Translations under genes and position numbers: made by a program
Shown here: in pieces, positions 1 through 64,000 of the stretch
How positions within the stretch are numbered: the first letter of the stretch is position 1
How the letters are laid out: each line of letters opens with the position of its first letter
The notes under the pieces: generated by a model
The model's input: only the letters and a program-made list of their open reading frames with translations
The model's database searches: none
What the model was told of the DNA's origin: nothing
DNA from: Candidatus Bathyarchaeia archaeon
GTDB taxonomy: Archaea > Thermoproteota > Bathyarchaeia > Hecatellales > Hecatellaceae
Direction of reading: 5' to 3'
Length of the DNA: 64,000 nucleotides
Assembly (NCBI GenBank): GCA_038883335.1
Contig: JAVZMI010000002.1
Coordinates: 73,242 to 137,241, forward strand

Positions 1-1
1 T

Positions 2-136
2 CCTGAACCGCCTATGTGCCTCAAGATTACTTGGAGAATTCAGAAACCTTGGACAGTTTGCTCAGAAGAGGAAGAAGCGATAATTAAAAGGATTAAAGCG
101 GCTGCATTGAAAGCTTCAGAACTGAGGGGAAACTAG
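2..136 (+). CDS. 3' end of an unidentified protein
   Basis: The last 44 codons of a gene that enters from the left edge. The frame is open from base 2 to a TAG at 134-136. The tail is rich in Glu, Lys and Ala and ends in a probable helix (EEEEAIIKRIKAAALKASEL). I do not recognise the family. It ends two bases before the ATG of the ArsR regulator, so the two genes are probably co-transcribed and this may be the gene the regulator controls. Confidence 0.5.
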   Translation, partial: PEPPMCLKITWRIQKPWTVCSEEEEAIIKRIKAAALKASELRGN

Positions 137-138
137 CC

Positions 139-486
139 ATGAACAGGGAGAAGATTCTTTTGGATTACAGAGTTCGAATTCTTAACGCGTTATCCGACCC
201 CCTCAGATTGGAGATAGTGGAACTTCTAAAGGACGGTGAACGTTGCGTCTGCGACATAATTCCCTTCTTTGGAAGATCCCAGTCCACAATCTCTAAACAC
301 CTCGACGTTTTATATCAGGTCGGGATTCTAGATAGACGGGTCGAAGGAAAGCGAACAATATATAACATAAAAGACACTCAAATACTCAACATTCTGAGGG
401 AACTCGACATATTTGTGTTAAACCAAATTTCATCTCTAACGAAGGCTATTAAACTTCCAGAAACACAGCAAAGCGACAAAAGATAG
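139..486 (+). CDS. ArsR-family winged-helix metalloregulator
   Basis: A 115-residue DNA-binding repressor of the ArsR/SmtB family. The dimerisation and wing region surrounds a recognition helix at about residues 47-60 (SQSTISKHLDVL). The metal-binding box ERCVCDI at 35-40 carries the Cys-x-Cys pair typical of arsenite- or metal-sensing members. By family knowledge it would release DNA when a thiophilic metal or metalloid binds. It follows the upstream partial gene by two bases, which suggests an autoregulated operon. The ligand cannot be told from sequence. Confidence 0.9.
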   Translation: MNREKILLDYRVRILNALSDPLRLEIVELLKDGERCVCDIIPFFGRSQSTISKHLDVLYQVGILDRRVEGKRTIYNIKDTQILNILRELDIFVLNQISSLTKAIKLPETQQSDKR

Positions 487-743
487 CTAGAGAAATGCCT
501 AAGGTAAGGTAGAGAAAACTATCCCGCCAACTAAAAAACGGATACCGCGCAAAGCGAAATTGCCAGAAACATCCAGCGCTGGAGATATGGTGAAAAATCG
601 CGGCGCTTATTTTTCTATCATGGTAATGGCACAATATAGATTGGAATCCCCCTTGACGGCGTTTCATACAAAAAACCCCAAATTCAAGTTCGTTCATTTT
701 ACAAAAATAACATTAAGATAAGGTTTGGGCAGGAAAATAGGCT
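487..743. other. Intergenic region with no recognised gene
   Basis: Between the ArsR gene and the 3' end of the minus-strand tRNA-Ser. A minus-strand open frame runs through it but has no family resemblance, an aromatic/Cys-rich composition and no ribosome-binding site, so I treat it as chance. No terminator hairpin was seen. Confidence 0.4.
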
Positions 744-794
744 TGGCGCCGGAGGAGGGATTTGAACCCTCGAGACCCAGAAGGGTCACAGGCT

Positions 795-808
795 TTGAGG
801 CGTTTGGA
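795..808 (-). other. Second tRNA intron (about position 37/38)
   Basis: A 14-base intron directly after the GGA anticodon. Its removal brings GCCTG against CAGGC to close the anticodon stem. The bulge-helix-bulge is weak (relaxed form), and the cut could also be one base upstream, giving loop CTGGAAA. Confidence 0.65.
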
Positions 809-816
809 CTCCAGGC

Positions 817-839
817 ATCCGCCCCCCTACAGGAGGAGA
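817..839 (-). other. Non-canonical tRNA intron (position 29/30)
   Basis: A 23-base intron in the anticodon stem of tRNA-Ser. It folds as a bulge-helix-bulge. An inner intron helix (838-834 with 827-823, including G-U pairs) and an exon-side helix (844-842 with 822-820) are separated by the three-base bulges AGT and ATG. The expected endonuclease cuts, after the second base of each bulge, fall at AG|T and AT|G and restore the CAGGC half-stem. Confidence 0.8.
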
Positions 840-917
840 CTGCGCCATGCCGCTAGGCGACTCCGGCGTGGTGGCTTTGTGATATAAGTCTAGGCGGGCG
901 TTAAATCTGTTTTGCCT

Positions 918-1918
918 CTACCAAGCCTTCGGGTATGTCCCAGCCCGCATTATGACCCTCTCAGTCTTCACGGCAAGCCCTTTCTCGCCTTCCAGAATTG
1001 ACTGAGCTGGCATGAGCGCCTTACCTAAAGCAACTAACTCGCCCTTTAACGTCAAGACCGCAACCAAGTCCCCACTCTTGACCTCAGGGCTCAACTTTAC
1101 TATGCCTGGGAGAGCCAACTCCGCGCCGTGGCAGAGGGCGTCTACAGCTGAATCCTTGACTACAATCTTAGGGAGTAGCTCAACAGCCTTCTCAACCGGC
1201 TGAATAAGACTCTTTATAACTTGTTCATCACCCTTGTCCCGCCAAGAGGCAACTGCGTCTGTCAACTCTTGTAGAGTTGTAAGTGTGTCTTGAGTGAAGG
1301 GCCCAGCTCTAATCCTCCGAAGCTCGACCATGTGTGCTCCTACACCCAAAGCCTCGCCAATATCATGCACTATCTTCCTCACATAGGTACCTGACTGGCA
1401 GCCTACTTTAAAGAGCACATTTCGACCTTCAACCTCAAGGATCTGGTTGTAGTATATGGTTCGTATTCTAACTCTCCTCTTCACCGACGACCTTAAAGGA
1501 GGCCGCTGGTACACATCACCCACAAACTCTTTGAAGATCTCCGAGAGCCTCTCAGCCTCTACGTCACCGTGAAGCTTCATAACGCAGACATACTCTTTGC
1601 CTCCAACCAAGATTGCCTGAAGAATCTTGGTAGACTCTTCAAGGGCGACTGGGAGAACACCAGTCACAGCGGGATTTCCCTGGAAATTATATCCTCAAGG
1701 GTTCCGCCGTGGCCGGCATGGCTGACGTTCAGTATCCTCTTAACCCACGCAGTTACCTCATGGCTGGATGGCCCTGAAGGTTTGTCCACGTTTACAATCC
1801 CATATCTTATATGTTCCACGAGAGGACGCTTATCGTAGAAGTGCCCAAACCTTGGATCAGTTGCCGACTCGGCTTTTACAATCATTCTCTCCGCGAGATC
1901 GCTGAGCGAACTACTCAC
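918..1918 (-). CDS. cbf5: Cbf5/TruB tRNA and rRNA pseudouridine synthase, split by a 20-base intron
   Basis: Catalytic subunit of archaeal H/ACA ribonucleoproteins, making pseudouridine in rRNA and tRNA. It is encoded in two exons, 1918-1696 and 1675-918, which join in frame to 326 codons, the usual size for archaeal Cbf5. Exon 1 gives the TruB N-terminus (GIVNVDKPSGPSSHEV at about 39-54). The splice junction falls in codon 75, the catalytic Asp of GTLDPAVTGVLP. The C-terminal part from about residue 230 is a PUA domain. Unspliced, the first frame ends at a TGA after GTLED and the second frame lacks the catalytic motif. The start overlaps the rpl14e stop (ATGA), the classic archaeal order. 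An alternative reading is a disrupted gene, but the bulge-helix-bulge and the perfect restoration argue for an intron. Confidence 0.92.
1676..1695 (-). other. Pre-mRNA bulge-helix-bulge intron in cbf5
   Basis: A 20-base intron on the minus strand. The fold is textbook: a four-base-pair helix CCCT/AGGG is flanked by the three-base bulges TGA and AAA. The inner intron helix is GGA/TCC closing a seven-base loop, and the outer exon helix pairs GGCGGAA with TCCCGCT with one mismatch. Cuts after the second base of each bulge (TG|A and AA|A) remove exactly these 20 bases and convert CTT-GAG into CTT-GAT-CCC-GCT (Leu-Asp-Pro-Ala). Confidence 0.9.
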
Positions 1919-2298
1919 CTCCCGGACTCTTCTACTACTTCTCCAGCAGTAGTGTCCTCTTTGCCCTTCGCTCCCTTTGCTGGAGACTCTTTCATTTTAG
2001 TAGTTTTCTTCTTTGTTCTACGTGTCTCTGCAGTCTCCTTTGGAGATGCTTCTATTAAGCCGGCCTCTCTTAGAGCTTTTTCAATGACTTCGTCTTGCGC
2101 CCCCTTTGGTATCTCTACTTTGAGGTTTGTGGGCTCAAGATGGTCGACGTTAACTCTCCTCCGTCTCACACCAGTCACATGTTTAGGGCCTGAGACTAAG
2201 ACGAAGTTTTTGTCTATTACATCCACGACTACGCAGCGCGCCCCTGCTTCCCTGCCTGTCTTCTTCACACATATACGCCCAACATCGTAGAGAGTCAT
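1915..2298 (-). CDS. rpl14e: Large ribosomal subunit protein eL14
   Basis: A 127-residue protein of the large subunit. The KOW-like SH3 core covers about residues 1-75 (YDVGRICVKKTGREAG, then VVVDVIDKNFVLVSGP). A lysine- and glutamate-rich tail from about residue 85 to the end is probably disordered and contacts rRNA. Its stop overlaps the start of cbf5 by four bases and its start overlaps the end of cmk by four bases, so translation of cmk-rpl14e-cbf5 is coupled. This order is conserved in many archaea. Confidence 0.95.
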   Translation of the reverse strand: MTLYDVGRICVKKTGREAGARCVVVDVIDKNFVLVSGPKHVTGVRRRRVNVDHLEPTNLKVEIPKGAQDEVIEKALREAGLIEASPKETAETRRTKKKTTKMKESPAKGAKGKEDTTAGEVVEESGR

Positions 2299-2873
2299 TT
2301 CGCATCCTTACCTCCTAACTTCACGTTATTAATATATTCTTTGAGAATTGTTTTGAATACTGTGATATTTGACTCCATGGGAAGTAGCTCTGTGTCAAAA
2401 ATGATATTATATATGGATAGATCTTCGATATTTATGTTGTAGTGTTTTTTGTATCGAATCTTTTCCAGCAGTTCCCTCCTCCTAGTCAACTCCTCAGCCT
2501 CTTTAAACGAGATGCCATCCCTTGCAGCTATACGTTCAAACCTCGTCTTATCTGAAGCTGAGAGGAATATTTTGATGTTGGCATATCGCCTAGCGATCCA
2601 AGCTGGAAGTTGACCGTCAATCACTACTGAGCCTTCTCTAGCCTCTTTCTCCACCCTCTCATCCACAAGCCTATCTATCGTGCTATCTTTCACCGATAAA
2701 TCACTCAGTTGCTGAAGAGAGAGACCTCTCTCATCTGCGATCTGCCTAAAAAGCATACCTGCCGAAATGTGTCGCAGCCCAAAGCTCTCAGCGAGGGCTT
2801 GGGCATAAGTGCTCTTGCCAGTTCCATGTAGCCCACTGACGGTGACAACCAAACCCTTGCATTCCTTAGACAT
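2295..2873 (-). CDS. cmk: Cytidylate kinase
   Basis: A 192-residue P-loop kinase converting CMP or dCMP to the diphosphate with ATP. The Walker A motif GLHGTGKST lies at about residues 14-22, the substrate-site ISAGMLFRQIA follows at about 36-46, and the RIAARDG/RRR segment (about 112-132) is the lid region. The length matches the short archaeal CMP kinases. It lies between the DUF106 insertase gene and rpl14e. An eL34 gene, often found here in other archaea, is absent. Confidence 0.93.
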   Translation of the reverse strand: MSKECKGLVVTVSGLHGTGKSTYAQALAESFGLRHISAGMLFRQIADERGLSLQQLSDLSVKDSTIDRLVDERVEKEAREGSVVIDGQLPAWIARRYANIKIFLSASDKTRFERIAARDGISFKEAEELTRRRELLEKIRYKKHYNINIEDLSIYNIIFDTELLPMESNITVFKTILKEYINNVKLGGKDAK

Positions 2874-2976
2874 CTTGAACGCCCCATCCGCAACACTGCC
2901 AGCGAGGTTTATCCACCTTAAGTGGAGGTGAAAATAAATCTTTCGAGAAAGCCGTGTAGAATCTGAAGATTCGCCG

Positions 2977-3495
2977 TTATTGGCCTATGCTTATCTTGAA
3001 GAGGCGGTATATCGGTGTGTTCACTGCAAAGGCGCAAAGGATGTACCATTGGTAGAATGTTATCCCAAGTCTATCAGGACCGACCGTAGCCCAGCCGTCA
3101 AACCAAGGGATGGGGAATGGGGCGTAGGCCACGATTGCAGGGGCTCCACCTTGGGAGAATAGGGCGCTGAGTGCGTAGAATATGCCAAGGTAGCCGATCA
3201 TTGGTATGAACATGACTTTATATTGCTGTTTCATGAGTCCACCGGACTCTTTTAGTAGCTCCTTCTGCTGCCTCATGAGACGTGCATATGCCTTCCTATC
3301 ACCCTTCTTGCGCGCCTCTGAGATCTGCTTTCTAAGCTCACTACTCTTAATTCTGTACTCTTTCATCTTCTCCGGGTTAGTGAATTTACGGTTTAGAGTC
3401 CCAGATATTAATGATATACTTATACTTACAAGGAGGATGAGGAATGTGGAGGCAGGTATGACTGTGAGGAAGTCTAAAACCATATCGACATCCAC
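2977..3495 (-). CDS. DUF106/EMC3-type membrane protein insertase
   Basis: A 172-residue membrane protein of the archaeal DUF106 family, relatives of YidC/Oxa1, EMC3 and TMCO1. It has an N-terminal membrane helix (about 6-28), a charged cytosolic coiled coil (about 38-90, KMKEYRIKSSELRKQ then LMRQQKELLKE), and two further membrane helices at about 93-113 and 140-165. It probably inserts nascent membrane proteins beside SecY, whose gene lies in the same operon two genes upstream. The function follows from the family and context. Confidence 0.88.
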   Translation of the reverse strand: MDVDMVLDFLTVIPASTFLILLVSISISLISGTLNRKFTNPEKMKEYRIKSSELRKQISEARKKGDRKAYARLMRQQKELLKESGGLMKQQYKVMFIPMIGYLGIFYALSALFSQGGAPAIVAYAPFPIPWFDGWATVGPDRLGITFYQWYILCAFAVNTPIYRLFKISIGQ

Positions 3496-3500
3496 CTATC

Positions 3501-4073
3501 CTAGTTTTTCACCATCTCTAGTAGTTGCGCCGCAGCCTCCCGTTGACAACCCGTCTTGTTCACGAGTATCCCGAAGGGTATTCCAGCTAAGGTTGCACAA
3601 GTAGAGACCATGGCCCTCGAGAGTTGGAGGTGTTCTTTAACTTCCTCTGCGGAGAGACTGTCTCTTCTCCTAGTTTTATCATTACTCCTTCTGAATAAGA
3701 TTTCCTCCGGCGAGGCTTCCACTAGAGCTATCATGTCTGGTTTAAGGCCTTGGAGCACATGATAAGGTATACCCGGTAGATAGCCCGAATTTGTTTCTAT
3801 TAGAACGTGGGTGTCAACTATTATTATGCCATCTGAGCCTTCTTGTGCTATGGTTTCAGCGGCTTTCCTTTGGAGTTGGTGCTGAATATCCATCGACGCC
3901 TTACGGATCTCATCCCTGTCCTTTATGATGTCCTTAGCTATCTCTAACATGACGGATCCGAAGTTCATAACTCTACATTTGAGACCGTCGTCTTCCGCAA
4001 GTCTCCTGAACTCTTCAATCACCGTTGTCTTCCCTACTCCCGGTATTCCTACGATTATTATTCGCCTCTTCAC
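3501..4073 (-). CDS. adkA: Archaeal adenylate kinase
   Basis: A 190-residue archaeal-type adenylate kinase (AMP + ATP to 2 ADP). The P-loop GIPGVGKTT lies at about residues 9-17. The N-F-G-S-V-M-L-E segment (about 37-44) is the nucleotide-monophosphate site, IIIVDTH (about 84-90) is the Walker B region, and RRDS (about 136) marks the short lid. It sits between secY and the DUF106 gene, the common archaeal arrangement, and ends five bases before the DUF106 start. Confidence 0.95.
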   Translation of the reverse strand: MKRRIIIVGIPGVGKTTVIEEFRRLAEDDGLKCRVMNFGSVMLEIAKDIIKDRDEIRKASMDIQHQLQRKAAETIAQEGSDGIIIVDTHVLIETNSGYLPGIPYHVLQGLKPDMIALVEASPEEILFRRSNDKTRRRDSLSAEEVKEHLQLSRAMVSTCATLAGIPFGILVNKTGCQREAAAQLLEMVKN

Positions 4074-4175
4074 AGCAATCTCGCCTTTAGACCATGCTTC
4101 CTAACTATTAAACACAGCACCCCGAGAGCAATTGTTCTCTTCATCTCGGCATTTTTAGAGTTTCCCTTGGTCAAT
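4074..4175. other. Spacer between secY and adkA
   Basis: A 102-base gap inside an otherwise compact minus-strand operon. It may hold an internal promoter for adkA and the genes after it, but I see no convincing TATA box and no small gene. Confidence 0.3.
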
Positions 4176-5576
4176 TTATCCTTTTCCTAGAAGGCGGGCT
4201 ATGCCCGGGTACATCTCCTCGAGACGTTCCCTCATTAGGATTTGGTAATACTGCCACATTATACTGGTCGTTAGTAGCATACCTGTCCCAGTACCGAAGG
4301 TATTGGTAAAGTCGGCTACAGCCGCGATAAACCCCACTATACTCCCCCCCAGCACGGTGACCACTGGGATATACCGGTTGAGAAGCTCTTCAATCGACTT
4401 CTCCGAGCGTCTGAAACCTGGCACTTGCATACGCGCGTCTATAAGCTGTTTGGCCACTTTCTCAGCGCCTAGGCCACCTATCTGAACCCAAGTTACGGCG
4501 AAACCAGCGCAGATAAGTACCATTACAGCCGTGTAGACGACGGCTCTTATAGGGTCGGCTGCAACTGCCTCCAAACTTCGAGGAGAGGTAACGAAGTATG
4601 CAAGCCCACTGACAGGGTTACCTTGGGCATCGAACTTCCCTAAGATGTCGACTAGGAAACCTGTCTGGAGGCGTGTGTAAAGTATCTGTGCACCAAAGTA
4701 GATGTCTGCAAATAGGGCTGAAGTTAGGATCACAGGTATATTGGAGACGTAGAAGAGCTTCACAGGGTAGATCCCCTTATATCCTCTATACTGCGCATGC
4801 GCAATTGGAATCTCCACCCTCAGCCCCTCACAGTAGATGACGACAAGGAACACGATAAAAGTAGCGAGTAAGCCAATGAGGCTTGGATTATTTCCAGGCC
4901 TGAACAGAGCGAGAGTTAGGCCTCCGCTTGCCATAAGCCCAGGCAACGCTGGAAAGATGCCGTAGAAGTGGCCATCAGTTCCTAGTATAGGACTAATAGA
5001 CATCCATGCAACCTGTTGTGCAACGCCAGCTGCTATGAATAGGCTGATGCCGCTGCCTAAGCCCCAACCCTTCTGGATGAGTTCATCCATTAAGATAACC
5101 AGTATGCCCACCACTATGAGTTGTGCTAGGATTAGCGAGAAACCTGTGGCGGTTACTTGACCGAAAGCGCCCCCTAGAAGGTATACTACGGATTCGAAGA
5201 CTGTGAATATTATGGCGAAGAGCTTGTTCATAGCAGTGAAGGCAGCCCGATCTTCTGCCTTGGAGAAGTCTAGAGGAATCATCTTCGAGCCGACGAGGAG
5301 TTGTAACACAAGCCCACCAGTCACTATGGGGCCTATCCCCAACTCCATCAGACTCCCTCTCCTGGAGGCGAAGATAACTCTGAGCATCCTGAAAGGATCT
5401 GTCCCCTCGCTGATGTTGATGCCGTAGAGAGGGATTTCACACATAACGAGGAAGGTTATGAGGACTAACCCGGTCCACAACAGCTTCTCTCTGAAAGGGA
5501 CCTTGCGCTCTGGTTTCTTTATCTCTGGTAATATTCGCCCAACCTTGGATAGAACAGCTATACCTCTACTTGGCAT
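4176..5576 (-). CDS. secY: Protein translocase subunit SecY
   Basis: A 466-residue channel subunit of the Sec translocon with ten predicted membrane helices. The N-terminal stretch LSKVGRILPEIKKPERKVPF leads into helix 1. The plug and helix 2 region contains RRGSLMELGIGPIVTGGL (about 73-90). The cytosolic loop with VEIPIAHAQYRGYKGIYPVKL (about 253-273) and the C-terminal helices with SIMWQYYQIL follow. The gene closes the spc-type ribosomal block after rpl15, which places translocation under the same transcriptional control as ribosome synthesis. Confidence 0.97.
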   Translation of the reverse strand: MPSRGIAVLSKVGRILPEIKKPERKVPFREKLLWTGLVLITFLVMCEIPLYGINISEGTDPFRMLRVIFASRRGSLMELGIGPIVTGGLVLQLLVGSKMIPLDFSKAEDRAAFTAMNKLFAIIFTVFESVVYLLGGAFGQVTATGFSLILAQLIVVGILVILMDELIQKGWGLGSGISLFIAAGVAQQVAWMSISPILGTDGHFYGIFPALPGLMASGGLTLALFRPGNNPSLIGLLATFIVFLVVIYCEGLRVEIPIAHAQYRGYKGIYPVKLFYVSNIPVILTSALFADIYFGAQILYTRLQTGFLVDILGKFDAQGNPVSGLAYFVTSPRSLEAVAADPIRAVVYTAVMVLICAGFAVTWVQIGGLGAEKVAKQLIDARMQVPGFRRSEKSIEELLNRYIPVVTVLGGSIVGFIAAVADFTNTFGTGTGMLLTTSIMWQYYQILMRERLEEMYPGIARLLGKG

Positions 5577-5591
5577 AATGAAGGAGACCCT

Positions 5592-6029
5592 CTACTCTAT
5601 AGTTACCAGTTTACCACCGGCAGCCTCAATCTTTGAGGCTGCGTGCTCTGAATAAAGCCGAGTCTTGACTATGATGGGTTTGGTGACTTGCCCCTCACCT
5701 AAAAGCTTAGCGTAGCCCAGAGAGCCAAGGTCTACGTGATACACGTCACCTTCAAGTTTCGCCTTACCCTCAGCAACCCACCTATCCACGCATCGATCAA
5801 GCTCCCCCACATTTATCACCGAGAGTGCCCCCATTCCGGTTGGGGGGAAGAAACCTCTCCTGCCGAAGTGGTCGGGAGCATACTTCACGGTGTAACTCCA
5901 CTTGTGCTTGTGTAGGCCACTCTTCCCTCTTCCGCCTTTCATCCCATGTTTACGATGCTGGCCGACTTGGCCCCAGCCGTGCGTTCTTGAACCGCGTTGC
6001 TTTCTAACCTTTCTAAGCCTGTGAGGCAC
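5592..6029 (-). CDS. rpl15: Large ribosomal subunit protein uL15
   Basis: A 145-residue archaeal uL15. The basic N-terminus RLRKVRKQRGSRTHGWG and the Gly-rich HRKHGMKGGRGKSG stretch thread into 23S rRNA. The globular C-terminal half ends AASKIEAAGGKLVTIE. It starts immediately after the rpl30 stop and is followed by secY, the conserved order. Confidence 0.96.
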   Translation of the reverse strand: MPHRLRKVRKQRGSRTHGWGQVGQHRKHGMKGGRGKSGLHKHKWSYTVKYAPDHFGRRGFFPPTGMGALSVINVGELDRCVDRWVAEGKAKLEGDVYHVDLGSLGYAKLLGEGQVTKPIIVKTRLYSEHAASKIEAAGGKLVTIE

Positions 6030-6506
6030 CTAAAGCATCCTCCTGATAAGGTCGTTTATCTTCTCTCCGCGATAACCCAACTCTCCACACTCACCTACGC
6101 CCCGCTTCAGCGACCGTTTGAAGCCTCCGGAGGGAGGGCGCAAACGGAAAACCGGCTTAACATCCCGCAGATCAGTCAATTTAATTTTAAGCTCGTGTAG
6201 AGCGTGAGCCAACTCGTCTACCGATTTAAATCCATATCTTTTGAGGTCCTCCACCCTTAACTTTCGGCCGCCTGACAGCTCACACTTTTCAGCCAGCAGC
6301 ATGGATAAAACATCCTTTGAGATCTCCCCCCAAGTTACATGATCCTTGACAAGCTGTAGCATTCCTAGATAAGGGGCTGTAGAAGGGACTAGAGTAGCAT
6401 GGTGAGGGCGGTTTAGATGTAGCATGGAGAGAGTATCATCTACATCTTTCCTAACGTTTACAGTACCTCTCAACCTGACTACTGCAAGGCACTTTGCTAC
6501 TTCCAT
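6030..6506 (-). CDS. rpl30: Large ribosomal subunit protein uL30
   Basis: A 158-residue archaeal/eukaryotic-type uL30 with the conserved N-terminus LAVVRLRGTVNVRKDVDDTL (about 8-27) followed by the archaeal C-terminal extension that ends with PSGGFKRSLKRGVGECGELG. It lies between rps5 and rpl15, with no gap to rpl15. Confidence 0.95.
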   Translation of the reverse strand: MEVAKCLAVVRLRGTVNVRKDVDDTLSMLHLNRPHHATLVPSTAPYLGMLQLVKDHVTWGEISKDVLSMLLAEKCELSGGRKLRVEDLKRYGFKSVDELAHALHELKIKLTDLRDVKPVFRLRPPSGGFKRSLKRGVGECGELGYRGEKINDLIRRML

Positions 6507-6515
6507 GACGTCGAG

Positions 6516-7142
6516 TCACCTGTTCCAGTTGGTCGGAGTTGCTGTGCGGTAAGTGTTTCTCAGGGCGTCATAAACAGCGAAGGCTAGGGAGGAGACTGTA
6601 TTGGTGGAGCCTGAACTCCTCGACCAACAGTCACTAATGCCCGCCATTCGAAGGATTATAGTCGCAACCTCGCTTGCCACCAGCCCAAGCCCTCGAGGGC
6701 CTGGAACCAGCTCAACTTTGACGCTTCCGCATTTACCGACTGTTATGAAGGGGAGGGAGTGAGGTTGGTCGCATCGACACTCCCAGCTCCCGCATCCTCG
6801 CCTTATAGGTGTTATGTTCAATTTGGCATACATAACAGCCTTATCTATTGCGTCTCGAACTTGCTTCAACTTACTAGTACCCACACCAACGTAGCCATCT
6901 TCGTTACCAACCACCGCGATTACCTTGAACCTCGAATGTTCCCCAGCGTCAGTCTGCTTCTGGACGATACTTATGTTCAATACCTCTTGCTTAAGGTTGG
7001 GCAGAAGTTTATCTACTATCTCTGCCTCTTGGATACGGTATCCCTGGGCGAAGATCTCATCTAAAGAAGTGATCTTACCCTCGTTGACAAGCTTGCCAAG
7101 TTTAGTCCTTGGACTCCATAACTGCTCTTCTGCAATCCCCAA
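6516..7142 (-). CDS. rps5: Small ribosomal subunit protein uS5
   Basis: A 208-residue archaeal uS5. The dsRNA-binding half includes FKVIAVVGNEDGYVGVGTSK (about 72-91). The C-terminal half carries the PGPRGLGLVASEVATIILRMAG segment (about 148-168), which lines the mRNA entry and decoding region. The start lies two bases after the rpl18 stop, consistent with coupled translation. Confidence 0.96.
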   Translation of the reverse strand: MGIAEEQLWSPRTKLGKLVNEGKITSLDEIFAQGYRIQEAEIVDKLLPNLKQEVLNISIVQKQTDAGEHSRFKVIAVVGNEDGYVGVGTSKLKQVRDAIDKAVMYAKLNITPIRRGCGSWECRCDQPHSLPFITVGKCGSVKVELVPGPRGLGLVASEVATIILRMAGISDCWSRSSGSTNTVSSLAFAVYDALRNTYRTATPTNWNR

Positions 7143-7144
7143 GC

Positions 7145-7726
7145 CTATTCACTCTCTATTTTTGCCTTAACTTCGTCGAAGTGTTTCGGAAGATCTCCGG
7201 GTGTCAAACCTGCCTTTAGATATCCGGAGAAGAGGCGATTCCGCGTATCACTGTCAGTTATACTCTCCCAATAGTTTGCTATGTGTTCACCGCGAATTCG
7301 AGCCTCATCAGGGGTCACCTCCCCATTATGAGGGATGATTACCCCCGCGTCCAGAACACCCCTCAAAGCACCATATACCTTTGACTTTGGCGGAAATTTT
7401 CCCACGCCTAAATCTAGTATCGCTTCAGTCAAGCCTATCTTCTTCGCTTTCTTGCCAGCTAATAGGCCCGTCAAATATGCGGTAGGTAGGTTCCCACAGG
7501 GAGCTTTCCATCCGTAACATCTCACCAGTTCTCTGGAGGTAACTGACGTGCGAATCAGATCTCCCCCCAGCTTAGCCTCCACGAACTGCACAATTGTATG
7601 GGCTAAAGTGTTACGGATAACCAGCCTTAGCTTACGTGATTTTATTAGGCTGATACGCCTCCTATAGTTGGTCTTCCCTTCCCTCCGCCTTCTGAAGGGT
7701 GGCCGATAGTTCGAGATGCGCCCTAT
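7145..7726 (-). CDS. rpl18: Large ribosomal subunit protein uL18, apparently starting at ATA
   Basis: A 193-residue 5S-rRNA-binding uL18. The N-terminal motif NYRPPFRRRREGKTNYRRR is unmistakable and lies 45 codons upstream of the first canonical start codon in the frame (GTG at 7591). Between an in-frame TAG and this motif there is no ATG, GTG or TTG. The best candidate is ATA at 7726-7724, which overlaps the rpl19e stop as ATAG, eight bases after an AGGAGG ribosome-binding site. ATC at 7717 is a second possibility. With the ATA start the length matches archaeal uL18. The rest of the protein includes VQFVEAKLGGD and GYKAG-type C-terminal features. Confidence 0.9.
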   Translation of the reverse strand: MGRISNYRPPFRRRREGKTNYRRRISLIKSRKLRLVIRNTLAHTIVQFVEAKLGGDLIRTSVTSRELVRCYGWKAPCGNLPTAYLTGLLAGKKAKKIGLTEAILDLGVGKFPPKSKVYGALRGVLDAGVIIPHNGEVTPDEARIRGEHIANYWESITDSDTRNRLFSGYLKAGLTPGDLPKHFDEVKAKIESE

Positions 7727-8181
7727 TTCTGCTTCCTCCTAACTAGCCCTGCGGACTTTATGTGCTGGTTGAGGTTAGCCACACTCTTGAAAGCCCCGCC
7801 TTTAGCCATTTTGTATAGCGTGTGGTATGTGGCATCAGTAATAGCCTTGGACTCTCTCAAAACCTTCAACCTGTCTCTCACGGCCCTAATGGTAGCCACC
7901 CACTTATCTTTCTTCGGGGAGCGCGCATATTGATTCCCCTCTCTGCTCCCCAGCCCCCTACGTCGCCCTTCTTTCCGCTTATCTTTGAGCACCCTAGCCC
8001 TACCTCTACTGACACCTTTAACAGGCAGGGCTTTGATTATACCGCTTCCTATGAGCCTTCGAATATCCTGTCTAGTTATTGCAGAGCCTACATTAGTGAG
8101 CTGTTCAGGATCTATCCAAACGCGGTTTAAGCCCACGCCGAGCACATCGGCAGCCAGGCGTCGTTGGCTTCTCAAACTCAT
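7723..8181 (-). CDS. rpl19e: Large ribosomal subunit protein eL19
   Basis: A 152-residue eL19. Conserved N-terminus LRSQRRLAADVLGVGLNRVW (about 2-21), the basic middle GRARVLKDKRKEGRRRGLGS and a C-terminal helix ending HIKSAGLVRRKQK. An AGGAGG stretch in its last codons serves as ribosome-binding site for rpl18, and its TAG overlaps the apparent ATA start of that gene. Confidence 0.96.
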   Translation of the reverse strand: MSLRSQRRLAADVLGVGLNRVWIDPEQLTNVGSAITRQDIRRLIGSGIIKALPVKGVSRGRARVLKDKRKEGRRRGLGSREGNQYARSPKKDKWVATIRAVRDRLKVLRESKAITDATYHTLYKMAKGGAFKSVANLNQHIKSAGLVRRKQK

Positions 8182-8217
8182 CAGTTAAACCTCCCTAACC
8201 AATCCATTAGAGCTAAA

Positions 8218-8718
8218 CTACCCCTCCTCCTCGATTTCCTCTGACTTTGCAGCGGTTTCAGCCTCAGCCTTAACTTCACCTTCTTTCTCAGTGGGTTTGA
8301 CAGCCTTGCCAGGATTCAAAACCGTGAAGCCACGCTTGCGTGCCTCCTCCAGAATCTCCAGACGTTTCCTAGCGCCTACATTGCCAGCTATTCGGATGGC
8401 ATATTTACTAGGGTCAAGCCTCTCTAAGATCGCACTATTGAATACGAGAACTTCGCAGAGGCCGGATGGATGGAGACCTCTAGCAGCCTTTGGGACTCTA
8501 TACCCAACCTTCGGTAAAGCTGGCCAACCCTTCCTCTCAAGGCGCATTTTACTGTCTATGCCCTTAGGCCTCCTCCAACGGTTTTTAACCCGTCTGTAAC
8601 GCCAGCTCTCCTGCCGTATGAAGTCGGGTTTATTCGCCTTAATTTTAGCCCTCAACTTTAGGAGACCCTCAAAGACTGTTTTTTTGGGCCGCGCCTGAAT
8701 GCCTTCAGCCTTCGCCAC
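8218..8718 (-). CDS. rpl32e: Large ribosomal subunit protein eL32
   Basis: About 166 residues. The conserved core includes [20 protein letters not shown] and the [16 protein letters not shown] loop, followed by an acidic tail ([15 protein letters not shown]). I chose the GTG at 8718 because a GGGAGGGAG ribosome-binding site lies just upstream; an ATG at 8739 inside the end of rpl6 is the alternative. The gene overlaps the end of rpl6 by 14 bases. Confidence 0.92.
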
Positions 8719-9262
8719 CTGCTCCCTCCCCCCTCTCATATATGTAGATCCCGTCGAGAAAGACACGAGGGTCCTTCTTCTTTATTTTTGTAGCCCTTTC
8801 AATATTGGCTGCTGTCTGACTTACCTCCTCGAGGTTCACACCCTGAACTATAACATCGTCGCCCTTAACAGTAACCTTGGCGTTACCAATAATCCTAGCG
8901 GTTCTAGGACTCTTTTCACCTATGAAGTTCTCTATCAAGACTTTACCTGGATTGACCTTTATGGTGACTGGGAAGTGAGAGAAGACCACTTTAAGTTTAT
9001 ACGTGTAACCTTTGGTAACACCATTAATCATATTCTTTACATGCGCCGCGACAGTCCCCACTAGGGCTCTCTCAGTTTTCCTAGCCCAGTAACTGCGAAC
9101 ATATACGCCTCCATCCGCGGCCACTATCTCGACAGGGGCATGAGAGAAGTCTCTAGTAATCTCGCCGAGGGGGCCTTTAACTCTAAGCGATTTTCCTTCC
9201 AGCGCAACATCTACACCCTGTGGGATCGCTGTGAAGCGTTCTTCAACATCGGCTCGAACCAT
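8705..9262 (-). CDS. rpl6: Large ribosomal subunit protein uL6
   Basis: A 185-residue uL6 with two repeated alpha/beta domains. Domain 1 begins [23 protein letters not shown]-type sequence; the second contains INHMI-equivalent [17 protein letters not shown] (about 92-108) and the C-terminal YIYERGEG. It lies between rps8 and rpl32e as in other archaea. Confidence 0.95.
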
Positions 9263-9275
9263 TTACCCTGCCCCT

Positions 9276-9677
9276 TTAACTTACATAAGCTAAGAGTTTG
9301 CCTCCCACATTCATCGCCTTTGCATCTCGATGCGAGATTACCCCCCGAGGTGTGGAGAGTATAAGTATACCAATATCCCTAGATGGCAGATACCTCTTCT
9401 CGAAGAACTCGAGTTTGTCAACCTTAACGGAGTAGCGAGGCTTCACCACTCCGCACCTATTAATCCTTCCAAGGAGTTGTACATGGAATTTACCTGATCT
9501 CCCGTCGTCTATAAACTCGAACTCGCCAATATAGCCGTTCTTCTGCATAACTCTCAATACGTTCCCGATAAGTTTAGAAGCCCTTGTTATCAGGCATTCA
9601 CGCTTATTTCTAAACTCGTTATTCATTAGGGTTGTAACGGCATCAGCGAGTGGGTCTGTTTGTGTCATCTTTTTCAC
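9276..9677 (-). CDS. rps8: Small ribosomal subunit protein uS8
   Basis: A 133-residue uS8 that binds helix 21 of 16S r[18 protein letters not shown] at about 8-22 is the N-terminal signature and [29 protein letters not shown] at the C-terminus holds the conserved Ser-Thr-x-x-Gly rRNA-binding loop. It is followed by rpl6 after a 13-base gap. Confidence 0.96.
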
Positions 9678-9680
9678 CAG

Positions 9681-9842
9681 TTAGTTATACTTCTTGAAGC
9701 CTATTTTCTCAGCAGTCTCCCTGAAGCATTGACGGCAGAGATTTAAACCTAACTTTCTGATTATGGGCCCGTATGCGCCGCATCTCCTGCAAGACCTGCT
9801 ACCCTTACCAAACTTTCTGACTTTCTTAGGCTTCTGTTTCAC
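9681..9842 (-). CDS. rps14: Small ribosomal subunit protein uS14 (zinc ribbon form)
   Basis: A 53-residue uS14 that reads [15 protein letters not shown], then CRRCG (18-22) and CRQC (36-39), four cysteines forming the zinc ribbon. The start is a GTG that overlaps the rpl5 stop codon as GTGA. It ends three bases before the start of rps8. Length and position match the archaeal gene. Confidence 0.95.
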
Positions 9843-10351
9843 TCAAACCCACCTCCAACAACCTCAACCCCGAATATTTCTTTGACGAGGCGGGCTGACT
9901 CTGTTGGGCTTACGAAATGCTTAGCTCCGATTCGACTCCTAGCCCTCTTCCTCTCCCTAACCCGATGCCCAGGCCTGCTAACGGTTACGTACACATTCAT
10001 CCCAACTATGCCCAGCTCAGGGTCATATCGAGTCCCAGGGATCTCGATGTGTTCCCTGATGCCGAAGCCGAAATTTCCCAGCCTGTCGAAGGAGCTGGTT
10101 GGAAGCTTATTTCTAACTGCTGCAAAAGCTTTACTCAGAAACTCCATCGCTCTTTGCTTTCTCAACGTTACCATACAGGCTATAGGCTCGCCCTTGCGAA
10201 TGCCAAAATCTTTAATGGTCTTCTTAGCCGACCTATAGCAAGGTTTTTGGCCAGTCAAGCTCTCCAATATTTTAGAGGCCTTCTCTAAAGGCTCACCAGA
10301 TTTACCAATGGCAATATTTACGGTGACTTTCTCAATCCTCGGCCGTTGCAT
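9839..10351 (-). CDS. rpl5: Large ribosomal subunit protein uL5
   Basis: A 170-residue 5S-rRNA-binding uL5 ([21 protein letters not shown] at the N-terminus; [18 protein letters not shown] at about 106-123). The ATG at 10351 has no clear ribosome-binding site and loses residues that many archaeal uL5 proteins have before the N-P-M-x-x-x-R-I motif. In-frame codons upstream give E-Y-R-N-P-M. A CTG at 10387 lies nine bases after an AGGAGG sequence at the rps4e stop, so the true start may be that CTG. Confidence 0.93.
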
Positions 10352-10392
10352 CGGATTTCGATACTCAACTGTCGCAGTAGAACTCAGATTGA

Positions 10393-11142
10393 TCAGCCTC
10401 CTGGCAGGGATATCTCTGGTTTATCTCGCCCTATAATGAAGACGTAATCTACTGTCGAGCTGTATTCATCACCTTTGGGGCTCCTGATCTTGACGGTAGG
10501 TTTAGCCGTGGGTGAGACTTTGGCTATACTAACAATATTGCCACTTATCCCCACGTTTTTACCCCCGGTTATAAGGGCATACGCCCCCTCAGCAAACTTA
10601 AAACAGTCTAATATTTGACCCCCAGGTATGCTCAGCTTTAAGGTATCATTGGGCTTATATTGGACATTGGTTGGAGGGGCGCCGTCCGATTTAATAACAA
10701 GGTTGCTGCCGTCATGAAGACTCAGCTGAATGACGCCCTGTTTGATGATTGAACAATCACTTAACTTGGCAAGTCTGAAAGTCTTCTCTTCTCCGTCAAC
10801 CTGGTGAAGTTGGAGAAACCTTTTAGTACTTGGGATTAGCCTATAAGTCCTCTTAACCCCTTCAATCTCTACCACATCCATAAGTCCAACTGGAAACTTT
10901 TCATCGAACCTAACCCTGCCGTTAACCTTAACTTTACCATCCGCCAAGATGACTCTTGCTTCTCTCTCCTTACTGGCTAGTCCAAGGATGTCCCTTAGAA
11001 TGGTTAAAAGAGGAATCGATTTATCGCGAGCGTGAGGCCCGGCTCGTGGTTTAGATATCCAGACGAACTCCTTTCTATGAATTGGCCAGAAGCCTGGGGC
11101 TGATTTCCTCTTGCTATGCCGCGCCCCACCTTTATTAGCCAT
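10393..11142 (-). CDS. rps4e: Small ribosomal subunit protein eS4
   Basis: A 249-residue eS4. Order of domains: basic N-terminal tail with HSKRKSAPGFWPI, an S4-type RNA-binding domain (about 42-105, LLTILRDILGLASKEREARVIL), a central eS4 domain and a C-terminal KOW domain (about 175-215, FAEGAYALITGGKNVGISGNI). The start overlaps the rpl24 stop by one base. Confidence 0.96.
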   Translation of the reverse strand: MANKGGARHSKRKSAPGFWPIHRKEFVWISKPRAGPHARDKSIPLLTILRDILGLASKEREARVILADGKVKVNGRVRFDEKFPVGLMDVVEIEGVKRTYRLIPSTKRFLQLHQVDGEEKTFRLAKLSDCSIIKQGVIQLSLHDGSNLVIKSDGAPPTNVQYKPNDTLKLSIPGGQILDCFKFAEGAYALITGGKNVGISGNIVSIAKVSPTAKPTVKIRSPKGDEYSSTVDYVFIIGRDKPEISLPGG

Positions 11143-11642
11143 TAATCCTTTCTCCCCTCCTCCTCTTCAGCCGTGTCTGCCTGTTCCTCTCCAATAGCCT
11201 CCTCCTCGACTTCTTCGGCGGCTTCAGCTTTTTCTTCCACTGGCTTCTCTTTAGCCAGTCTACTCCTTTCCTCAAGTTTCAGCCTGCGCCATCTATCCTC
11301 AGTGTTCAGTTTAGTCACGGAGACTTTAGACGGGTGGATGGGGATTAAGAAACTTGTTCCATCGGCTTTCTCGCCGGTGACACCCTCTATGGTGATCCTA
11401 AAATTCTTGAGGTCTACCTTGGCGATCTTACCCTCTAAGCCTGCGTAGTCGCCTCTCGTGATCGTGACTGTGTCCCCCTTTCGAACAGGGATCGACCTCA
11501 TGTCATACTTGACACGGAGTTCCGGGGATAGAGGCGCTGCTAAAGACTTGTACCTTCTATGTAATGGAGCCGTGAAGTGTGCCTTCCTTTGTTTCGAAGG
11601 TTTAGATGAGCTCAACAAATTTACTGGTGCACCTCGTTTCAC
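11142..11642 (-). CDS. rpl24: Large ribosomal subunit protein uL24
   Basis: A 166-residue archaeal uL24. KOW domain at about 50-80 (RKGDTVTITRGDYAGLEGKI). The C-terminus from about residue 125 is an unusually long Glu/Ala-rich acidic tail that most uL24 proteins lack. It follows rpl14 directly. Confidence 0.95.
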   Translation of the reverse strand: MKRGAPVNLLSSSKPSKQRKAHFTAPLHRRYKSLAAPLSPELRVKYDMRSIPVRKGDTVTITRGDYAGLEGKIAKVDLKNFRITIEGVTGEKADGTSFLIPIHPSKVSVTKLNTEDRWRRLKLEERSRLAKEKPVEEKAEAAEEVEEEAIGEEQADTAEEEEGRKD

Positions 11643-12080
11643 CTAAATTATTATGCTGGAGAGACTAGCTACCCTAGGCCACCTCTCCGCGGCTTCGCGG
11701 GCAACTGGGCCACGGATCTCAGTCCCCTTCAGCTCCCCTTCGGGCGTCATAATGACAGCTGCATTATCCTCAAACTGGAGGACAGTCCCATCAGCCCTCC
11801 TGAATGGCATCTTCTGGCGGATGAGCACCGCGGGGAGAATCTGCCTCTTGAGGTCTGGCGACCCTTTCCTCACGGAGGTTAAGAGCATATCACCAATCTT
11901 AGCCGAAGGAACCCTTCTTAATCTACCTTTATACCCCACTACCTGAACTATCCTAAGCTTCTTAGCGCCTGTATTGTCTGCGCAGTTTATCACTGCGCCA
12001 GTGGGGAGACCTCTCGAGATTCTGGGTCTATACTCGACGAGCCCTTTGGCGCTGACGGCTCTGGTCTTAGGGCCAGGCAT
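11643..12080 (-). CDS. rpl14: Large ribosomal subunit protein uL14
   Basis: A 145-residue uL14. [21 protein letters not shown] (about 32-52) and [20 protein letters not shown] are the conserved segments that build the beta barrel at the subunit interface. There is no gap to rps17 upstream and none to rpl24 downstream. Confidence 0.96.
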
Positions 12081-12428
12081 CTATTCTTTCCCCTCCCTTT
12101 TTACCTTCTCAACGACTACGAAAGAGACAGTCTTGCTTAAAGGTCTACACTCAGCAATCTTCACGGTGTCCCCCTCCTTCGCGGCGATGCATGGTGGATT
12201 GTGGGCAGGGATCCTACTCCTACGCCGCTCATACCGCATATACTTGGGTATATAGTGAGTGTAATCTCTTCGGACGATGACAGTATTCTGCATTTTGGCG
12301 CTTACTACTTCCCCCTCCAGCATGCGCCTTCTAACGGTTAAGAGACCATGGAAGGGACAGTTGCGATCGCCACAATTCTCTGAGGTTAGAGCGGGTATCC
12401 CAAGCCCTATACCTTTGAGTTTCACCAT
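12081..12428 (-). CDS. rps17: Small ribosomal subunit protein uS17
   Basis: A 115-residue archaeal uS17. The archaeal N-terminal part contains [17 protein letters not shown] with a Cys-x4-Cys pair, then the OB fold with [18 protein letters not shown] (about 39-56) and a C-terminal KVKREGKE tail. It overlaps the end of rnp1 by seven bases. Confidence 0.95.
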
Positions 12429-12709
12429 CGTCTACCAGTCCTCCTCTTCACCCTATCCTCCAGCCTCCCAATTATCTTATTCCCATCTACATCGACGAGG
12501 TCTCCACTTGGCAACTTAAACCTGAAGATCGACCCTGCCTTAGGGATCTTCTTAAACCGCCCCTCTTGAAGTATCGTAATCATATTTCTGGTTTCATCCA
12601 CAACCTTACCTGCGAGTGACTCCCTGTCTTTACAGGTATCCTTTACCACCACAGTGTCTAACCCAATCAGTTCACGTCTAAGTATATCTTTCGGGGATGG
12701 ACGACTCAC
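12422..12709 (-). CDS. rnp1: RNase P protein component 1 (Rpp29/Pop4)
   Basis: A 95-residue Sm-like beta-barrel protein of archaeal RNase P, which trims the 5' leader of pre-t[27 protein letters not shown] (about 13-36) followed by [11 protein letters not shown] and the basic end [10 protein letters not shown] are characteristic. Its position between rpl29 and rps17 is conserved across archaea. Confidence 0.94.
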
Positions 12710-12942
12710 TCCTTGAGACGCCTCCTCTTCGCGGAATGCCTCACTGATTTCTCCTCGTTCATCACCGTCAATATGCGAGCCAACGTCTTCTTGATAGCTC
12801 TTATTCGACCTGGGTTCTCCACTCTACCCCCAGCCTTCACCATTGTCTTCAACTTCATCAACTCAACCCTCAACTCTGAAAGCTTTGCATTCAGCTTTTC
12901 TGAACTCATAGCCCGTATCTCTTTCATTCTAAGGATAGCCAC
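12706..12942 (-). CDS. rpl29: Large ribosomal subunit protein uL29
   Basis: A 78-residue helical uL29, placed near the exit tunnel. MKEIRAMSSEKLNAKLSELR and LKTMVKAGGRVENPGRIRAIKKTLARI are the conserved helices. The start is a GTG that shares one base with the rps3 stop (TAGTG). Confidence 0.95.
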   Translation of the reverse strand: MAILRMKEIRAMSSEKLNAKLSELRVELMKLKTMVKAGGRVENPGRIRAIKKTLARILTVMNEEKSVRHSAKRRRLKE

Positions 12943-13709
12943 TACCCAGACACCTCCCCAACCCCTTCAGCAACCTCATCAGACCCCTCCAAATCTTCTT
13001 TAGCGCCAATCTCTGCCCCCCCTCCAGCCTTCTCTGGAGACATTGAACTCCCTCCTTGAGATGAAGAAACTTCAGCGGGTGCTGTCTCCTTGGGGGTTTC
13101 AACTACTTCGGGCGCCACCTCCTTTATCTCCACTATGTCAGGAGATTTGTACTCAGGAGGCACAATTACAACCTTTATGCCGAAGAGTCCGCGTGGAAGT
13201 TGGATGTATAGGACAGCTCTCTTCAGGTTGTTCAGGACTGGATCTCCAACTTTGGGTATGTATCCAGCCTTGAACTTCTCATGTCTAGCCCTCTCGCTGC
13301 TTAGTTTACCCGATATGATTATCTCAGCGCCTAGAGCGCCCGCTTTCATGATGCTGTTGAGAGCCCAGTGGCAGGTTCTCCGAAAGTGAATTCCTCTCTC
13401 CAAGGCTGAGGCTATCTTGGCTGCCATTATGTGCGGGTTGAGTTCAGGAACTGGAACTTCCACCACGGCGATCTGAGGGTTGAATAGCTTATACTCATCC
13501 TCAAGCCTCTTGGATAGGTTTTTAATTCCCACGCCTCCCCGCCCTATGACCATACTCGGCCTGACAGCATAGATCGTCAGCCTAGTTCCCAGAGGAACCT
13601 TAGTGATCTCCACACCTCCATAGCCAGCCTTAGCTAGCTCCTTCTGGAGGAACTCGTCTACTGATGCCCTCCTCCACGACTCTGAAACTATCTGCTTTAT
13701 CGCCGACAT
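12942..13709 (-). CDS. rps3: Small ribosomal subunit protein uS3
   Basis: A 255-residue uS3. KH domain at about 40-75 (VIGRGGVGIKNLSKRL), and the C-terminal uS3 domain (HFRRTCHWALNSIMKAGALGAEIIISGKL). The last 50 residues are an Ala/Glu/Gly/Ser-rich tail, presumably disordered. The gene is separated from rpl22 by a 224-base gap, unlike the tight packing of the rest of the operon. A TATA-like TTAATATAAT on the minus strand at about 13760 suggests its own promoter. Confidence 0.95.
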   Translation of the reverse strand: MSAIKQIVSESWRRASVDEFLQKELAKAGYGGVEITKVPLGTRLTIYAVRPSMVIGRGGVGIKNLSKRLEDEYKLFNPQIAVVEVPVPELNPHIMAAKIASALERGIHFRRTCHWALNSIMKAGALGAEIIISGKLSSERARHEKFKAGYIPKVGDPVLNNLKRAVLYIQLPRGLFGIKVVIVPPEYKSPDIVEIKEVAPEVVETPKETAPAEVSSSQGGSSMSPEKAGGGAEIGAKEDLEGSDEVAEGVGEVSG

Positions 13710-13834
13710 TTACCTTCCTCGTGGCTTGCGAACCCGATTCAATTGATCTATGGATTATATTAATCTTATTGATCTCCTAAAAACCGTTAGGTAACCTTAA
13801 TGCAAGGATAACTGTTTCATCCCCGAACACTAAA

Positions 13835-13889
13835 CTGTCCAGCTGGAAACTTGGGGAAAAAGCGGACAAAGGAGGTTTCCACTGGACAG
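13835..13889. repeat. 15-base-pair inverted repeat between rpl22 and rps3
   Basis: CTGTCCAG-C-TGGAAAC at 13835-13850 pairs with GTTTCCACTGGACAG at 13875-13889 with one bulged base, around a 24-base loop. It lies in the only sizeable gap inside the ribosomal block. It could be a regulatory stem in the rps3 leader or rpl22 trailer, or a small structured RNA. No terminator-like T run directly follows on the minus strand. Confidence 0.7.
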
Positions 13890-13933
13890 GCAGAGCGCCC
13901 CGCGCTAAGCCAATTTAGATGCCCGCGTATATT

Positions 13934-14395
13934 CTACACTTTTGCTACTGCGAGCTCTATGTGAACCAGCTCTCGAGCGTGAACAGACGACCTCCCAAAA
14001 GCTCTAGGGACAACCTTCCTTATCTTCATTCCCCTCTGGGCTGCCGCGTGAATTATCTTTAAACTCTCAATTTCGAGATCCTTCTCTCCAGCGTTAGCCT
14101 CTAAGCTCTTCAGAAGTTTCAGGAGTTCTCGAGCTGCTTTGACAGGATACCTACCCGCATACCAGCCCTGGAGTCCGCGGCGGTGGGGTACCTCCTTGTT
14201 ATGGTGTTTAAAAGGTACAGGTCTCCTCTTTTCTATAACATCAGCTAGAAAAGCCTCCGCATCTTTCAACCTCATCTGCCTGATGGTGGCGCAGATCTCT
14301 CGAGCTGCCTTAGGGGAGATCTTCAAGTCTCTTCCACTAGCTATGGCAGTTTTGTTAGGGTCGAGTCCTGTAATTGAGTACCCCCAGTTAGGCAT
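13934..14395 (-). CDS. rpl22: Large ribosomal subunit protein uL22
   Basis: About 153 residues. Conserved parts are KISPKAAREICATIRQM and the HxxAARQRG-like IHAAAQRGMKIRKVVPRAFG followed by HARELVHIELAV. I chose the ATG at 14395, giving MPNWGYSITGLDPNK, because longer starts add a Cys-rich stretch not seen in the family. It is the first gene of this block: rps19, rpl2, rpl23, rpl4 and rpl3, usually upstream, are not here. Confidence 0.94.
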   Translation of the reverse strand: MPNWGYSITGLDPNKTAIASGRDLKISPKAAREICATIRQMRLKDAEAFLADVIEKRRPVPFKHHNKEVPHRRGLQGWYAGRYPVKAARELLKLLKSLEANAGEKDLEIESLKIIHAAAQRGMKIRKVVPRAFGRSSVHARELVHIELAVAKV

Positions 14396-14747
14396 CTTTC
14401 TACACCTATGCTTGCATAGAAATGCGGTGACCATTTATTAAGGCTTCCCCGCCTGTAGCGAAGAGCGAACACACATTGCTCATAAGCCTCCTCAAGAGAT
14501 AATCTCACTGTAAAGTGTTGACTTGCTAAGATTAGGTTGATAGTAGATCGAGTGCCCGGTGAAGTGGTGAAAGCATGCGGAGGCATCATCGTAAGACTAG
14601 CATATTTCCCAATTTTCCTGCCTACCCACAGCCTATTTCGACGAAGCCACAGGTCAAAAAAAGCCCTTATAGGAAAAGCTTTTGTGCGGCTCTAAAATCC
14701 TAAGATGTACAGCGGTAAGAGCTCTGATGTCATGTGGGAGTAACGTT
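14396..14747. promoter_or_regulatory. Divergent intergenic region
   Basis: About 350 bases between the start of the ribosomal block (minus) and the DUF362 gene (plus). It must hold the promoter of the ribosomal operon. On the plus side a TATA-like CCTTATAGGAAAAG lies at about 14665-14678. I see no gene and no strong hairpin. Confidence 0.4.
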
Positions 14748-15851
14748 ATGTCTGAAGTTTTTTTCCAAGATTACAATAGGGCGAAAGATGTTCTTGAAGG
14801 TTTGGAGAAACTCTTCCTAAGCTCCGGTCTTGCAAGCATCATCCCTAAAGGTGGCTCTGTAGCAGTTAAGGTACACATGGGCGAGAAAGGTAACATTACT
14901 TATTTGAGACCATCATTCGCACGCAAGATAGTTGAGTTAATCAAAGAAGCAGGAGGCATACCGTTCGTCACAGACACCACCGCACTATACCCTAAAGGGC
15001 GCTTTACCGCTCGCGACTATCTAGAAACTGCCGCATTTAACGGCTTCACCGCGGAGACCATGGGAGCTCCAATAATCATAGCAGACGGGGATAAGGGATA
15101 TGACGGTACACCTGTCAAAATCGAGAAGAGAGTAGATGGTTGCACCTTGAAAGATGTAAAAGTGGCTTCAGCCATACTAAAAGCAGACGCCCTAGTTGTC
15201 CTCTCACATTTTAAAGGCCATGTCTTGAGTGGGGTGGGTGGTGCCATTAAGAACTTGGCTATGGGATGCACAACGAAGGAGGGAAAGGCGGCTCAACATG
15301 CAATGAACCCACCAACCTTAGATGAAGCTAAGTGCAACGCCTGCGGAGTCTGCGTCGATGTATGCCCTTTCCAAGCCTTGACTTTAAAGGGAGGTATGCC
15401 TTCCCGCAACCTTCAGAAGTGTATGTATTGCAGCGAGTGCCTCTTCAAATGTCCTCAAAGTGCTCTTTACTGGCCTAAGGGGGCAAAGGAGAAGTTCCAA
15501 GTATATATGGCCCACGCGGCTTACGGGGTCATAACTGCCCTCAACAAGTTGAGGGTCGGATACCTTAACTTTATCCAAGATGTAACACCACAATGTGACT
15601 GCTGCACACCAGCTGGCCAACCTCTCACCTGGGATGTAGGAGTGCTGGCTTCTCTAGACCCTGTGGCGATAGACAAAGCCTCACTCGACATTGTAGATCA
15701 AGCTCCCCTCTTCCCAAGTCTACCTGCGGTAAGCCCCCCAGACCTACTTGGGAAAATTAACGGAACTAATAGTCTCATTCATATACGGACTGCCGAAAAA
15801 CTAGGAGCTGGAAGTTTAGAATATAGACTGAAGGCAGTGGGCGACGAGTAG
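14748..15851 (+). CDS. DUF362 iron-sulfur protein with two 4Fe-4S clusters
   Basis: A 367-residue protein of the DUF362 family. The first 195 residues are the DUF362 domain (KVHMGEKGNITYLRP; VLSHFKGHVLSGVGGAIKNLAMGC). A 2x[4Fe-4S] ferredoxin insert follows (CNACGVCVDVCP and CMYCSECLFKCP). DUF362 sequence resumes to the end with CDCCTPAGQP. I start it at ATG 14748, behind GGGAG, and not at an earlier ATG. Function of the family is not established; the clusters imply electron transfer. Confidence 0.88.
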   Translation: MSEVFFQDYNRAKDVLEGLEKLFLSSGLASIIPKGGSVAVKVHMGEKGNITYLRPSFARKIVELIKEAGGIPFVTDTTALYPKGRFTARDYLETAAFNGFTAETMGAPIIIADGDKGYDGTPVKIEKRVDGCTLKDVKVASAILKADALVVLSHFKGHVLSGVGGAIKNLAMGCTTKEGKAAQHAMNPPTLDEAKCNACGVCVDVCPFQALTLKGGMPSRNLQKCMYCSECLFKCPQSALYWPKGAKEKFQVYMAHAAYGVITALNKLRVGYLNFIQDVTPQCDCCTPAGQPLTWDVGVLASLDPVAIDKASLDIVDQAPLFPSLPAVSPPDLLGKINGTNSLIHIRTAEKLGAGSLEYRLKAVGDE

Positions 15852-16146
15852 ATTTTCACCTTTATTGAATAGCGGTTAGAGTATTAATTTTTAGGTTGCC
15901 AAGTCACGAGGCCTGTCATCTTGAGTAACGGAAGATTATGATTACCGTCAAGGGATTCAGCCGAAAGTAGGAGTGTAACTAGAACGTGAAATAGCGTACA
16001 TGACTGTAACGATTGGTAGATCTAGAAAGAGGAAGGTTCAATATGGCGAACGTTTCCTCTGTGGCAGTGTGATTATACTACCACGCATGGTGGAGATGGC
16101 CATACAGGCACAGACAAATCATGACAATTTAATGGTTACATGCTCC
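15852..16146. other. Intergenic region
   Basis: Almost 300 bases between two convergent genes. No open frame with family resemblance, no tRNA and no clear stem-loop were found. A short T-rich stretch just after the DUF362 stop may end transcription. Confidence 0.3.
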
Positions 16147-16803
16147 CTAGTGGATTAACAGGTATAGACCAGTCATCTCCCACACAGCGCCTAGCGTTAA
16201 GAGTATAACCACTATTATGAACAGCCGACCTGCATCTTTCCATGCCTCTTTGAATGCAGCCTTTCTACTTTCGGTGTTATGCCTTCTTGGGAAGAGTATT
16301 GATAGGGCTATGTTGGTACCTGCTGCCGTCGAGAACACGTAGGCGCCAAGTTCTAATACTGCCGTGCCTACAGCCACAGCAGCGGTAGCCGGTGAAGAGT
16401 TCAACAGGCCGTAGTATAAGAGACCGACTAAGAAACTGCGGTAGAAGGCTACAAGCGAAGGGGCGACCACTCCCAGTACTGGTATCACGCCGATCAAGGT
16501 TGTAGTCAGGAAGGCGCCCCCCGCGAGATTCACGGTGAAGGTTAGTAGAATTGCGGAGGCGAGATCCCTATTCTGGAGCGCTTCAACCACCGTGGTAAAT
16601 GGGGGTTGAGTTAAGACCGTATTTATTAGCTCATCTAAGATCTCATCAGATACGACGCTAATTGATGAAACCTCACCTACACTTGCTATGTAGCTGGTAT
16701 AATACCCCGAGGCGAACGATGTAAAGTAGATTAGAGCAGTAATGAAGAGGAGCTTCTTCAGCCTCCTCGCAGTGAGCAACGAAGCAGACAACAACCTTGA
16801 CAT
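16147..16803 (-). CDS. SpoIIM-like integral membrane protein
   Basis: About 218 residues with five predicted membrane helices: residues 17-38, 80-108, 110-140, 145-170 and the C-terminal RLFIIVVILLTLGAVWEMTG. The C-terminal helix and the GAYVFSTAAG segment fit the stage II sporulation protein M / DUF95 family, archaeal members of which have no known function. A TATA box (TTATATTTAA on the minus strand, 16842-16833) implies that the start is ATG 16803; ATG 16821 is the other option and the ATG at 16866 lies upstream of the TATA box. Confidence 0.75.
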   Translation of the reverse strand: MSRLLSASLLTARRLKKLLFITALIYFTSFASGYYTSYIASVGEVSSISVVSDEILDELINTVLTQPPFTTVVEALQNRDLASAILLTFTVNLAGGAFLTTTLIGVIPVLGVVAPSLVAFYRSFLVGLLYYGLLNSSPATAAVAVGTAVLELGAYVFSTAAGTNIALSILFPRRHNTESRKAAFKEAWKDAGRLFIIVVILLTLGAVWEMTGLYLLIH

Positions 16804-16832
16804 CTCCAACTTAGAAATCATAAAAGGTGTAG

Positions 16833-16842
16833 TTAAATATAA
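16833..16842 (-). promoter_or_regulatory. TATA box of the SpoIIM-like gene
   Basis: TTATATTTAA on the minus strand, about 30 bases upstream of the chosen ATG, giving a very short leader. Confidence 0.5.
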
Positions 16843-16973
16843 CCGAACCGTTTGATGAGACTGCAATACCCCACGACTATACCACCGCCGTTATCCCATA
16901 AAATGGTTAAATATCTTACCCGTCTTATTACCCACACGGATTATGGACACACCCCCTAGGCGGTGGGCGTGAG

Positions 16974-18923
16974 CTGGTTAGGTCGAATATCTTTGGAGTC
17001 TTCAGAGCAGAGTGCGAATCTGCTTTGAGAGAGGCTATCAAAGAGTACGCCACCCAGCTGGAACTCCCGAAATCAATGGTTTCTCCACCTCCATCACCAC
17101 AGTATGGAGACTTGTCGTCACCCATCTGTTTCGAGCTTGCCAAGCTTACGAAAGAACCCCCGAAAAGCCTCGCTGAGACGCTGGCAAAGAAAATCTCCAC
17201 TGAGCGATTCGAGATGGTGAGCAAAGTTGAAGCCTTGAATGGGTACCTGAACTTCTACGCTGACTATGGAGTACTCAGCCGAGAAATGGTCAGGGCAGTA
17301 GAATACTACGGGGCTGACTATGGACTTTTAAAGACCGACGAACCTAAAAGGATCATAATCGAGCACACGAGTGCTAACCCCAGCGGTCCTCTACATATAG
17401 GAACCGCTAGGAACGCCATTCTTGGCGATGCGCTGGCGAGAATTCTGAAGGGTAGGGGTCACACAGTCAGGAGACACTTCTATATCGACGACATGGGGAG
17501 ACAGGTGGCAATAGTTGCCTATGGATACAAGCTTCTGGGCGAACCAGAAATCAAAGGAAAACCTGACATTTGGATAGGTTTCATCTACGCCGCGACAAAC
17601 TGCGCCGTCACCATCCGCTCCCTCAGAGCAAAATTGAAAGAACTCCAAGACAGGCGTGTAGAGGGTGAAGAACTTGAGAATACTCAACGAAAACTCGACG
17701 AGTACGTCGGCATCGCGGCGGAGGTTGAGCGATACGACCAACAAACCTTCCTGAAGATCGTCGAAGGAGTCAATGCGGATGAAAACCCGGAGAGAACCAT
17801 TGGGAACCTGATCAAACTCTACGAGTTGGGCGACCCAGAGGTTAAGAGACTCTTCCGAGAGATTGTAGAGAGCTGCCTCCTCGGCTTTAAAGAAACACTG
17901 GCCATGGCAGGCATAAACTTCGACAGTATGGACTGGGAGAGCGACCTAGTTTGGAGCGGCGAAGTTAAAGAAGTAATTCGCAGACTTGCTGAAACACCGT
18001 TTGCCATACGTAAGGAGGGCGCGCTCATTATTGATGTAGATCGAGCTGCTGAGAGGCTTGGCATAAAGGATAGATTTTCTTGGGGTGTCTCAAGTGAGAT
18101 ACCGCCTCTGACGCTGACTCGGAGCGACAGAACTACCTTGTACATAACCCGCGACATAGCCTATCATCTAAGAAAGTTCAAGTGGGCTGACGTAGTGGTG
18201 AATGTGATTGGAGCTGACCAGAGGCTAGCTCAAATACAGTTGAAGATAGCCCTCTACCTACTAGGCTTGGAGGCTGTATTGGATAATTTAGTGCACTATG
18301 CTTATGAGCTGGTTAAACTCCCCGACTACAAAATGTCACGCCGTAGAGGACGGTTCGTTACATTTGACGAAGTGATGGAGGAAGCCCAGTCTATAGCTCA
18401 TAACGAGGTTAGCAGTAGGAACCCAACCCTCTCAGACGTAGAGAAAACCCATGTTGCAAAGGTTGTAGGCATAGGCGCCGTCAAATACGCGATGCTCAGC
18501 ATCTCCGCCCTAAAGACTGTGACCTTCACTTGGGATAAGGTGGTAAACTTTGAAGTCAATAGCGGCCCATTCATCCAGTACGCGTACACTAGAGCTTCTA
18601 GCATCCTTCGAAAGGCAGATTTCAAACCTACTCAGCCAGACTTCTCGCTTTTAAGTCACCCCCTAGAAAAAAGATTGATACTTAAACTCGCCTTGTTCCC
18701 AGAAGTGTTTATTGAGGCGGCGGATGAATTGAAGCCAGAGGCTTTAGCTGAGTATGCAAATGATTTAGCCGCCGTATTCAACATATTCTATGACACACTA
18801 CCGGTCATCCAAGCTGGGGTTCAAGGTCTGAGAGACGCCCGCATGAAGCTCGTCGAGGCGACCCGTACAGTGCTTGGTAACGCTCTCAGCATACTGGGGA
18901 TTGATGCGCCTGAAAAGATGTAG
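16974..18923 (+). CDS. argS: Arginyl-tRNA synthetase, probable CTG start
   Basis: Class I synthetase charging tRNA-Arg. About 649 residues from the CTG at 16974, or 632 from the first canonical codon (TTG 17025). Order: N-terminal Add-1 domain, catalytic domain with SANPSGPLHIGTARNA (HIGH motif), KMSRRRGRFVTF (KMSKS equivalent) and the DALR anticodon-binding domain at the C-terminus (YTRASSILRKADF). In-frame codons upstream of TTG encode NIFGVFRAECESAL, which extends the first helix of the Add-1 domain. A GGTGGG stretch lies six bases upstream of CTG 16974. A TATA-like GGTTAAATATC at about 16907 fits a transcript that includes it. Confidence 0.93.
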   Translation: MVRSNIFGVFRAECESALREAIKEYATQLELPKSMVSPPPSPQYGDLSSPICFELAKLTKEPPKSLAETLAKKISTERFEMVSKVEALNGYLNFYADYGVLSREMVRAVEYYGADYGLLKTDEPKRIIIEHTSANPSGPLHIGTARNAILGDALARILKGRGHTVRRHFYIDDMGRQVAIVAYGYKLLGEPEIKGKPDIWIGFIYAATNCAVTIRSLRAKLKELQDRRVEGEELENTQRKLDEYVGIAAEVERYDQQTFLKIVEGVNADENPERTIGNLIKLYELGDPEVKRLFREIVESCLLGFKETLAMAGINFDSMDWESDLVWSGEVKEVIRRLAETPFAIRKEGALIIDVDRAAERLGIKDRFSWGVSSEIPPLTLTRSDRTTLYITRDIAYHLRKFKWADVVVNVIGADQRLAQIQLKIALYLLGLEAVLDNLVHYAYELVKLPDYKMSRRRGRFVTFDEVMEEAQSIAHNEVSSRNPTLSDVEKTHVAKVVGIGAVKYAMLSISALKTVTFTWDKVVNFEVNSGPFIQYAYTRASSILRKADFKPTQPDFSLLSHPLEKRLILKLALFPEVFIEAADELKPEALAEYANDLAAVFNIFYDTLPVIQAGVQGLRDARMKLVEATRTVLGNALSILGIDAPEKM

Positions 18924-19009
18924 CTGAACGACGGATAGACATTTATGTTTGAAAGAAACTTTTTTAACAGCCTCAGCTATAAAATGCGTCTAATAGCTTC
19001 TATGCAGGC

Positions 19010-20326
19010 ATGGTATTTGGAAATAGGGTAGTATGTGTGTCGGCTGATTCAAATGCTGGATCCTCAGCCAAGCTGAGGTTTCTAGGTGGAACTAAGGAAG
19101 TTGGAAGATCTGCTGTGGCAGTGAGTAGTGGTAAAACTCAGATCCTTCTAGACTACGGCATAGCAATGAACTACGAGCCAGGCTTCCCCATACATATACC
19201 ACCAAAAGAGGTCAACGCAATAGTTCTAACCCACGCTCACCTTGACCACAGCGGCGGAATACCGATCTTCCATGTCAGAGGAAAAACACCAGTCTACGCC
19301 ACAAGCCTAACCTTCGAACTTACCAAAATCCTCCTAAGCGACCTCATCAACCTTTCAGGCTACTACCTTCCCTATGAGTACCTTGAAGTTGACACCATGA
19401 TGCAGTGCAGGGTAAATGTCTCCTACAGCGACGAATGTCAAATCGGCGATATTAAAGTTGGGTTTTTGGATGCAGGCCACATCCCCGGCAGCGCGCAGTT
19501 ACTCTTAGATCTTGGAGGAGGCAAACGCTTAGCCTATACTGGCGACATAAATACCGTGGACACGCAACTGCTGTCTAGAGCCTCAACAGATTACGGAGAA
19601 CTCAGCCACCTAATAATCGAGGCGACCTATGTCAACGAAGACCATCCTGAACGCTCCCAGCTGGAGAAACTTTTTGTAGCCCGCGCTAGAGAGGTTGTGG
19701 AGAGAGGTGGAACTGTGCTCGTTCCAGCTTTCTCGGTTGGACGTTCACAGGAGATTCTATGTATACTAGCCGCTCACAAGTTTGAGTACCCGGTGGTGAT
19801 GGACGGAATGGCACTAAAGGTCAATGAGATTATGCTTCAGTATCCCCAATACTTCAAGAACCATAACCTCCTCCGAAGAGCCCTAGAAGGTGCGAGGTGG
19901 GTCTCAGGCTGGCGGGAGCGAAAGGAGGTTGTGAAGTCGCCGGGTGTGATAGTCTCTCCGGCAGGTATGCTGAAAGGAGGGGCTGCAGCCTTCTACATAG
20001 AAAAAGTTGCGAACAAGAAACAGAACGCCATATTTCTTGTGAGCTTCCAGATCCCAGGAACTCCCGGCAGGGTTCTACTTGAGGAGAGAAAAGTCTTCAT
20101 CGGAGGGAAGGCGAAGACAGTGGAGGCTGAGGTTGAGAGGTTCGACTTCACATCTCATTGTGGGAGGAAAGAACTGGAGGCTCTGCTTAAGGAAGCCAAA
20201 GGGAATCCAACCGTTTACACTGTGCACGGTAGCCCAGAGAACTGCATGGAACTGGCGGAGTGGGTGGAGAGAGAGGTAGGGTTGAAAGCGTTGGCGCCTT
20301 CAGCGAACGACAGCTACAAGTTATAA
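19010..20326 (+). CDS. Archaeal CPSF2-type beta-CASP ribonuclease
   Basis: A 438-residue metallo-beta-lactamase-fold nuclease of the aCPSF2 group. The MBL core contains VLTHAHLDHSGGIP (about 73-86), the histidine motif binding two zinc ions, then DAGHIPGSAQ and the beta-CASP domain with VPAFSVGRSQE. The ending is YTVHGSPENCMELAEWV. The KH domains of aCPSF1 are missing, which separates it from the gene at 50436. The family degrades or trims RNA endo- and exonucleolytically. A TATA-like CTATAAAAT lies at about 18977-18986. A GTG at 19037 is a possible later start. Confidence 0.9.
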   Translation: MVFGNRVVCVSADSNAGSSAKLRFLGGTKEVGRSAVAVSSGKTQILLDYGIAMNYEPGFPIHIPPKEVNAIVLTHAHLDHSGGIPIFHVRGKTPVYATSLTFELTKILLSDLINLSGYYLPYEYLEVDTMMQCRVNVSYSDECQIGDIKVGFLDAGHIPGSAQLLLDLGGGKRLAYTGDINTVDTQLLSRASTDYGELSHLIIEATYVNEDHPERSQLEKLFVARAREVVERGGTVLVPAFSVGRSQEILCILAAHKFEYPVVMDGMALKVNEIMLQYPQYFKNHNLLRRALEGARWVSGWRERKEVVKSPGVIVSPAGMLKGGAAAFYIEKVANKKQNAIFLVSFQIPGTPGRVLLEERKVFIGGKAKTVEAEVERFDFTSHCGRKELEALLKEAKGNPTVYTVHGSPENCMELAEWVEREVGLKALAPSANDSYKL

Positions 20327-20635
20327 TTGTAGCGACCCTTAAATAGAGTTAATGAACACTCACACATGAGACTCAAGACTGACATATTATCCATTACACT
20401 AAAGCCTGTCCAGCACTAGAGTTTTAAACCATCCATCTTCAGCATAATTCACCTCGCACTCATGGCTCTTAGCCATCAAACTCCACCAACTTGTTGGAAT
20501 GAGAAAGAAACTATCACATAGCCAAGGCTTGTGCAAACTAGATCTCAGCTTCTTTAACCCCTTCTTTACTCAAACTTTTTATAAAACCCAGTAGACCTAC
20601 AAATGCGAGTGTTAAGCCCAGGCTGGAAATCTCTC
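20327..20635. other. Intergenic region with a TATA box
   Basis: No recognised gene. A TATA box (TTTATAAAA, about 20577-20585) lies upstream of the DUF2116 gene. Confidence 0.4.
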
Positions 20636-20854
20636 ATGGTAGAGAAACATCGCCATTGTGTGGTATGCGGAATCTCGGTGCCGGCGGATAAGGACCCTCC
20701 AATCTGCAGTCAGAGATGCGAGCTTGAAATAGATAAGAGGAAGAAGAGGCAGAGATATACTATGCTTATGACGCTAATACCTATGGTTGTCGTGGCTGTC
20801 TTGATAGTCCTTCTTCCCTACCTCTTCCCTCCAACAGTAGGCCCTACGCCTTAG
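20636..20854 (+). CDS. DUF2116-type zinc-ribbon membrane protein
   Basis: About 72 residues: an N-terminal zinc ribbon (HCVVCG and ICSQRCE, four Cys) and a single membrane helix (about 40-62, LMTLIPMVVVAVLIVLL) with a short outer tail. This fits the archaeal DUF2116 family of tail-anchored proteins of unknown function. ATG 20636 is chosen for homology. ATG 20603 is also possible and would sit close to the predicted transcript start. Confidence 0.72.
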   Translation: MVEKHRHCVVCGISVPADKDPPICSQRCELEIDKRKKRQRYTMLMTLIPMVVVAVLIVLLPYLFPPTVGPTP

Positions 20855-20885
20855 CCTCTAGATAGCCTACCAAAAATGGTCTAAA

Positions 20886-21482
20886 ATGGCATCCAATAAT
20901 CAAGGCTTCAGACTCTTAGAGCATTTGACGATTCACCTACTTCAGATAGGAGAGGTCGAGGAGGAAGTTATTAACAGGGTCTTAGCCAACCTTGAGAGCG
21001 TATTTGGAGTATGCAGAGTCGTAAGGAGCCGAGGTGAAACTCAGCTTCTCCAAGCTGCCTATAATGAGGTAAGACGACAGTATAATGCGGAGGTCATCTT
21101 AGAGCGACTGTCTAAAACGGTAAAACCTCTGGGAGGGGCGGACAGGGTCCTTGCCCTACTGTGCGTAGACATCTATGCGGGAAGACTGAATTTCATCTTT
21201 GGGCAGGCTCAATGCCCCGGACGGTTTGCGGTTGTCTCTACTTACCGGCTCCGGCCTGAGTTCTACCATGTGGAGGATTGCTTCCTATTCGTTGCTAGAG
21301 TCGTGAAGGAGGTAACTCATGAGTTGGGTCACACTTTCGGGATTAAACACTGCACCAACCCTCGATGTGTGATGTGCTTCTCAAACAGCGTTGAGATGGT
21401 AGACGGTAAAAACTCCACATTCTGCCCTTCTTGTCAGAGTATGTTATGGGAAAACGTGAGGAGGACAAGTTTTCGGGCTTAG
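20886..21482 (+). CDS. amzA: Archaemetzincin
   Basis: A 198-residue zinc metallopeptidase of family M54. The extended active-site motif HELGHTFGIKHC (about 145-156) is followed by NPRCVMCFSN and FCPSC, four cysteines that bind a second structural zinc. Length and motif spacing match archaeal AmzA. Physiological substrates are unknown. It follows the DUF2116 gene by 31 bases, so the two may be co-transcribed. Confidence 0.95.
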   Translation: MASNNQGFRLLEHLTIHLLQIGEVEEEVINRVLANLESVFGVCRVVRSRGETQLLQAAYNEVRRQYNAEVILERLSKTVKPLGGADRVLALLCVDIYAGRLNFIFGQAQCPGRFAVVSTYRLRPEFYHVEDCFLFVARVVKEVTHELGHTFGIKHCTNPRCVMCFSNSVEMVDGKNSTFCPSCQSMLWENVRRTSFRA

Positions 21483-21776
21483 TGCCCTCAGAACTTGCCT
21501 CTTTCATTTTCCATATTGCCACTTTTAGCCATGACGGTTGCGGATTTCAACCTTCCCCAGCAGATTTTGAAATAACCCCCAGATGCACATTTTTGATGGG
21601 AAAGTTTTCTGTGGCTTTCGGGACGCTGAAAGTTAGAAGACGGGCGAGGGGCTTCTAAAAAGAGAATCTTCCAGTTAAATACTTGTTCGCCTTATTGTTA
21701 GTTTAAAGCGTAGGCGTAACGTTCTCGCTACGCAGCAAATATTTACACGCTAATAAATTGGGAGAGGGAATATTTC

Positions 21777-22673
21777 GTGGGAGATGCCTTGTCGGCCTCG
21801 GGGCCTCGAGAGGAGAGTTTAAGGCTGAAATCCTTTAAAGCTAGGCCCCACCATCTGATTCCAGTAATCTTTGTGTCATTACTTTCTACAGGTTTAGCAG
21901 CCGCCTTGAGGCTTGCGTACGGCACATCAGCATCCACTGTTTGGATATTTCCCCAAGAGGGGTTGGGTTTCCTCGCCAACGCTTTGTATCTAGTTCTGGC
22001 GGTAGGCATGGCTGGTACACTCCTCTACTTCTTGGCTAAGAGTGGTTATGGAAGAGCCCTGACTGCGCTTGTCACGCTTGCCTATTCAGCGGTAGGTTTC
22101 ATCTTAGCCTCAGTCTACTTGCCAGTTGCATTCTGGGCTTTAGGACTGTTCGGGTCGGAGTTTTATCTTCTATCCCTGGCAATCGCTACTTCTATGTCGG
22201 TTGCCTCAGTGGTTTATGGAGGAGTATTTGGGAGCAAGAGGTTAAGGCTGGTTACAATGTTACTCGCTGGATCTTCTTTGGGGGCGTTGTTAGGTTTCTC
22301 ATCAACAACTCTTACCGCTTTCACGGTGCTCCTCGCCCTAGCGGCATATGATGTTTTCGCTGTGTTTAAGGGCCCTCTGGGCAAGATGGTCTCCATTAGA
22401 GGAGACAGGGCAGTGAAAGGGTTGATGATGCCATTCGGAGACTTATCAATAGGACTAGGCGACCTTGTCTTCTACTCTATGCTAATATCTCACATTTATC
22501 TTGCCTTAGGGGTTACACCATTTCTCACAGGCATGTTGGGCTTGCTGCTCGGAGCCTACCTCACCTTTAAACAGTTGGAGAAAAGGACGATCTTCCCAGG
22601 TCTGCCTATCGCGTTAACTTTGGCGATGGGACTTGCCCTCGCAACCTACCATCTGCTCAATTTATTAACTTAG
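21777..22673 (+). CDS. Presenilin-like intramembrane aspartyl protease
   Basis: A 298-residue membrane protease of clan AD (family A22). It has nine predicted membrane helices. The catalytic pair is YD (Asp 192) and GLGD (Asp 229), and PGLP at 274-277 stands in for the PAL motif. Members cut the membrane helices of substrates, including signal peptides, in the plane of the membrane. The start is a GTG behind GGGAGAGGG. Confidence 0.9.
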   Translation: MGDALSASGPREESLRLKSFKARPHHLIPVIFVSLLSTGLAAALRLAYGTSASTVWIFPQEGLGFLANALYLVLAVGMAGTLLYFLAKSGYGRALTALVTLAYSAVGFILASVYLPVAFWALGLFGSEFYLLSLAIATSMSVASVVYGGVFGSKRLRLVTMLLAGSSLGALLGFSSTTLTAFTVLLALAAYDVFAVFKGPLGKMVSIRGDRAVKGLMMPFGDLSIGLGDLVFYSMLISHIYLALGVTPFLTGMLGLLLGAYLTFKQLEKRTIFPGLPIALTLAMGLALATYHLLNLLT

Positions 22674-23177
22674 AACGTGCTGAGAACTTAGGAGATCGAC
22701 GCTGCCTGTGTAATGTGTCTTCCCTGCTGGGTAGCTTGAAAAAACAACCATTCTTAAGATAAGAGGTTTAGATTGTCGCAAGTTAAAGAATGAGACTGAG
22801 GGCTAAAGATCATAGCCAAGTTTTTCTTTTTCCAAACTTTGGATCTCTTATACCAGATCTAACTCGAAGTTACAGCTTCACCCAGTTTTCTAAACTCTGA
22901 AACTCATAGAACAGCGTAATAATCTACCTGTTTCTCTTCCCACTTCATTTTGCCCAAAACTCTCACTCCGCGTACGTAGCCTCACTTAACTAGTCACTCA
23001 AAAGGAATAAAATTAATAGATGAAGGAGCTTAAAAAGATGAGATGGTTAATGATAGTCTTGAAGATTTTTAGCCCCCTAACCTTTATAACGTTTACAGCC
23101 TCAGCCTTACTGATAAGCAATAGAACTATCAGCCAGCGAAGCCTCAAACCTAGGTGGTGTGGATAAATAGCCTGTGT
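22674..23177. other. Intergenic region before tRNA-Gly
   Basis: About 500 bases without a recognised gene. A TATA-like TTTATAA at 23083-23089 may serve the tRNA, but it is about 90 bases upstream of the mature 5' end and would leave a long leader. No repeat or box C/D pair was recognised. Confidence 0.35.
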
Positions 23178-23255
23178 GCGGCTGTGGTCTAGCGTGGCCT
23201 AGGACAGGGGCCCTCCAAGCCTCTAACCCGGGTTCAAATCCCGGCAGCCGCACCA
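23178..23255 (+). tRNA. tRNA-Gly(TCC), CCA encoded, C at position 33
   Basis: Acceptor stem GCGGCTG/CAGCCGC, D arm GTC/GAC, anticodon stem GGGGC/GCCTC with loop CCTCCAA, T arm CCGGG-TTCAAAT-CCCGG, discriminator A and genomic CCA. The anticodon is TCC. Position 33 is C where nearly all elongator tRNAs have T. There is no intron. Confidence 0.93.
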
Positions 23256-23454
23256 TAATAAAATCTTCGAATTGACGGAGAGAAAAGAGCGTAGTTTAAA
23301 CTGTAAGCTATATCCCACCTTAAACTCTACAAAACTTTTGGACGGCAAGCTTCGAGGAAAAGTGCTATTCTTGAACTGTGAGGCTGATTCTCTCCGAGGA
23401 ATCACTAAAAAGAGAAGACCTAGATTTTAAGGTCGAAAAACACCAGGAAAATGT

Positions 23455-23691
23455 TTAGTAGGCTATGAAGGTTTCGGTTGAGTGTACACCGGGTATAATC
23501 CGTATCTCGTTATCGACAATTTGAGCCAGAGCATCGACGTTCTCAGCTTGAATCTTCAAGATGAAGTCATATTGACCGAAAAGGACATGCACCTCCTCCA
23601 CCCCCTTAATTTTACTGAACACTTCCTTGTAGTAAGCTGCCGAGTAAGCCTTCCGCTCCCCGACCCTTATCAGAATGAATGCCTTCAACAT
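23455..23691 (-). CDS. Stand-alone Lrp/AsnC effector-binding (RAM) domain protein
   Basis: About 78 residues forming only the ligand-sensing domain of Lrp/AsnC regulators: LKAFILIRVG at the N-terminus, YDFILKIQAENVDALAQIVDNEI and the end VHSTETFIAY. There is no helix-turn-helix. Such single-domain proteins form oligomers and bind amino acids, and may modulate full-length regulators. The ATG at 23691 follows GGTGG. It lies downstream of hisG on the same strand, with a TATA-like CTTTAAATT between them. Confidence 0.85.
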   Translation of the reverse strand: MLKAFILIRVGERKAYSAAYYKEVFSKIKGVEEVHVLFGQYDFILKIQAENVDALAQIVDNEIRIIPGVHSTETFIAY

Positions 23692-23762
23692 TAAGACCAC
23701 CCAAGTATGGGTAAGGCTCCAACAAATTTAAAGGCGTAGAGGAATTTTAGACATCTTTCCAG

Positions 23763-24677
23763 CTATCGGACTACCTTCTTTATGTCTATCTCTAGAATAT
23801 CTGTCGCGCCCTTCCTCTTTAATGTCGGTATCAAGTGTAACACTTGTTCATCGCTGACGGCAACTTCCACGGCATACCCAGCATCCCCGCCACCCGCCAG
23901 CCTAGAAATAGTAGGGCTCTTCATGGATGGGAGTATACTTAACACACCCTCTAAGGCGTCTGCGCTTACGTTCATCTTGATAAGCTTCATTCCCCTCGCA
24001 GCCATAGCCCCCTTCACCAGCTCTACAACGCCTTCAATCTTCTCTCTCTTCCAGTCGTCTCTCAGGCTCTGCCTATTCGCTATAAGCCTAGCGGTTGAAC
24101 TGAATATTTTGGAGATCACCTGCCACCCATTAGCTTGGAGGGTCGCTCCAGTCTCTGTGCAGTCGACGATCAGGTCTGCAGCCCCGATAAAGGTCTCAGT
24201 CGCCCCATATGAGCGGATAAATTTATATGGAAATGCCCCAAACCTTCTCCGGCAGAAGTTGGCGGTGATATTCTCATACTCTGAGGCAGCTATAATTCTC
24301 TCCTTGCCCTCTTCTTTAATCTTCTGGATAAACCTACCTAGAGCCTCGTTTTCACCAAGCCCCTCAAGTTCGTACCGTTGAGGTACTGCGGCAATTATGT
24401 CTACTTTCCCAACCCCTAAGTCTAGGAGTTCCTCTACGTCGGCATTGTGCTCAACCACCCAGTCATACCCGGTGATGCCTATATCGTATCTTCCTTCCTC
24501 CACCAGTGGGCTGATGTTCTGAGCACGGTGAATTCTCAACTCTAGCTCAGGGTCGTTGGAGCCTACCAGATATGACCTTTCATCTTTTACGCGTAACCCG
24601 TATCCTGCTTGATCAAGAAGATCCTTAACTCGAGCCCAGAGGTGCCCCTTCGGTAGAGCAAATCTAAGGATGCCCAT
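23763..24677 (-). CDS. hisG: ATP phosphoribosyltransferase, long form
   Basis: First enzyme of histidine synthesis (PRPP + ATP to phosphoribosyl-ATP). About 304 residues. Periplasmic-binding-like catalytic domains (LRFALPKGHLW at the start; DIGITGYDWV; the PRPP loop around LIVDCTETGATLQANGW) are followed by a C-terminal ACT-like domain (about 215-304), so it is the HisZ-independent, histidine-inhibited form. No other his gene is nearby. ATG 24677 is preferred over an ATG seven codons earlier. Confidence 0.93.
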   Translation of the reverse strand: MGILRFALPKGHLWARVKDLLDQAGYGLRVKDERSYLVGSNDPELELRIHRAQNISPLVEEGRYDIGITGYDWVVEHNADVEELLDLGVGKVDIIAAVPQRYELEGLGENEALGRFIQKIKEEGKERIIAASEYENITANFCRRRFGAFPYKFIRSYGATETFIGAADLIVDCTETGATLQANGWQVISKIFSSTARLIANRQSLRDDWKREKIEGVVELVKGAMAARGMKLIKMNVSADALEGVLSILPSMKSPTISRLAGGGDAGYAVEVAVSDEQVLHLIPTLKRKGATDILEIDIKKVVR

Positions 24678-24826
24678 TTCTGTTCGGAGACAATTCATCG
24701 CGGTTAAGTATAAACCTTTTCAGGCTTAGAATTGTTGAGAGTGGCAGCATTGCCGTCTAGAATTATCCACATGCATGAATTTATTAGGATGTTCACGCTT
24801 TATCAAAAATAGTAGGAGGCGATTTC

Positions 24827-24874
24827 TTGGCTCAACCAGCTAAGAAGGAAGAGAAGAAGAAAACCAAGAAGTAA
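24827..24874 (+). CDS. 15-residue Lys/Glu-rich peptide with strong ribosome-binding site
   Basis: TTG start at 24827, five bases after GGAGGCGA-like AGGAGGC, then AQPAKKEEKKKTKK and TAA. The peptide looks like the disordered basic N-terminus of a small ribosomal protein such as eS25, but no continuation exists in any frame. A TATA-like AATTTATTAGG at about 24778 lies upstream and a hairpin plus T-rich terminator lies downstream, so this is an independent small transcript. It may be a truncated gene, a tiny protein or part of a small RNA. Confidence 0.45.
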   Translation: MAQPAKKEEKKKTKK

Positions 24875-24927
24875 AAGCCTACCTAAACAGTAAATTCTAG
24901 GACAGAAGATAATACTACGAGCCAAAG

Positions 24928-24998
24928 GGAGGTGCACTGTCCTCCATAAGCTGCCAAGAGGGCAGCCTATTTCCACACATCACCTTTTTATTTTTTAT
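24928..24998 (+). terminator. Two hairpins followed by a T-rich stretch
   Basis: Hairpin 1 pairs GGAGG (24928-24932) with CCTCC (24941-24945). Hairpin 2 pairs GCTGCC (24950-24955) with GGCAGC (24961-24966). A T-rich run (TTTTTATTTTTTAT) ends at about 24998. This looks like the end of the small transcript that starts near 24800. Confidence 0.55.
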
Positions 24999-25089
24999 CT
25001 ACTTTACGCTAAACGCGTAGGCCAAATTTCCCCACATTTTTTGCGAGAAACCTGAAAGAGAAGCAACTTCTAAATATCTCAATTCAGTA

Positions 25090-26148
25090 ATGGGTGTTGT
25101 GGTTAGATTGTTCAGTGGCTGCTACACGGCTTTAATTACCCCAATGAAGAGAAACTTCAAGGTTGACTATGAAAGCCTAAAACAACTTGTCCAGTTCCAG
25201 CTTGAGAATGGAGTGGCGGGCATAGTGGCTGTAGGCACTACCGGAGAGAGCCCGACTCTAAGCTGGCAGGAGCATAACACCGTGATCGAGCGGATTTATG
25301 AGTATGCGGATGGGATGGGAGAGACAATAGCGGGCACCGGGAGCAATTGCACGGATGAAACCTTGAAAGCTACAGATCACGCAGTAAAATGTGGCATAGA
25401 ATCCTTCCTTCTCGTGGACCCATACTACAATGGACCTAGCTCCCTCGAGATAAGGCGTGAATATATAGAGCCTTTGGCGAGGCGTTTCCCGCAAATAAAG
25501 ATAATCCCATACATAATTCCAGGCCGGACAGGAACCCAGTTACTACCCCAAGACTTAGCCATCCTCCACTCAAAATTTCCTGGTGTGGGGGCAGTTAAGG
25601 AAGCTACGGGCGATCTGGAGAATACAAAGTTGATAAGGAGCCTGTGCGGACCCGATTTTGATATTCTCTCAGGTGACGATGATAAAACATATGAGCTCAT
25701 GTCTTCTTCAGCCATCAGGGCAAGTGGGGTCATCTCGGTAGCATCTAACATAGCCCCAGCGGCTATCGTTGAGTTTGTGAAGGCGTTGAGAGGGGGGGAT
25801 ATAGTTTCAGCTAAGAAGCTCGATGAGGCGTTGAGACCGCTCTTCCAAATTGTCACAGTAAAGACAGAGGAGAACCCCCCAATAGGGCCGAAAGTTCTCT
25901 ATAAAGCCAGAAACCCCTTACCATACAAAACATTAATGAACATCTTAGGGATGCCCTCTGGACCTTGCAGACCACCCCTTGGCAAGATGACTAAGAATAG
26001 TTTAGAGTTCATGTTGAATCAGGTCAGGAAAGTATATACGAATAACCCTGAGATTCTACGCCCGGTGGAATCATTCTTCGAAGTGGATCTTGGGGAGAGG
26101 CTCTACGATGAGAGATACTTAGAGGGACTGTATTATGAGGAGTATTAG
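25090..26148 (+). CDS. dapA: 4-Hydroxy-tetrahydrodipicolinate synthase family protein with C-terminal extension
   Basis: First committed enzyme of the lysine pathway, condensing pyruvate with aspartate semialdehyde. TIM barrel with GTTGESPTL (about 49-57), Tyr 141 in PYIIPGRTG and Schiff-base Lys 170 in GAVKEATG. At 352 residues it is about 60 longer than usual; the extra part (about 292-352) is an uncharacterised tail ending in acidic/aromatic residues. The usual Y-N-V-P-x-R-T is Y-I-I-P-G-R-T here. It is first in the dapA-dapB-lysA-dapF-dapL cluster and overlaps dapB by 14 bases. A TATA-like TCTAAATATC lies at about 25070. Confidence 0.9.
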   Translation: MGVVVRLFSGCYTALITPMKRNFKVDYESLKQLVQFQLENGVAGIVAVGTTGESPTLSWQEHNTVIERIYEYADGMGETIAGTGSNCTDETLKATDHAVKCGIESFLLVDPYYNGPSSLEIRREYIEPLARRFPQIKIIPYIIPGRTGTQLLPQDLAILHSKFPGVGAVKEATGDLENTKLIRSLCGPDFDILSGDDDKTYELMSSSAIRASGVISVASNIAPAAIVEFVKALRGGDIVSAKKLDEALRPLFQIVTVKTEENPPIGPKVLYKARNPLPYKTLMNILGMPSGPCRPPLGKMTKNSLEFMLNQVRKVYTNNPEILRPVESFFEVDLGERLYDERYLEGLYYEEY

Positions 26149-26935
26149 AATCTGCGTGGCTGGCGCAACGGGCAGAATGGGCAGTACCATCATAAAAGAG
26201 GCTGAGAAAGGCGGGTTCACACTAGTAGGGGCAGTAGCCCACCCGCGAGAGCCAAGCATCGGGAAGAGCCTTAGGGAACTTGGAATCTCCAACTCGGACC
26301 TAAGAGTTCTAAGCTCCTCCAACTTGGAGGAGGCTATCAGGGACGCTGAGATTTACGTAACCTTTACAAACCCTGAGGCGGAGGTAGCAAACCTCCCCAT
26401 CGTTGCTAGGCGCGGGGTTAAGATAGTGATGGGGACTACTGGCTTTAACGCGGAGCAGATGAAGACTATAGAGGAAGCTGTTAAAGGGAAAATCCCTGCC
26501 TTCTTTTCTCCAAATTTCTCTCTAGGTGTGAATATACTTTTACAAATCCTCCGTGCGTGCAAGCTTTTCCCCCCAGATTATGATTTCAGCATCATAGAAT
26601 TCCACCACGCAGGGAAGGTAGATGCTCCAAGCGGTACAGCCCTGAGGTTGGCCGATTTGATCTCGGAAGTACGAGGCTACAAGATGAAAGTGTACGGGAG
26701 AAGCGGGCTCAGCAAGAGGGAGAGAGGCGAACTCGAGGTCCTCGCGGTTAGGGCTGGCGGAATACCTGGAATTCACGAGTTAATCGTCGCAGGCCCCTAT
26801 GAGATGATAAGAATAGAACATACCGCCTTCTCTAGGAACGTCTTCGCCCAAGGAGCTCTCCGTGCGGCTGAATGGTTATACCGCCAGAGCGAGCCGAGAA
26901 TATATACTATGGACGACCTTCTATCTGCAGACTAG
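26135..26935 (+). CDS. dapB: 4-Hydroxy-tetrahydrodipicolinate reductase
   Basis: A 266-residue NAD(P)H-dependent reductase, second step of the diaminopimelate branch. N-terminal Rossmann motif VAGATGRMGS (about 8-17), the substrate/active site EFHHAGKVDAPSGTA (about 151-165) with the catalytic His-His and Lys, and the C-terminal return of the Rossmann fold. It starts inside the last codons of dapA. Confidence 0.96.
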   Translation: MRSIRICVAGATGRMGSTIIKEAEKGGFTLVGAVAHPREPSIGKSLRELGISNSDLRVLSSSNLEEAIRDAEIYVTFTNPEAEVANLPIVARRGVKIVMGTTGFNAEQMKTIEEAVKGKIPAFFSPNFSLGVNILLQILRACKLFPPDYDFSIIEFHHAGKVDAPSGTALRLADLISEVRGYKMKVYGRSGLSKRERGELEVLAVRAGGIPGIHELIVAGPYEMIRIEHTAFSRNVFAQGALRAAEWLYRQSEPRIYTMDDLLSAD

Positions 26936-26969
26936 TTTACGATGTTTATATTTAAATTAATAATTATTA

Positions 26970-28259
26970 ATGGGAGCTGCGGTGAACAGGTTATTAAAAA
27001 TTGATGAACGAGGTTTATCTATCGACGGTGTCTACGCTGTAGAGTTGGCGGCGAAATTTGACACGCCACTCTATGTCTTGAGTGAGAGGAGGATAAGAGA
27101 AAATTACCGCAACCTCAAGAGCACGTTAACATGCAACTATGATAAAGTAAAGATTTACTATTCTGCAAAGGCGAATACGAACCTCTCAGTTCTGAAGATT
27201 TTGGAGGAGGAAGGCTCTTGCCTGGACGCAGTCAGCCCAGGGGAGGTATACTTGGCCCTTAAGGCCGGTTTCACTCCTGACAAGATACTCTTTACAGGAA
27301 CATGTGTAAGAAACGATGAACTCCGATATCTAGTAGAGGCAGGGGTTACGATAAATGTCGATTCTCTTTCCCAGCTGGATAGGTTGCTTAAATTTACCAC
27401 ACCCAGCCTGTTATCCTTTAGAGTGAATCCTGAGATAGGGGCAGGACATCATGAGCATTGCATAACGGCGGGTAGACGCTCAAAATTCGGTATCTGGGAG
27501 GAGGATGCTCCAGAAGCTTACCGTCGTGCTAAGGAGGCAGGCGTTGAGCGTTTCGGCATACATATGCACATAGGTTCAGGGATACTTGCAGTCGAACCGT
27601 TCGCCGCAGCTACGTCGAAGCTTCTGGATATCGCTGGTATGATTCATCGCAAAGTTGAGGTTACGTTCGATTTTATTGATGTAGGAGGAGGGCTGGGTGT
27701 ACCGTATAGGCCGGGGGAAAAAGAGTTGGATTTAGAGTCCTACGCCAAGGAAATCTCCACGCTCATCAAGCGAAAAACCAGGGATTACGGGTTGGGAGAA
27801 CCTAGCCTTTTCATCGAGCCTGGCAGGTATATCGTATGTGACGCAGGAGTCCTTCTTACAACCGTGAACACAATAAAACTCACACCTTTTAAATGCATTA
27901 TTGGGGTTGATGCTGGTTTTAACACTCTACTGAGACCTGCCATGTATGGTTCATACCACCATATCCTTCTCGCCAACAGACCTGGCGGTGGGAGGGAGGC
28001 AGTTTACGACCTAGCTGGACCACTTTGCGAGTCAGGAGACCTCCTAGCCGTAGACAGACAACTGCCGGAAGTAAGGGAGGGCGATCTGATCGCGATATTG
28101 AACGCAGGGGCCTACGGCTACTCAATGAGTTCCCAATATAACTCGAGGCCTAGAGCTGGGGAAGTCCTCGTCAAGGACGGCATGTACGCCTTAGTTAGGC
28201 GTAGGGAGAGCCTTGAGAGCTTGGCGGCTGGCCAGGAGATTGCTCCATGGTTAAGATAA
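26970..28259 (+). CDS. lysA: Diaminopimelate decarboxylase
   Basis: A 429-residue PLP enzyme making lysine from meso-diaminopimelate. The PLP lysine is in YYSAKANTN (about 53-61). GGGLGVPYRPGE and IEPGRYIV fit the phosphate and substrate sites, and CESGDLL (about 350) carries the catalytic Cys. A strong TATA sequence (TTTATATTTAAATTA, about 26943-26957) lies about 25 bases upstream of the ATG, so the transcript may be leaderless at 26970; GTG 26982 behind GGGAG is the alternative start. It overlaps dapF by 13 bases. Confidence 0.95.
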   Translation: MGAAVNRLLKIDERGLSIDGVYAVELAAKFDTPLYVLSERRIRENYRNLKSTLTCNYDKVKIYYSAKANTNLSVLKILEEEGSCLDAVSPGEVYLALKAGFTPDKILFTGTCVRNDELRYLVEAGVTINVDSLSQLDRLLKFTTPSLLSFRVNPEIGAGHHEHCITAGRRSKFGIWEEDAPEAYRRAKEAGVERFGIHMHIGSGILAVEPFAAATSKLLDIAGMIHRKVEVTFDFIDVGGGLGVPYRPGEKELDLESYAKEISTLIKRKTRDYGLGEPSLFIEPGRYIVCDAGVLLTTVNTIKLTPFKCIIGVDAGFNTLLRPAMYGSYHHILLANRPGGGREAVYDLAGPLCESGDLLAVDRQLPEVREGDLIAILNAGAYGYSMSSQYNSRPRAGEVLVKDGMYALVRRRESLESLAAGQEIAPWLR

Positions 28260-29083
28260 GCTTCTGGAAGATGCATGGCTTAGGGAACGACTTTATCTTG
28301 ATTGACGGCAGGAATGGGAAGCTCAGTGATGACCACATGGGAAGGTTGGCTAGGGAGCTATGTGAGAGAAGGTTCTCTGTAGGGGCTGACGGTCTAATAA
28401 TAGTCTTCAACTCTACCTTCGCCGACATTAGAATGAGAATCTTCAACCCGGACGGGAGTGAGGCTGAAATGTGCGGCAACGGGATCAGATGCTTGGCCAA
28501 ATACTGTTACGAGAAAGGCATAGTTAGGAAGAAGGAGATGAAGGTGGAGACGTTGGCAGGAGTGAAAGAGGTTGAGTTGACCGTTGAGAGAGAGACTGTG
28601 GAGAAAGTCAAGGTAAATATGGGCAAGCCAGTCTGGGAGAGGAGCGGTGTTCCTATGCTGGGTGAAGGCACCTTCATAGATAGAGACTTGGAGTTGGGCA
28701 CAACAAGATTCAGAGCAACCTGCCTGTCCCTCGGCAACCCTCACTGCATCATCTTCGTCGATGATGTAAAGAACTTCCCAATCGAGACGACTGGCCCTGA
28801 AGTTGAGAACCACCCCCTCTTCCCTAACAGAGTCAACGTAGAGTTTGCCCAAATCCTGAACCGGCATGAACTGAATGTAAGGGTGTGGGAACGGGGATGT
28901 GGAGAGACATTTGCATGTGGAACAGGCGCCTGCGCAGCCGTAGCAGCCGCAAAGGTGTTGGGGAAGATTGACGGTAAAGCCATAGTCCACCTGCTAGGTG
29001 GCGACCTAGAGGTGGAGTACACCACTTTGGGCATCTACATGAAAGGCCCCGCTACTAAGGTCTTCGAGGGGCGAATGTTTTGA
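28247..29083 (+). CDS. dapF: Diaminopimelate epimerase
   Basis: A 278-residue cofactor-free epimerase converting LL- to meso-diaminopimelate. The two catalytic cysteines are in AEMCGNGIRCLAKY (about 71-84) and in FACGTGACA (about 222-230). The N-terminus WKMHGLGNDF-like FWKMHGLGNDFILID is diagnostic. It starts in the last codons of lysA. Confidence 0.96.
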   Translation: MVKISFWKMHGLGNDFILIDGRNGKLSDDHMGRLARELCERRFSVGADGLIIVFNSTFADIRMRIFNPDGSEAEMCGNGIRCLAKYCYEKGIVRKKEMKVETLAGVKEVELTVERETVEKVKVNMGKPVWERSGVPMLGEGTFIDRDLELGTTRFRATCLSLGNPHCIIFVDDVKNFPIETTGPEVENHPLFPNRVNVEFAQILNRHELNVRVWERGCGETFACGTGACAAVAAAKVLGKIDGKAIVHLLGGDLEVEYTTLGIYMKGPATKVFEGRMF

Positions 29084-29110
29084 GTGCTTTGCTACATGGA
29101 GGCTGTTAGT

Positions 29111-30286
29111 GTGAATGTAGATTTCTCTGAGCGAGTTAAACGGCTCCCACCCTATCTCTTCGCTGAGATGGAGAAGGTAATCCTTAGGAAGAAGGCTGAA
29201 GGCGTTAACATTATAACGCTAAGTATAGGCGACCCAGACCTTCCGCCCCCCCCAGAGGTGTTATCTACTCTCAGCGAAGAGGCGGCAAACCCGAAAAATC
29301 ATAACTACTCCTTCAGCCAAGGTGAACCATTCTTCAAGAAGGCTGTTGCGGAATGGTATAAGGTCAGGTTCGGTGTCGATCTGGATCCTGAGTCCGAGGT
29401 CATTGCGTTGATAGGATCGAAGGAAGGTTTGGCGAATGTGTCGAGAGCCTTCATCAACCCAAATGACCATGTTCTCGTGCCAGACCCCAGCTACCCTGTC
29501 TATATGAATGGTGCAACCATCCTAAGTGAGGGAGTTCCAAAGGTGTTGCCTCTACTTGAGGAGAACGATTTCAAACCAGTCCTCGACGCTGAGGTTCTGG
29601 AAAAAGACACTAAGTTGATGTTTCTGAACTACCCGAATAACCCAACCGGCTCAGTCGTCGATAAAGCTTTTCTCAGGTCAGTAGTCGACTTCGCGTCGGA
29701 TAACAACCTAATTTTATGTTACGACAATGCCTACTCTGAGATAACTTTTGACGGGTATAGGGCGCCGAGTATACTCGAAGTCGATGGTGCTAAAGAGGTG
29801 GCGCTTGAGTTCCACTCCTGCTCCAAGACTTTTAACATGACGGGGGACCGGATAGGTTTCGCTGTGGGGAATAGGCGACTGCTAGAGGGGCTGGTGAGAG
29901 TTAAATCACAGATTGACTCAGGGCCTCCAGTTTACATTCAGAAAGCCGCCGCTAAGGCTCTGGGAACCTACAAAAGCAGTGAGCCTCCTAGGCATGTGGC
30001 GGCTGTAAATCAAATCTACAAGGAGAGGAGGGACGCCTTAGTTAAGGGTCTCAGGTCGTTGGGCTTCAGATGCCAAGCCCCAAAGGCTACCTTCTACGTC
30101 TGGTTGAACTGTGGGTGCAGTTCTGCGGAGTTCGCCTTGAGACTGCTAGATCTCGGTGTGGTTGTGACTCCTGGTAGCGGTTTTGGGAGGTATGGGGAGA
30201 ATTATGTTAGGTTTTCGTTGACTAGACCTAAGGATGAGATAGAGGCTGCTTGTGAGAGGATGACTGAACTGCGGCTGAAATTTTAG
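29111..30286 (+). CDS. dapL: LL-diaminopimelate aminotransferase
   Basis: About 391 residues, class I/II PLP aminotransferase. It converts tetrahydrodipicolinate directly to LL-diaminopimelate using glutamate, bypassing DapD, DapC and DapE, none of which is present here. LSIGDPDLPPP (about 36-46), NYPNNPTG and the PLP lysine in HSCSKTFNMTGDR are visible. The GTG at 29111 lies eight bases after GGAGG; GTG 29084 and ATG 29096 are weaker starts. With dapA, dapB, dapF and lysA it completes lysine synthesis from aspartate semialdehyde. Confidence 0.92.
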   Translation: MNVDFSERVKRLPPYLFAEMEKVILRKKAEGVNIITLSIGDPDLPPPPEVLSTLSEEAANPKNHNYSFSQGEPFFKKAVAEWYKVRFGVDLDPESEVIALIGSKEGLANVSRAFINPNDHVLVPDPSYPVYMNGATILSEGVPKVLPLLEENDFKPVLDAEVLEKDTKLMFLNYPNNPTGSVVDKAFLRSVVDFASDNNLILCYDNAYSEITFDGYRAPSILEVDGAKEVALEFHSCSKTFNMTGDRIGFAVGNRRLLEGLVRVKSQIDSGPPVYIQKAAAKALGTYKSSEPPRHVAAVNQIYKERRDALVKGLRSLGFRCQAPKATFYVWLNCGCSSAEFALRLLDLGVVVTPGSGFGRYGENYVRFSLTRPKDEIEAACERMTELRLKF

Positions 30287-30310
30287 CCGCGAAAAAAGTT
30301 CGGAGTATCT

Positions 30311-30376
30311 AGTAATACTTTTTAGGAGTGTAGTAATATTTATATAAGTAATACTATTACACATGAAAGTATTACG
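30311..30376. promoter_or_regulatory. Operator array of four AGTAATACT boxes over the cbiM promoter
   Basis: AGTAATACT at 30311-30319, AGTAATATT at 30332-30340, AGTAATACT at 30347-30355, and an inverted copy AGTATTACG at 30368-30376. Boxes 1-2 and 3-4 are each 21 bases apart, two helical turns. The TATA box TTTATATAA (30339-30347) is flanked and partly covered. This is a probable binding array for a metal-responsive repressor of the importer operon. Confidence 0.75.
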
Positions 30377-30385
30377 TGATGGGTT

Positions 30386-31060
30386 ATGCATATTCCAGAC
30401 GGTTTCCTAGATCCATCCACCTGCGCAGCCACCTATATCGCAACTCTCCCATTCTGGATTCTAGCATTCCGAAGGGCTAAAAATGTGCTTAGCGACAAAC
30501 AAGTCCCACTGTTAGCTACCTTGACTGCCATGTTCTTCGCTGCACAGATGATGAACTACCCCATTGTTGGGGGGACCACCGCCCACCTGCTGGGCGGTCC
30601 CATAGTAGCCATAACTCTAGGCCCCTATGCTGGGGTGATTTCTATGACATTAATACTTTTAATCCAAGCGTTAATGTTCGGAGATGGAGGAATAACCACT
30701 TTTGGAGCTAATGTCTTGAACATGGGTGTTGTCGGTGTCTTCGTCCCATACGTAATATTCTTACTAGTTAAGAGGGTAGCGGGAGGTAGGGCTGGCCTAT
30801 TGGCAGGGAGCTTCTTAGGCGCCTTCTTTGGTGACCTCTTAGCTGCGGTCTCCGCCGGCTTTGAGTTGGGCCTCTCGACGCTCTACTTCCCTTACAGTCT
30901 CTCTATAGCCGTCACGGCGATGGCGGCCCACCACTCTATAATCGGGGTTGTTGAAGGTATAGCTACGGTAGCCATCCTATCGGCTCTCATGAAGGCTAGA
31001 CACGACCTCCTACAACTACCAAAAGTTGAACCTGTATGGTTCCGGGGGTTATCTAGATGA
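30386..31060 (+). CDS. cbiM: Cobalt/nickel ECF transporter substrate-binding subunit CbiM
   Basis: A 224-residue membrane protein that captures Co2+ or Ni2+. The N-terminal MHIPDGFLD carries the Met1-His2 metal site of the family, and about seven membrane helices follow. GGTTAHLLGGPIVAITLGPYAG (about 66-86) is the conserved metal-binding region. It is the first gene of a cbiM-PDGLE-cbiQ-cbiO operon. Whether the ion is Co or Ni cannot be told; Ni would suit a CO dehydrogenase and Co its corrinoid partner. Confidence 0.93.
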   Translation: MHIPDGFLDPSTCAATYIATLPFWILAFRRAKNVLSDKQVPLLATLTAMFFAAQMMNYPIVGGTTAHLLGGPIVAITLGPYAGVISMTLILLIQALMFGDGGITTFGANVLNMGVVGVFVPYVIFLLVKRVAGGRAGLLAGSFLGAFFGDLLAAVSAGFELGLSTLYFPYSLSIAVTAMAAHHSIIGVVEGIATVAILSALMKARHDLLQLPKVEPVWFRGLSR

Positions 31061-31338
31061 GTGAAGGTAGAGGGATGTTTATAGTCGGCATATTGGCATC
31101 TATTATCTTTGTAGTTACCGGTTGCGTATGGTTATCCGTCTCAGCTGAGACGTTAGATGTTGTCGCCGAGTATTTTGGGGCTGAGGACGTAGCCCTCTGG
31201 ACGCCTCCGATCCCCGACTACGAGATACCTGGGTTTGAGGGTGTGGTCACGGTTAACATCCTCTTGGGCATAGCCTCTACAATTCTAGTTCTGGCTGTCA
31301 CGTTGGGAGTAGGTAGGGTTTTGAGGGTGAAGAAGTAA
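31057..31338 (+). CDS. PDGLE/CbiN-like small transporter subunit
   Basis: A 93-residue protein with two membrane helices (about 7-28 and 65-85) joined by an external loop containing YFGAEDVALWTPPIPDYEIPGF. The loop fits the PDGLE domain that is found fused to CbiM or as a separate protein and replaces CbiN. It overlaps cbiM by four bases (ATGA). Confidence 0.85.
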   Translation: MSEGRGMFIVGILASIIFVVTGCVWLSVSAETLDVVAEYFGAEDVALWTPPIPDYEIPGFEGVVTVNILLGIASTILVLAVTLGVGRVLRVKK

Positions 31339-31362
31339 TCTGCCCTCTTAATAGGAGAACGA

Positions 31363-32181
31363 ATGCCAGTGCTTAGTGAGTTAGTAAAGGCAGCCGGGGA
31401 CTTAGTGTTCCTTGAGCGCTTCCAGAGTGCAGGCGGGATTCTCCAACGGATAGACCCTCGGATAAAGCTTATCTCGCTCACCACTTTAGTGGTTGTGGCG
31501 GTCTCCCTGAAGACCATAGCTCCGTTGTCTATTCTATTCATAATGATCCTTCTACTCGCCACAGCCTCAAAGACCCCCATTAGATTCTTCCTCTATAGGG
31601 CAACTTTCTTCATCCCAATCTTCGCCGGGGTGATCTCTCTACCGTTGCCCTTCATAACTCCCGGAGCAAAACTACTATCGGTCAGTTGCATAGGTTATTC
31701 TTTAGCAGTAACGAACGAAGGAGTTTATAGAGCCATCTTGTTCACTTTTAGGGTTTGGGTCTGTGTTGCAGCTATGACCTTGCTGATTATGACTACACGG
31801 TTCTCAGCGATTATTAGTGCGATGGAGCGATTGAAGTTTCCAAAAATCTTCACACTGATGTTAGCTATTACCTACAGGTATATTCATGTCTTCATTGATG
31901 AGACACACCGAATGCTCCTCGCCATGGATTCCCGTTCAGCTGGGAAGATGAACCGTCTACAGGCTTTGAAGGCGCTCGCACACACTACTGAGGCGTTGTT
32001 TATAAGAGCCTATGAGCGGGGAGAGAGGGTTTATGGGGCTATGGTGGCGCGGGGATATACAGGCGATGCAAGGTATATAGGTGAGGTGAGGTGTTCTCTT
32101 CAAGACTGGGCGTTTGGGGTTCTATCAGCCTCAGTCTTTATTGGGGCGGCAATAGTCCAACTTTACGCTGGCGGTGTGTAA
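31363..32181 (+). CDS. cbiQ: ECF transporter transmembrane subunit CbiQ
   Basis: A 272-residue membrane protein that couples the ATPase to CbiM. It begins with a cytoplasmic amphipathic region (RIDPRIKLISL), then five or six membrane helices. The two conserved coupling motifs are AMDSRSAG (about 184-191) and YGAMVARGY (about 223-231). It overlaps the cbiO gene by eight bases. Confidence 0.92.
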   Translation: MPVLSELVKAAGDLVFLERFQSAGGILQRIDPRIKLISLTTLVVVAVSLKTIAPLSILFIMILLLATASKTPIRFFLYRATFFIPIFAGVISLPLPFITPGAKLLSVSCIGYSLAVTNEGVYRAILFTFRVWVCVAAMTLLIMTTRFSAIISAMERLKFPKIFTLMLAITYRYIHVFIDETHRMLLAMDSRSAGKMNRLQALKALAHTTEALFIRAYERGERVYGAMVARGYTGDARYIGEVRCSLQDWAFGVLSASVFIGAAIVQLYAGGV

Positions 32182-33082
32182 AGTGACTATTGAAGTAGCA
32201 GTCGAGATGGAAGACGTGGAGTACTTGTACCCTGACGGCTGTAGGGCACTTAAAGGCGTAAGCTTAAGAGTGCTTAGAGGGGAGCGGGTTGCTATCTTGG
32301 GACCTAATGGAGCTGGCAAATCTACCCTCTTAATGCACATTAATGGCATCTTCAAACCTATGAAAGGCTGGGTGAAGGTTCTTGGGATGACGATTGATGG
32401 CTCCAAACTGCGGGATGTCAGAAGGAAAGTGGGATTCGTGTTCCAAGACCCAAACGACCAACTATTCTGTCCTACCCTCTGGGAGGATGTCACTTTTGGC
32501 CCAATAAATATGGGGCTACCCGCTAATGAGGCAACCGGTATTGCGGAGGAAGCCCTGAAGGCGGTTAGGTTAGACGGTTACAGGGACAATGCGCCACATC
32601 ACCTCAGCCTGGGGGAGAAGAAACGGGCGGCGATCGCTACGGCTCTGGCCATGAAACCGGAGATTCTGGTCCTCGATGAGCCTACCGCTAACTTGGATCC
32701 TGAAAGCCGGAGGGAGCTTGTAGTACTCCTTAACCGCCTGCACGCAGAATGGAAGTTAACACTCATAGTAGCTACACATGACGTGAACTTGGTCCCAAAA
32801 ATTGCCGACAGGATCTACGTGATAAGCGGCGGATTGATAGTAGCTGAGGGGCCAATGAGGGATATCCTCTCAAACGCCAAGGTAATGGAGGAGGCACACC
32901 TCGAATTGCCAATAATAACTCAACTCTTCAACCTAATCTATGAGACTGGAATACCTGGGGACGGGCAGGTAACCCCGCAAACTCTCCCACTAACAGTCGA
33001 GGAAGCCCTCCAAGAGATGAAGCGTCTTCTTAGTAAAACACTGAACCAAAGAAGTGCGAATAGCCAGATCGAGAGATGTTAG
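32174..33082 (+). CDS. cbiO: ECF transporter ATP-binding subunit CbiO
   Basis: A 302-residue ABC ATPase. Walker A GPNGAGKST (about 46-54), signature LSLGEKKR (about 146-153) and Walker B EILVLDEPT (about 164-172) are all intact. The C-terminal 60 residues, after AKVMEEAHLELPIITQLF, are the extension typical of Co/Ni CbiO. The start is a GTG inside the end of cbiQ. It drives uptake of Co or Ni ions. Confidence 0.94.
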   Translation: MCKVTIEVAVEMEDVEYLYPDGCRALKGVSLRVLRGERVAILGPNGAGKSTLLMHINGIFKPMKGWVKVLGMTIDGSKLRDVRRKVGFVFQDPNDQLFCPTLWEDVTFGPINMGLPANEATGIAEEALKAVRLDGYRDNAPHHLSLGEKKRAAIATALAMKPEILVLDEPTANLDPESRRELVVLLNRLHAEWKLTLIVATHDVNLVPKIADRIYVISGGLIVAEGPMRDILSNAKVMEEAHLELPIITQLFNLIYETGIPGDGQVTPQTLPLTVEEALQEMKRLLSKTLNQRSANSQIERC

Positions 33083-33131
33083 TATTCGCTATTTCGTTGA
33101 TCGAGATTTCAACCTATTCGCTTGACTGCAA

Positions 33132-33690
33132 TTATCCCGCCTGAGGGTAGGTAGAGACAGCTCCATAGTTTATGCAAGATGTATATCGGTCTTGGCTTCG
33201 TTCTCCCCTTGGGGCTATGCATCTTACTTTATATCCGTACTTCTTGAGGAGCCCCGGCGATATAAGGCATCTATGTGTAGAGACAAAATCTTTACAGACG
33301 TCGACTACATCAATGCCCCTCTACTGCACCGTTGTAATAACCACTCTGGAACCCAGCTTCTCTAGGGAGATGGCGAGTTTCAACGCACCGGGATGCACAA
33401 GATGCTCCAACTTCAAATACTATAACCACATCGAAAAGAGACTTAGCAAATGGGAGTTGCTGTACATCGCAATAAACAACCTCATCATAAACCTTCTTCG
33501 CCTTCTTTAGCCGTGGGATGGATAGGTTACAACCCGCGATTTATCTACAGCGCCCAGCGCATAATAAGAGAGCCTGCGATCCACAGCCAAAACTTACATC
33601 AAGAACTTGTCTCTAGACGTCTTCTTTTGAGAGGTACAAGTGGCGATCCGTTGCAGTTGAATCTATACGTGACCGATAGCGCCCCTGTTA
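33132..33690 (-). pseudogene. Decayed class I SAM-dependent methyltransferase
   Basis: No single frame is open, but three minus-strand frames placed end to end give a recognisable methyltransferase: LKRRRLETS, then motif I as LDVSFGCGSQALL, then KKAKKVYDEVVYCDVQQLPF and FDVVIVFEV, then LEHLVHPGALKLAISLE and RVVITTV, and finally RGIDVV and LLKKYGYKVRCIAPRGER. At least two frameshifts and several stops (after CAGR, after VITTVQ, and one before motif I) interrupt it. The C-terminal stop is at 33132. The N-terminal limit is approximate. It lies between cbiO and a luciferase-family gene. Confidence 0.75.
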
Positions 33691-33810
33691 AGTAGGTGTG
33701 TTGGTTTAACAATTTATTCACGGAGATAGGTTTTAATTGGATCTGGTTAAGAAATGGCGACTGAAGGCGTTACTGAATAACCGTCAACACACCTTGCGAG
33801 GGATTTAGGC

Positions 33811-34731
33811 TTGAAGTTCGGTTTCAACCTCACAGCTGAATACGGTCTTGACTCTATTGTAGAGAAGGCTGCTGAGGTTGAAAGACTGGGGTTTGACTCA
33901 CTTTGGATCTTTGAAAGGCCCGGTTGGGATTATGGCTCGATAGTTGCTTCCGCCCTCGCCGCTAACACCAAGGAAATCCGGATAGGTTTAGGGGTCAGTC
34001 CACTCCTTCATACATCCAAGCAAATAGCAGACGAGATTCTCACCCTTATTAAGACCTATGGCGAACGTTTCGACCTCTGCTTGATCCCCGGCGATAAACG
34101 CCACCTACGACGGCTCGGCGTCAATCCCACAGCCCGAAAGGCTGCCCCTCAACGCATTCTCCAAGCGAAAAGAGAAATTGAAAAACTTCTTGCTGGGGAG
34201 GAGAGGAGTTGCAGCATATGGTTGGGCGCGCAGGGCCCAAGAATGCTAAGAACTGCCCAACATTATCGCGGGGTTCACCTAAACTACGCCTCGCCGCGGA
34301 TGATAACTTGGGCTCTGGAACATATCGGGTCAACTGGAGAGAAGAGAGAGTTCGAGGTTAGCGTCATGGCACCATCTTATGTCTACAGGAACTTTGAAGA
34401 GAGACTCCAACATCTGCTAAAGTTAGCTGCATCATCAGTCGCGGTTAGCGCTCCTAGGGAAGTTTTAGAGGAGTTTGGGCTCTATGACCGTTTAGCTGAG
34501 CTGCGAGGCTATGAGGGTAGATTGAGCGAGTTAGACCCAGCGTCCCTACCCCCCGAAGTTGTGGAGTTCTCCCTGTCCATGCACTCAACAGAACTACCCA
34601 GCTATTTGGCAGTGGTTCAGGGACTCGGCATTAACCATCTTATATTTAGCCACCCACAGGACTACTCCCTCAAAACCATCCATGAGCTGGCTAGCTCTTT
34701 ACCCCTCAACTCAAAGAACGACACTCATTAG
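33811..34731 (+). CDS. Luciferase-like, probably F420-dependent oxidoreductase
   Basis: A 306-residue member of the bacterial-luciferase-like family (TIM barrel). KFGFNLTAEYG at the N-terminus, EVERLGFDSLWIFERPGW (about 23-40) and RIGLGVSPLLHTS (about 58-70) match methylene-tetrahydromethanopterin reductase (Mer) and related F420 enzymes. It could be Mer in a tetrahydromethanopterin pathway with the Ftr at 48997, but divergence and the lack of a neighbouring C1 gene leave the substrate open. The start is a TTG behind GAGGG. Confidence 0.75.
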   Translation: MKFGFNLTAEYGLDSIVEKAAEVERLGFDSLWIFERPGWDYGSIVASALAANTKEIRIGLGVSPLLHTSKQIADEILTLIKTYGERFDLCLIPGDKRHLRRLGVNPTARKAAPQRILQAKREIEKLLAGEERSCSIWLGAQGPRMLRTAQHYRGVHLNYASPRMITWALEHIGSTGEKREFEVSVMAPSYVYRNFEERLQHLLKLAASSVAVSAPREVLEEFGLYDRLAELRGYEGRLSELDPASLPPEVVEFSLSMHSTELPSYLAVVQGLGINHLIFSHPQDYSLKTIHELASSLPLNSKNDTH

Positions 34732-35122
34732 TGACAATAGAGGCTTACGCAGAGCCGTGAGAGAACAAAAATGCCTACTATTTCTATGATATCTAAGGAA
34801 AGTTTTTGAGATCTCTCCATTTAGAGAGTGGCGGAGGTCTTGCGCTGACTCTCTCAACCTAGTTCATCCCAGCCACCACCCGTTTTATTAAAATCGCTCA
34901 GAAATGCAAAAACAGCAGCCGAGTAGATTGTAACATGAGACTGCGTAGACATCCTAGAGTTCGGCTCTAGGCCTGAAAATTTTAGAATAGATACGATAAA
35001 ACTTATGGAAAAAGGGAAGTTTTAGGTGAATATTCAAACTCTCCTATCAAAAGTTTTTTAGTCAAAGGTTTAATGTTAAAGACCCTCGATGGGTTGAGTA
35101 GGGGATTGAGGGGTGAGTCACG
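34732..35122. other. Intergenic region with two small hairpins
   Basis: About 390 bases without a recognised gene. A perfect hairpin CCTAGAG-TTCGG-CTCTAGG lies at 34953-34971. A weaker one (TCTCTC/GAGAG) lies at about 34813-34828. Their role is unknown. Confidence 0.4.
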
Positions 35123-36751
35123 GTGGGTGACTCTGAGAGCTTCGACCGTCTGGCAGAAGAGCTATTCTACAACATAGTTAAGATGAACCCTATCTTCGCC
35201 ACCTACGTAGGTCTTCATCAATACGACCAACTAATGCCTGACGGACGTAAAGATGCAATCTATAAGAGAATGAAACTCTTCAAGGAGTATCTAGACAAGT
35301 TCGAAGGGATCTCACAATCAAAACTTGACTTCGAGAGGAGAATTGATCTAGCACTTGTAAAGGACTTCCTCCATCTTGCCCTCTTCTGTCTTGAGGAGTG
35401 GCCTCTCTGGCGAATGTTCCCAGACGCCCCAGATACAATTGGGGATGCTCTATTTCCTCTACTTGTAAGGAACTTCGCACCTCTAGAAATACGGCTGAGG
35501 AGCATAACTGAGAGACTGAAGAACTCGCCCAGATACATTGAAGAGACGAAGAGTTGCCTTGAGGATCCTGTGAAGATTTACTGTGAAATCTCCTTGGATA
35601 CTGCGGAGAGACTTCCACTCTTCCTCGAACAGATAGTGGAGGCGGCGAGGGGTGTAAATGACAACACGAAGTCTGAGGTTGAGGACGCCGCGGAGAAAGT
35701 GAAGTGTGAGTTCTTAGAGTACAAAGAGTGGCTCAGGTGTAGGATGAAAGATGCTAGAGACGACTTCGCAATAGGGCCGGAGAGATTTGAGAAGCTACTA
35801 GCCTTACGAGGGTTAGGGATGTCATCGAGCGAGATTCTGAAGTTGGGTGAAAAGTACTTTCGCCAAGAGAAGGAGAACCTAAGAAGATACGCGGAGATAA
35901 TCAAGCCTGGCGCAAGCGTGGACGAAGTCAGATCGCTGCTTAAGTCTCACCACCCCAAGAGCTTCGGGGAGGCGTTAGAGGCTTATAGGAAAGAGATCAA
36001 GAGGGCGAGGGAGTTTGTGGTCAGATCGAAATTTGCCTCTATACCGGAGAATGAGGAGTTAATAGTGATCGAGACACCTCCATTCCTACGGAGCACAACC
36101 CCCTTTGCCGCGTACTTCTCCCCAGCCAAGTTCGAGGATAAGCAGCTGGGAATATACATCGTAACCCCCCCAGCCAGCGAAGAGATGTTGAAAGAGAAGA
36201 GCTACTATGCTATCAGCAACACAACGGTTCATGAGGCCTACCCAGGGCACCATTTACAGCTCAGCTGCGCCAACCGAAACTCCTCGCTAGTGAGGCTGTT
36301 ATTCCATGGAACTGATTTTGTTGAAGGGTGGGCGCACTACTGTGAGGAGGCGGTCAAGGAGCTTGGGTACGATGACACACCTGAGCACAGGTTTATCCAA
36401 ACTCTTGACATGGTCTGGAGGGCTGCTAGGATCATCATCGACGTGAAGCTCTCTAGGGGTGAGATGGGCTTTATGGAGGCTGTGAACTTCCTAGTTGAGG
36501 AGGTGGGGATGGCGCGAGAGGGAGCGGTAGCTGAGATTAAACGTTACACCTATACCCCTAGCTATCAGCTCTCCTACCTTCTGGGAAAATATTTGATAGG
36601 CGAGTTGAAGCGGGAGACTCTAAGTAAGCTGGGGGACAGGTTTGATTTGCGATGGTTCCATGACACGCTACTATATGCTGGGAGCATGCCGCTCAAATAC
36701 CATAGATTAAATCTGTTAGAGAAAATCCGCCAAGTAACTGGTGGGGCATGA
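35123..36751 (+). CDS. DUF885 family metalloprotein
   Basis: A 542-residue protein of the DUF885 family, related to zinc metallopeptidases. The hallmark HEAYPGHHLQLS lies at about residues 372-383, and the second metal-site helix EGWAHYCEEA at about 401-410. A helical N-terminal domain covers about the first 270 residues. No signal peptide or membrane helix is seen, so it is cytosolic. Peptidase activity is inferred from the H-E-x-x-x-x-H-H-like metal motif. The start is a GTG behind GAGGGGTGAG. Confidence 0.85.
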   Translation: MGDSESFDRLAEELFYNIVKMNPIFATYVGLHQYDQLMPDGRKDAIYKRMKLFKEYLDKFEGISQSKLDFERRIDLALVKDFLHLALFCLEEWPLWRMFPDAPDTIGDALFPLLVRNFAPLEIRLRSITERLKNSPRYIEETKSCLEDPVKIYCEISLDTAERLPLFLEQIVEAARGVNDNTKSEVEDAAEKVKCEFLEYKEWLRCRMKDARDDFAIGPERFEKLLALRGLGMSSSEILKLGEKYFRQEKENLRRYAEIIKPGASVDEVRSLLKSHHPKSFGEALEAYRKEIKRAREFVVRSKFASIPENEELIVIETPPFLRSTTPFAAYFSPAKFEDKQLGIYIVTPPASEEMLKEKSYYAISNTTVHEAYPGHHLQLSCANRNSSLVRLLFHGTDFVEGWAHYCEEAVKELGYDDTPEHRFIQTLDMVWRAARIIIDVKLSRGEMGFMEAVNFLVEEVGMAREGAVAEIKRYTYTPSYQLSYLLGKYLIGELKRETLSKLGDRFDLRWFHDTLLYAGSMPLKYHRLNLLEKIRQVTGGA

Positions 36752-36783
36752 GGCGCCCCCATCGGTAGGCTTATTAGAACTAT

Positions 36784-36978
36784 ATGAGCCCTTACTACTG
36801 GTTTAGCTTGATTACTCGAGAAGATTGCAAATATAGAGGAACTGTGAAGATTGGAGAGAAAGAGTGGAATTGGTGCTACCTTTTCAATGCGAAGATAGAC
36901 GATGTAGACTGCGCTAACTGCGGCTATTCGCGTTTGTTTAAGGCTTCAACTAAGATAGAGTCGCTCCCAGTAATCTAG
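36784..36978 (+). CDS. 64-residue hypothetical Cys-containing protein
   Basis: A small protein I do not recognise. It has four cysteines (EDCKY, WNWCYL, and VDCANCG), which could hold one metal ion, and a hydrophobic aromatic N-terminus (SPYYWFSL). It lies 32 bases after the DUF885 gene on the same strand and may be its operon partner. There is no strong ribosome-binding site, so it could also be a chance frame. Confidence 0.5.
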   Translation: MSPYYWFSLITREDCKYRGTVKIGEKEWNWCYLFNAKIDDVDCANCGYSRLFKASTKIESLPVI

Positions 36979-37120
36979 AGCTGATAGTCTGCAAATAATC
37001 GGGCTGACGAGCACGCCTAATTTGGGAGAAGATTAGGATAATGAATTGGAAACCATATGGTGGTTATTTTTTAATCCTCGCAAAGAATATAAACGAGGGA
37101 AACCTGGTGGTTGAAAGATC

Positions 37121-37834
37121 ATGGGGCGGATAATAAAATATCAACGAAGCGTTATCCCTTCTTGCGATGTTAAATTGATTGGCGAGTTTAGGAGACTAAT
37201 TGAGCAAACTTGTGATGTCGAAGGAATTGGCGGCTACAAGGTTGGGTCTATTTTAACGTTACGTTACGGACTACCTACACTGGTTAAGGTTGTCCGTGAA
37301 TTTACAGATTTGCCGGTTATATATGACCACCAAAAAGCCATGACCGATATACATGATTTGGGAAGAGACTTCGCAGAGGTAGTGAAAGAGTCTGGTGTCG
37401 ATGCATTAATAGGTTTTCCTCAGTCAGGTCCAGCAACTCAAGAGACGTGGATTAAGGCTTGTAAAGATGTTGGGTTGGAGGTAGTTATTGGTGGAGAGAT
37501 GACTCATCCAAAGTACAAGAGGAGTGATGGAGGTTACATTGCTGATGAAGCGTTGGATGAAATATATTTGCTCGCCGCAAGATTAGGTGTGAATAACTTT
37601 GTGGTTCCTGGAACAAAGGTGGAGAGAATCATACACTACAGGTCAATACTACAGCACATAGTTCAGGGTGATTTGACACTTTTTATACCTGGGCTAATCA
37701 CTCAAGGGGGCATAATCACCGATGTGGCTAGAGTTGCTGGAGATTCGTGGCACGCCATAGTGGGAAGAGCCATATACGGGACGAAAGACTTCCACGCTGC
37801 TGCGGGGGAGTTGACGAGACAGTTATTCAAATGA
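37121..37834 (+). CDS. pyrF: Orotidine 5'-phosphate decarboxylase
   Basis: A 237-residue TIM-barrel decarboxylase giving UMP. It belongs to a divergent archaeal type in which the catalytic D-x-K-x-x-x-D region reads YDHQKAMTDIHD (about 68-79). IPGLITQGG (about 185-193) binds phosphate. Its third positions look more AT-rich than those of its neighbours. A TATA-like GAATATAAA lies at about 37085 and GGTGG lies upstream of the ATG. It is followed by pyrE nine bases later; both act at the end of UMP synthesis. Confidence 0.85.
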   Translation: MGRIIKYQRSVIPSCDVKLIGEFRRLIEQTCDVEGIGGYKVGSILTLRYGLPTLVKVVREFTDLPVIYDHQKAMTDIHDLGRDFAEVVKESGVDALIGFPQSGPATQETWIKACKDVGLEVVIGGEMTHPKYKRSDGGYIADEALDEIYLLAARLGVNNFVVPGTKVERIIHYRSILQHIVQGDLTLFIPGLITQGGIITDVARVAGDSWHAIVGRAIYGTKDFHAAAGELTRQLFK

Positions 37835-37843
37835 GGTGAGGAA

Positions 37844-38602
37844 GTGTCGAGACTTAACTTGGTTAAAAGGTTACATGAGATTGGCGCTATAAAATTCGGT
37901 GAGTTTAAACTTAAAAGTGGAAAGATAAGTCCATACTACGTTGATTTGAGAATTCTACCCTCCTACCCAAGTGTCCTACGTGAGGTAGGCAGAGTGATGG
38001 GGGAAATGATCTACAGTTTGCCAGAAAAGCCTACACGTTTATGCGGCATACCAGCAGCGGGTTTGGCGATAGCAACCATGGTTGGGGTGGAGACAGGTGT
38101 GCCTACTGTTTATGTGAGAAAAGAACCTATGGTTTACAGAGATTTGTTAATGAAGCTCAGAACTTTTATCAAAGAGAGAAAATATCAACCAGACGAGATT
38201 CCTGGCGTAGAGAAAGCCATCGAGATAATCGAGGAGTTGAGTGGGTTAAAGACCCATGGAATTGCTAGATATGTTGACGGTGAGCTGCAAAACGGAGACA
38301 GGATAGGTATAGTTGACGATCTGATCACAACAGCTGAGAGTAAACTGGAAGCTAGAGATTTGATCAAGCTTGAAGCTGAGAGGAGAAATTTAAACGTTAG
38401 AATTATTGGGGTTTACGTCCTCATTGATAGGGAACAGGGGGGGAGGGAAGCCCTACAAAAAGAGGGCCTTAAACTATATTCTGTAGCTACTATTAGGGAT
38501 GTCGCAAAGTGGTTAAAAGACCTCGGGAATATCTCCCCTCAGATGTATAGCACTATCGTCAATTACACTACATCTGAAAGAAAAGCTGCTTGTTTAGAGT
38601 AA
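37844..38602 (+). CDS. pyrE: Orotate phosphoribosyltransferase, atypical
   Basis: A 252-residue PRPP-dependent transferase. The PRPP-binding motif GIVDDLITTAES (about 151-162) is intact and LKSGKISPYYVDLRI (about 22-36) binds orotate. The mobile loop that usually carries K-x-x-K is replaced by a longer segment (about 88-145, MVYRDLLMKLRTFIKER onward), making the protein about 45 residues longer than usual. The pairing with pyrF supports the assignment. Confidence 0.87.
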   Translation: MSRLNLVKRLHEIGAIKFGEFKLKSGKISPYYVDLRILPSYPSVLREVGRVMGEMIYSLPEKPTRLCGIPAAGLAIATMVGVETGVPTVYVRKEPMVYRDLLMKLRTFIKERKYQPDEIPGVEKAIEIIEELSGLKTHGIARYVDGELQNGDRIGIVDDLITTAESKLEARDLIKLEAERRNLNVRIIGVYVLIDREQGGREALQKEGLKLYSVATIRDVAKWLKDLGNISPQMYSTIVNYTTSERKAACLE

Positions 38603-38936
38603 TTTTATTAAACCAACAGTTTCTTAGAGGAACTTAGGTGAGAGACAAGGAATTACAGCCGTGAAGCACGACTGTGAGGGCGGACGCAACCATTCCTATT
38701 CAACACCGAATTTATCCAGTTAAGACATAAGTATGCATGCTTCTTTGTCTTTCCATGATAGACTTTAAGCTTTTATTCTCACCCTTTCCGATTACGGCAT
38801 TATAACCTGTAATTTCTATCTAACACGCACCCGAGAATATGTCTGAGTTTAGGATTGACACCAAATTTATATGGTATTCGAGGAAGATACTGTTAACAAG
38901 CATAGAATACGTAATAAAAGGAACAGGATAACTGAG
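38603..38936. other. Intergenic region with a TATA box
   Basis: No recognised gene. The TATA box AATTTATATGG (about 38863-38873) sets the transcript start of the next gene near 38895. Confidence 0.45.
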
Positions 38937-40355
38937 ATGAATATCCTGCTCGTCCAACCTCCAACTAGGCCAGACTTGGAAACCCTCGCCGCGTTAGATA
39001 TGGTTGCACCCTCCATGGGACTAGCCTATCTTGCGGCTGTTTTAGAGAGAGCTAATTACAAGGTAGAAATCCTCGACGCCCCCGTTTACCGAATGACCTT
39101 CGACCAATTGCGAGATGAGTTCGTGAGGAGGAAACCGGATATCATTGGGCTGACCGCTACCACTGCTACAATAAATGAAGCTCTAAGAGCCGCTAGGATA
39201 GCTGAGGAGAGCAGCCCTGACTCGAAGATACTCCTAGGTGGTGCCCATTTTACCTTCACACCAGAGCAGACAATGAGGGAGAACCCCGCCATCGATATAG
39301 GGTGTATAGGAGAAGGGGAGGAAACCATCGTGGAACTTGTGAAGACGATAGAAGCTGGGGGGGATCTCAAGCAGGTTAAAGGGATAGTCTTTCGAAGAGA
39401 CGGCGAACTGGTAAGAACACCGCCGCGACCATTAATAGCCAACCTTGACTCACTGCCCTTCCCAGCCCGCCACCTCCTCCCGATGGGGGAGTACCGAGCC
39501 TTTGGTAAGAAACGAATACTGGGAACAATCCTTACAAGTAGAGGCTGCCCCTTCCAATGTGTTTTCTGCTCTTCCTCTCTACTGTTCGGGAAGAAGTTCA
39601 GGGCTAGGAGTCCTAAGAACGTAGTTGACGAAGTAGAGGAGTTCCAGCAGGCCTACAAAGCCCCCTATGTGGAGTTTGTAGACGACACATTTACACTAGA
39701 CCGGAAGAGAGCGGAGGCCATCTGTGACGAGATCAAGAGGAGGAAGCTGGGTACCGTATGGGTATGCTCCACGAGGGTGGACATATTGACTAGAGAACTT
39801 CTGGAGACTCTGAAGAGTGCTGGGTGTGTTATGATATACTTCGGCGTCGAGTCTGGCGTTCAACGGGTTCTAGACCTGATGAAGAAGGGCATAAAGGTTG
39901 AACAGAGCATAAGATGTATGAAGTGGGCTAGGGAGCTAGGCATAAAGACGGTCGCCTCGTTTGTGATAGGCATGCCTGGAGAGACAAAAGAGGAGATAGA
40001 ACAGACCATAAGGTTTGCCAAGAAACTAGACCCAGACTACGCCCAGTTCTCCGTCGCAACACCCTATCCTGGTACTGAGCTGTATGAGATGGCTAAAGAG
40101 CAAGGTTTGTTACTCACGGAGAATTGGTCACGATACACAGTCATAAAGCCTGTCTTAGCTACGCGGGAGTTTACCGAGGAGGAGCTAACAAAACTCCTAA
40201 AGAAGGCATACCTCAGGTTCTACCTGAGACCTAAGGTTCTCTGGCGTTACATTAAAGGCGGCCAGTTCAAGGAGATGATAGTTCAAGGGCTTGGGACCTA
40301 CTTCAAGCGAAGTCTGAGACTGCCGAGAGTTATGGGGAAGAGCTCACTTAAGTGA
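38937..40355 (+). CDS. B12-binding-domain radical SAM protein
   Basis: About 472 residues. An N-terminal cobalamin-binding-type Rossmann domain (ILLVQPP at the start; PDIIGLTATTATINEA; LLGGAHFTF) is followed by the radical SAM core with the cluster motif RGCPFQCVFC. EFVDDTFTLDR and YFGVESGVQRVLDLMKKG match the same family. A basic C-terminal helix region follows. Related enzymes methylate or cyclise unreactive carbon; the substrate is unknown. I start it at ATG 38937, because the ATG at 38871 lies inside the TATA box. Confidence 0.88.
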   Translation: MNILLVQPPTRPDLETLAALDMVAPSMGLAYLAAVLERANYKVEILDAPVYRMTFDQLRDEFVRRKPDIIGLTATTATINEALRAARIAEESSPDSKILLGGAHFTFTPEQTMRENPAIDIGCIGEGEETIVELVKTIEAGGDLKQVKGIVFRRDGELVRTPPRPLIANLDSLPFPARHLLPMGEYRAFGKKRILGTILTSRGCPFQCVFCSSSLLFGKKFRARSPKNVVDEVEEFQQAYKAPYVEFVDDTFTLDRKRAEAICDEIKRRKLGTVWVCSTRVDILTRELLETLKSAGCVMIYFGVESGVQRVLDLMKKGIKVEQSIRCMKWARELGIKTVASFVIGMPGETKEEIEQTIRFAKKLDPDYAQFSVATPYPGTELYEMAKEQGLLLTENWSRYTVIKPVLATREFTEEELTKLLKKAYLRFYLRPKVLWRYIKGGQFKEMIVQGLGTYFKRSLRLPRVMGKSSLK

Positions 40356-40478
40356 CGCTTGCCTCCACGATTTTTAAATCTAGGCTTTATTGACAAATGC
40401 TGCTTCATACTAGAGCCCAGCAAAGGGCGTGGACAAACTGTGATAAGGGCAGGGAAGCTATGGCGCCTTGTCTCCTAC

Positions 40479-41252
40479 CTAAAGCTTCCGGTTCACTATG
40501 TGTTCAACTATATTCTTTGGGCTGAATAAATATGTGGAAGCTAGTGGAAGAGCTTTCTTTAGGCTGGTTTCTATTGAACTTGCAGGGTAGCCGAGTTTGC
40601 AGGGGATTGCGTGAGATAAGAAACCAAGTCGCTCGATTTTAACGATCTTTCGAAGACTTCCAGCCTTTGCCAGCGCATTCTTTATCTGTCTTCTAGTCAC
40701 ACCAACGACTACAACTCTCTCAAGTAAATCCGAAATCCACCCCATCAACGTTAAGAGCTGAAGACTGGTAAACTCGACATAAACCCGCCGTTTACACTCA
40801 TCAACTGTTACAACCCTAACCTCGACAGGAACCCCTTCGTTTAGACAGAATAGATCTGCTAGAGCAGGCAACGGGAGATCTCTACCATCTAGCAAGTATG
40901 CCTTCAGGTGTTCCTTCGTTATAGACCCCTCATACACCGAGGAGCCAAGGTCTAACAATAGCTCTGCCTCGCCAGAGTTGATCTCTTTCACGGTTGCCTT
41001 TAAAATATAATTGGTTGGGGGAGGCATCTTGAGCGCCTCGGTCAACACGAGGTTCCGGCTTAGTAGCGAAGTGAGGACCTCTGCGTCTTCGCCGCCAACT
41101 TCAATTGAAAGATGCCCACTCTCATCTAAACCCATTAGAGCGAAGTTTACATTTAGACCTAAGGAGAGCGATCTCAGGAGTTGGGATAGGGCATACTCGA
41201 CCTCATTCAGGTTTGTCTGTGGAATCTTCTCAATCAGCGTGAGGGTGGTCAA
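40479..41252 (-). CDS. DUF2110 family protein
   Basis: A 257-residue archaeal protein of unknown function, DUF2110. The middle region (about 85-165) resembles an RNA-binding OB/S1-like fold (ILKATVKEINSGEAELLLDLG), and the end holds a KH-like segment (LRKIVKIERLGFLSHAIPCKLG). It is the last gene of a minus-strand operon with tfe and trm56, and its start overlaps the HD gene (ATGA). A role in RNA metabolism is inferred from context. Confidence 0.75.
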   Translation of the reverse strand: MTTLTLIEKIPQTNLNEVEYALSQLLRSLSLGLNVNFALMGLDESGHLSIEVGGEDAEVLTSLLSRNLVLTEALKMPPPTNYILKATVKEINSGEAELLLDLGSSVYEGSITKEHLKAYLLDGRDLPLPALADLFCLNEGVPVEVRVVTVDECKRRVYVEFTSLQLLTLMGWISDLLERVVVVGVTRRQIKNALAKAGSLRKIVKIERLGFLSHAIPCKLGYPASSIETSLKKALPLASTYLFSPKNIVEHIVNRKL

Positions 41253-41785
41253 AGATCTACATCCACTAAACTAAATTCTGTAAAGAGAGCCTTGAGACGA
41301 CTAACGGCTGGATGGTCGTATCCTAAGCTTCTGGCGAAGTCTTCTAATGCTTCGTCACAGTTAACTATACGGTCGCCCTTAATCCGTTTATCAGCGTATG
41401 CGACTATCTTTTCCTCTAGGGTTTCAGGGATAAAGTCACGGTTAGGCAGCCCCAAAGCTGAAGCCTCCTCGGCTGAGATGCCAGCCCCCACATGCCTCTC
41501 GATTATGTTTACCACCTCTTTAGGTAGCCCAAGGGCGCAGGCTATCGTGCCACCACAATAACCGTGATCTGCACCGTGAGTCCTAGAGCGCCCAATATCG
41601 TGTAGGATGGCACCTACTTCTATAAGATGGGGGTTTATGTTGAGCCCTTGCCTCCTCAAACCTTCAGCTATCTTTAGAGCGAAGTCTGCGACCTTCTTTG
41701 CATGTTCTATAATCTCTGTGGAGCAGCCAGCTTCCTTTAGAATATTTAATGCTTCACACCTTGAGGGGAGACTACTCGCTTTCAA
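41249..41785 (-). CDS. HD-domain hydrolase (TIGR00295-type)
   Basis: A 178-residue metal-dependent HD phosphohydrolase. Metal ligands are visible as H (about 29), HD in AILHDIGRSRTHGADH (about 59-74) and D in YADKRIKGDRI (about 131). Members are widespread in archaea. The substrate is probably a nucleotide or phosphate ester but is not established. It overlaps tfe by 14 bases and DUF2110 by four. Confidence 0.87.
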   Translation of the reverse strand: MKASSLPSRCEALNILKEAGCSTEIIEHAKKVADFALKIAEGLRRQGLNINPHLIEVGAILHDIGRSRTHGADHGYCGGTIACALGLPKEVVNIIERHVGAGISAEEASALGLPNRDFIPETLEEKIVAYADKRIKGDRIVNCDEALEDFARSLGYDHPAVSRLKALFTEFSLVDVDL

Positions 41786-42275
41786 TTTCCTCCTTAAGCA
41801 TGTTAATGGTCTTAGTTAATGTCTCTAGGATCTTCGTGTTATCGAAGTGTTCGAGGTTTCTCCCACACTTAGGACACCTGAAGATCGATTCCATAGCTTC
41901 TTCGAAGGTAAGCCTCTGGCAGTCATTACTTTTACAGTAATAAAAGTCGTGTGATTTCTCATACTCAAGTCTTGCGTTCAGTTTATCTAGGATTCTTCGC
42001 TTTTGCGTCTTAACGACGGTATCCAACCGCTCGGGTTGGGGTTTCCAATAAAAAATTATCCAACCAGTCTTCTCATCTTGAATGCTCTCGGTGAAGGTTA
42101 GAGAGAAGTTACTGAGCTTGAAGAGGATCCTCCTTATATCGTTAAGTTTAACTCCGGTGGCCCTAGCTAACTCGTCCTCGGTGGCTTTACCTTTAGCCAT
42201 AAGCTCCTTCATAATCTTCACAGCATCCTCACCGAACCTCGACACCACCCTATAGAGCAAGGACTCGTCCACCAT
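41772..42275 (-). CDS. tfe: Transcription initiation factor E, alpha subunit
   Basis: A 167-residue archaeal TFE, which helps open promoter DNA. An N-terminal winged helix (about 10-85, RFGEDAVKIMKELMAKGKATEDELARATG) is followed by a C-terminal zinc ribbon (about 115-145). The first knuckle reads CKSNDC, with four residues between cysteines where the usual spacing is two; the second is CPKCG. It lies ten bases after trm56. Confidence 0.93.
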   Translation of the reverse strand: MVDESLLYRVVSRFGEDAVKIMKELMAKGKATEDELARATGVKLNDIRRILFKLSNFSLTFTESIQDEKTGWIIFYWKPQPERLDTVVKTQKRRILDKLNARLEYEKSHDFYYCKSNDCQRLTFEEAMESIFRCPKCGRNLEHFDNTKILETLTKTINMLKEEIESE

Positions 42276-42284
42276 CTACGGCAC

Positions 42285-42860
42285 CTAGACCATCGCCCGA
42301 TTAGCGTAAATCACGTTTTTACCATCCAGCGATGAAACTACTCTTAACCTCGCCCCATCAAACCTGAATGATAACTCGCGCCCCTCGAAAAGCCTGTCGA
42401 GGAATACCGCCAAAGCGGCAACCTCCGAGTGAGGTTGGTTCGTTACGCTCACATTGTAGTCGGCGAGACTATAAAGTTCGCCAGGAACCTTTGAGGCGCC
42501 CACCACGACCAACTTATCCCGGTTAGATGCTCTGATTTTACCAATAACCTCTTCGACGTTAAGGCCATACATGGTCAGGTGGATAACCTCTCCTCCATTT
42601 GCCTTCCAGTCGTGAATAACTTTTCTCCATGGAGCCCCTGTTACGACGTTGAAATCTCCACCCCAGTTTTTGACAACCTTATGTACGGTGGTCTCTACTC
42701 TTCTATCGAGAGTGTCAGCTATAATAACCCCATCCGCTCCTAGGGCACGAGCTGCTAGTGCAACATGGGAGGTAACCCTCAAATCCCTAGATGGACGATG
42801 ACCAAGGCGCAAGACCGTGACATTATACTTGCTGAGTTTCAAGTACTTGACCACCTGCAT
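42285..42860 (-). CDS. trm56: tRNA (cytidine(56)-2'-O)-methyltransferase
   Basis: A SPOUT-family enzyme methylating the ribose of C56 in the T loop of archaeal tRNA. LRLGHRPSRDLRVTSHVALAARALGADG (about 17-44) is the N-terminal signature. The knot is formed near VVVGASKVPGELY and NQPHSEVAALAVFLDRL. 191 residues from ATG 42860; a TTG at 42842 is also possible because the family usually starts close to VLRLGHRP. The start overlaps the end of hflX. Confidence 0.92.
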   Translation of the reverse strand: MQVVKYLKLSKYNVTVLRLGHRPSRDLRVTSHVALAARALGADGVIIADTLDRRVETTVHKVVKNWGGDFNVVTGAPWRKVIHDWKANGGEVIHLTMYGLNVEEVIGKIRASNRDKLVVVGASKVPGELYSLADYNVSVTNQPHSEVAALAVFLDRLFEGRELSFRFDGARLRVVSSLDGKNVIYANRAMV

Positions 42861-44097
42861 TCTCTATATGGTTCTTTATCTTGTCTATTACTAAGCCAGC
42901 GGATTCCACAGTAATCGTTACAGACTTCTCACCGTAAAGTTGACTCACAACCGAGGAAAGTGTGTGGATTTTTGAGATCAACGACAGAGACGACGAATTT
43001 AAAGGTAGCCTGAAGGACGCCTTCACGAAGCCTTTCAACTTCTCAAAGATCATCCGCTTTAATTTCTCGAGGTTAATAGAGTACAAGGCGCTGATAGGCA
43101 CCGGGTTCGGCGCAAGTCCTTTTAACTCTTCCAGAGTTTTATCTAATGTAGTTGAGTCGACTAGGTCGACCTTATTAAAGGCTGTAATTATGGGGGTTGT
43201 GCACACACCTATCTCCCTCAAAGTCTTCAAGCAACAACGCAGCTTCCTCTCTATTTCGGAGATGTTCTCGCTAACGTCAACAACTAGAACTATCAAGTCT
43301 GAGAAGACCGTCTCATCTAAGGTAGATTTGAAGGCCTCTATCAAGGTTATGGGTATCCTGTCTATGAAGCCAACAGTGTCAGTTAAGAGAGCCTTCTTTC
43401 CGTGAAAGTCGATGGTTGAGGTCTTTGGGGATAATGTTGTGAAGGGTCCTCTATCAACCTTCGCGGGTACCGAGGTTAAGGCTTTGAATAGCGTACTCTT
43501 CCCTGCGACGGTATAGCCCGCCAGAGATATGGTCTGCAAGCCTAGGTCAGACCTTAAAGTCCGCTTCACCTGCTTCATCCTCCTCAGCCTCAGAAGCTGA
43601 GCCTCGATGCTGGCAACACGCCGTTTTATCGCTTCAAAATATACGTCTACTTCATACCTGCCCAGACCGTGGAAACCGGGCTGCTCGCCTTTTTTAGCCA
43701 ACCGCACCTTCTCTTTAGCCTGAGTTAACTCGTAACGCAATCTAGCAAGTTCGATCTGGAGCTTAGCTTCCCTCGTAGATGCATTGCGGCTGAACACTTC
43801 GAGGATAAGTTGGAATTTGTCGATCACTTCCACACCAGTCGCCTTTGCAATATTGTAGGCTTGGACAGGCTTCAGCTCATTCTCAAATATTACTCGCTGG
43901 GCATTAGTCTCTCTAACAAGCCTAGCTAGTTCCTCCAATTTGCCTTTGCCAATTTGATATCGCGAATCTGGAGCCCTAACTTGCTCGAGAGTCTCCACCA
44001 CACAGTAACCTGCAGACTCAGCTAAGCTTTGAAGCTCCCCAAGCAAGCTTACATTCCCAAGCCTACGCTCGACCAGAATCACCGGCAACCTGAACAT
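42823..44097 (-). CDS. hflX: HflX-type ribosome-associated GTPase
   Basis: About 424 residues. HflX N-terminal domain, with the QIGKGKLEELA segment, a coiled coil (about 115-180) and GTPase domain with G1 GYTVAGKST (about 204-212), G3 DTVGF (about 249-253) and NKVD (about 316-319). HflX binds the large subunit and rescues or splits stalled ribosomes. ATG 44097 (MFRLPVILVERR) is preferred over ATG 44130. It overlaps neither mbf1 stop nor start but follows directly. Confidence 0.92.
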   Translation of the reverse strand: MFRLPVILVERRLGNVSLLGELQSLAESAGYCVVETLEQVRAPDSRYQIGKGKLEELARLVRETNAQRVIFENELKPVQAYNIAKATGVEVIDKFQLILEVFSRNASTREAKLQIELARLRYELTQAKEKVRLAKKGEQPGFHGLGRYEVDVYFEAIKRRVASIEAQLLRLRRMKQVKRTLRSDLGLQTISLAGYTVAGKSTLFKALTSVPAKVDRGPFTTLSPKTSTIDFHGKKALLTDTVGFIDRIPITLIEAFKSTLDETVFSDLIVLVVDVSENISEIERKLRCCLKTLREIGVCTTPIITAFNKVDLVDSTTLDKTLEELKGLAPNPVPISALYSINLEKLKRMIFEKLKGFVKASFRLPLNSSSLSLISKIHTLSSVVSQLYGEKSVTITVESAGLVIDKIKNHIENAGGQVLETQQV

Positions 44098-44098
44098 T

Positions 44099-44605
44099 TC
44101 ACTTCTCCTGTTTCTTGAATGTAACCACATCGCCTATAGTTAAATCGTAACGCAGAGGAGGGGACGTCTGTGTAACTGGAAAGTCCTCCTTCACCAAGAG
44201 GGAGACACCTAACACATGCTCCAACTTTTTAGCTATTAACAGGCTAGGGGTGAGCTTTGATGTCTCTATTTTCCCGATAAGGGAGGCTTTCTCATTGATC
44301 ATCTTACCCAACTCTTCCTGAGACCAGCCATGCTCCTCACGGGCTTTCCTCACCCTTAAACCGTAGTCATCCACGACAGCATAAACATCTGGTCGGATGT
44401 CTGAGAGACCCCTGCTCTGCCTGATTGGCGGAGGAGCCCGAGTTGCTACGCTATTTTTCCTAGATAGACTAGAGCTTACCCCGCCCGTTTTAATGTCTAA
44501 TGTCCCAAGCTTTGCGCACTCTACACAGGCTAGAAGCCTAGCGCCCTCGATGGACACGGGAAGGAGCTTGTTAGGAGAGACTTTACCGCAAATCTCACAT
44601 CGCAT
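44099..44605 (-). CDS. mbf1: Multiprotein bridging factor 1 (MBF1)
   Basis: A 168-residue archaeal MBF1. N-terminal zinc ribbon (CEICGK and CVEC), a linker, and a Cro-like helix-turn-helix (about 83-137, VRKAREEHGWSQEELGKMINEKASLIGKIE). I start it at MRCEICGKV (ATG 44605), because a TATA-like TTTATACTATA lies about 40 bases upstream on the minus strand. Archaeal MBF1 associates with ribosomes. It precedes hflX, trm56 and tfe. Confidence 0.93.
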   Translation of the reverse strand: MRCEICGKVSPNKLLPVSIEGARLLACVECAKLGTLDIKTGGVSSSLSRKNSVATRAPPPIRQSRGLSDIRPDVYAVVDDYGLRVRKAREEHGWSQEELGKMINEKASLIGKIETSKLTPSLLIAKKLEHVLGVSLLVKEDFPVTQTSPPLRYDLTIGDVVTFKKQEK

Positions 44606-44756
44606 ATCGAGTGACCTTTGAGATCTATTAAAGATATAGTATAAACTCGGTATTATTTTTATGGTTGGCGATAATCTAAGGGTGACGCAGTGCGTAAGCT
44701 GAACTTTGGATAAGAAGTCGTAGGCCATGGTTAACGGCAGTAGCCGGCTCCAATGA

Positions 44757-45302
44757 TTACGCTTCACAATTGGAGTGTGAACCGTGGCGGACCTTGACCG
44801 CTACACCCAACCTGAAGAGAGACATCTCACAACCCGCCAACACAGCTCTCCCAACTGCTAAGACTTCATCTCTACTGTTCGTCACCACAACCTCATCCCG
44901 GGGTCTTATATTAGGATCTGCCACCTTTACATGCTTTGCGAAGACACTCCTCCCAGCCCTTATGAACTCTTCGATATCGCCAGCTACGACGACTCTTAAC
45001 CGTGGAGACTTGAAGGTTTTGAGGAGACGCTTCGCCCCCTCCACAGTCAACCCGAAGAGACCGTCTGTGGGCCTCAACGTTGCGAGAAGTTTACCTTTCA
45101 GATACACATGTCTGACTTTTCCTGTGGTGGGTGAGAGTTTGATTCTGACACTCTTGGGGAAGAGAGATACACCTGCCCCTCTACCAAACTGGTAGTCTGC
45201 GATGCTCCTTATCTTTAGGAGACTCTCATCTTTTTGAGATGGTTTTAATAGTGAACCCGTAATGTACCACCTAAAGCTGCTAGGTTTAATTTTTTGGAAC
45301 AA
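44757..45302 (-). CDS. PUA-domain protein like the C-terminal half of archaeosine tRNA-guanine transglycosylase
   Basis: A 181-residue protein. DYQFGRGAG (about 38-46), GKVRHVYLKGKLLATLRP (about 62-79) and PRLRVVVAGDIEEFIRAG then VFAKHV correspond to the C1-C2 and PUA domains of ArcTGT and archaeosine synthase. It ends in GVAVKVRHG plus a short tail, as ArcTGT does. The catalytic transglycosylase barrel is not encoded here. It may be the separate tRNA-binding subunit of a split ArcTGT. It lies upstream of mbf1, separated by a promoter region. Confidence 0.75.
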   Translation of the reverse strand: MFQKIKPSSFRWYITGSLLKPSQKDESLLKIRSIADYQFGRGAGVSLFPKSVRIKLSPTTGKVRHVYLKGKLLATLRPTDGLFGLTVEGAKRLLKTFKSPRLRVVVAGDIEEFIRAGRSVFAKHVKVADPNIRPRDEVVVTNSRDEVLAVGRAVLAGCEMSLFRLGVAVKVRHGSHSNCEA

Positions 45303-45427
45303 TAGTTTATATCCCTATCGTGCATGTCAAGAAGGTTGATGCGGCATTTAACTCTGTCTTAGCTAACCCGGATGGCTTAGATTAATAGCTACGTTATGTC
45401 ATTTTTTTTATTGGAGTGCTTATAGCC

Positions 45428-45799
45428 ATGAAGCGGCTGAGTTCGAGGGAAGCTAAGAGGATGATGAGCCGTATAGGCATAGATGCAAAAGAGCTCCCAG
45501 AGGTGAGAGAAGTCATCTTTAAGACTGATACGAAGGAGATGGTGGTTCGAAACCCAACGGTTACAGTCATAGACTTTCAAGGCCAGAAGATGTTCCAAGT
45601 TATTGGAGAAGGTCTAATAGAACGTATCACTGCTCCTACACAGGTAACCGTTGAAACCAAGCCGAAGACACCCGACGAGGACATTCAACTCGTCGCTACA
45701 CAAGCAAATGTGAGCCTAAACGAGGCTAAAGAGGCTTTGGAGAAGACGGGAGGGGATCTGGCGCAGGCGATATTGCTACTGACTTCCAAGAGGAGGTGA
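45428..45799 (+). CDS. nac: Nascent polypeptide-associated complex alpha homologue
   Basis: About 123 residues. N-terminal ribosome-binding SSREAKRMMSRIGI, NAC domain (about 30-75, EVIFKTDTKEMVVRNPTVTVIDFQGQ) and C-terminal UBA domain (about 83-120, DIQLVATQANVSLNEAKEALEKTGGDLAQAILLL). It binds nascent chains at the exit tunnel. ATG 45428 follows GGAGTG. Its 3' end overlaps the opposite-strand ATPase subunit D by 24 bases. Confidence 0.93.
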   Translation: MKRLSSREAKRMMSRIGIDAKELPEVREVIFKTDTKEMVVRNPTVTVIDFQGQKMFQVIGEGLIERITAPTQVTVETKPKTPDEDIQLVATQANVSLNEAKEALEKTGGDLAQAILLLTSKRR

Positions 45800-46450
45800 A
45801 GCTGCCTCTTCGGCGGCTTCATGAATCATCTTTATCCTCTTAAGTCTGAAGAAGTCCTCCCTCGCCATCTCCTCCAGATGGAACTGAATGAACCGTATAT
45901 TATTTTCAAATCTAGGGATGATAACGTTCTCCAGAGCGTTAACTCTCCTCTTCGTCATCGTAACAGCCTCAGCCAACCGTTTTACAGCCGTCTCAATCTC
46001 AGCCAGCTCCACGATCGTTTCAAGAACCTTCTCGAAGGTCTTAATTGCATCATCGACGGTAGCTGTTGTCTCTGGGAAATTATACCACCAACCTTTCTCA
46101 GAAACCCTCTCAGCGGAAAGTTCTAGTAGCGGGATAGTAACGCCAATTATGTTTCGGTACCTCTCATTAACGTTAAAACGATCAGGGGCCGTGTAAGATA
46201 TTTCTTCGAGTTTTCTTGGCCCGAGTATTATCTGCGCCACCATGAAATTCCTGTAAGCGGACTCAAGTGCCTTGTTCAATCTTTCACGGAGTGGGCCGAC
46301 ATCCCGTACATACTTGAGGAAGTGCATTAACAATGCATCCCTCTTCTCAACGAGGAGGTCATGCCCCCTCTTTGCTAGTTTAACTCTTCTCCTCAAAGTC
46401 AATAGCTCAGCACGTGTAGCCTTCACGGTCGAGACCCGCTCACTGGACAA
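45776..46450 (-). CDS. atpD: A-type ATP synthase subunit D
   Basis: A 224-residue central-stalk subunit of the archaeal A1Ao ATP synthase. It is a long antiparallel coiled coil: RAELLTLRRRVKLAKRGHDLLVEKRDAL (about 13-40) and NALENVIIPRFENNIRFIQFHLEEMARED (about 175-203). The rest of the ATP synthase operon is not here, so the gene stands apart from its complex. Confidence 0.94.
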   Translation of the reverse strand: MSSERVSTVKATRAELLTLRRRVKLAKRGHDLLVEKRDALLMHFLKYVRDVGPLRERLNKALESAYRNFMVAQIILGPRKLEEISYTAPDRFNVNERYRNIIGVTIPLLELSAERVSEKGWWYNFPETTATVDDAIKTFEKVLETIVELAEIETAVKRLAEAVTMTKRRVNALENVIIPRFENNIRFIQFHLEEMAREDFFRLKRIKMIHEAAEEAASPPLGSQ

Positions 46451-46484
46451 AATAGAACCACCCCTGCTGGAGTATAATTTTATA

Positions 46485-46943
46485 CTATATGCCTTTTAAC
46501 TGTTGCTTCTGTATGGCGAAGTCTTCCTTTTTTATAAACCGCCATTCTCCAACTAGAACATCGTAGATGTCGTCTGAGTCGACTATGATTTCAAAACGGT
46601 CTAGAAGTTCAGCCAACTTTTGGGCGAGAATGTGGTAGCATATTGGAGTGGTACCCTCGATTACATGGAAGTAGAAGTCGTCACAACTGCAATAATTTGC
46701 TGCAGGAATTACTTGGTAGTCTCGCTCTTTCCCGACCACTACCCATACAAGTCTCCCACTAGGCTCGAACACATATTTCTTTACAGCCAACTCATCTACT
46801 GCCTTTAGGGCGTTAACGAGACGCTTACCGAAGATTGCGGATAATTTAGCTTTCTGGCCATCTGAGAGACCCTTTAAATTATCTATTCCCTCGCAGATTT
46901 TATTTAGCGCATCAATCTCTTTATCCAAAATCTGTTCCGCCAT
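46485..46943 (-). CDS. SWIM zinc-finger protein
   Basis: A 152-residue protein whose centre (about 80-108) reads CSCDDFYFHV then ICYHILAQKLAE, the C-x-C...C-x-H pattern of the SWIM zinc finger. SWIM domains bind DNA or protein, and an archaeal group (Sws1-like) is linked to recombinases. The rest is helical with no other domain. It follows its own promoter and lies upstream of atpD on the same strand. Confidence 0.8.
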   Translation of the reverse strand: MAEQILDKEIDALNKICEGIDNLKGLSDGQKAKLSAIFGKRLVNALKAVDELAVKKYVFEPSGRLVWVVVGKERDYQVIPAANYCSCDDFYFHVIEGTTPICYHILAQKLAELLDRFEIIVDSDDIYDVLVGEWRFIKKEDFAIQKQQLKGI

Positions 46944-46993
46944 GAGGGTAGGTTTGATTAGTTTATTTATGGGGCAGAGGTAAAATTCTTTCG

Positions 46994-47836
46994 GTGCGAT
47001 GTTTGATACGGCCTTATTTCCCTTGGCCTGCAGCTCTTATCAAAAATCGAGAGAAGACCATTGTAGTATCAGACCTTCACTTAGGTTTTGAGGCTGAGCT
47101 TGTGAGGATGGGAATAAATCTGCCATCCCAAACTTATAAGATAGAAGCCAACCTTACCAAGCTTATAGAGGAGACTAGGCCCGACCGCCTCATAATATTA
47201 GGTGATCTGAAGCATGGCATACCGGTCGTCTCCTTGTTAGAGCGGCTAGATCTGCCAAGATTTATCGAAAAAATCAGTGAGAAGGTACCCGTGGAGCTGA
47301 TACTCGGCAACCACGATGGGGGAATCTCACGTTTAGCCAAGAAGGACCTCACCATCAGGTCTAGTAGAGGGTTATTAATGGAAGGTAACGATAAGATAGG
47401 CCTGTTCCATGGCCATACATGGCCGGCTCAAAAGCTCTTCGAAGCTAGATACTGGATTGTAGGTCATATACATCCGGCAATCCAGTTCAGAGGTCTCTTT
47501 GGGTTCAAGACTATAAAGCCTATCTGGCTCAAGGTGAGGTTAGATTCTGAAAAGATAGTTAAGGGCTTTCTCAAAAATAGGAACATAGAGGTAGAGCATG
47601 GAGATGCCGCGGAGACTCTATATAAAAAGTTCGGAGTCAAAGTTGGATGTACCAATATGATCATTATGCCAGCGTTTAATGAAATGCTGGGTGGACTCGC
47701 ATTAAACGCCATAACTCACGATGAACTTTTAGGCCCAATACTTAGAAATGCAGCTGCAGAGCTAGAGACCTCAGAGGTCATACTGACAGACGGAACCTTT
47801 CTAGGGGAGTTGAAGGATCTAAAGAGGTTTTCATGA
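46994..47836 (+). CDS. Calcineurin-like metallophosphoesterase (TIGR00024-like)
   Basis: A 280-residue enzyme with all five metal motifs: VSDLHLGFE (about 25-33), ILGDLKHG (about 68-75), LGNHDGG (about 104-110), FHGHTW (about 139-144) and VGHIHP (about 158-163). It resembles an archaeal family of about this size that often lies beside helicases. Its C-terminal third contains CTNMIIMPAFNEML. The substrate is unknown. Confidence 0.87.
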   Translation: MRCLIRPYFPWPAALIKNREKTIVVSDLHLGFEAELVRMGINLPSQTYKIEANLTKLIEETRPDRLIILGDLKHGIPVVSLLERLDLPRFIEKISEKVPVELILGNHDGGISRLAKKDLTIRSSRGLLMEGNDKIGLFHGHTWPAQKLFEARYWIVGHIHPAIQFRGLFGFKTIKPIWLKVRLDSEKIVKGFLKNRNIEVEHGDAAETLYKKFGVKVGCTNMIIMPAFNEMLGGLALNAITHDELLGPILRNAAAELETSEVILTDGTFLGELKDLKRFS

Positions 47837-48048
47837 TTTACGATGAATACACAAACGGCCAGATTTTCGCTCACAAAATTCGAAAATTCAAAACCACAAC
47901 CAAAACTTAGTGAAGGAAAGCTTTTAGATGTTTGAATACTACATTAGAGAGACCAATATCAGACAAAGTTCCACTTTCACATAGGCAGGAGAGTTGAAAA
48001 CCTTATTTCACACGCAGAGCCTTTCGAGTAGCCAGTAACCTAAAGGAT

Positions 48049-48900
48049 GTGGTGAGAGTGCCTCTAATAATCGGCGTCTTTGGGAAGGGTGGTGTAGGTA
48101 AAACCACTTTCACCGCGCTACTCCTTAAGGCACTTATCGAACGCCGAAAGGAATTGGAGACGAAACTTGGGAAGACACCGACGATTTTAGCTGTAGACGC
48201 GGATCCGAATACTTGTCTGCCAGCCGCCTTGGGGGTGAAAAAATTCACTACCCTTGACCATCTTACCGAGGAGTTTAAAGGGAAGTCTATTGACCCCGAA
48301 CTCTTCCAAAGCAGGTTCCAGAACCTCATGTTGGAGAATGAGCAGGAAGACTATGATCTGTTGGTTATGGGCAGGGGGGAGAGCGGCGGCTGCTACTGCT
48401 ATATTAATTATCTACTAAAGCACGCTGTAGAAAAATATGTATTGAAAGGAGACTACGCCTACGACTTTATTCTAATGGACTGTGAAGCAGGACTTGAGCA
48501 AATATCAAGGAAGACCGCCTCTTGGGTCGACAATCTCGTCATACTCACCGACCCCTCAGAAACAAGCTTAAAAACGCTTGAGCGAATAAAGAAGACATTG
48601 TCGGAGCTCTCACTGAAAGAGGGCATCCCGGTAGGGAGGGTCTTTATTTTAGGCAACCTTGCAAGAGAGTTCCCAAAGGGCTCATACCCATTCATAGAGG
48701 AAAAGATCAGATCTCACACGAAAAGCATAGGCGCCGAGTATTTAGGAACTCTACCCTACGAAGCGAAAATTCAAGAGCTCAACTTAGCTGGGAGGCCGGT
48801 GGTGGAACTCCCTCGCGAAGTAGAATTTTACCGGAAGATAGAAGAGGTCTTAGAGAAACTAATAGCAGCGGCCACAAAAAAGGATAGACCAAACTCCTAA
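48049..48900 (+). CDS. cooC: CooC-type nickel-insertion ATPase for CO dehydrogenase
   Basis: A 283-residue MinD/ParA-like P-loop ATPase. Deviant Walker A GKGGVGKTTF (about 12-21), LAVDADPN (about 47-54) and the nickel-binding GCYCYIN motif (about 113-119) with Cys-x-Cys are diagnostic of CooC. It loads nickel into the active site of CO dehydrogenase. No CODH subunit gene is in the window. The ftr gene follows, and a Ni/Co importer lies at 30386, both consistent with a Wood-Ljungdahl pathway. Confidence 0.9.
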   Translation: MVRVPLIIGVFGKGGVGKTTFTALLLKALIERRKELETKLGKTPTILAVDADPNTCLPAALGVKKFTTLDHLTEEFKGKSIDPELFQSRFQNLMLENEQEDYDLLVMGRGESGGCYCYINYLLKHAVEKYVLKGDYAYDFILMDCEAGLEQISRKTASWVDNLVILTDPSETSLKTLERIKKTLSELSLKEGIPVGRVFILGNLAREFPKGSYPFIEEKIRSHTKSIGAEYLGTLPYEAKIQELNLAGRPVVELPREVEFYRKIEEVLEKLIAAATKKDRPNS

Positions 48901-48996
48901 ACTGAGAGCCCTACCATGATAGCCCTATGGAAAGTTTTAAGTTAATTTATAGAGAATACCACCCATCCTAACTGGGATTAAGGAGGGTAGATCAAG

Positions 48997-49893
48997 GTGG
49001 AGGTAGAAATCGAGGACACCTTCGCGGAAGCATTCCCTATGTGGGCCAGTAGAATGTTAATAACAGCCACCAATGAGAAGTGGGCTCTAAAATCAGCCCA
49101 AGCCGCCACGGGCTTCGCTGTGTCGGTAATTATGTCACCAGCCGAAGCTGGAATAGAGAAAACAACCCAGCCAAATGAGACTCCTGATGGAAGACCAGGA
49201 GTCATAATTCAGGTTTACCATAACAGTGGTCACGCGTTGAAAGATCAGCTCCTGCGGAGAACTGGACAATGCATAATGACAGCACCCACAACAGCTGCCT
49301 TCGACGCGATGGGCGAAAGAGCAACAAAACGGCTGAAGATAGGATCCAGTCTCCGATACTTCGGCGACGGTTTCCAGAAAAAAGACACCCTCGGCGGGAG
49401 ACGTATATGGCGCATTCCAGTAATGGAGGGCGAGTTCATTGTAGAAGATAAATTTGGCGTGAAGCTAGGGGTTGCTGGGGGGAACTTTTTGGTCATGGCC
49501 GAAAGTGCAGAGGCAGGTTTGACAGCTGCGGAAAGCGCTGTTGAAGCAGTCATAGGCAAAGTTGAAGGTGTCATCATGTCTTTTCCCGGTGGAGTCTGTC
49601 GGTCTGGCTCGAAGGTTGGCTCCTTAAAGTATAAGCTGCCTGCCTCAACAAACCACCCCTTCTGCCCCACTTTGCGGGGCGTAGTCCCTGAGAGCCGAAT
49701 ACCAGAAAACGTGAAATGTGTCTATGAGCTGATTTATAATGGTATAAATCTCGCCTCTGTGAAGATGGCGATGAAATTGGGTATTGAGGCTGCGGCTAAG
49801 ACCCCAGGTGTCGTAAAGGTCTCTGCGGCGAATTTTGGAGGTAAGCTAGGCCCATATAAGATACACCTTAAGAGATTGGGGTTGTCCATTTAA
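48997..49893 (+). CDS. ftr: Formylmethanofuran:tetrahydromethanopterin formyltransferase
   Basis: A 298-residue soluble enzyme moving the formyl group from formylmethanofuran to tetrahydromethanopterin, second step of CO2 reduction in archaeal C1 metabolism. VEIEDTFAEAFPMW at the N-terminus, CIMTAPTTAAFDAM and GNFLVMAESAEAGL match the family end to end, with normal length. GTG 48997 lies behind GGAGG. It follows cooC and is not next to other methyl-branch genes. Confidence 0.95.
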   Translation: MEVEIEDTFAEAFPMWASRMLITATNEKWALKSAQAATGFAVSVIMSPAEAGIEKTTQPNETPDGRPGVIIQVYHNSGHALKDQLLRRTGQCIMTAPTTAAFDAMGERATKRLKIGSSLRYFGDGFQKKDTLGGRRIWRIPVMEGEFIVEDKFGVKLGVAGGNFLVMAESAEAGLTAAESAVEAVIGKVEGVIMSFPGGVCRSGSKVGSLKYKLPASTNHPFCPTLRGVVPESRIPENVKCVYELIYNGINLASVKMAMKLGIEAAAKTPGVVKVSAANFGGKLGPYKIHLKRLGLSI

Positions 49894-50044
49894 TAGGTAG
49901 GAAAATTTGTTGCAGCCGTTTTGGTCTATTTTAGGATTCTGAGCCTACGTGATGAATGCTGATTACATTAAATCATCATAGCTGGCAAATGCAGTAATCT
50001 TTAAGTTCGATAACCTTTAATACTCTAAAGATGAGGTCTAAAAG

Positions 50045-50407
50045 ATGACTTCTGAAACCGAGTCTGCTGCTGAGGCAACAACGAAAGCTGCGGAGAAGCC
50101 AAAGACTACCACTTACGTTAAGGCTCTCCCCCTCTCCGACTATGTGGATATTTCAAAGATCAAGAATGAACTTGACGCTGGAAACATATTAATAGTCAAG
50201 ATAACCCCGATGGCGGAGAAGAGCATTGAAGACGTGAAAAGCGCCATCGACGAGTTGAAGTCTTACGTGGAGACTATTGGGGGAGACATAGCAAGACTTG
50301 GGGAAGAACGAATAGTGGTGACACCCTCGCCCATAAGGATCTGGCGGAAGAAAGCTATAGAGACCATCACAACGCAGACAGCTAAGCCTGCTGAAACGGA
50401 TTATTAA
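50045..50407 (+). CDS. sepF: SepF-like cell division protein
   Basis: A 120-residue protein. The core about 23-103 (YVKALPLSDYVDISKIKNEL, ILIVKITPMA, ELKSYVETIGGDIARLGEERIVVTP) matches archaeal SepF, which anchors FtsZ to the membrane. The usual N-terminal amphipathic membrane helix is not obvious: the first 22 residues are Ser/Thr/Ala/Glu/Lys-rich. It is convergent with the aCPSF1 gene. It implies FtsZ-based division. Confidence 0.88.
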   Translation: MTSETESAAEATTKAAEKPKTTTYVKALPLSDYVDISKIKNELDAGNILIVKITPMAEKSIEDVKSAIDELKSYVETIGGDIARLGEERIVVTPSPIRIWRKKAIETITTQTAKPAETDY

Positions 50408-50435
50408 AAGGGGCAGTGCTACTTTTTTTACGTAA

Positions 50436-52358
50436 TCAACATAGCCGTATAGTCTCCAAATTTGAGGGGGCGACCGCATTCACTTTAAATAGTCCCCTAA
50501 TCGCGGATGCAAGGCTTAGACACTTGCTCTTCTCCCCGTGGCATACGATAACTCGCTGAGGTTTGGGTGTCATCTTCTTTAGATATGCGATGAGTTGATT
50601 CCTGTCTGAGTGGCCTGAGAAGCCTTCTATGAACTCAACATGCATTTTGACATTCAACGCCTCCACTTTGCCGTTAGCATTAACCAAAGAGATCTCTCTA
50701 GCACCCGATTGAATTCGGCGACCCAAAGTTCCTTCGAATTGATAACTCACCAGCACAAGAGTATTCTTCTCATCAGAGGCCAGGTGTTTGAGATACTCGA
50801 GAGCTGGCCCCCCTTCCAGCATTCCTGAAGTAGCTAAGATGATACACGGCGAACCTTCTACAATCTCTTGGCGGGCCTCAGGGTTCTTAATTGGAACGAA
50901 ATAATCAGATTGGAAGGGGTTGAGATCTTCGTATAGGATCTTACTCTGCAGCTCCTTTGACAGATACTCTGGGTAGGCGGTGTGGATGGCTGTGACCTCA
51001 TTTATCATCCCCTCTATAAAAATTGGAACTTCTTTAATCAAACCTTTACGCATATGCTCATCTAAAACCAACATTATCTCTTGAGCCCGCCCCACGGCGA
51101 GAACTGGAATAAGAACCTTACCTCCTCGGCTAAGTGTCTCATTGACGACACTTGCAAGCTTCTGCTCAACATTCGCTCTACTAGGCATAACATCCTGCGG
51201 CAACCCATACGTGCTCTCCATAACTAAAGTCTCAACTCTAGGGAATGCGACGGTGCTGGCCTCTAGGAGCGTAGTCTGCATAAACTTAAAGTCCCCTGTA
51301 TAGACAATGTTATGAACACCTTCACCTACGTGCAAATGCAAGATAGACGAGCCGAGAGTGTGCCCTGCGTTATGTAGTGTCAATCTAACATCAGGCGCCA
51401 CATCGGTTACGACGCCGTAATTAACTGGGATAGCGTGAAGGACAACTTCGCGGACATTCTTATGGTCGTATGGGAGTGGCGCCCCCTCCTTACTGAGCAC
51501 ATCAAGGTAGTCAAGTTGGAGCAGAGTCATGAGACTCAAAGTGGGTTCTGAGCAGTAAACTGGCCCATCGTACTCATATTTATAGAGTAACGGCAGTAGC
51601 CCGCAATGGTCTAGGTGGGAGTGTGAGATAATTACAGCGTCTAAATCCTCTAGGTTGAACTCGTTGGCATCCAACCTTGGGAAACACTCCGCAGGATCCG
51701 AGGTAGCTGGATTTATGCCTGCATCGATGAGGATGTTGCTTTCCTTCGTCCTGAGCAGAATAGAAGACCTTCCCACTTGCTGGAATCCACCTAAGGGTGT
51801 CAGGAGAACTTCTTTATCACGGTATAATGTCGGCCGGAAGATCCTCTCCCCAACGGAGCGGAGGATGCGTTCTCTGTCTTTTACCTCCGAGTAGAGATAG
51901 TGCCGAATGTTCGCTATAATCTTTGACGGAATAGGGGGGCTTCGCAGAACATGAGGACGCCACCTTGTCGTTCTGATAATCTCTTGGAGCATAGACCCAT
52001 TCTTGCAAATTACTAGGCCTGGCTTCTTTGCCTCTATCACCACCTCCCCCAAAGGGTGGTCGAAGATCAAATTAGTTATCTCAGCTTCAGGCGGGACAAT
52101 GCTCCTAATAGTTGCTTCGGCTTCACTCTCAGGAGCCCTGACGGAGGGATCTGAGCGTATGGTTATCCTTTTCCGTAGCAGGTTGGCGATCTCAGCTACG
52201 ATATAGTTCTTATCTACTAGAACATCTGGCCGCTTAGTGTAGATAGCTAATCGTGGACCTTCAAACTCTATCCTAGTTACCTCTGCCTCGGGTGGTACGT
52301 GCTGTAATATGGTTTGCTGTATCTTAGCTTGTGTACCTTCGCTGTTCAAGATGTTCAC
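50436..52358 (-). CDS. Archaeal CPSF1-type transcription termination ribonuclease (aCPSF1/FttA)
   Basis: A 640-residue nuclease of the aCPSF1 group. Two N-terminal KH domains (about 1-145) precede the MBL core with IISHSHLDHCGLLP (about 237-250) and YTGDFKF, and the beta-CASP domain with VPVLAVGRAQEIML. The end ICHGEK-like VIVCHGEKSKCLSLA is the last zinc ligand. In other archaea it cuts 3' ends at U-rich sites and terminates transcription. It is followed upstream by psmB on the same strand. With the KH-less paralogue at 19010, the window has both types. Confidence 0.93.
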   Translation of the reverse strand: MNILNSEGTQAKIQQTILQHVPPEAEVTRIEFEGPRLAIYTKRPDVLVDKNYIVAEIANLLRKRITIRSDPSVRAPESEAEATIRSIVPPEAEITNLIFDHPLGEVVIEAKKPGLVICKNGSMLQEIIRTTRWRPHVLRSPPIPSKIIANIRHYLYSEVKDRERILRSVGERIFRPTLYRDKEVLLTPLGGFQQVGRSSILLRTKESNILIDAGINPATSDPAECFPRLDANEFNLEDLDAVIISHSHLDHCGLLPLLYKYEYDGPVYCSEPTLSLMTLLQLDYLDVLSKEGAPLPYDHKNVREVVLHAIPVNYGVVTDVAPDVRLTLHNAGHTLGSSILHLHVGEGVHNIVYTGDFKFMQTTLLEASTVAFPRVETLVMESTYGLPQDVMPSRANVEQKLASVVNETLSRGGKVLIPVLAVGRAQEIMLVLDEHMRKGLIKEVPIFIEGMINEVTAIHTAYPEYLSKELQSKILYEDLNPFQSDYFVPIKNPEARQEIVEGSPCIILATSGMLEGGPALEYLKHLASDEKNTLVLVSYQFEGTLGRRIQSGAREISLVNANGKVEALNVKMHVEFIEGFSGHSDRNQLIAYLKKMTPKPQRVIVCHGEKSKCLSLASAIRGLFKVNAVAPSNLETIRLC

Positions 52359-52377
52359 TGTCGATTTTTTGGGCGCC

Positions 52378-53022
52378 TTAAATAACTAAAAGCTGAAGCT
52401 TTTCACCCTCACTAAGCTCACGGTAACCTTCAGTAGTTACAACAGCTACGTCAAAACTGTCACCACTGGCCGCATCACGCTTCATAGCCGCGGTGACCGC
52501 CCTTACCACAAGCTGGATAGCCTCATTTAAACTCATATTTTCTCTATAACCATCCTCCAAAATCCCAAAGGCTACCGGGGAACCAGAACCAGTAGCGAAG
52601 AATTTTTTCTCCTCCGTGATACTTCCAAATGGGTCAAGTGTAAATATATGCGCTCCCTCAACATCTATTCCAGCTAATATAGCTTGCAATGACAGAGGTA
52701 ACCACCTATTGGCGAACAGAATATTAGCGGCCAGCTGTGTGGTTGCTCGAACGGATATAGGTCTTCTGTTACTAACCCTGAAGAGTGCAGCGTTTGCTTT
52801 TAGTATGTCCACCACGTTTTGGGCATCAGCGACTGTGCCTGCTATTGTTATGGCAATGTGGTTGTCTATTGGGTAAACTTTCTTGCCACGCCTATGGGCG
52901 ACAAATGTTCCCATCGTAACTCTTGTATCCGTAGCTAAGATGACACCATCTTTGCAGATGACACCCACGGTGGTCGTTCCCTTTAATACCAGTTCAGTGC
53001 CAAGTTTATATGGCTCCATCAT
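52378..53022 (-). CDS. psmB: Proteasome beta subunit
   Basis: A 214-residue proteolytic subunit of the archaeal 20S proteasome. A short propeptide (1-15) ends in Gly, and the mature chain would start at TTTVGVICKDG with the catalytic Thr. ATDTRVT (Asp about 17 of the mature form) and RGKKVYPID (Lys about 33) complete the active site. It is in the same orientation as aCPSF1, 19 bases upstream, a pairing suggesting an operon. Confidence 0.95.
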   Translation of the reverse strand: MMEPYKLGTELVLKGTTTVGVICKDGVILATDTRVTMGTFVAHRRGKKVYPIDNHIAITIAGTVADAQNVVDILKANAALFRVSNRRPISVRATTQLAANILFANRWLPLSLQAILAGIDVEGAHIFTLDPFGSITEEKKFFATGSGSPVAFGILEDGYRENMSLNEAIQLVVRAVTAAMKRDAASGDSFDVAVVTTEGYRELSEGEKLQLLVI

Positions 53023-53147
53023 AATTTGATTACTCCTAAAGTCGTGGAAGACTCCTCAAGCGGATAAACAGAGTATCGATAAAAAAGCTGTCTAACTTAA
53101 AAAGGTTTTTGGGATATTTAGAGAGGAAAGAGTTGAACAAGAGTAAG

Positions 53148-53591
53148 GTGTTGACTTTTATCTGGGAAGAACAATGTAGAGAGGACTTTAAGTTCACTTA
53201 CGAAGGAGTAGCAGCGGAGTGTAGAGGTTGCAGATTTGCACCTGTTTGCCACGGCAACCTCGCCGTACATAGAACCTACCGAGTTTCGAAATTGAAGGAC
53301 AAGATAGTGGAGTGTAAGGCTTTCGGCAAACATGTGAGGCTCGTTGAAGTCGAAGAGGCCGTATTAGAGGTGGCAGTTCGGCCCGAATCCGCCATCAATG
53401 GCGCGGTTATTAGGTTCCAGCCACCCATCTGTTCAGAGGTCTCGTGTAAATATTACGAAAAATGTGTTCCAGCAGCCCTACGGGAGGGAGACGCAATAAA
53501 GATAGTGAGTGTAGGTACAGGTTTCAACTGCCCTACATATGAACGTCGGCTGATTGAGGTTTCGGTTCTTCCTTACCAGACTCAGCCTTAA
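53148..53591 (+). CDS. UPF0179 family Cys-rich protein
   Basis: About 147 residues of the archaeal UPF0179 family, unknown function. Cysteines occur as CRGCRFAPVC (about 26-35), and as CSEVSCKYYEKC (about 98-109), which may bind an iron-sulfur cluster or zinc. I start it at GTG 53148 (MLTFIWEEQC), because the family begins close to there; TTG 53109 and 53133 are alternatives. The 3' end overlaps the opposite-strand FKBP gene by 59 bases. Confidence 0.82.
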   Translation: MLTFIWEEQCREDFKFTYEGVAAECRGCRFAPVCHGNLAVHRTYRVSKLKDKIVECKAFGKHVRLVEVEEAVLEVAVRPESAINGAVIRFQPPICSEVSCKYYEKCVPAALREGDAIKIVSVGTGFNCPTYERRLIEVSVLPYQTQP

Positions 53592-54276
53592 CACTCTTCC
53601 GCTCATACCGTTCTACGAATTGCACCACATCTATTTCTGGGAAGAATTTTTGGATGTCAAACGCTATTCCTCGCAACGCCAAGTTCAACCCCTCCAAGGA
53701 GAGAGCCTCCTCAGCCACCACGATTTCCACCTGCCTATCTCTGATATCCACACCGAACTTCTCGGGGGGAACCGATGGAAGCCGGCGGTGAATTAAACCT
53801 CTAATCTTCTCAAGAGGAGTTTTAAGTAAGCCTTTAACCTCAACCTCATAGACCAGTGTCCGCCCAGCCAGAGGCAAGTTGAAATCGACCAGAACTCGCC
53901 CTGCCCCCACACTCCGAACTACGGCTGTTCTTCCCTCGAGCTCGATCTCCATACCAGGGCGAAGGGGCGTTTTTGTGTCGAATTTCTTCAGAGGGATCGA
54001 CTTGATTTTGGAGGGATCCCTAAATCCAAAGGCTTTTTCTGGGGGTATCTCGACGGTCTCCTTCTTCCCAACCTCAAGTCCGATGAGTTTCTCGTCGAGG
54101 CTCTTCAAAACCCAGTTCTCTCCGAGGACTACGAGGATAGGTTCATAGTTGGCATTTTCACGGAATATGTTGGCCTGCCTAGCCACATCAGCCGAGGAGG
54201 TGTCGAAAATCTCTCCACTCTCTTTGACCTTAGCTGTATACTCAAGTAGAATGAAGTCCCCTTTTACTGTCGGCAC
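53533..54276 (-). CDS. FKBP-type peptidyl-prolyl isomerase
   Basis: A 247-residue SlyD/long-type archaeal FKBP. FKBP domain (about 1-85 and 130-150, VKGDFILLEYTAKVKESGEIFDTS and PPEKAFGFRDPSKI) with an inserted chaperone flap, and an archaeal C-terminal domain (about 155-225) before a basic tail. It folds proteins by proline isomerisation. A 7-base inverted repeat lies about 75 bases upstream. Confidence 0.9.
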   Translation of the reverse strand: MPTVKGDFILLEYTAKVKESGEIFDTSSADVARQANIFRENANYEPILVVLGENWVLKSLDEKLIGLEVGKKETVEIPPEKAFGFRDPSKIKSIPLKKFDTKTPLRPGMEIELEGRTAVVRSVGAGRVLVDFNLPLAGRTLVYEVEVKGLLKTPLEKIRGLIHRRLPSVPPEKFGVDIRDRQVEIVVAEEALSLEGLNLALRGIAFDIQKFFPEIDVVQFVERYERKSVKAESGKEEPKPQSADVHM

Positions 54277-54732
54277 CGCAACAATCCCCTTTTTTTACGA
54301 TACCTACCTGCTAAAATTAAACCTTTAACTTTTTCCTCTATGCCACTATACGCGTAATTAATATTACGCAAAATTTGAGCGCGTAGTTAAGGTTTTATTT
54401 GGTTAAACAGATAGAGCCTAAGCAATTAGTTTACCCTTAAGTTGCGCAGTATGGCTTTTTAGGAGAACCTGTGGGCTACTAGTTTTTCAGCCGTAAGACG
54501 ATTAAAAGGTAACCATTGACAGCGGTGCTCACAGCCAGCCTCACAGTAGGAGAGACAAAAGAGAGTGAAATGGTTATTCAGACTGTGCTAATTTGTTACT
54601 TAACAGTGGCGGCACTCAGCGTTGACTCACTGCCAGAAGCCCTTATAAGATTTGACGACAGCCCAATGACGCTCGTAAATGCTATATGTGTTGTGTGTTC
54701 TATATTGTGTATCTAGTTTTGAAGGTGATTAG
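54277..54732. other. Intergenic region with an inverted repeat
   Basis: Divergent region between the FKBP and CBS genes. GCGTAAT (54352-54358) and ATTACGC (54363-54369) form an inverted repeat with a four-base spacer, and a GCGTAGT half site follows at about 54381. It may be an operator. A plus-strand open frame at 54516 has no family resemblance. Confidence 0.5.
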
Positions 54733-55158
54733 ATGGTTAAAGTTAAGGCGATAATGACAAAGGAGTTAGTCACCGTGAAGCCCGAGGCCACTGTGGCGGA
54801 GGCTTCCAAGGTTTTCGCAAAAAACAAAGTTGGATCCATACTGGTCTGTGAGAAAGATGAGCCTTGTGGAATAATCACGGAAAGGGATCTTGTGTACAAT
54901 GTGCTGGCGCGCGAGTTAGACCCGAAGAAAGTTTTAGTTAAGGATATAATGTCGAAGCCGCTGGTGGCTATTGACGAAAATTCTGAGATTAGCGAAGCCG
55001 CAGAGCTGATGAATGCGAAGAACATAAGGAGAATTGCCATTGTCGATAAGAAAGGCAAACTCGCTGGGATAGTCACCACCAGTGATATAAGAAGATTCGT
55101 CGGTGAAGGATCTAGGTTCGACCTGCTCAAAGCTCTGCACGAGCGGTACCGCGGTTAA
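54733..55158 (+). CDS. CBS-pair domain protein
   Basis: A 141-residue protein made of two CBS motifs (about 7-55, MTKELVTVKPEATVAEASKVF; about 73-120, MSKPLVAIDENSEISEAAELM). Such pairs bind adenosine nucleotides and act as energy sensors. No effector domain is attached, so its partner is unknown. The 3' end overlaps a phosphoesterase gene on the other strand by 32 bases. Confidence 0.88.
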   Translation: MVKVKAIMTKELVTVKPEATVAEASKVFAKNKVGSILVCEKDEPCGIITERDLVYNVLARELDPKKVLVKDIMSKPLVAIDENSEISEAAELMNAKNIRRIAIVDKKGKLAGIVTTSDIRRFVGEGSRFDLLKALHERYRG

Positions 55159-55819
55159 AGCCGCCAAGATTCACCTCAACCTCCCCATCCAAGGTGATAA
55201 AGGCAAAATTGCCGTATTTGGCAGACCCAGGGTTCACAAGGATGCTCCCGCCAAGTTTATCGACGCCGCACGCATCATGGATGTGACCACAGATAGCAAG
55301 TATAGGTTTCCTCTTTTCTATGAATGACCTTACAGCATGACTGCCCACATGGCTGGACATTGTATACGACAAGCGGTCCAATTTAGTTCTGAATGGGGGG
55401 GTGTGAGACAACAGAATAAGCTTACCCGTATTTTCGGCGGAGTCCATGGCCTCCTCTAGGATTTTTAAGATTTCTTTCTCTTCAAACTCTGAGGGTGTAC
55501 CTAGGGGTGTTGGGTTTGAACCCCCCACGCCTATGAAGGAGTAGCCCCCAAAACTGTATATCCGCCCGTGGAGATCAAAGCATCCTTCAACGCTCATCTC
55601 AAAGACTTCAGGCAGATCACAGTTCCCTGGAACGTAGATAACTGGCAGATTGCACTTTCTTAACGCTAAAAGAATCTCTCTCGCCTTCTCCCATCCACCA
55701 AAGTTAGTGATATCGCCCGAGATAGTTATCAAATCGGCCTTAAGTTTTTGAGCCTCAGCTGCAGCGACCTCAGCTGACTTAACAGCTTCGTGAATATCCG
55801 CTAAGGCGAGGATCTTCAT
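55127..55819 (-). CDS. Metallophosphoesterase
   Basis: About 230 residues with calcineurin-like metal motifs: LADIHEA (about 5-11), ISGDITNFGG (about 34-43), VPGNCD (about 65-70), LSHTPPF (about 141-147) and CGHIHDA (about 182-188). GNCD replaces the usual GNHD, with Cys in the place of His. It resembles YfcE/DUF2367-type archaeal enzymes; the substrate is unknown. ATG 55819 is behind GGTGG; GTG codons upstream are alternatives. Confidence 0.83.
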   Translation of the reverse strand: MKILALADIHEAVKSAEVAAAEAQKLKADLITISGDITNFGGWEKAREILLALRKCNLPVIYVPGNCDLPEVFEMSVEGCFDLHGRIYSFGGYSFIGVGGSNPTPLGTPSEFEEKEILKILEEAMDSAENTGKLILLSHTPPFRTKLDRLSYTMSSHVGSHAVRSFIEKRKPILAICGHIHDACGVDKLGGSILVNPGSAKYGNFAFITLDGEVEVNLGGFNRGTARAEL

Positions 55820-55930
55820 ACCCACCACTTACCATAAATTAGTAAATAAACTTGTTAGGTTTAAATCACTCTTCACGCTTCTTTAAAGATTTTAAGAGAG
55901 CTAGATTTCTCATTATAAGAGGCTAGTAAG

Positions 55931-56833
55931 GTGAGCACAGCTTTCGCCCCTGCCCATATCACTGGCATATTCCAAGCACACCGCCACCCAGACCCCCTAA
56001 AATATGGCTCGCGGGGAGCTGGAGTCTGTCTCAAGCGGGGAGTCTACACCACTGTTAAGGCGGCGAGGGCTTTAAAGTGGAGGGTCAGAATCAGAATCAA
56101 CGGGAGGATGACCCATGCAGAGGTCTCAAGAGCGGTCGTCGAAGCCTTTAAAGGGCTTACATCTGAACCTTACGAGTTATCAGTAGATCACCATGTCGAG
56201 GTACCAATCGGGGCTGGTTACGGTTCGAGTGGCGCTGGGGCTCTCAGTTTGGCTCTAGCTTTGAATGACGCTTTAAAGCTAAATTTATCCTACAGTGAAG
56301 CGGCTCAGATTGCTCATGTAGCGGAGATAGAATGTGGTACAGGTCTCGGAACCGTTCTAGCCGAGACTGCAGGAGGTGTTGAGATTAGGGTCAAGCCCGG
56401 AGCCCCCGGAATTGGGGAGGTGAAACAGATACCCACAAAGTCGGATGAAAAAGTGATCTCTGTCTACCTTGGCCAATTACCCACCCGCCCCATCCTCAAG
56501 GATGAAAAAGTCCAAGGGCGTCTGAGCGAAGTGAGCGGTCCACTGATGGAGAGGTTGATAAACGACCCTACTCTAGCGAATTTCCTAGCCCTATCAAGAG
56601 AGTTCTCGGACAGGTTAAGCCTCTATACGCCGCGCCTAGCGAATGTTATGAACGAGCTAAGTTGTCGCTATTCTGGGGTTTTCTCCATGAATATGTTCGG
56701 CGAAGCCCTATTCACGTTGGTGGGGACGGAAAAATACCATGAGTGCCTCAGCACTCTCGAACAGGTTCAAATCAACCCAGCGAAAGTGATAATCTCAGAT
56801 ATTGAATATCGTGGAGCGAGGCTAATTGGCTGA
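55931..56833 (+). CDS. Pantoate kinase
   Basis: A 300-residue GHMP-family kinase making 4-phosphopantoate, the archaeal replacement of pantothenate kinase logic. AFAPAHITGIFQAHRHPDP (about 4-22) and the ATP-binding VPIGAGYGSSGAGALS (about 90-105) are diagnostic. The start is a GTG. First gene of the CoA operon, overlapping the next gene by eight bases. Confidence 0.92.
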   Translation: MSTAFAPAHITGIFQAHRHPDPLKYGSRGAGVCLKRGVYTTVKAARALKWRVRIRINGRMTHAEVSRAVVEAFKGLTSEPYELSVDHHVEVPIGAGYGSSGAGALSLALALNDALKLNLSYSEAAQIAHVAEIECGTGLGTVLAETAGGVEIRVKPGAPGIGEVKQIPTKSDEKVISVYLGQLPTRPILKDEKVQGRLSEVSGPLMERLINDPTLANFLALSREFSDRLSLYTPRLANVMNELSCRYSGVFSMNMFGEALFTLVGTEKYHECLSTLEQVQINPAKVIISDIEYRGARLIG

Positions 56834-57617
56834 GATGAAGATACCGGACTCGCATCCAAGGGCTGAATCGCTCAGGATTAGGGAGAAGCTGATTAAAGCC
56901 CATATGGAGGGTTTAGTTGCGACAGCAGGCTTAATAGCCCACGGCAGAGGTGAGGCGTTCGATTATCTGTTAGGAGAGCAAACTCTACCCTTCGCGAAAA
57001 GAGCAGAGAGGGTAGCTGTTGCATTACTATTGAAAGCTGAGAAAAAGGTGATCTCAGTAAATGGAAACTCGGCAGCTTTATGTGCTGGCGATCTAGTTGA
57101 ACTGAGCCGGTTGACTGGCGCGCAACTTGAGGTGAACCTCTTCTATAGAAGTGAAGAACGGGAGTTAGCGATAGCGAATGAACTCAAACGGTGGGGTGCC
57201 TCTGAGGTTCTAGGCGTGGAAGCCGCTGCCTCAACTAGCATACCTGGATTAATGGGCGGCAGGGGGAAAGTTGATGCGCGTGGAATTGCGGAAGCGGAGG
57301 TTGTGCTAGTTCCTCTAGAGGATGGAGATAGAACCGCTTTTCTCAGAAAGGCTGGCAAAGTCGTCATCGCAATTGACCTCAACCCTTTTTCAAGAACATC
57401 CCAGACGGCATCTGTAACTATAATTGACAACATCGTCAGAGCCCTCCCGAATATGTTGAATGAGGCACAGCTCTTGAAGCAGTCGCCAGAGAAACTAGAC
57501 TCCATAGTGCTGGAGTACGACAACTCAGAAACCTTAAGTGAGGCTATAAATTTCATAAACTCGAGGCTACAACATATAGCGAACATTACACGCCGAAACC
57601 ATGCTAGAGGCGCCTGA
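56826..57617 (+). CDS. 4-Phosphopantoate--beta-alanine ligase (phosphopantothenate synthetase)
   Basis: A 263-residue archaeal enzyme joining 4-phosphopantoate and beta-alanine with ATP. IPDSHPRAESLRIREKL (about 5-21), SVNGNSAALC (about 77-86) and the end VTIIDNIVRALPNM are conserved family segments. The start is TTG 56826, with ATG 56835 as the alternative. It follows pantoate kinase directly, matching the order of reactions. Confidence 0.93.
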   Translation: MAEMKIPDSHPRAESLRIREKLIKAHMEGLVATAGLIAHGRGEAFDYLLGEQTLPFAKRAERVAVALLLKAEKKVISVNGNSAALCAGDLVELSRLTGAQLEVNLFYRSEERELAIANELKRWGASEVLGVEAAASTSIPGLMGGRGKVDARGIAEAEVVLVPLEDGDRTAFLRKAGKVVIAIDLNPFSRTSQTASVTIIDNIVRALPNMLNEAQLLKQSPEKLDSIVLEYDNSETLSEAINFINSRLQHIANITRRNHARGA

Positions 57618-57652
57618 ATTTCAGGCCACATTTACTGGAAGGGTCGCGAGAT

Positions 57653-58813
57653 TTGGGGGAAAGTGAAATTAGAGTTTTGAGAGAACTCTCACGACGCTTA
57701 CGTAGTGAACCCTCCTACAGGAGGGGGCGAATACTCAGCTCTATGTGTACTCTCCCCCATCCGCTGGCTTTGAAGACGTATATGCAGTTTATTGATAGAA
57801 ACATTGGAGATCCAGGCCTGTTTCCGGAAACATCTGAGATTGAGAAGGATGTCATCAGAACGTTGGGGGGGTGGCTGGCAAACCCAGATGCTTGTGGCTA
57901 TATAGTGTCGGGTGGGTCTGAGGCGAACCTAACGGCTCTATGGGTTGCGAGAAACGCCGCGAAGAAGACAAACCCCGAGGTGATTCTTCCAAAGACAGCC
58001 CACTTCTCCTTCGAGAAAGCTGCAGATCTATTAAGAATCAAACCAGTCTATGTGGATACAGACGAGAATTTCGTGGTTAAAGTTGATGAGGTAGAGAGAG
58101 CAATCAGCGAGAACACTGTTGCTATAGTAGGGATCGCGGGCACTACGGCTCTAGGCACCATCGACCCGCTCCCTGAGCTCTCAGAGATTGCAACTCGACA
58201 CGGCGTTAGCTTGCATGTCGACGCAGCCTTCGGAGGATTTGTAATACCCTTCCTCAAGGAGATGGGCTACACTCTGCCTGACTTCGACTTCAGGCTGCCT
58301 GGGGTTTGCTCTATTACGGTAGACCCGCACAAAATGGGAATGGCGCCGATCCCTGCGGGTGGAATTCTCTTTAGAGGGGAGGAATTGTTGAAGGACTTTG
58401 GGGTAAAGACACAATATATTATGGGAGGTGGAGCCCGCAGCCGCACCTTAGGGGGGACTAGGCCTGGCGCATCAGTGTGCGCCGTCTGGGCTCTTCTCAA
58501 GTATCTAGGCTGGAGCGGCTACCGGAGAGTGGTACGCCGTTGTATGAGGTTGACTCAGAAGATATCTGAGGAGGTTATGAGAATAGAAGGCTTAGGGCTG
58601 GTTCTGCCGCCAACCATGAATATCGTCGGCATAAGATCCAAGAGCCCAGATGTAGGTATGCTTGTCAGGGAGCTTAGAGAGATGGGGTGGGCAGTCTCGT
58701 CTATGCAGGACTTCATGAGGATCGTCGTCATGCCGCACCTAACTGAGAGAGTTGTCGACATGTTCATCGACGCTCTACGGAGTATTGTAGGGAGATTTGC
58801 ACATGAAGTTTGA
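57653..58813 (+). CDS. mfnA: L-aspartate/L-tyrosine decarboxylase MfnA
   Basis: A 386-residue group II PLP decarboxylase. SGGSEANLTALWVARN (about 84-99), HVDAAFGGFVIPF (about 183-195) and the PLP lysine in TVDPHKMGMAP (about 223-233) are visible. In a CoA operon the likely job is aspartate to beta-alanine; with tyrosine it would start methanofuran synthesis, also needed by Ftr. It overlaps the HPS-RraA gene by 17 bases. Confidence 0.92.
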   Translation: MGESEIRVLRELSRRLRSEPSYRRGRILSSMCTLPHPLALKTYMQFIDRNIGDPGLFPETSEIEKDVIRTLGGWLANPDACGYIVSGGSEANLTALWVARNAAKKTNPEVILPKTAHFSFEKAADLLRIKPVYVDTDENFVVKVDEVERAISENTVAIVGIAGTTALGTIDPLPELSEIATRHGVSLHVDAAFGGFVIPFLKEMGYTLPDFDFRLPGVCSITVDPHKMGMAPIPAGGILFRGEELLKDFGVKTQYIMGGGARSRTLGGTRPGASVCAVWALLKYLGWSGYRRVVRRCMRLTQKISEEVMRIEGLGLVLPPTMNIVGIRSKSPDVGMLVRELREMGWAVSSMQDFMRIVVMPHLTERVVDMFIDALRSIVGRFAHEV

Positions 58814-60104
58814 GAGACCGGTCCTTCAGCTTGCACTCGACTTCATCAGTTTTGATAGGGCATTGAAGGTGGCCGAAGAAGCCGTGAGAGGCGGCGTGGA
58901 TTGGATTGAGGCTGGAACACCTCTTATAAAGAGCGAAGGCATCGAAGCCGTTAGAAGATTGAAGAAAAGTTTCAAAGAGCACACTATTTTGGCAGATATG
59001 AAAACTGTTGACACCGGCGCCATAGAAGTGGAGATGGCGGCGAGAGCGGGCGCCGATGTAGTTATCCTTCTTGGTACAGCTGACGAGATCACCGTCCGAG
59101 AGGCAGTTGAAGCTGGCAGGCGGTTGGGATCGAAGATCATGGTCGACCTCCTAGGCGTCGAGAACGCTACGAAGAGGGCATTACAGTTAGAAAACTTGGG
59201 GGTTGATTACATATGTGCGCACACAGGCATAGACCAGCAAATGCGGGGGGTGGACCCTCTGAAGGTTCTGAGAGAGGTTGTGGAAGCGGTGCACGTACCA
59301 GTCGCGGTAGCGGGAGGTATAAACAGTGAAACGGCCGCCTCAGCCGTTGAGATGGGCGCCAGCATAGTGATAGTGGGTGGAGCTATAACCAAGGCTGCAA
59401 ATGCTGAGAGAGCGGCTGCCGCAATAAAGAGGGCCATGGTGAGCCGCAAGCCCCTCCCGACAAAACACTATAAAAAGTACGGGGAGAGTGATCTGGTGCG
59501 AGTCTTTAGAGAGGTATCAACCCCGAATATCTCTGATGCCCTTCAGAGGAAAGGCGAGATGAGGGGAATAAAACCTATAGTGGAGGGAGTTAAGGCTGTT
59601 GGCAAGGCTGTTACTGTAAGAACTTACCCAGGCGACTGGGCGAAACCGATAGAGGCGATAGACATAGCCGACCCTCAAAGTGTGATAGTAATCGACGCGG
59701 GTGGGGGGATGGAGGCGGTATGGGGGGAGTTGGCCACTCTAAGTTGCATAAAGAGGGGGCTGTCTGGTGTAGTGATAGACGGCGGAATAAGGGATGTCGA
59801 CGCTATAAGGGAGCTCAAATTTCCAGCCTTTGCACGGCATATAAACCCGACTGCCGGCGAGCCGAGAGGGCTCGGGGAGATAAACGTAGAAGTAACCTGC
59901 GGCGGAATAAAGGTTCGGCCGGGTGACTGGATCATCGGTGACGAGAACGGTATAGTTGTTGTATCGGCTGAGGCTGCAGTGGAAGTAGCCAACCGTGCTG
60001 AAGATGTCTTCGAGAAGGAGATCAGGATAAGGGAGGAAATAAAGCGCGGGTGCACCCTCTCAGGAATCCTCCAATTGAAGAGGTGGGAGAAGGATTTAGG
60101 GTGA
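58797..60104 (+). CDS. Fusion of 3-hexulose-6-phosphate synthase and RraA-family aldolase-like domain
   Basis: A 435-residue bifunctional protein. The N-terminal half (about 1-212) is an HPS/OMP-decarboxylase barrel with the catalytic DMKTVDTG (about 68-75) and AVAGGINSETA. The C-terminal half (about 225-435) is an RraA-like domain with TPNISDALQRKGEMRGI, GGGMEAVWGELATLS and VVIDGGIRDVDAIRELKFP, as in 4-hydroxy-4-methyl-2-oxoglutarate aldolases. HPS reversibly joins formaldehyde to ribulose 5-phosphate. In this operon, just before panE and with panB missing, the pair may make ketopantoate from formaldehyde and ketoisovalerate; that is inference. Confidence 0.9.
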   Translation: MHMKFERPVLQLALDFISFDRALKVAEEAVRGGVDWIEAGTPLIKSEGIEAVRRLKKSFKEHTILADMKTVDTGAIEVEMAARAGADVVILLGTADEITVREAVEAGRRLGSKIMVDLLGVENATKRALQLENLGVDYICAHTGIDQQMRGVDPLKVLREVVEAVHVPVAVAGGINSETAASAVEMGASIVIVGGAITKAANAERAAAAIKRAMVSRKPLPTKHYKKYGESDLVRVFREVSTPNISDALQRKGEMRGIKPIVEGVKAVGKAVTVRTYPGDWAKPIEAIDIADPQSVIVIDAGGGMEAVWGELATLSCIKRGLSGVVIDGGIRDVDAIRELKFPAFARHINPTAGEPRGLGEINVEVTCGGIKVRPGDWIIGDENGIVVVSAEAAVEVANRAEDVFEKEIRIREEIKRGCTLSGILQLKRWEKDLG

Positions 60105-60110
60105 CTCTCT

Positions 60111-61049
60111 TTGAGGATAGCTGTCATAGGTGCTGGAGCTATTGGAAGCCTCTTTGGCGGTTTGCTTGCAAAAAATGGGAACGATGTAACATTGATAGGC
60201 CGAAAGGATCATGTGGAGGCGATTAGGCGGCTAGGTTTGAGGATTGAAGGCATTCAGCATTGCACAGTCAGAGACCTCTGGGCGGTAAGCGATATCGATG
60301 AGGTTGAGAGAAGGAAATATGATCTCTTGCTTCTCACCGTGAAAGCCTACTCTACGGTTCAAGCTCTCTCAGTTGCTAGAGGGTTGATAAAAGGTGGGAC
60401 ACCCCTGTTATGTCTCCAGAATGGGTTAGGTGTAGAAGAGCTAGCCATGAAGTTGGTCCAGCGGGAAGACTTGATGAGGGGTGTGACTGGGTGTGCAGCT
60501 ATCCTTGATAGGCCAGGTGTGATCATACATACAGGGATGGGGGAGACGGTTATTGGGGAACTAAGTGGAAAGATCACGCCCAGAGCTCAAATAGTTGCGG
60601 AAGCTTTCAACAGTTCAGGGCTAACCACAAAAGTGACACATAACATCTCCGACGCAGTTTGGATGAAGACCTTAGTCAATGCAGGCATAAACCCCTTCGC
60701 CGCACTCACGGGAATGAAGAACGGGGAACTCATCAAAGTCGATGGACTGAGGGGGTTGATGGTTGAGACAGTGGAGGAAGGCCGTAAGGTGGCTGAGAGG
60801 TTAGGAGTCGAGCTGAGTGGCGACCCAGTTTTGCAGATGTTAACCGTGGCCGAGTTGACCTCAGAGAACATCAACTCCATGTTGATAGACGTGGAGCGAG
60901 GTCGACCTACTGAGATAGATTTCATAAATGGGGCTATATCACATGTAGGTGGGCAGGTCGGGGTGCCAACCCCCCTAAACAGAATTTTAACTCAGCTTGT
61001 TAAGGCTAAAGCATCAAAAGTTTCAGAGCGTATAGTTGAGCGGAGGTGA
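60111..61049 (+). CDS. panE: 2-Dehydropantoate 2-reductase (ketopantoate reductase)
   Basis: A 312-residue NAD(P)H-dependent reductase making pantoate. Rossmann motif GAGAIGSLFGGLLAKNGNDV (about 7-26) and the catalytic Lys in DAVWMKTLVNAGINPFAALTG (about 181-201). C-terminal helical domain with RPTEIDFINGAI. It starts six bases after the HPS-RraA gene and overlaps the coaBC region. Confidence 0.95.
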   Translation: MRIAVIGAGAIGSLFGGLLAKNGNDVTLIGRKDHVEAIRRLGLRIEGIQHCTVRDLWAVSDIDEVERRKYDLLLLTVKAYSTVQALSVARGLIKGGTPLLCLQNGLGVEELAMKLVQREDLMRGVTGCAAILDRPGVIIHTGMGETVIGELSGKITPRAQIVAEAFNSSGLTTKVTHNISDAVWMKTLVNAGINPFAALTGMKNGELIKVDGLRGLMVETVEEGRKVAERLGVELSGDPVLQMLTVAELTSENINSMLIDVERGRPTEIDFINGAISHVGGQVGVPTPLNRILTQLVKAKASKVSERIVERR

Positions 61050-61053
61050 GTCC

Positions 61054-62298
61054 TTGAGCGATATTATTGGGACCTCCAGCGGCGAGTTGGAAGGGAAGAA
61101 GTTAATCCTCTGCATCACGGGGAGCATCGCGGCGGTTGAGACTGTGAAGATTGCAAGAGAGCTAATTAGGCGTGGCGCAGAGGTCCACGTTGTTATGTCC
61201 AAAGCGGCCCAAAAGATAGTCCACCCCAACGCATTAGAATGGGCGACTGGGAGACCTGTGATAACGGAGATAACAGGGAAGACCGAATATGTTGAGCTTT
61301 TGGGAGGACCTAAAGGTAAGGCCGACCTTCTCCTTATCGCGCCAGCAACCATAAACACAATAAGCAAGATTGCTCATGGCATATGCGACACACCTGTCAT
61401 AGTCTTCGCTTTAGCAGCCCTTGGATCGAGGATACCTGTCTTAGTCTGCCCGGCGATGCATGAAACCCTCTACGACCACCAGATAATGAGGGATAACATT
61501 GATAGGCTCAAGACTCTTGGCTTCGAATTCGTAGAGCCTAGGTTGGAGGAGGGAAAAGCCAAGTTAGCGTCAACCGATACCATAGTAGAGCGTGTTCTCA
61601 GGAGGTTGGGGCATCATGATATGGCTGGTTTAAAGGTGCTGATCACGGCAGGCCCCACACACGAACACATAGACCCTATCCGAATAATTACAAATAGGAG
61701 CTCCGGGAAGATGGGCGCTGCGATTGCCCAAGAGGCTTTAAGGCGTGGAGCGGAAGTCACATTGGTGTATGGCCCAGGAGCCGCTACACCTCCAGCTGGA
61801 GCTAAGGTGCTATGGGTTGAGGCGACCGAGGAAATGCGTGAGGCGGTGGTCTCAGAACTCAAGTCAGCCAGCTACGACTTTGTGGTAGCCGTAGCTGCCG
61901 CCGCTGACTACACACCTGCGGCTCCCTACAACTATAAGCTGCCCAGCTCAGAAGTTTCAGATCTGACCTTAAGGTTGAAGGCGACACCGAAGATTATTGA
62001 CGAAGTCAAGAAGATATGCCCGGATGTGATCCTCATCCTCTTTAGGGCTGTGTATAATCTACCAGAAGAGAACATGATCAGAGATGCATATGATCGGTTG
62101 ATTAGAAGCAACGCCGACATAATTGTAGTCAACGATGTGAGCAAGAAAGGGGTTGAGTTCGGGTCGGATACAAGCGAAGTTATAGTGGTTGACAACAGCG
62201 GGAATTTCGAGAAAATACCACTCTCCCTCAAAAGTGAAATTGCTAAGAAGATCCTTAATCGAGCCCTAAACCTAAAGAAAAGTCGGGAGGGGAGGTAA
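61054..62298 (+). CDS. coaBC: Bifunctional phosphopantothenoylcysteine synthase/decarboxylase
   Basis: About 414 residues. CoaC flavoprotein domain (about 15-185: ITGSIAAVETVKIARELIRRG, PATINTISKIAHGICD, CPAMHETLYDH), then CoaB domain (about 195-414: ITAGPTHEHIDPIRIITNRSSGKMG). It makes 4'-phosphopantetheine from phosphopantothenate and cysteine. The TTG at 61054 lies four bases after GGAGGTGA; a TTG at 61036 is an alternative. It closes the CoA operon. Its 3' end overlaps the opposite-strand aminotransferase by 27 bases. Confidence 0.95.
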   Translation: MSDIIGTSSGELEGKKLILCITGSIAAVETVKIARELIRRGAEVHVVMSKAAQKIVHPNALEWATGRPVITEITGKTEYVELLGGPKGKADLLLIAPATINTISKIAHGICDTPVIVFALAALGSRIPVLVCPAMHETLYDHQIMRDNIDRLKTLGFEFVEPRLEEGKAKLASTDTIVERVLRRLGHHDMAGLKVLITAGPTHEHIDPIRIITNRSSGKMGAAIAQEALRRGAEVTLVYGPGAATPPAGAKVLWVEATEEMREAVVSELKSASYDFVVAVAAAADYTPAAPYNYKLPSSEVSDLTLRLKATPKIIDEVKKICPDVILILFRAVYNLPEENMIRDAYDRLIRSNADIIVVNDVSKKGVEFGSDTSEVIVVDNSGNFEKIPLSLKSEIAKKILNRALNLKKSREGR

Positions 62299-63438
62299 GT
62301 TATGCTTCACCTCAGAGAGTATATTATCCAGACTAGTTTGACTCTGATAGCCTAAATCTTTTAGAGCCATTAATACAGCTCTCACCGTGGTTAGCACTTG
62401 AGGGGTTGAGACTGCTCCCATGCTCCCAATCCTGAAGGTCTTACCTTTAAGTTTACCGGCGCCGCCGCCTACGATTACCCCGTATTTGCCCCGCATAACC
62501 TCTCTTAGCTTAGCATCCTCGACACCTTCAGGTGTATATACGGCGATGGTTGTGTGAGACCTGAGACCCTTCTCAGCCACAAACTTCAGCCCCGCCCTCT
62601 CGAAGCTCCTATAAAAGGCCTCAGCACATGCCTTATGCCGCTCGATCCTCCTCTCCAAGGTTTCCTCTTTCAACCATATTAAAGCCTCATCGAGAGCGTA
62701 GAATAGGGAGACCGCTGGGGTGAAGGGCGTCTCCATTTTACCCTTAAACTCACGGTGGGAGATTAGGTCAAAGTAGAATGGGCGTTGGTTATTTTTAGCA
62801 GCCGCCTCATAGGCTCGTTCGCTTACAGATACCATTGAAATCCCCGGGGGGCAGGCGAGGCACTTCTGGCTGCCCGCTATACACATGTCAATATTCCACT
62901 CATCAATTGGTAGGTAGTCTCCACCAAGGATGGAGATGCCGTCCACAATTAGGAACAAATCACGTTTCCTGGCAATTTTCCCTATCGCGGGGAGATCTCT
63001 TAATGTGACACCGGTGGATGTTTCATTGTAAACTAGGGCTATAGCCTTCACATCTTTCCCAGATTCTAGTGCTGCCTCAATTTTTTGAGTAGTGGGGGCG
63101 CTGCCCCATTCAGACTCGAGCGTGACTGGGTCTCCACCGTAACGCACTATAGCTTCTCTCATCCTCTCGCCGAAAAGACCACTGACGATAGTCAAGACTT
63201 TGTCCCCCCTCGATATCAGGTTCCCTACAGCAAACTCTACCCCACCAGTTCCCGAGCAAGTCAGAGGGTAGACATCATTCTTGGTTTGGAAGGCGTATTT
63301 CAGATTCTCCAATATTCGCTGGTAGAGGTTTCGGAAAGCTGGCCCACGGTGGTTCATCATGGGCCTACTCATAGCTGCCATTATTCTTGCTGGGATACCT
63401 GTAGGCCCCGGCACCATTAGAAGCGGGCTATCGATCAT
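62272..63438 (-). CDS. Class V aminotransferase (alanine--glyoxylate / serine--pyruvate type)
   Basis: A 388-residue PLP enzyme. GPTGIPARIMAAMSRPMMNHRGPAFRNLY (from about 11) is the family N-terminus, FIV-DGIS-type VDGISILGGD (about 169-178) precedes the PLP lysine in IAGSQKCLACPPG (about 188-200). Members transfer amino groups among alanine, serine, glyoxylate, pyruvate and phosphonates; the exact substrates are not clear. It converges with coaBC. Confidence 0.9.
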   Translation of the reverse strand: MIDSPLLMVPGPTGIPARIMAAMSRPMMNHRGPAFRNLYQRILENLKYAFQTKNDVYPLTCSGTGGVEFAVGNLISRGDKVLTIVSGLFGERMREAIVRYGGDPVTLESEWGSAPTTQKIEAALESGKDVKAIALVYNETSTGVTLRDLPAIGKIARKRDLFLIVDGISILGGDYLPIDEWNIDMCIAGSQKCLACPPGISMVSVSERAYEAAAKNNQRPFYFDLISHREFKGKMETPFTPAVSLFYALDEALIWLKEETLERRIERHKACAEAFYRSFERAGLKFVAEKGLRSHTTIAVYTPEGVEDAKLREVMRGKYGVIVGGGAGKLKGKTFRIGSMGAVSTPQVLTTVRAVLMALKDLGYQSQTSLDNILSEVKHNLPPLPTFL

Positions 63439-63510
63439 TAACTCAACTCCGCATCTATATTGGCTCTATACTTATAACATGGTTGAAAAAGGTTTCTCTG
63501 GGTGGGTAGC

Positions 63511-64000
63511 TTGATTGTCACCTTACTCTCCGACTTTGGATTAAGAGACTCGTATGTAGCAGAAGTTAAGGCAGCTATACTTGAAGTATGCAGGAATGTA
63601 ATTCTAGTCGACATAACCCATGAGGTCGAGAGACACAACGTTCGAATGGGCGCCTACTTCTTAGCCAGAAGTGCAAAGATATTCCCCGAGGGCACAGTTC
63701 ACCTCGCAGTCGTAGATCCAGGAGTGGGTAGTGGAAGGCGGCCAATCGTCATTGAAGGGGAGAGAGCTTACTTTGTAGGACCTGATAATGGATTGTTGGC
63801 TCTGGCTGCAAGAGAGCAGGTGGTGAGACACGTATACAAGATTGAGAACACTGCTTTCCTCCGTAGGCAGATTTCGGATACTTTCCATGGAAGGGATGTA
63901 TTCGCGCCGGTGGCTGGGCATCTAGCGGCTGGGATAAAACCGTCTGCCTTTGGGCCTGAGATATTCGACTACCAGGTACCCAAGTTCTCTGAAGCTGAAG
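63511..64000 (+). CDS. SAM hydrolase (DUF62, SAM hydroxide adenosyltransferase), 3' partial
   Basis: The first 163 codons of a gene that runs off the right edge. TLLSDFGLRDSYVAEVKAAI (about 4-23), DITHEVERHNVRMGAYFLA (about 39-57), VVDPGVGSGRRP (about 76-87) and FVGPDNGLLA (about 97-106) match the DUF62 family, which converts S-adenosylmethionine to adenosine and methionine. The start is a TTG behind GGTGGGT. The frame is open to the last base. Confidence 0.92.
   Translation, partial: MIVTLLSDFGLRDSYVAEVKAAILEVCRNVILVDITHEVERHNVRMGAYFLARSAKIFPEGTVHLAVVDPGVGSGRRPIVIEGERAYFVGPDNGLLALAAREQVVRHVYKIENTAFLRRQISDTFHGRDVFAPVAGHLAAGIKPSAFGPEIFDYQVPKFSEAE

Follow-up and report, generated by a model that had tools for sequence, protein, structure and literature searches.

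The window (the whole 64,000-nt stretch of DNA that was analysed) carries two neighbouring interrupted genes on its minus strand (Table 1). One is cbf5 (918–1918), which occupies two reading frames; the other, beginning 50 nt beyond the end of cbf5 on the same strand, is a tRNA gene. From its sequence and that of its relatives we conclude that the stretch 744–867 is a real tRNA-Ser(GGA) gene with two introns, one of which lies inside the anticodon stem.

Table 1. Features of the tRNA-Ser(GGA) gene and of the adjoining cbf5 gene (window coordinates)
Feature	Position	Strand	Basis
tRNA-Ser(GGA) gene, two-intron precursor with encoded CCA (746–744)	744..867	-	Sequence, Rfam, enumeration, relatives
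tRNA exon 1: acceptor 5' strand, D arm, position 26, anticodon-stem positions 27–29 (CAG, 842–840)	840..867	-	
tRNA intron 1, 23 nt, position 29/30, TCTCCTCCTGTAGGGGGGCGGAT	817..839	-	Same-length intron in the Ser(TGA) paralogue
tRNA exon 2: GCCTGGAG, positions 30–37; anticodon GGA at 812–810	809..816	-	
tRNA intron 2, 14 nt, position 37/38, TCCAAACGCCTCAA	795..808	-	G37 fixed by intronless and single-intron homologues
tRNA exon 3: A38, stem GCCTG, 17-nt variable arm, T arm, acceptor 3' strand, discriminator G73	747..794	-	
cbf5 exon 1: N-terminus to GGTL and G of the Asp codon; putative GTG start	1696..1918	-	
cbf5 intron, 20 nt, AGGATATAATTTCCAGGGAA; bulge-helix-bulge with 4/4 central pairs, splitting the catalytic Asp codon G|AT	1676..1695	-	
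cbf5 exon 2: AT of the Asp codon, DPAVTGVLP..., to stop	918..1675	-	

Read directly from the sequence, the tRNA has its 5' end at 867 and its discriminator G at 747. The acceptor stem (GCCGGAG/CTCCGGC), D stem (GCC/GGC), T arm (GAGGG-TTCAAAT-CCCTC), discriminator G and 17-nt variable arm together identify a serine tRNA, and removal of 23 and 14 nt leaves the anticodon arm CAGGC-CTGGAGA-GCCTG, with all stems of the mature molecule perfect. In the window the gene was missed both by ARAGORN and by Rfam at its gathering threshold, which list only a tRNA-Gly at 23178; in a whole-genome search with Rfam RF00005 it scored 35.3 bits against a cut-off of 29, the introns being carried as inserts. An incomplete census by Rfam and T-arm pattern matches detected no other GGA serine tRNA in the host genome, which is 98.9% complete. 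A TATA-like stretch at 881–888 was considered as a promoter of the gene and rejected as too near the tRNA 5' end.

An earlier note, made from the letters alone, had claimed that no single-intron model gives a proper anticodon arm, and had proposed introns of 23 nt at 29/30 and 14 nt at 37/38 instead. Both claims held when we fixed the outer arms and enumerated every one- or two-deletion model that leaves a 17-nt anticodon arm of five Watson-Crick pairs. Single deletions gave no solution even at 4 Watson-Crick pairs, and intronless and single-intron models of the arm were rejected on this enumeration; the perfect two-intron solutions numbered six, every one of them 23 + 14, and differed only in where the second junction was placed. 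Wherever the six solutions carry a serine anticodon, it reads GGA. Shuffling of the 54-nt middle part produced some perfect arm in 4.7% of cases, and in 0.6% the perfect arm also had a serine anticodon. The minimum-free-energy fold of the precursor is unremarkable (z = -1.23) and uninformative.

The Ser(GGA) identity, together with the number, lengths and positions of the introns, is further upheld by comparison with a paralogue and an intronless homologue and by the covariation seen among relatives. The host tRNA-Ser(TGA), on another contig (C18), carries introns of 23 and 14 nt at the same places as Ser(GGA), and about half of the letters of intron 1 differ between the two genes; in the hairpin, two pairs are changed on both sides (C-G to A-T and T-G to A-T). 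A parser driven by the bulge-helix-bulge (BHB) motif and blind to our model recovered exactly these 23 + 14 introns in Ser(TGA), and rejected Ser(GGA) itself, where intron 2 makes 2/4 pairs against a threshold of 3. The filters of this parser were strict: it also missed four uninterrupted 75-nt tRNAs, one 85-nt tRNA and the long genes L236 and L237, and its parses of L239, L241 and L248 are unreliable. In a genome of the same family (G002), an intronless tRNA-Ser(GGA) (L065) reads CAGGC-CTGGAGA-GCCTG, which is the predicted mature arm; tRNA-Ser(TGA) is intronless in two further genomes of that family (G006 and G007), and L251, L254 and L250 are intronless or single-intron Ser(TGA) genes. The anticodon stem covaries among relatives, occurring as CAGGC/GCCTG, CAAGC/GCTTG, CGGGC/GCCCG, TCGGC/GCCGA and CCGGC/GCCGG.

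The splice motif at 29/30 could be compared across 23 bathyarchaeal Ser(GGA) and Ser(TGA) genes. Exon bases -6 to -3, corresponding to tRNA positions 24–27, pair with intron bases -6 to -3 in 88 of 92 cases; exon GAGC is mostly matched by intron GCTC or GCTT, GGGC by GCCC or GCCT, and GCGC by GCGT. When the introns were permuted among the genes 10,000 times, the mean was 76.9 pairs and the maximum 84, a figure that is not a strict probability given that the 23 genes are mutually related. Pairing is highest at the predicted junction, and sliding the junction by one base lowers the count from 88 to 30; this tests the register of the cleavage, which is predicted to follow the second bulge nucleotide of each strand. 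In Ser(GGA) the central helix of intron 1 has 3/4 pairs and a G-G mismatch, as it does in the Ser(TGA) paralogue. The "good" BHB that had been claimed for this intron appears decent rather than perfect, a slightly relaxed form of a motif that covaries across the 23 genes. Intron 2 sits one nucleotide 3' of the anticodon, following G37. By direct reading its central helix has 2/4 pairs (G34-C and G35-C), the corresponding intron of the Ser(TGA) paralogue having 3/4; it is a relaxed motif rather than a strict BHB, canonical only in its 37/38 position.

We put a probability of about 0.95 on the reading that this is a functional tRNA-Ser(GGA) whose transcript would lose both introns through the usual protein-based splicing pathway of archaea. 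The one point that the enumeration leaves to comparative evidence is the second junction, since the sequence alone permits a loop CTGGAAA, with the junction one base earlier at 36/37, as well as CTGGAGA; the earlier note had given the stem as CAGGC/GCCTG, as found here, and the loop as CTGGA(G/A)A. A37 does occur in a few relatives, whereas G37 is found in most of them, intronless ones included, L051 fits 37/38 only (a junction at 36/37 would place U at 37), and 37/38 is the standard site. The intronless homologues with G37 place the second junction at 37/38, and we regard the A37 variant as very unlikely.

That generic finders overlook the gene and that the motifs of this copy are relaxed could also mean that it is a decayed tRNA-Ser pseudogene with insertions that are never spliced out. 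Decay is hard to reconcile with the uniformly perfect stems of the mature form, with its standing as the sole GGA serine tRNA found in so nearly complete a genome, with a TGA paralogue bearing the same two introns, or with the same intron positions being kept, with covariation, in many relatives, and we judge it extremely improbable. A smaller likelihood again, close to negligible, attaches to the insertions having arisen as errors of sequencing or assembly: the draft genome is split into 18 contigs, but the insertions occur at two separate loci with equal lengths and different sequences, and introns stand at the same site in many independent assemblies.

In the pathway that we propose for the functional, twice-spliced tRNA-Ser(GGA), a two-subunit EndA of the alpha-beta type, with relaxed specificity, would cut both ends of the 23-nt intron at 29/30, where exon positions 24–27 would be matched by the 3' portion of the intron while the D-stem strand 21–23 can pair with positions 31–33 of the following exon, and RtcB would join the exons. 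Excision of intron 1 would rebuild the anticodon stem CAGGC/GCCTG, the predicted outer helix for recognition of intron 2. Because intron 1 splits this very stem, it probably leaves first, and the order intron 1 before intron 2 is the most likely one. The mature tRNA, with the loop CTGGAGA, would decode UCU and UCC, and we infer that it is used in vivo. Co-transcription with cbf5, 50 nt upstream, is possible.

The host genome encodes the ligase RtcB and two proteins with EndA domains, L006 (185 aa) and L007 (177 aa). The first is closest to the EndA alpha subunit of Aeropyrum pernix (3p1z; E = 2e-44, aligned over 175 residues) and keeps the catalytic Tyr, His and Lys of that protein, the same His being Ala in the 3ajv chain; its K42-P43-K44 aligns with K44-P45-R46 of the A. 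pernix Crenarchaea-specific loop (CSL), a loop that confers broad specificity on EndA and in which the lysine is followed by Pro or Val and then by Lys or Arg. L007 has Ala in place of the catalytic His, as compared with M. jannaschii EndA (1a79). By these alignments the host endonuclease is of the two-subunit (alpha beta)2 type and carries the CSL lysine, which answers the question of subunit type raised by the earlier note and fits its suggestion of an endonuclease with relaxed specificity. The likeness to the A. pernix (alpha beta)2 enzyme (3p1z) lies in a catalytic subunit that shares the CSL and its lysine; unlike that enzyme, the present one is bathyarchaeal and its activity is predicted from sequence.

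Approximately 20 of the 34 tRNA genes identified in this host are interrupted, as judged partly by eye; the census behind this figure, made from Rfam and T-arm pattern matches, is incomplete and picked up neither Ser(GCT) nor Ser(CGA). Introns at 29/30 are also present in tRNA-His(GTG) (L242, contig C10; 21 nt) and in tRNA-Arg(CCG) (L029, contig C5; 28 nt, together with a 37/38 intron), while tRNA-Met(CAT) (L031, contig C4) has a 16-nt intron at 30/31 and another in the D arm. Three interrupted tRNA genes of about 147–184 nt on contigs C3 and C9 (L236, L237 and L241) probably contain three introns each.

The named relatives of the cbf5 gene are overwhelmingly Bathyarchaeota records, which places the host in the class Bathyarchaeia. 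Within this class the 29/30 intron of tRNA-Ser was found in several families, and was absent wherever the gene could be read in further members of the family to which the window belongs. Either the host lineage regained and spread 29/30 introns, or its sister lineages lost them. The earlier note had suggested that such introns, known mainly from Thermoproteales and some other TACK archaea, date or mark the lineage. The host proved to belong to Bathyarchaeia, not Thermoproteales, and the introns do not date it, because near relatives are without the 29/30 intron and distant Bathyarchaeia have it. Some bathyarchaeal genes are more heavily interrupted: in the tRNA-Ser(GGA) genes L052–L054, L075 and L136 the D arm, 29/30 and 37/38 each hold an intron, and by eye the Ser(TGA) genes L171 (G005) and L048 (G033) also seem to have three, near 8/9, in the D arm and at 37/38.

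It had further been guessed that an endonuclease of this kind would also splice cbf5, and the adjoining cbf5 gene indeed has a predicted 20-nt BHB intron in its catalytic Asp codon. Its central helix CCCT/AGGG forms four pairs, with 3/3 inner and 3/4 outer pairs. An intron at the same Asp-codon site is present in 59 of the 107 distinct Cbf5 genes examined, a proportion that is not a frequency, as the sample was partly picked for split genes. The 59 junctions together form 232 of 236 central pairs, against a maximum of 221 under permutation. The bearers comprise Bathyarchaeia of many families as well as other families of the phylum, and some are complete genomes of 1.8–2.7 Mb. Mapped on a Cbf5 tree, the presence or absence of the intron requires at least 10 changes, compared with a minimum of 28 after shuffling, which suggests that the intron has for the most part been inherited and has been gained or lost repeatedly; the tree was a quick one with several long branches, on which gain and loss are not distinguishable.

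The neighbourhood of cbf5 followed closely by tRNA-Ser(GGA) is conserved in many Bathyarchaeia, and is also seen in records of Methanophagales (ANME-1), where the two genes are about 10 nt apart. In one record titled Candidatus Nitrosotalea (L123), cbf5 groups within Methanophagales on the tree and the tRNA-Ser is ANME-1-like; this record is probably a misassigned contig.

Introns at 29/30, and several introns within a single tRNA, have been described from archaea before. The site is among the published noncanonical archaeal tRNA intron positions, its combination with canonical introns has been noted, and noncanonical introns are richest in Crenarchaeota and Nanoarchaeota (PMC4090602). The introns described here resemble those published 29/30 introns in being short, in having a BHB, sometimes relaxed, and in often sharing a gene with a 37/38 intron; they differ in that the host belongs to Bathyarchaeia, and in the literature searched we found no description of 29/30 tRNA introns from this class. 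Thermoproteales have two or three introns per tRNA, with similar introns across different tRNAs (PMC4033280, PMC8450103). The occurrence of 29/30 introns in Ser(GGA), Ser(TGA), His(GTG) and Arg(CCG) of the present host is reminiscent of this, although the host belongs to another class and its introns are not near-identical, having at most a 3' motif in common.

A 2009 study traced the cbf5 pre-mRNA intron back to the ancestor that Desulfurococcales and Sulfolobales share (PMC2738675). The intron in the window is like those, a short BHB intron (here of 20 nt) interrupting the catalytic Asp codon; what differs is that many Bathyarchaeia, as well as other families of the phylum, have an intron at this same site. 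Our literature search, of incomplete coverage, found no report of a cbf5 intron in Bathyarchaeia. What would draw a specialist is that the CSL-type endonuclease and the cbf5 intron both extend to Bathyarchaeia, the bathyarchaeal cbf5 intron being the most interesting side result.

A broader and more tentative proposal, to which we give somewhat less than even odds, is that tRNA introns have had a second centre of expansion, as yet undescribed, in Bathyarchaeia, where the endonuclease is of the CSL type and 29/30 introns have moved into the unrelated Ser, His and Arg tRNAs of a single genome, and that the cbf5 intron predates the split of Desulfurococcales and Sulfolobales, dating from the common ancestor that Bathyarchaeia share with Crenarchaea and having been lost repeatedly since. 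In these widespread and uncultured archaea, essential tRNA genes escape standard annotation, which also breaks cbf5 in two. As cbf5 introns across the phylum share one site, the age of the best-known archaeal mRNA intron becomes testable, and the presence of a "Crenarchaea-specific" loop in a bathyarchaeon ties the type of endonuclease to the intron load outside Crenarchaea.

Follow-up and report, generated by a model that had tools for sequence, protein, structure and literature searches.

The DNA analysed here, referred to as the window, is a stretch of 64,000 nucleotides from the genome of a Candidatus Bathyarchaeia archaeon (1,224,167 bases). Starting with an ATG at position 30386, it contains an operon in which the CbiM, CbiQ and CbiO subunits of a CbiMNQO/NikMNQO ECF importer are encoded together; Nik/CbiMNQO is the most widespread nickel/cobalt transporter in archaea (PMC2667541). 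The promoter region and the operon comprise the following features:

30312..30339, strand not applicable: NikR-type operator A, GTAATAC-N14-GTAATAT, with one mismatch to the consensus, directly adjoining the upstream edge of the TATA box
30333..30360, strand not applicable: overlapping alternative pairing GTAATAT-N14-CTATTAC, with two mismatches to the consensus
30340..30347, plus strand: TATA-box-like element TTATATAA, which fills the 8-bp gap between the operators and presumably functions as TATA box
30348..30375, strand not applicable: NikR-type operator B, GTAATAC-N14-GTATTAC, with a perfect inverted repeat of 8+8 bp
30386..31060, plus strand: cbiM/nikM, substrate-specific membrane subunit of the ECF nickel/cobalt importer (PF01891, E 3.5e-61)
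31057..31338, plus strand: probable cbiN/nikN-like small subunit, assigned by its position and by NCBIfam CbiN matches that are weak (1.5e-05 at best) and stay below the cut-off; no Pfam match was obtained for the product
31363..32181, plus strand: cbiQ/nikQ, ECF transmembrane subunit (PF02361, E 4.4e-39)
32174..33082, plus strand: cbiO/nikO, ECF ATPase (PF00005, E 1.2e-31)

A first-pass annotation of the promoter had described four 9-base boxes, namely AGTAATACT at 30311-30319 and again at 30347-30355, AGTAATATT at 30332-30340, and an inverted copy at 30368-30376 which matches at 8 of 9 bases. Re-reading of the sequence confirmed these positions and the spacing of 21 bases between the starts of each pair (30311 to 30332 and 30347 to 30368), and it revealed a fifth half-copy, CTATTAC at 30354-30360, which had been overlooked. 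Read as 7-mers, the four boxes form two 28-bp elements with the consensus GTAWTAC-N14-GTAWTAC, and the 21-base spacing is that of the half-sites within one operator (7 + N14). Each element has the architecture of a NikR operator, that is, two half-sites within 27-28 bp at an N13/14 spacing of the 7-mers. GTAWTAC and its reverse complement are identical except for the central base, and the boxes at 30311 and 30347, which are nearly self-palindromic, also match the opposite strand with one mismatch. Because each 7-mer is almost its own palindrome, the distinction between direct and inverted copies has little meaning, and the mixture of both in the first-pass annotation reflects this nearly undefined orientation. 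The boxes had also been placed on one face of the helix, which holds within each pair (21 bp) but not across all four, since the two operators lie 36 bp apart. Operator B is expected to cover the transcription start of cbiM. The alternative pairing is probably a side effect of the internal palindrome at 30348-30360; it was not seen among the other promoters of cbiM orthologues compared.

A single box carries little information in this genome. Its exact form occurs 14 times, compared to 18 times for the reversed control, and with one mismatch allowed, it is present 28 times in the window (26.6 expected), so that a genome scan with the single box was rejected as a probe for the regulon. Random frequency, named beforehand as an argument against a regulatory function, is therefore a property of the single box but not of the paired 28-bp form: exact GTAWTAC-N14-GTAWTAC is present once in the 1.22-Mb genome, as operator B (reversed control 0 at 0 mismatches), and within one mismatch twice, both times at this promoter. 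Looser searches yielded noise, with 90 places at three mismatches (control 146) and, for GTAATA-N16-TATTAC at two mismatches, 37 places (control 46).

Conservation was analysed in 61 genomes of the class, including the one studied here. A CbiM match was found in 16 of them, and the genes fall into a group of 14 close cbiM orthologues (L032-L045, which include that of the window) and a group of five distant paralogues (L046-L050). A half-site pair at 20/21 bp with at most two mismatches is located upstream of all 14 orthologues and of none of the five paralogues; in 500 composition shuffles of the 14 upstream regions, on average 0.16 and at most two carried such a pair. The comparison with homologous cbiM promoters supports the earlier idea that the promoter of the cbiM-type importer carries phased operator sites for a repressor, the paired form being both non-random and conserved. 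The letters of the half-site were picked after some of the promoters had been seen, but the spacing was left free and therefore serves as an internal control: when spacings from 8 to 45 were scanned, 12 of the orthologues had a pair at 21, three at 20 and at most two at any other spacing. For 80 loci of the genome_contigs set, at least four of which are records already contained in the 14 (L081, L084, L086, L138), the numbers were 20 at 21 bp, five each at 20 and 22 bp, and at most three elsewhere. A site at 20/21 bp was listed for 26 of these loci and none for the remaining 54, showing that the operator is not universal. Judged by eye, orthologues with a single site carry it either just upstream (L041-L045) or just downstream (L033-L038) of a TATA-like element. 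The window promoter has both sites and the TATA-like element between them, and TTATAT is likewise bracketed by two operators in L086 (a record of L039), L087, L089 and L040, with gaps of 9, 10, 9 and 15 bp, respectively.

The genome encodes a NikR protein on contig C17 (PF08753, E 1.2e-25; NCBIfam nickel responsive regulator NF002169, above the cut-off). In the alignment, it has His, His, His and Cys at the nickel-ligand positions, which we take to be the known nickel ligands of NikR proteins. The nikR gene is not adjacent to cbiM in this genome; in 4 of the 14 orthologue loci (G008, G009, G014, G052), nikR lies next to cbiM in divergent orientation, with a common operator region, and the NikR proteins encoded there keep the four ligands. 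NikR is present in 13 of the 14 orthologue genomes, the exception being G023, which is 58% complete. The promoter of the C17 nikR gene contains a perfect 28-bp palindrome of the 7-N14-7 type, GTATTAA-N14-TTAATAC, in which the end base of each half differs, giving two mismatches to the cbiM consensus; this region is common to nikR and a divergently oriented gene for an FmdE-domain protein (L001:820-1233). The type of half-site also covaries with the DNA-contact strand of NikR in the 25 genomes for which both data were available (Fisher p 0.0024, a value that ignores the relatedness of the genomes and is based on one NikR per genome, with four genomes left out). NikR proteins with RxS/CxS (Ser/Cys) were accompanied exclusively by GTAWTAC-type half-sites in 13 of 15 genomes, and those with RxGx (Gly) by a GTGTTAC/GTAACAC-type half-site in 8 of 10; the exceptions are G024, G026, G048 and G052. 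A second, divergent NikR-like protein, in which an RHH domain is combined with the C-terminal domain of NikR, is encoded on contig C3, where its gene is oriented divergently from a ZIP transporter gene (L002:1498-1878 and 1977-2831).

Based on these sequence comparisons, the boxes very probably represent two tandem nickel-responsive NikR operators, which flank the TATA box of the cbiM(nikM)NQO operon and would mediate its nickel-dependent repression. The sites with their spacing and conservation, the NikR genes and their linkage are established by the sequence data; binding by NikR, its dependence on nickel, the repression, and a cargo of nickel instead of cobalt are inferred. NikR as the regulator makes nickel the probable metal of an importer whose family models carry cobalt in their names, and the operators presumably belong to the promoter of an operon for nickel import, cbiM-N-Q-O.

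The E. coli NikR protein is a tetramer with two ribbon-helix-helix domains, each ribbon-helix-helix dimer binding one half-site. When nickel is plentiful, a nickel-loaded NikR tetramer would occupy each 28-bp operator, with one ribbon-helix-helix dimer on each 7-bp half-site and two helical turns between the two. Quasi-palindromic half-sites in either orientation would make sense, since each dimer is two-fold symmetric. Occupancy of operator A would block access to the DNA immediately before the TATA box, and occupancy of operator B access to the start region, so that, as we propose, initiation stops. When nickel is scarce, NikR would leave the DNA and the importer would be made.

Among the alternatives, binding of the boxes by the NikR-like protein from C3, in place of the C17 NikR or alongside it, is the likeliest but still improbable. 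The protein has the two domains named above, and a NikR homologue encoded beside ZnuABC/ZupT in Methanothermobacter was suggested to be possibly zinc-responsive (PMC3087415). In the alignments, however, one metal ligand of the C3 protein is Arg instead of His, the promoter of its gene revealed no 7-N13/14-7 site, and the regulator next to cbiM in 4 of the 14 relatives is a NikR with the complete ligand set; the C3 protein is possibly a sensor of zinc or another metal. The first-pass annotation had suggested an undescribed cobalt or nickel regulator, taken up here as one for cobalt or corrinoids, and cobalt can be the cargo of CbiM-type importers. This view has become very unlikely: the genome has a nikR gene of its own, relatives show linkage of NikR and cbiM, and the geometry, the sequence and the nickel-related regulon fit NikR. 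Upstream of the five distant CbiM paralogues (32-34% identity), the box is missing and other palindromes are present. TTAAC-N4-GTTAA-like palindromes are shared by these promoters and TTGGAT...ATCCAA-like ones occur in some; they are possibly the site of a different regulator, perhaps one for cobalt or B12. A chance cluster of AT-rich words, finally, would agree with the background frequency of single boxes but is contradicted so clearly by the 14/14 conservation (shuffle maximum 2) and by 24 exact pairs versus none for the control in the 61 genomes that we regard it as scarcely conceivable.

The predicted NikR operator also provides access to a probable regulon, as had been anticipated for the element. 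The 24 exact occurrences of the 28-bp pattern are distributed over 20 of the 61 genomes and are mostly located before metal genes; 20 of these places were read (the window and L161-L179), the remaining four being without a locus. The motif is followed by cbiM in five cases (window, L169, L170, L176, L178), by nikR in four (L173-L176), by a metal ABC transporter in four (ZnuA in L164 and an ABC ATPase in L173 by Pfam; L166 and L171 by eye), by a P-loop ATPase read as CooC-like in L165, by an FmdE-domain protein in L162, and by an orphan membrane protein in five (L168, L174, L175, L177, L179). No metal gene was recognised behind the motif in L161, L163, L167 and L172. The ABC transporters in L164, L166, L171 and L173 are ZnuABC-like and located directly behind the exact NikR-type operators; that of L173 is divergent from nikR, with hypA alongside. 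In the genome studied here, the sites outside reading frames are those in the cbiM promoter and the common nikR/fmdE promoter only; three other sites with two mismatches were dropped from the regulon because they are located within open reading frames. The archaeon needs nickel, since its genome encodes CdhA of CODH; the genome scan with the consensus listed no site just upstream of cdhA.

The orphan membrane protein of about 180 amino acids is encoded in 19 of the 61 genomes of the class (L180-L198) and absent from the one studied here. For all 19 genes, the upstream listing contains a half-site pair at 21 bp, and under a stricter rule (at most one mismatch per half), 18 of the 19 had it at 21 bp and at most two at any other spacing. 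Within 1.5 kb, NikR is encoded in 7, FmdE in 10, HypA in 3 and CbiQ/CbiO in none of the 19 loci. Among 300 genomes drawn from the phylum, 35 had an orphan match; of 22 new loci, 14 carried the pair, in each case at 21 bp (no other spacing exceeded one), comprising 5 of 7 within and 9 of 15 outside the class, and FmdE and NikR were found within 1.5 kb in 14 and 8 of the 22, respectively. The family is also represented in L168, L174, L175, L177, L179 and L213-L238. An alignment of 17 of the 19 sequences (two near-identical copies were omitted) has 14 invariant columns, including Pro28, Pro37, Cys40, Asp41 and His154. Searches with three orphans in Pfam and four in NCBIfam gave no relative (in Pfam, none over the cut-off), there was none at a meaningful E-value in the PDB, and a profile comparison with CbiM revealed no convincing similarity (probability 3.8). 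The idea that the orphan replaces cbiM was rejected, since the orphan is present in 19 of the 61 genomes and a close cbiM orthologue in 14, with four genomes having both. An in-frame TGA noted in three orphan genes proved to be the terminal stop. Given the NikR-type operator before its genes and the frequent proximity of NikR or FmdE, the orphan protein is a candidate nickel transporter. We give an even chance to the broader proposal that the NikR-controlled orphan family and the FmdE-domain proteins constitute an unrecognised system for nickel uptake or handling in this phylum, in which nickel is likely to be bound by the invariant Cys, Asp and His, and that repression by archaeal NikR relies on a TATA box enclosed by two operators. 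The motif predicts the nickel regulon of uncultured archaea of the Bathyarchaeota class, for which the literature searched holds no earlier description, and marks the orphan protein and the FmdE-domain proteins as predicted nickel genes.

In the literature on NikR together with Bathyarchaeota or FmdE, a search that mostly did not extend to subscription papers, no description of these sites was found. A paper by Rodionov from 2006 in J Bacteriol is said to be the likeliest place for archaeal NikR sites and may contain an earlier description. The closest solved relative of the C17 NikR is the protein from Pyrococcus horikoshii (PDB 2bj1; E 4.2e-28, residues 6-132). The E. coli NikR operator, given as GTATGA-N16-TCATAC (PMC7055735), has the same total length of 28 bp, and GTAATA-N16-TATTAC fits this frame exactly twice in the window, but the half-site sequence and the type of importer, NikABCDE in E. 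coli, are different. A much closer counterpart is the NikR signal of delta-proteobacteria, GTGTTAC-N13/14-GTAACAC, described as a 27-28-bp inverted repeat upstream of nikMNQO, which in D. psychrophila has its half-sites reversed to GTAACAC-N13/14-GTGTTAC (Rodionov et al. 2004, PMC545781). The likeness in half-site and 7-N14-7 layout runs counter to the earlier statement that the boxes do not resemble a NikR operator. Both the published signal and the sites of this class consist of paired half-sites in 27-28 bp with N13/14 before nik(MN)QO importers, and both orientations occur, L038 and L085 carrying the GTAACAC-N13/14-GTGTTAC order exactly. GTAWTAC is one base away from GTGTTAC/GTAACAC, and both kinds are present at homologous promoters of the class and even within the single genome G035. 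The sites described here differ from the delta-proteobacterial signal in one base per half, and in that an archaeal TATA promoter is involved in which two operators are placed around the TATA box. Since the signal has been published for delta-proteobacterial NikR, our finding represents a well-conserved case of a known kind.

Follow-up and report, generated by a model that had tools for sequence, protein, structure and literature searches.

A two-domain protein encoded in a coenzyme A (CoA) operon of a bathyarchaeal genome, in which hexulose-6-phosphate synthase (HPS) is fused to a domain of the RraA/HMG-aldolase type, is proposed to be a non-homologous replacement for PanB that makes ketopantoate for PanE, with formaldehyde inferred to be fed by its own HPS domain. 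We assign this reading, its feeding step being marked as inferred, a probability of roughly three in four. Taken by itself, the ketopantoate role is considered highly probable, no ketopantoate-forming activity having been measured. What was observed directly is that the gene lies in a CoA operon, that the genome has no PanB, that PanB and the fusion exclude each other in several lineages, and that both active sites are conserved. The fusion itself belongs to an already known family, and it was its setting in a CoA operon that the preliminary description of this DNA discovered; what is added here is strong comparative evidence that the fusion replaces PanB.

The fusion precedes panE in a CoA operon

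In the window (the whole stretch of 64,000 nucleotides analysed), six genes on the + strand follow one another in the order PoK, PPS, MfnA-type decarboxylase, fusion, PanE and CoaBC. They overlap or are separated by gaps of 6–35 bp, a spacing from which co-transcription is inferred to be very likely. PoK (GHMP kinase family; 55931..56833, +) was recognized by Pfam GHMP_kinases_N, its best NCBIfam match being NF041122 with 160 bits (strict cut-off 500). PPS, the 4-phosphopantoate--beta-alanine ligase (56826..57617, +), matched PF02006 (E = 1.8e-67) and NF010324 (341 bits, cut-off 227), and the PLP-dependent decarboxylase of the MfnA/ADC type (57653..58813, +; TIGR03812, 466 bits, cut-off 299) is, judged by context, the source of beta-alanine. 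The ketopantoate reductase PanE (60111..61049, +; TIGR00745, 258 bits, cut-off 141) comes next after the fusion and is followed by CoaBC (Dfp), the phosphopantothenoylcysteine synthetase/decarboxylase (61036..62298, +; TIGR00521, 381 bits, cut-off 220). The operon covers all other steps from ketopantoate to phosphopantetheine. That the fusion stands directly before panE, among these neighbors, had been claimed from the sequence alone and is borne out by the Pfam and NCBIfam matches. The open reading frame given for it (58797-60104, +) is also real, but its likelier start is the ATG at 58803, which yields a protein of 433 residues (58803..60104, +), and not the TTG at 58797. A class V aminotransferase gene (BhcA/PhnW-like; 62272-63438, −) converges with CoaBC and occupies the same place in two Hecatellales loci (L045 and L050); it was rejected as a member of the system, being on the opposite strand and common only to Hecatellales. 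Elsewhere, the window's genome encodes a Fae-HPS fusion (L044:5718-7100, −), as methanogens likewise do, and PHI (L166).

The protein matches NF005442 (PRK07028) over its full length and in domain order (632.1 bits, cut-off 593; residues 6-432 over profile positions 2-428 of 430). Its HPS (HUMPS) domain (58815..59453, +) scored 225 bits with TIGR03128 (cut-off 200), and its RraA/HMG-aldolase-like domain (59520..59990, +) matched PF03737 (E = 5.4e-49); Pfam placed HUMPS/OMPdecase at residues 9-210 and RraA-like at residues 242-388 and did not report PF02548 (PanB). The title of the family, "bifunctional hexulose-6-phosphate synthase/ribonuclease regulator," differs from the ketopantoate-forming role proposed here, and a role as ribonuclease regulator was rejected on the low scores with the RraA equivalogs NF006875 (72 bits, cut-off 136) and TIGR02998 (41 bits, cut-off 241). 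A member of the family with the same two domains, the "HPS-MenG" protein of Methanospirillum hungatei (Mhun0647), has been purified and is the only homologue for which HPS activity has been demonstrated; its forward activity was weak (0.21 versus 6.05 umol/min/mg for Fae-HPS), and the function of its second domain was published as unknown (PMC5241800). No link of HPS-RraA to ketopantoate was found in the open-access literature searched, nor was a description of a CoA-operon setting of PRK07028 found in the literature searched.

The fusion-PanE pair recurs in distant archaeal lineages

Contigs from GTDB were scanned for the fusion, which gave 80 named loci. With the window included, 18 distinct loci link it to CoA genes. 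These come from Hecatellales, other Bathyarchaeota, Nezhaarchaeota, Thermoprotei MAGs, Njordarchaeum, Asgard LC30, Helarchaeota, and Diapherotrites. PanE lies directly downstream of the fusion in 17 of the 18 (16 of 17 when the window is left out); in the remaining locus (L043), which has PoK and PPS upstream, the contig stops within the fusion. Around the pair, PoK, PPS, the decarboxylase, and CoaBC are reshuffled or missing: the order is PoK-PPS-ADC-fusion-PanE-CoaBC in Bathyarchaeota, CoaBC-PoK-fusion-PanE-PPS-ADC in two genomes (G076 and G228), and PoK-PPS-fusion-PanE-ADC in Asgard archaea, and Nezhaarchaeota have the fusion-PanE adjacency only. That the pair stays constant amid such reshuffled surroundings suggests that its members catalyze successive steps. 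The tree of 62 fusions is compatible with few origins of the CoA linkage (three changes; a single one is not ruled out), so that the CoA-linked loci cannot be taken as independent counts.

The fusion is not found beside PanE in methanogens, Altiarchaeota, and most Thermoplasmatota, and the methanogen fusion loci inspected had no CoA neighbors at all; in these groups, therefore, the claim rests on the absence of PanB alone. In Methanosarcinales-like archaea, a DUF2119 gene (L087:5545-6174 and L103:5186-5800), which is itself preceded by an M20 peptidase gene, lies just upstream of the fusion. Nor does the fusion adjoin CoA genes in most bacteria. A DUF2520 reductase gene is located 0.7-3.7 kb upstream of it, on the opposite strand, in five Desulfobacterales loci, and a gene of the DUF2520 family precedes panC in three fusion-bearing actinobacterial genomes. 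According to PMC4572677, which cites Miller et al. 2013, DUF2520 proteins are related to the Francisella ketopantoate reductase PanG. In Omnitrophota, Firestonebacteria, and Nitrospirota, a UPF0047 (YjbQ family) gene adjoins the upstream end of the fusion or lies close to it (L071, L079, L084, L093, L095, L101, and L107).

PanB and the fusion exclude each other

The window's genome (1.22 Mb, 98.9% complete) contains no match to PF02548 anywhere, and 11 of 14 control genomes do. The lack of PanB, which had been noted for the operon, thus holds genome-wide, and it extends to the nine other fusion-bearing genomes sampled from the phylum. PanB above cut-off was found in none of 50 fusion-bearing genomes. 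PanC is present in 16 of the 17 clearly bacterial members of this set, which implies that pantothenate is made there from pantoate.

Three sets of genomes, many of those surveyed being MAGs, were compared with respect to the two proteins. In Thermoproteota (300 genomes sampled from the window's phylum, in which nine fusion-bearing genomes besides the window's turned up), PanB occurred in 0/10 fusion-bearing and in 139/290 fusion-free genomes. When only genomes with PPS were considered, the proportions were 0/9 and 137/162 (Fisher p = 1.9e-7); in other words, 171 such genomes comprised 137 with PanB, nine with the fusion, none with both, and 25 with neither. In the order Desulfobacterales (116 genomes, chosen as the order of one fusion-bearing genome), PanB is present in 101; six genomes have the full fusion, and each of these belongs to the 15 that lack PanB (0/6 versus 101/110; Fisher p = 1.7e-6). 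In the phylum of one fusion-bearing Methanomicrobia genome, taken as Halobacteriota (247 genomes), the fusion is present in 172 and PanB in 51, and the two coincide in only one genome, against 35.5 expected (1/172 versus 50/75; Fisher p = 3e-32). In the exception, G611, the two genes lie on different large contigs whose GC is equal (L163:9388-10341 and L164:8539-9819), and the co-occurrence is taken as real. None of the Fisher tests was corrected for shared ancestry, and the contrast in Halobacteriota probably follows deep clades; the stronger argument is that the exclusion recurs in separate groups. Thus, the survey of the fusion and PanE in PanB-less genomes that the preliminary description had proposed reveals a strong co-occurrence in distant archaeal lineages, and its suggestion that the fusion replaces PanB gains support from the exclusion in Desulfobacterales relatives and, with one exception, in Halobacteriota, ketopantoate formation itself being inferred.

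The 25 Thermoproteota genomes with neither protein deserve separate mention. In the 11 that were inspected, no PanE was found near PPS, which fits a loss of synthesis. The PPS operons of genomes lacking both PanB and the fusion were also examined for an alternative. In genomes of family f16, PPS is followed by a gene for a small membrane protein (L136-L140 and L146), and no PanE is nearby; this setting resembles uptake more than synthesis, and the alternative was dismissed. The protein is conserved, has 170-200 residues (...FGALSIVLSSIRVSFPLGNPNLGSTP...), was matched by no Pfam or NCBIfam model, and is possibly a precursor transporter. A protein of ∼835 residues with an HPS domain, common in PanB-less Thermoproteota, was likewise discarded as a PanB substitute, because it proved to be an aldehyde:ferredoxin oxidoreductase with a C-terminal HPS domain (∼835-840 residues; L147:4667-7165, −). 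Its make-up suggests that formaldehyde oxidation is coupled to hexulose phosphate cleavage.

Both active sites are conserved

The AlphaFold model of the fusion is of high confidence (mean pLDDT 93.8, pTM 0.85). With Foldseek, its first half matched HPS (3ajx, rmsd 1.3), and its second half matched the HMG/CHA aldolase of Pseudomonas putida (3NOJ; E = 6e-18, TM 0.81 by target length), which has the RraA fold, and also RraA. In the HPS half, D13, E36, D65, K67, D70, and H140 are invariant in 62 homologues, and the DxKxxD motif read from the sequence beforehand is indeed present as D65, K67, and D70. In the RraA half, R330 and D331 are invariant in the same homologues and align with R123 and D124 of 3NOJ. 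They are preceded by an acidic residue in the spacing E309-x20-R330-D331; the glutamate is kept in 61 of 62 homologues, whereas 3NOJ has aspartate at this position. An acid 21 positions before the arginine is part of the RraA/HMG-CHA family motif. Three residues after D331, 52 of 62 homologues have an acid and ten have alanine or valine; the window protein has alanine (RDVDA). The preliminary description had cautioned against this missing acid, and it is indeed missing, but this need not disqualify the protein, since 3NOJ, an active aldolase, lacks it too, having threonine in its place (RDTQT). In the HMG/CHA aldolase, R123 serves to stabilize the enolate of pyruvate and D124 to bind the metal (PMC5065237). 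Despite the shared fold and Arg-Asp pair, the substrates would differ: 3NOJ acts on the enolate of pyruvate with keto-acid partners, and those proposed for the fusion are ketoisovalerate and formaldehyde.

Proposed reaction and alternative explanations

By analogy with these residues, the RraA/HMG-aldolase-type domain would join formaldehyde to the enolate of 2-ketoisovalerate in a metal-dependent, class II aldol addition; Arg330 would stabilize this enolate, and Asp331 would hold the metal. The product, ketopantoate (2-dehydropantoate), would then be reduced by PanE. The HPS domain would split hexulose 6-phosphate, releasing ribulose 5-phosphate along with formaldehyde, and deliver the latter to the aldolase domain, so that free formaldehyde would stay low. 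That this reaction takes place, that its acceptor is 2-ketoisovalerate, and that HPS runs in this direction are all inferences. PanB, too, belongs to the metal-dependent class II aldolases (PMC4814558), and the chemistry proposed for the fusion is, thus, close to that of PanB; the product and the position in the pathway would be the same. In contrast, the domains are different, without a sequence match to PF02548, and the donor would be formaldehyde or hexulose 6-phosphate instead of the methylene-tetrahydrofolate used by PanB. In HPS-PHI and Fae-HPS fusions, HPS likewise has a partner that takes up its product, or provides it (hexulose phosphate or formaldehyde); the window fusion differs from them in its aldolase-type partner and in its genomic setting of CoA synthesis.

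The supply of formaldehyde by the HPS domain, for which we see somewhat better than even chances, is the weakest link of the proposal. The RraA domain might make ketopantoate while the HPS domain merely traps stray formaldehyde or serves as a structural element, the formaldehyde arriving free or from methylene-tetrahydromethanopterin or -folate. About half of 43 fusion-bearing genomes tested (among them those of the Bathyarchaeota f6, of ANME-type archaea, and of several bacteria) lack PHI above cut-off, which leaves the origin of hexulose 6-phosphate uncertain there and means that it is perhaps not made; the weak forward activity of the M. hungatei fusion (PMC5241800) points the same way. Against this variant stand the invariance of all checked HPS catalytic positions in 62 homologues, the 21 loci, mostly from Desulfobacterota, in which PHI immediately precedes the fusion, and the presence of PHI in the window's genome; we regard it as unlikely without dismissing it. 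The PHI and separate Fae-HPS of the window's genome also suit a dedicated role for the HPS domain of the fusion.

Two further explanations would remove the ketopantoate role altogether. The fusion could be a ribulose-monophosphate enzyme that runs in reverse to make ribose 5-phosphate or to control formaldehyde, in which case its location in a CoA operon and the lack of PanB would be coincidental; the HPS activity measured for the M. hungatei protein was indeed assigned to the RHP pathway (PMC5241800), and PHI adjoins the fusion in Desulfobacterota. We consider this very improbable, as Fae-HPS and PHI are already encoded elsewhere in the window's genome and neither the adjacency to PanE in distant archaeal lineages nor the exclusion of PanB in bacteria that keep PanC would be explained. 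Hardly any weight is given to the idea that an unrecognized gene makes ketopantoate and that the fusion just provides it with formaldehyde or C1 units: no other candidate is common to the fusion-PanE loci, and in Nezhaarchaeota, the adjacency consists of the fusion and PanE only. The idea has in its favor that class I methanogens possess PPS without PanB or the fusion. Methanocaldococcus jannaschii, one of the control genomes, is such a case (no full fusion), so some other solution for ketopantoate must exist, and class I methanogens need a further source of it.

CoA is universal, yet many archaea, including Methanosarcina, for which the control genome results also lacked PanB, do without the canonical enzyme, and the source of ketopantoate in such archaea has been a long-standing gap. 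The present analysis ties a protein family to the missing step in hundreds of genomes and offers a function for a domain whose role had been published as unknown, in a family named for a ribonuclease regulator. Whether the fusion is a self-contained ketopantoate synthase of archaea and bacteria, in which formaldehyde from a sugar phosphate is channeled between two sites on one chain without a folate or methanopterin donor, is an evenly balanced question. If it is, such a synthase would stand in for the missing PanB in class II methanogens, in ANME-type archaea, and in many uncultured lineages, and the formaldehyde released from sugar phosphates would have a physiological use.
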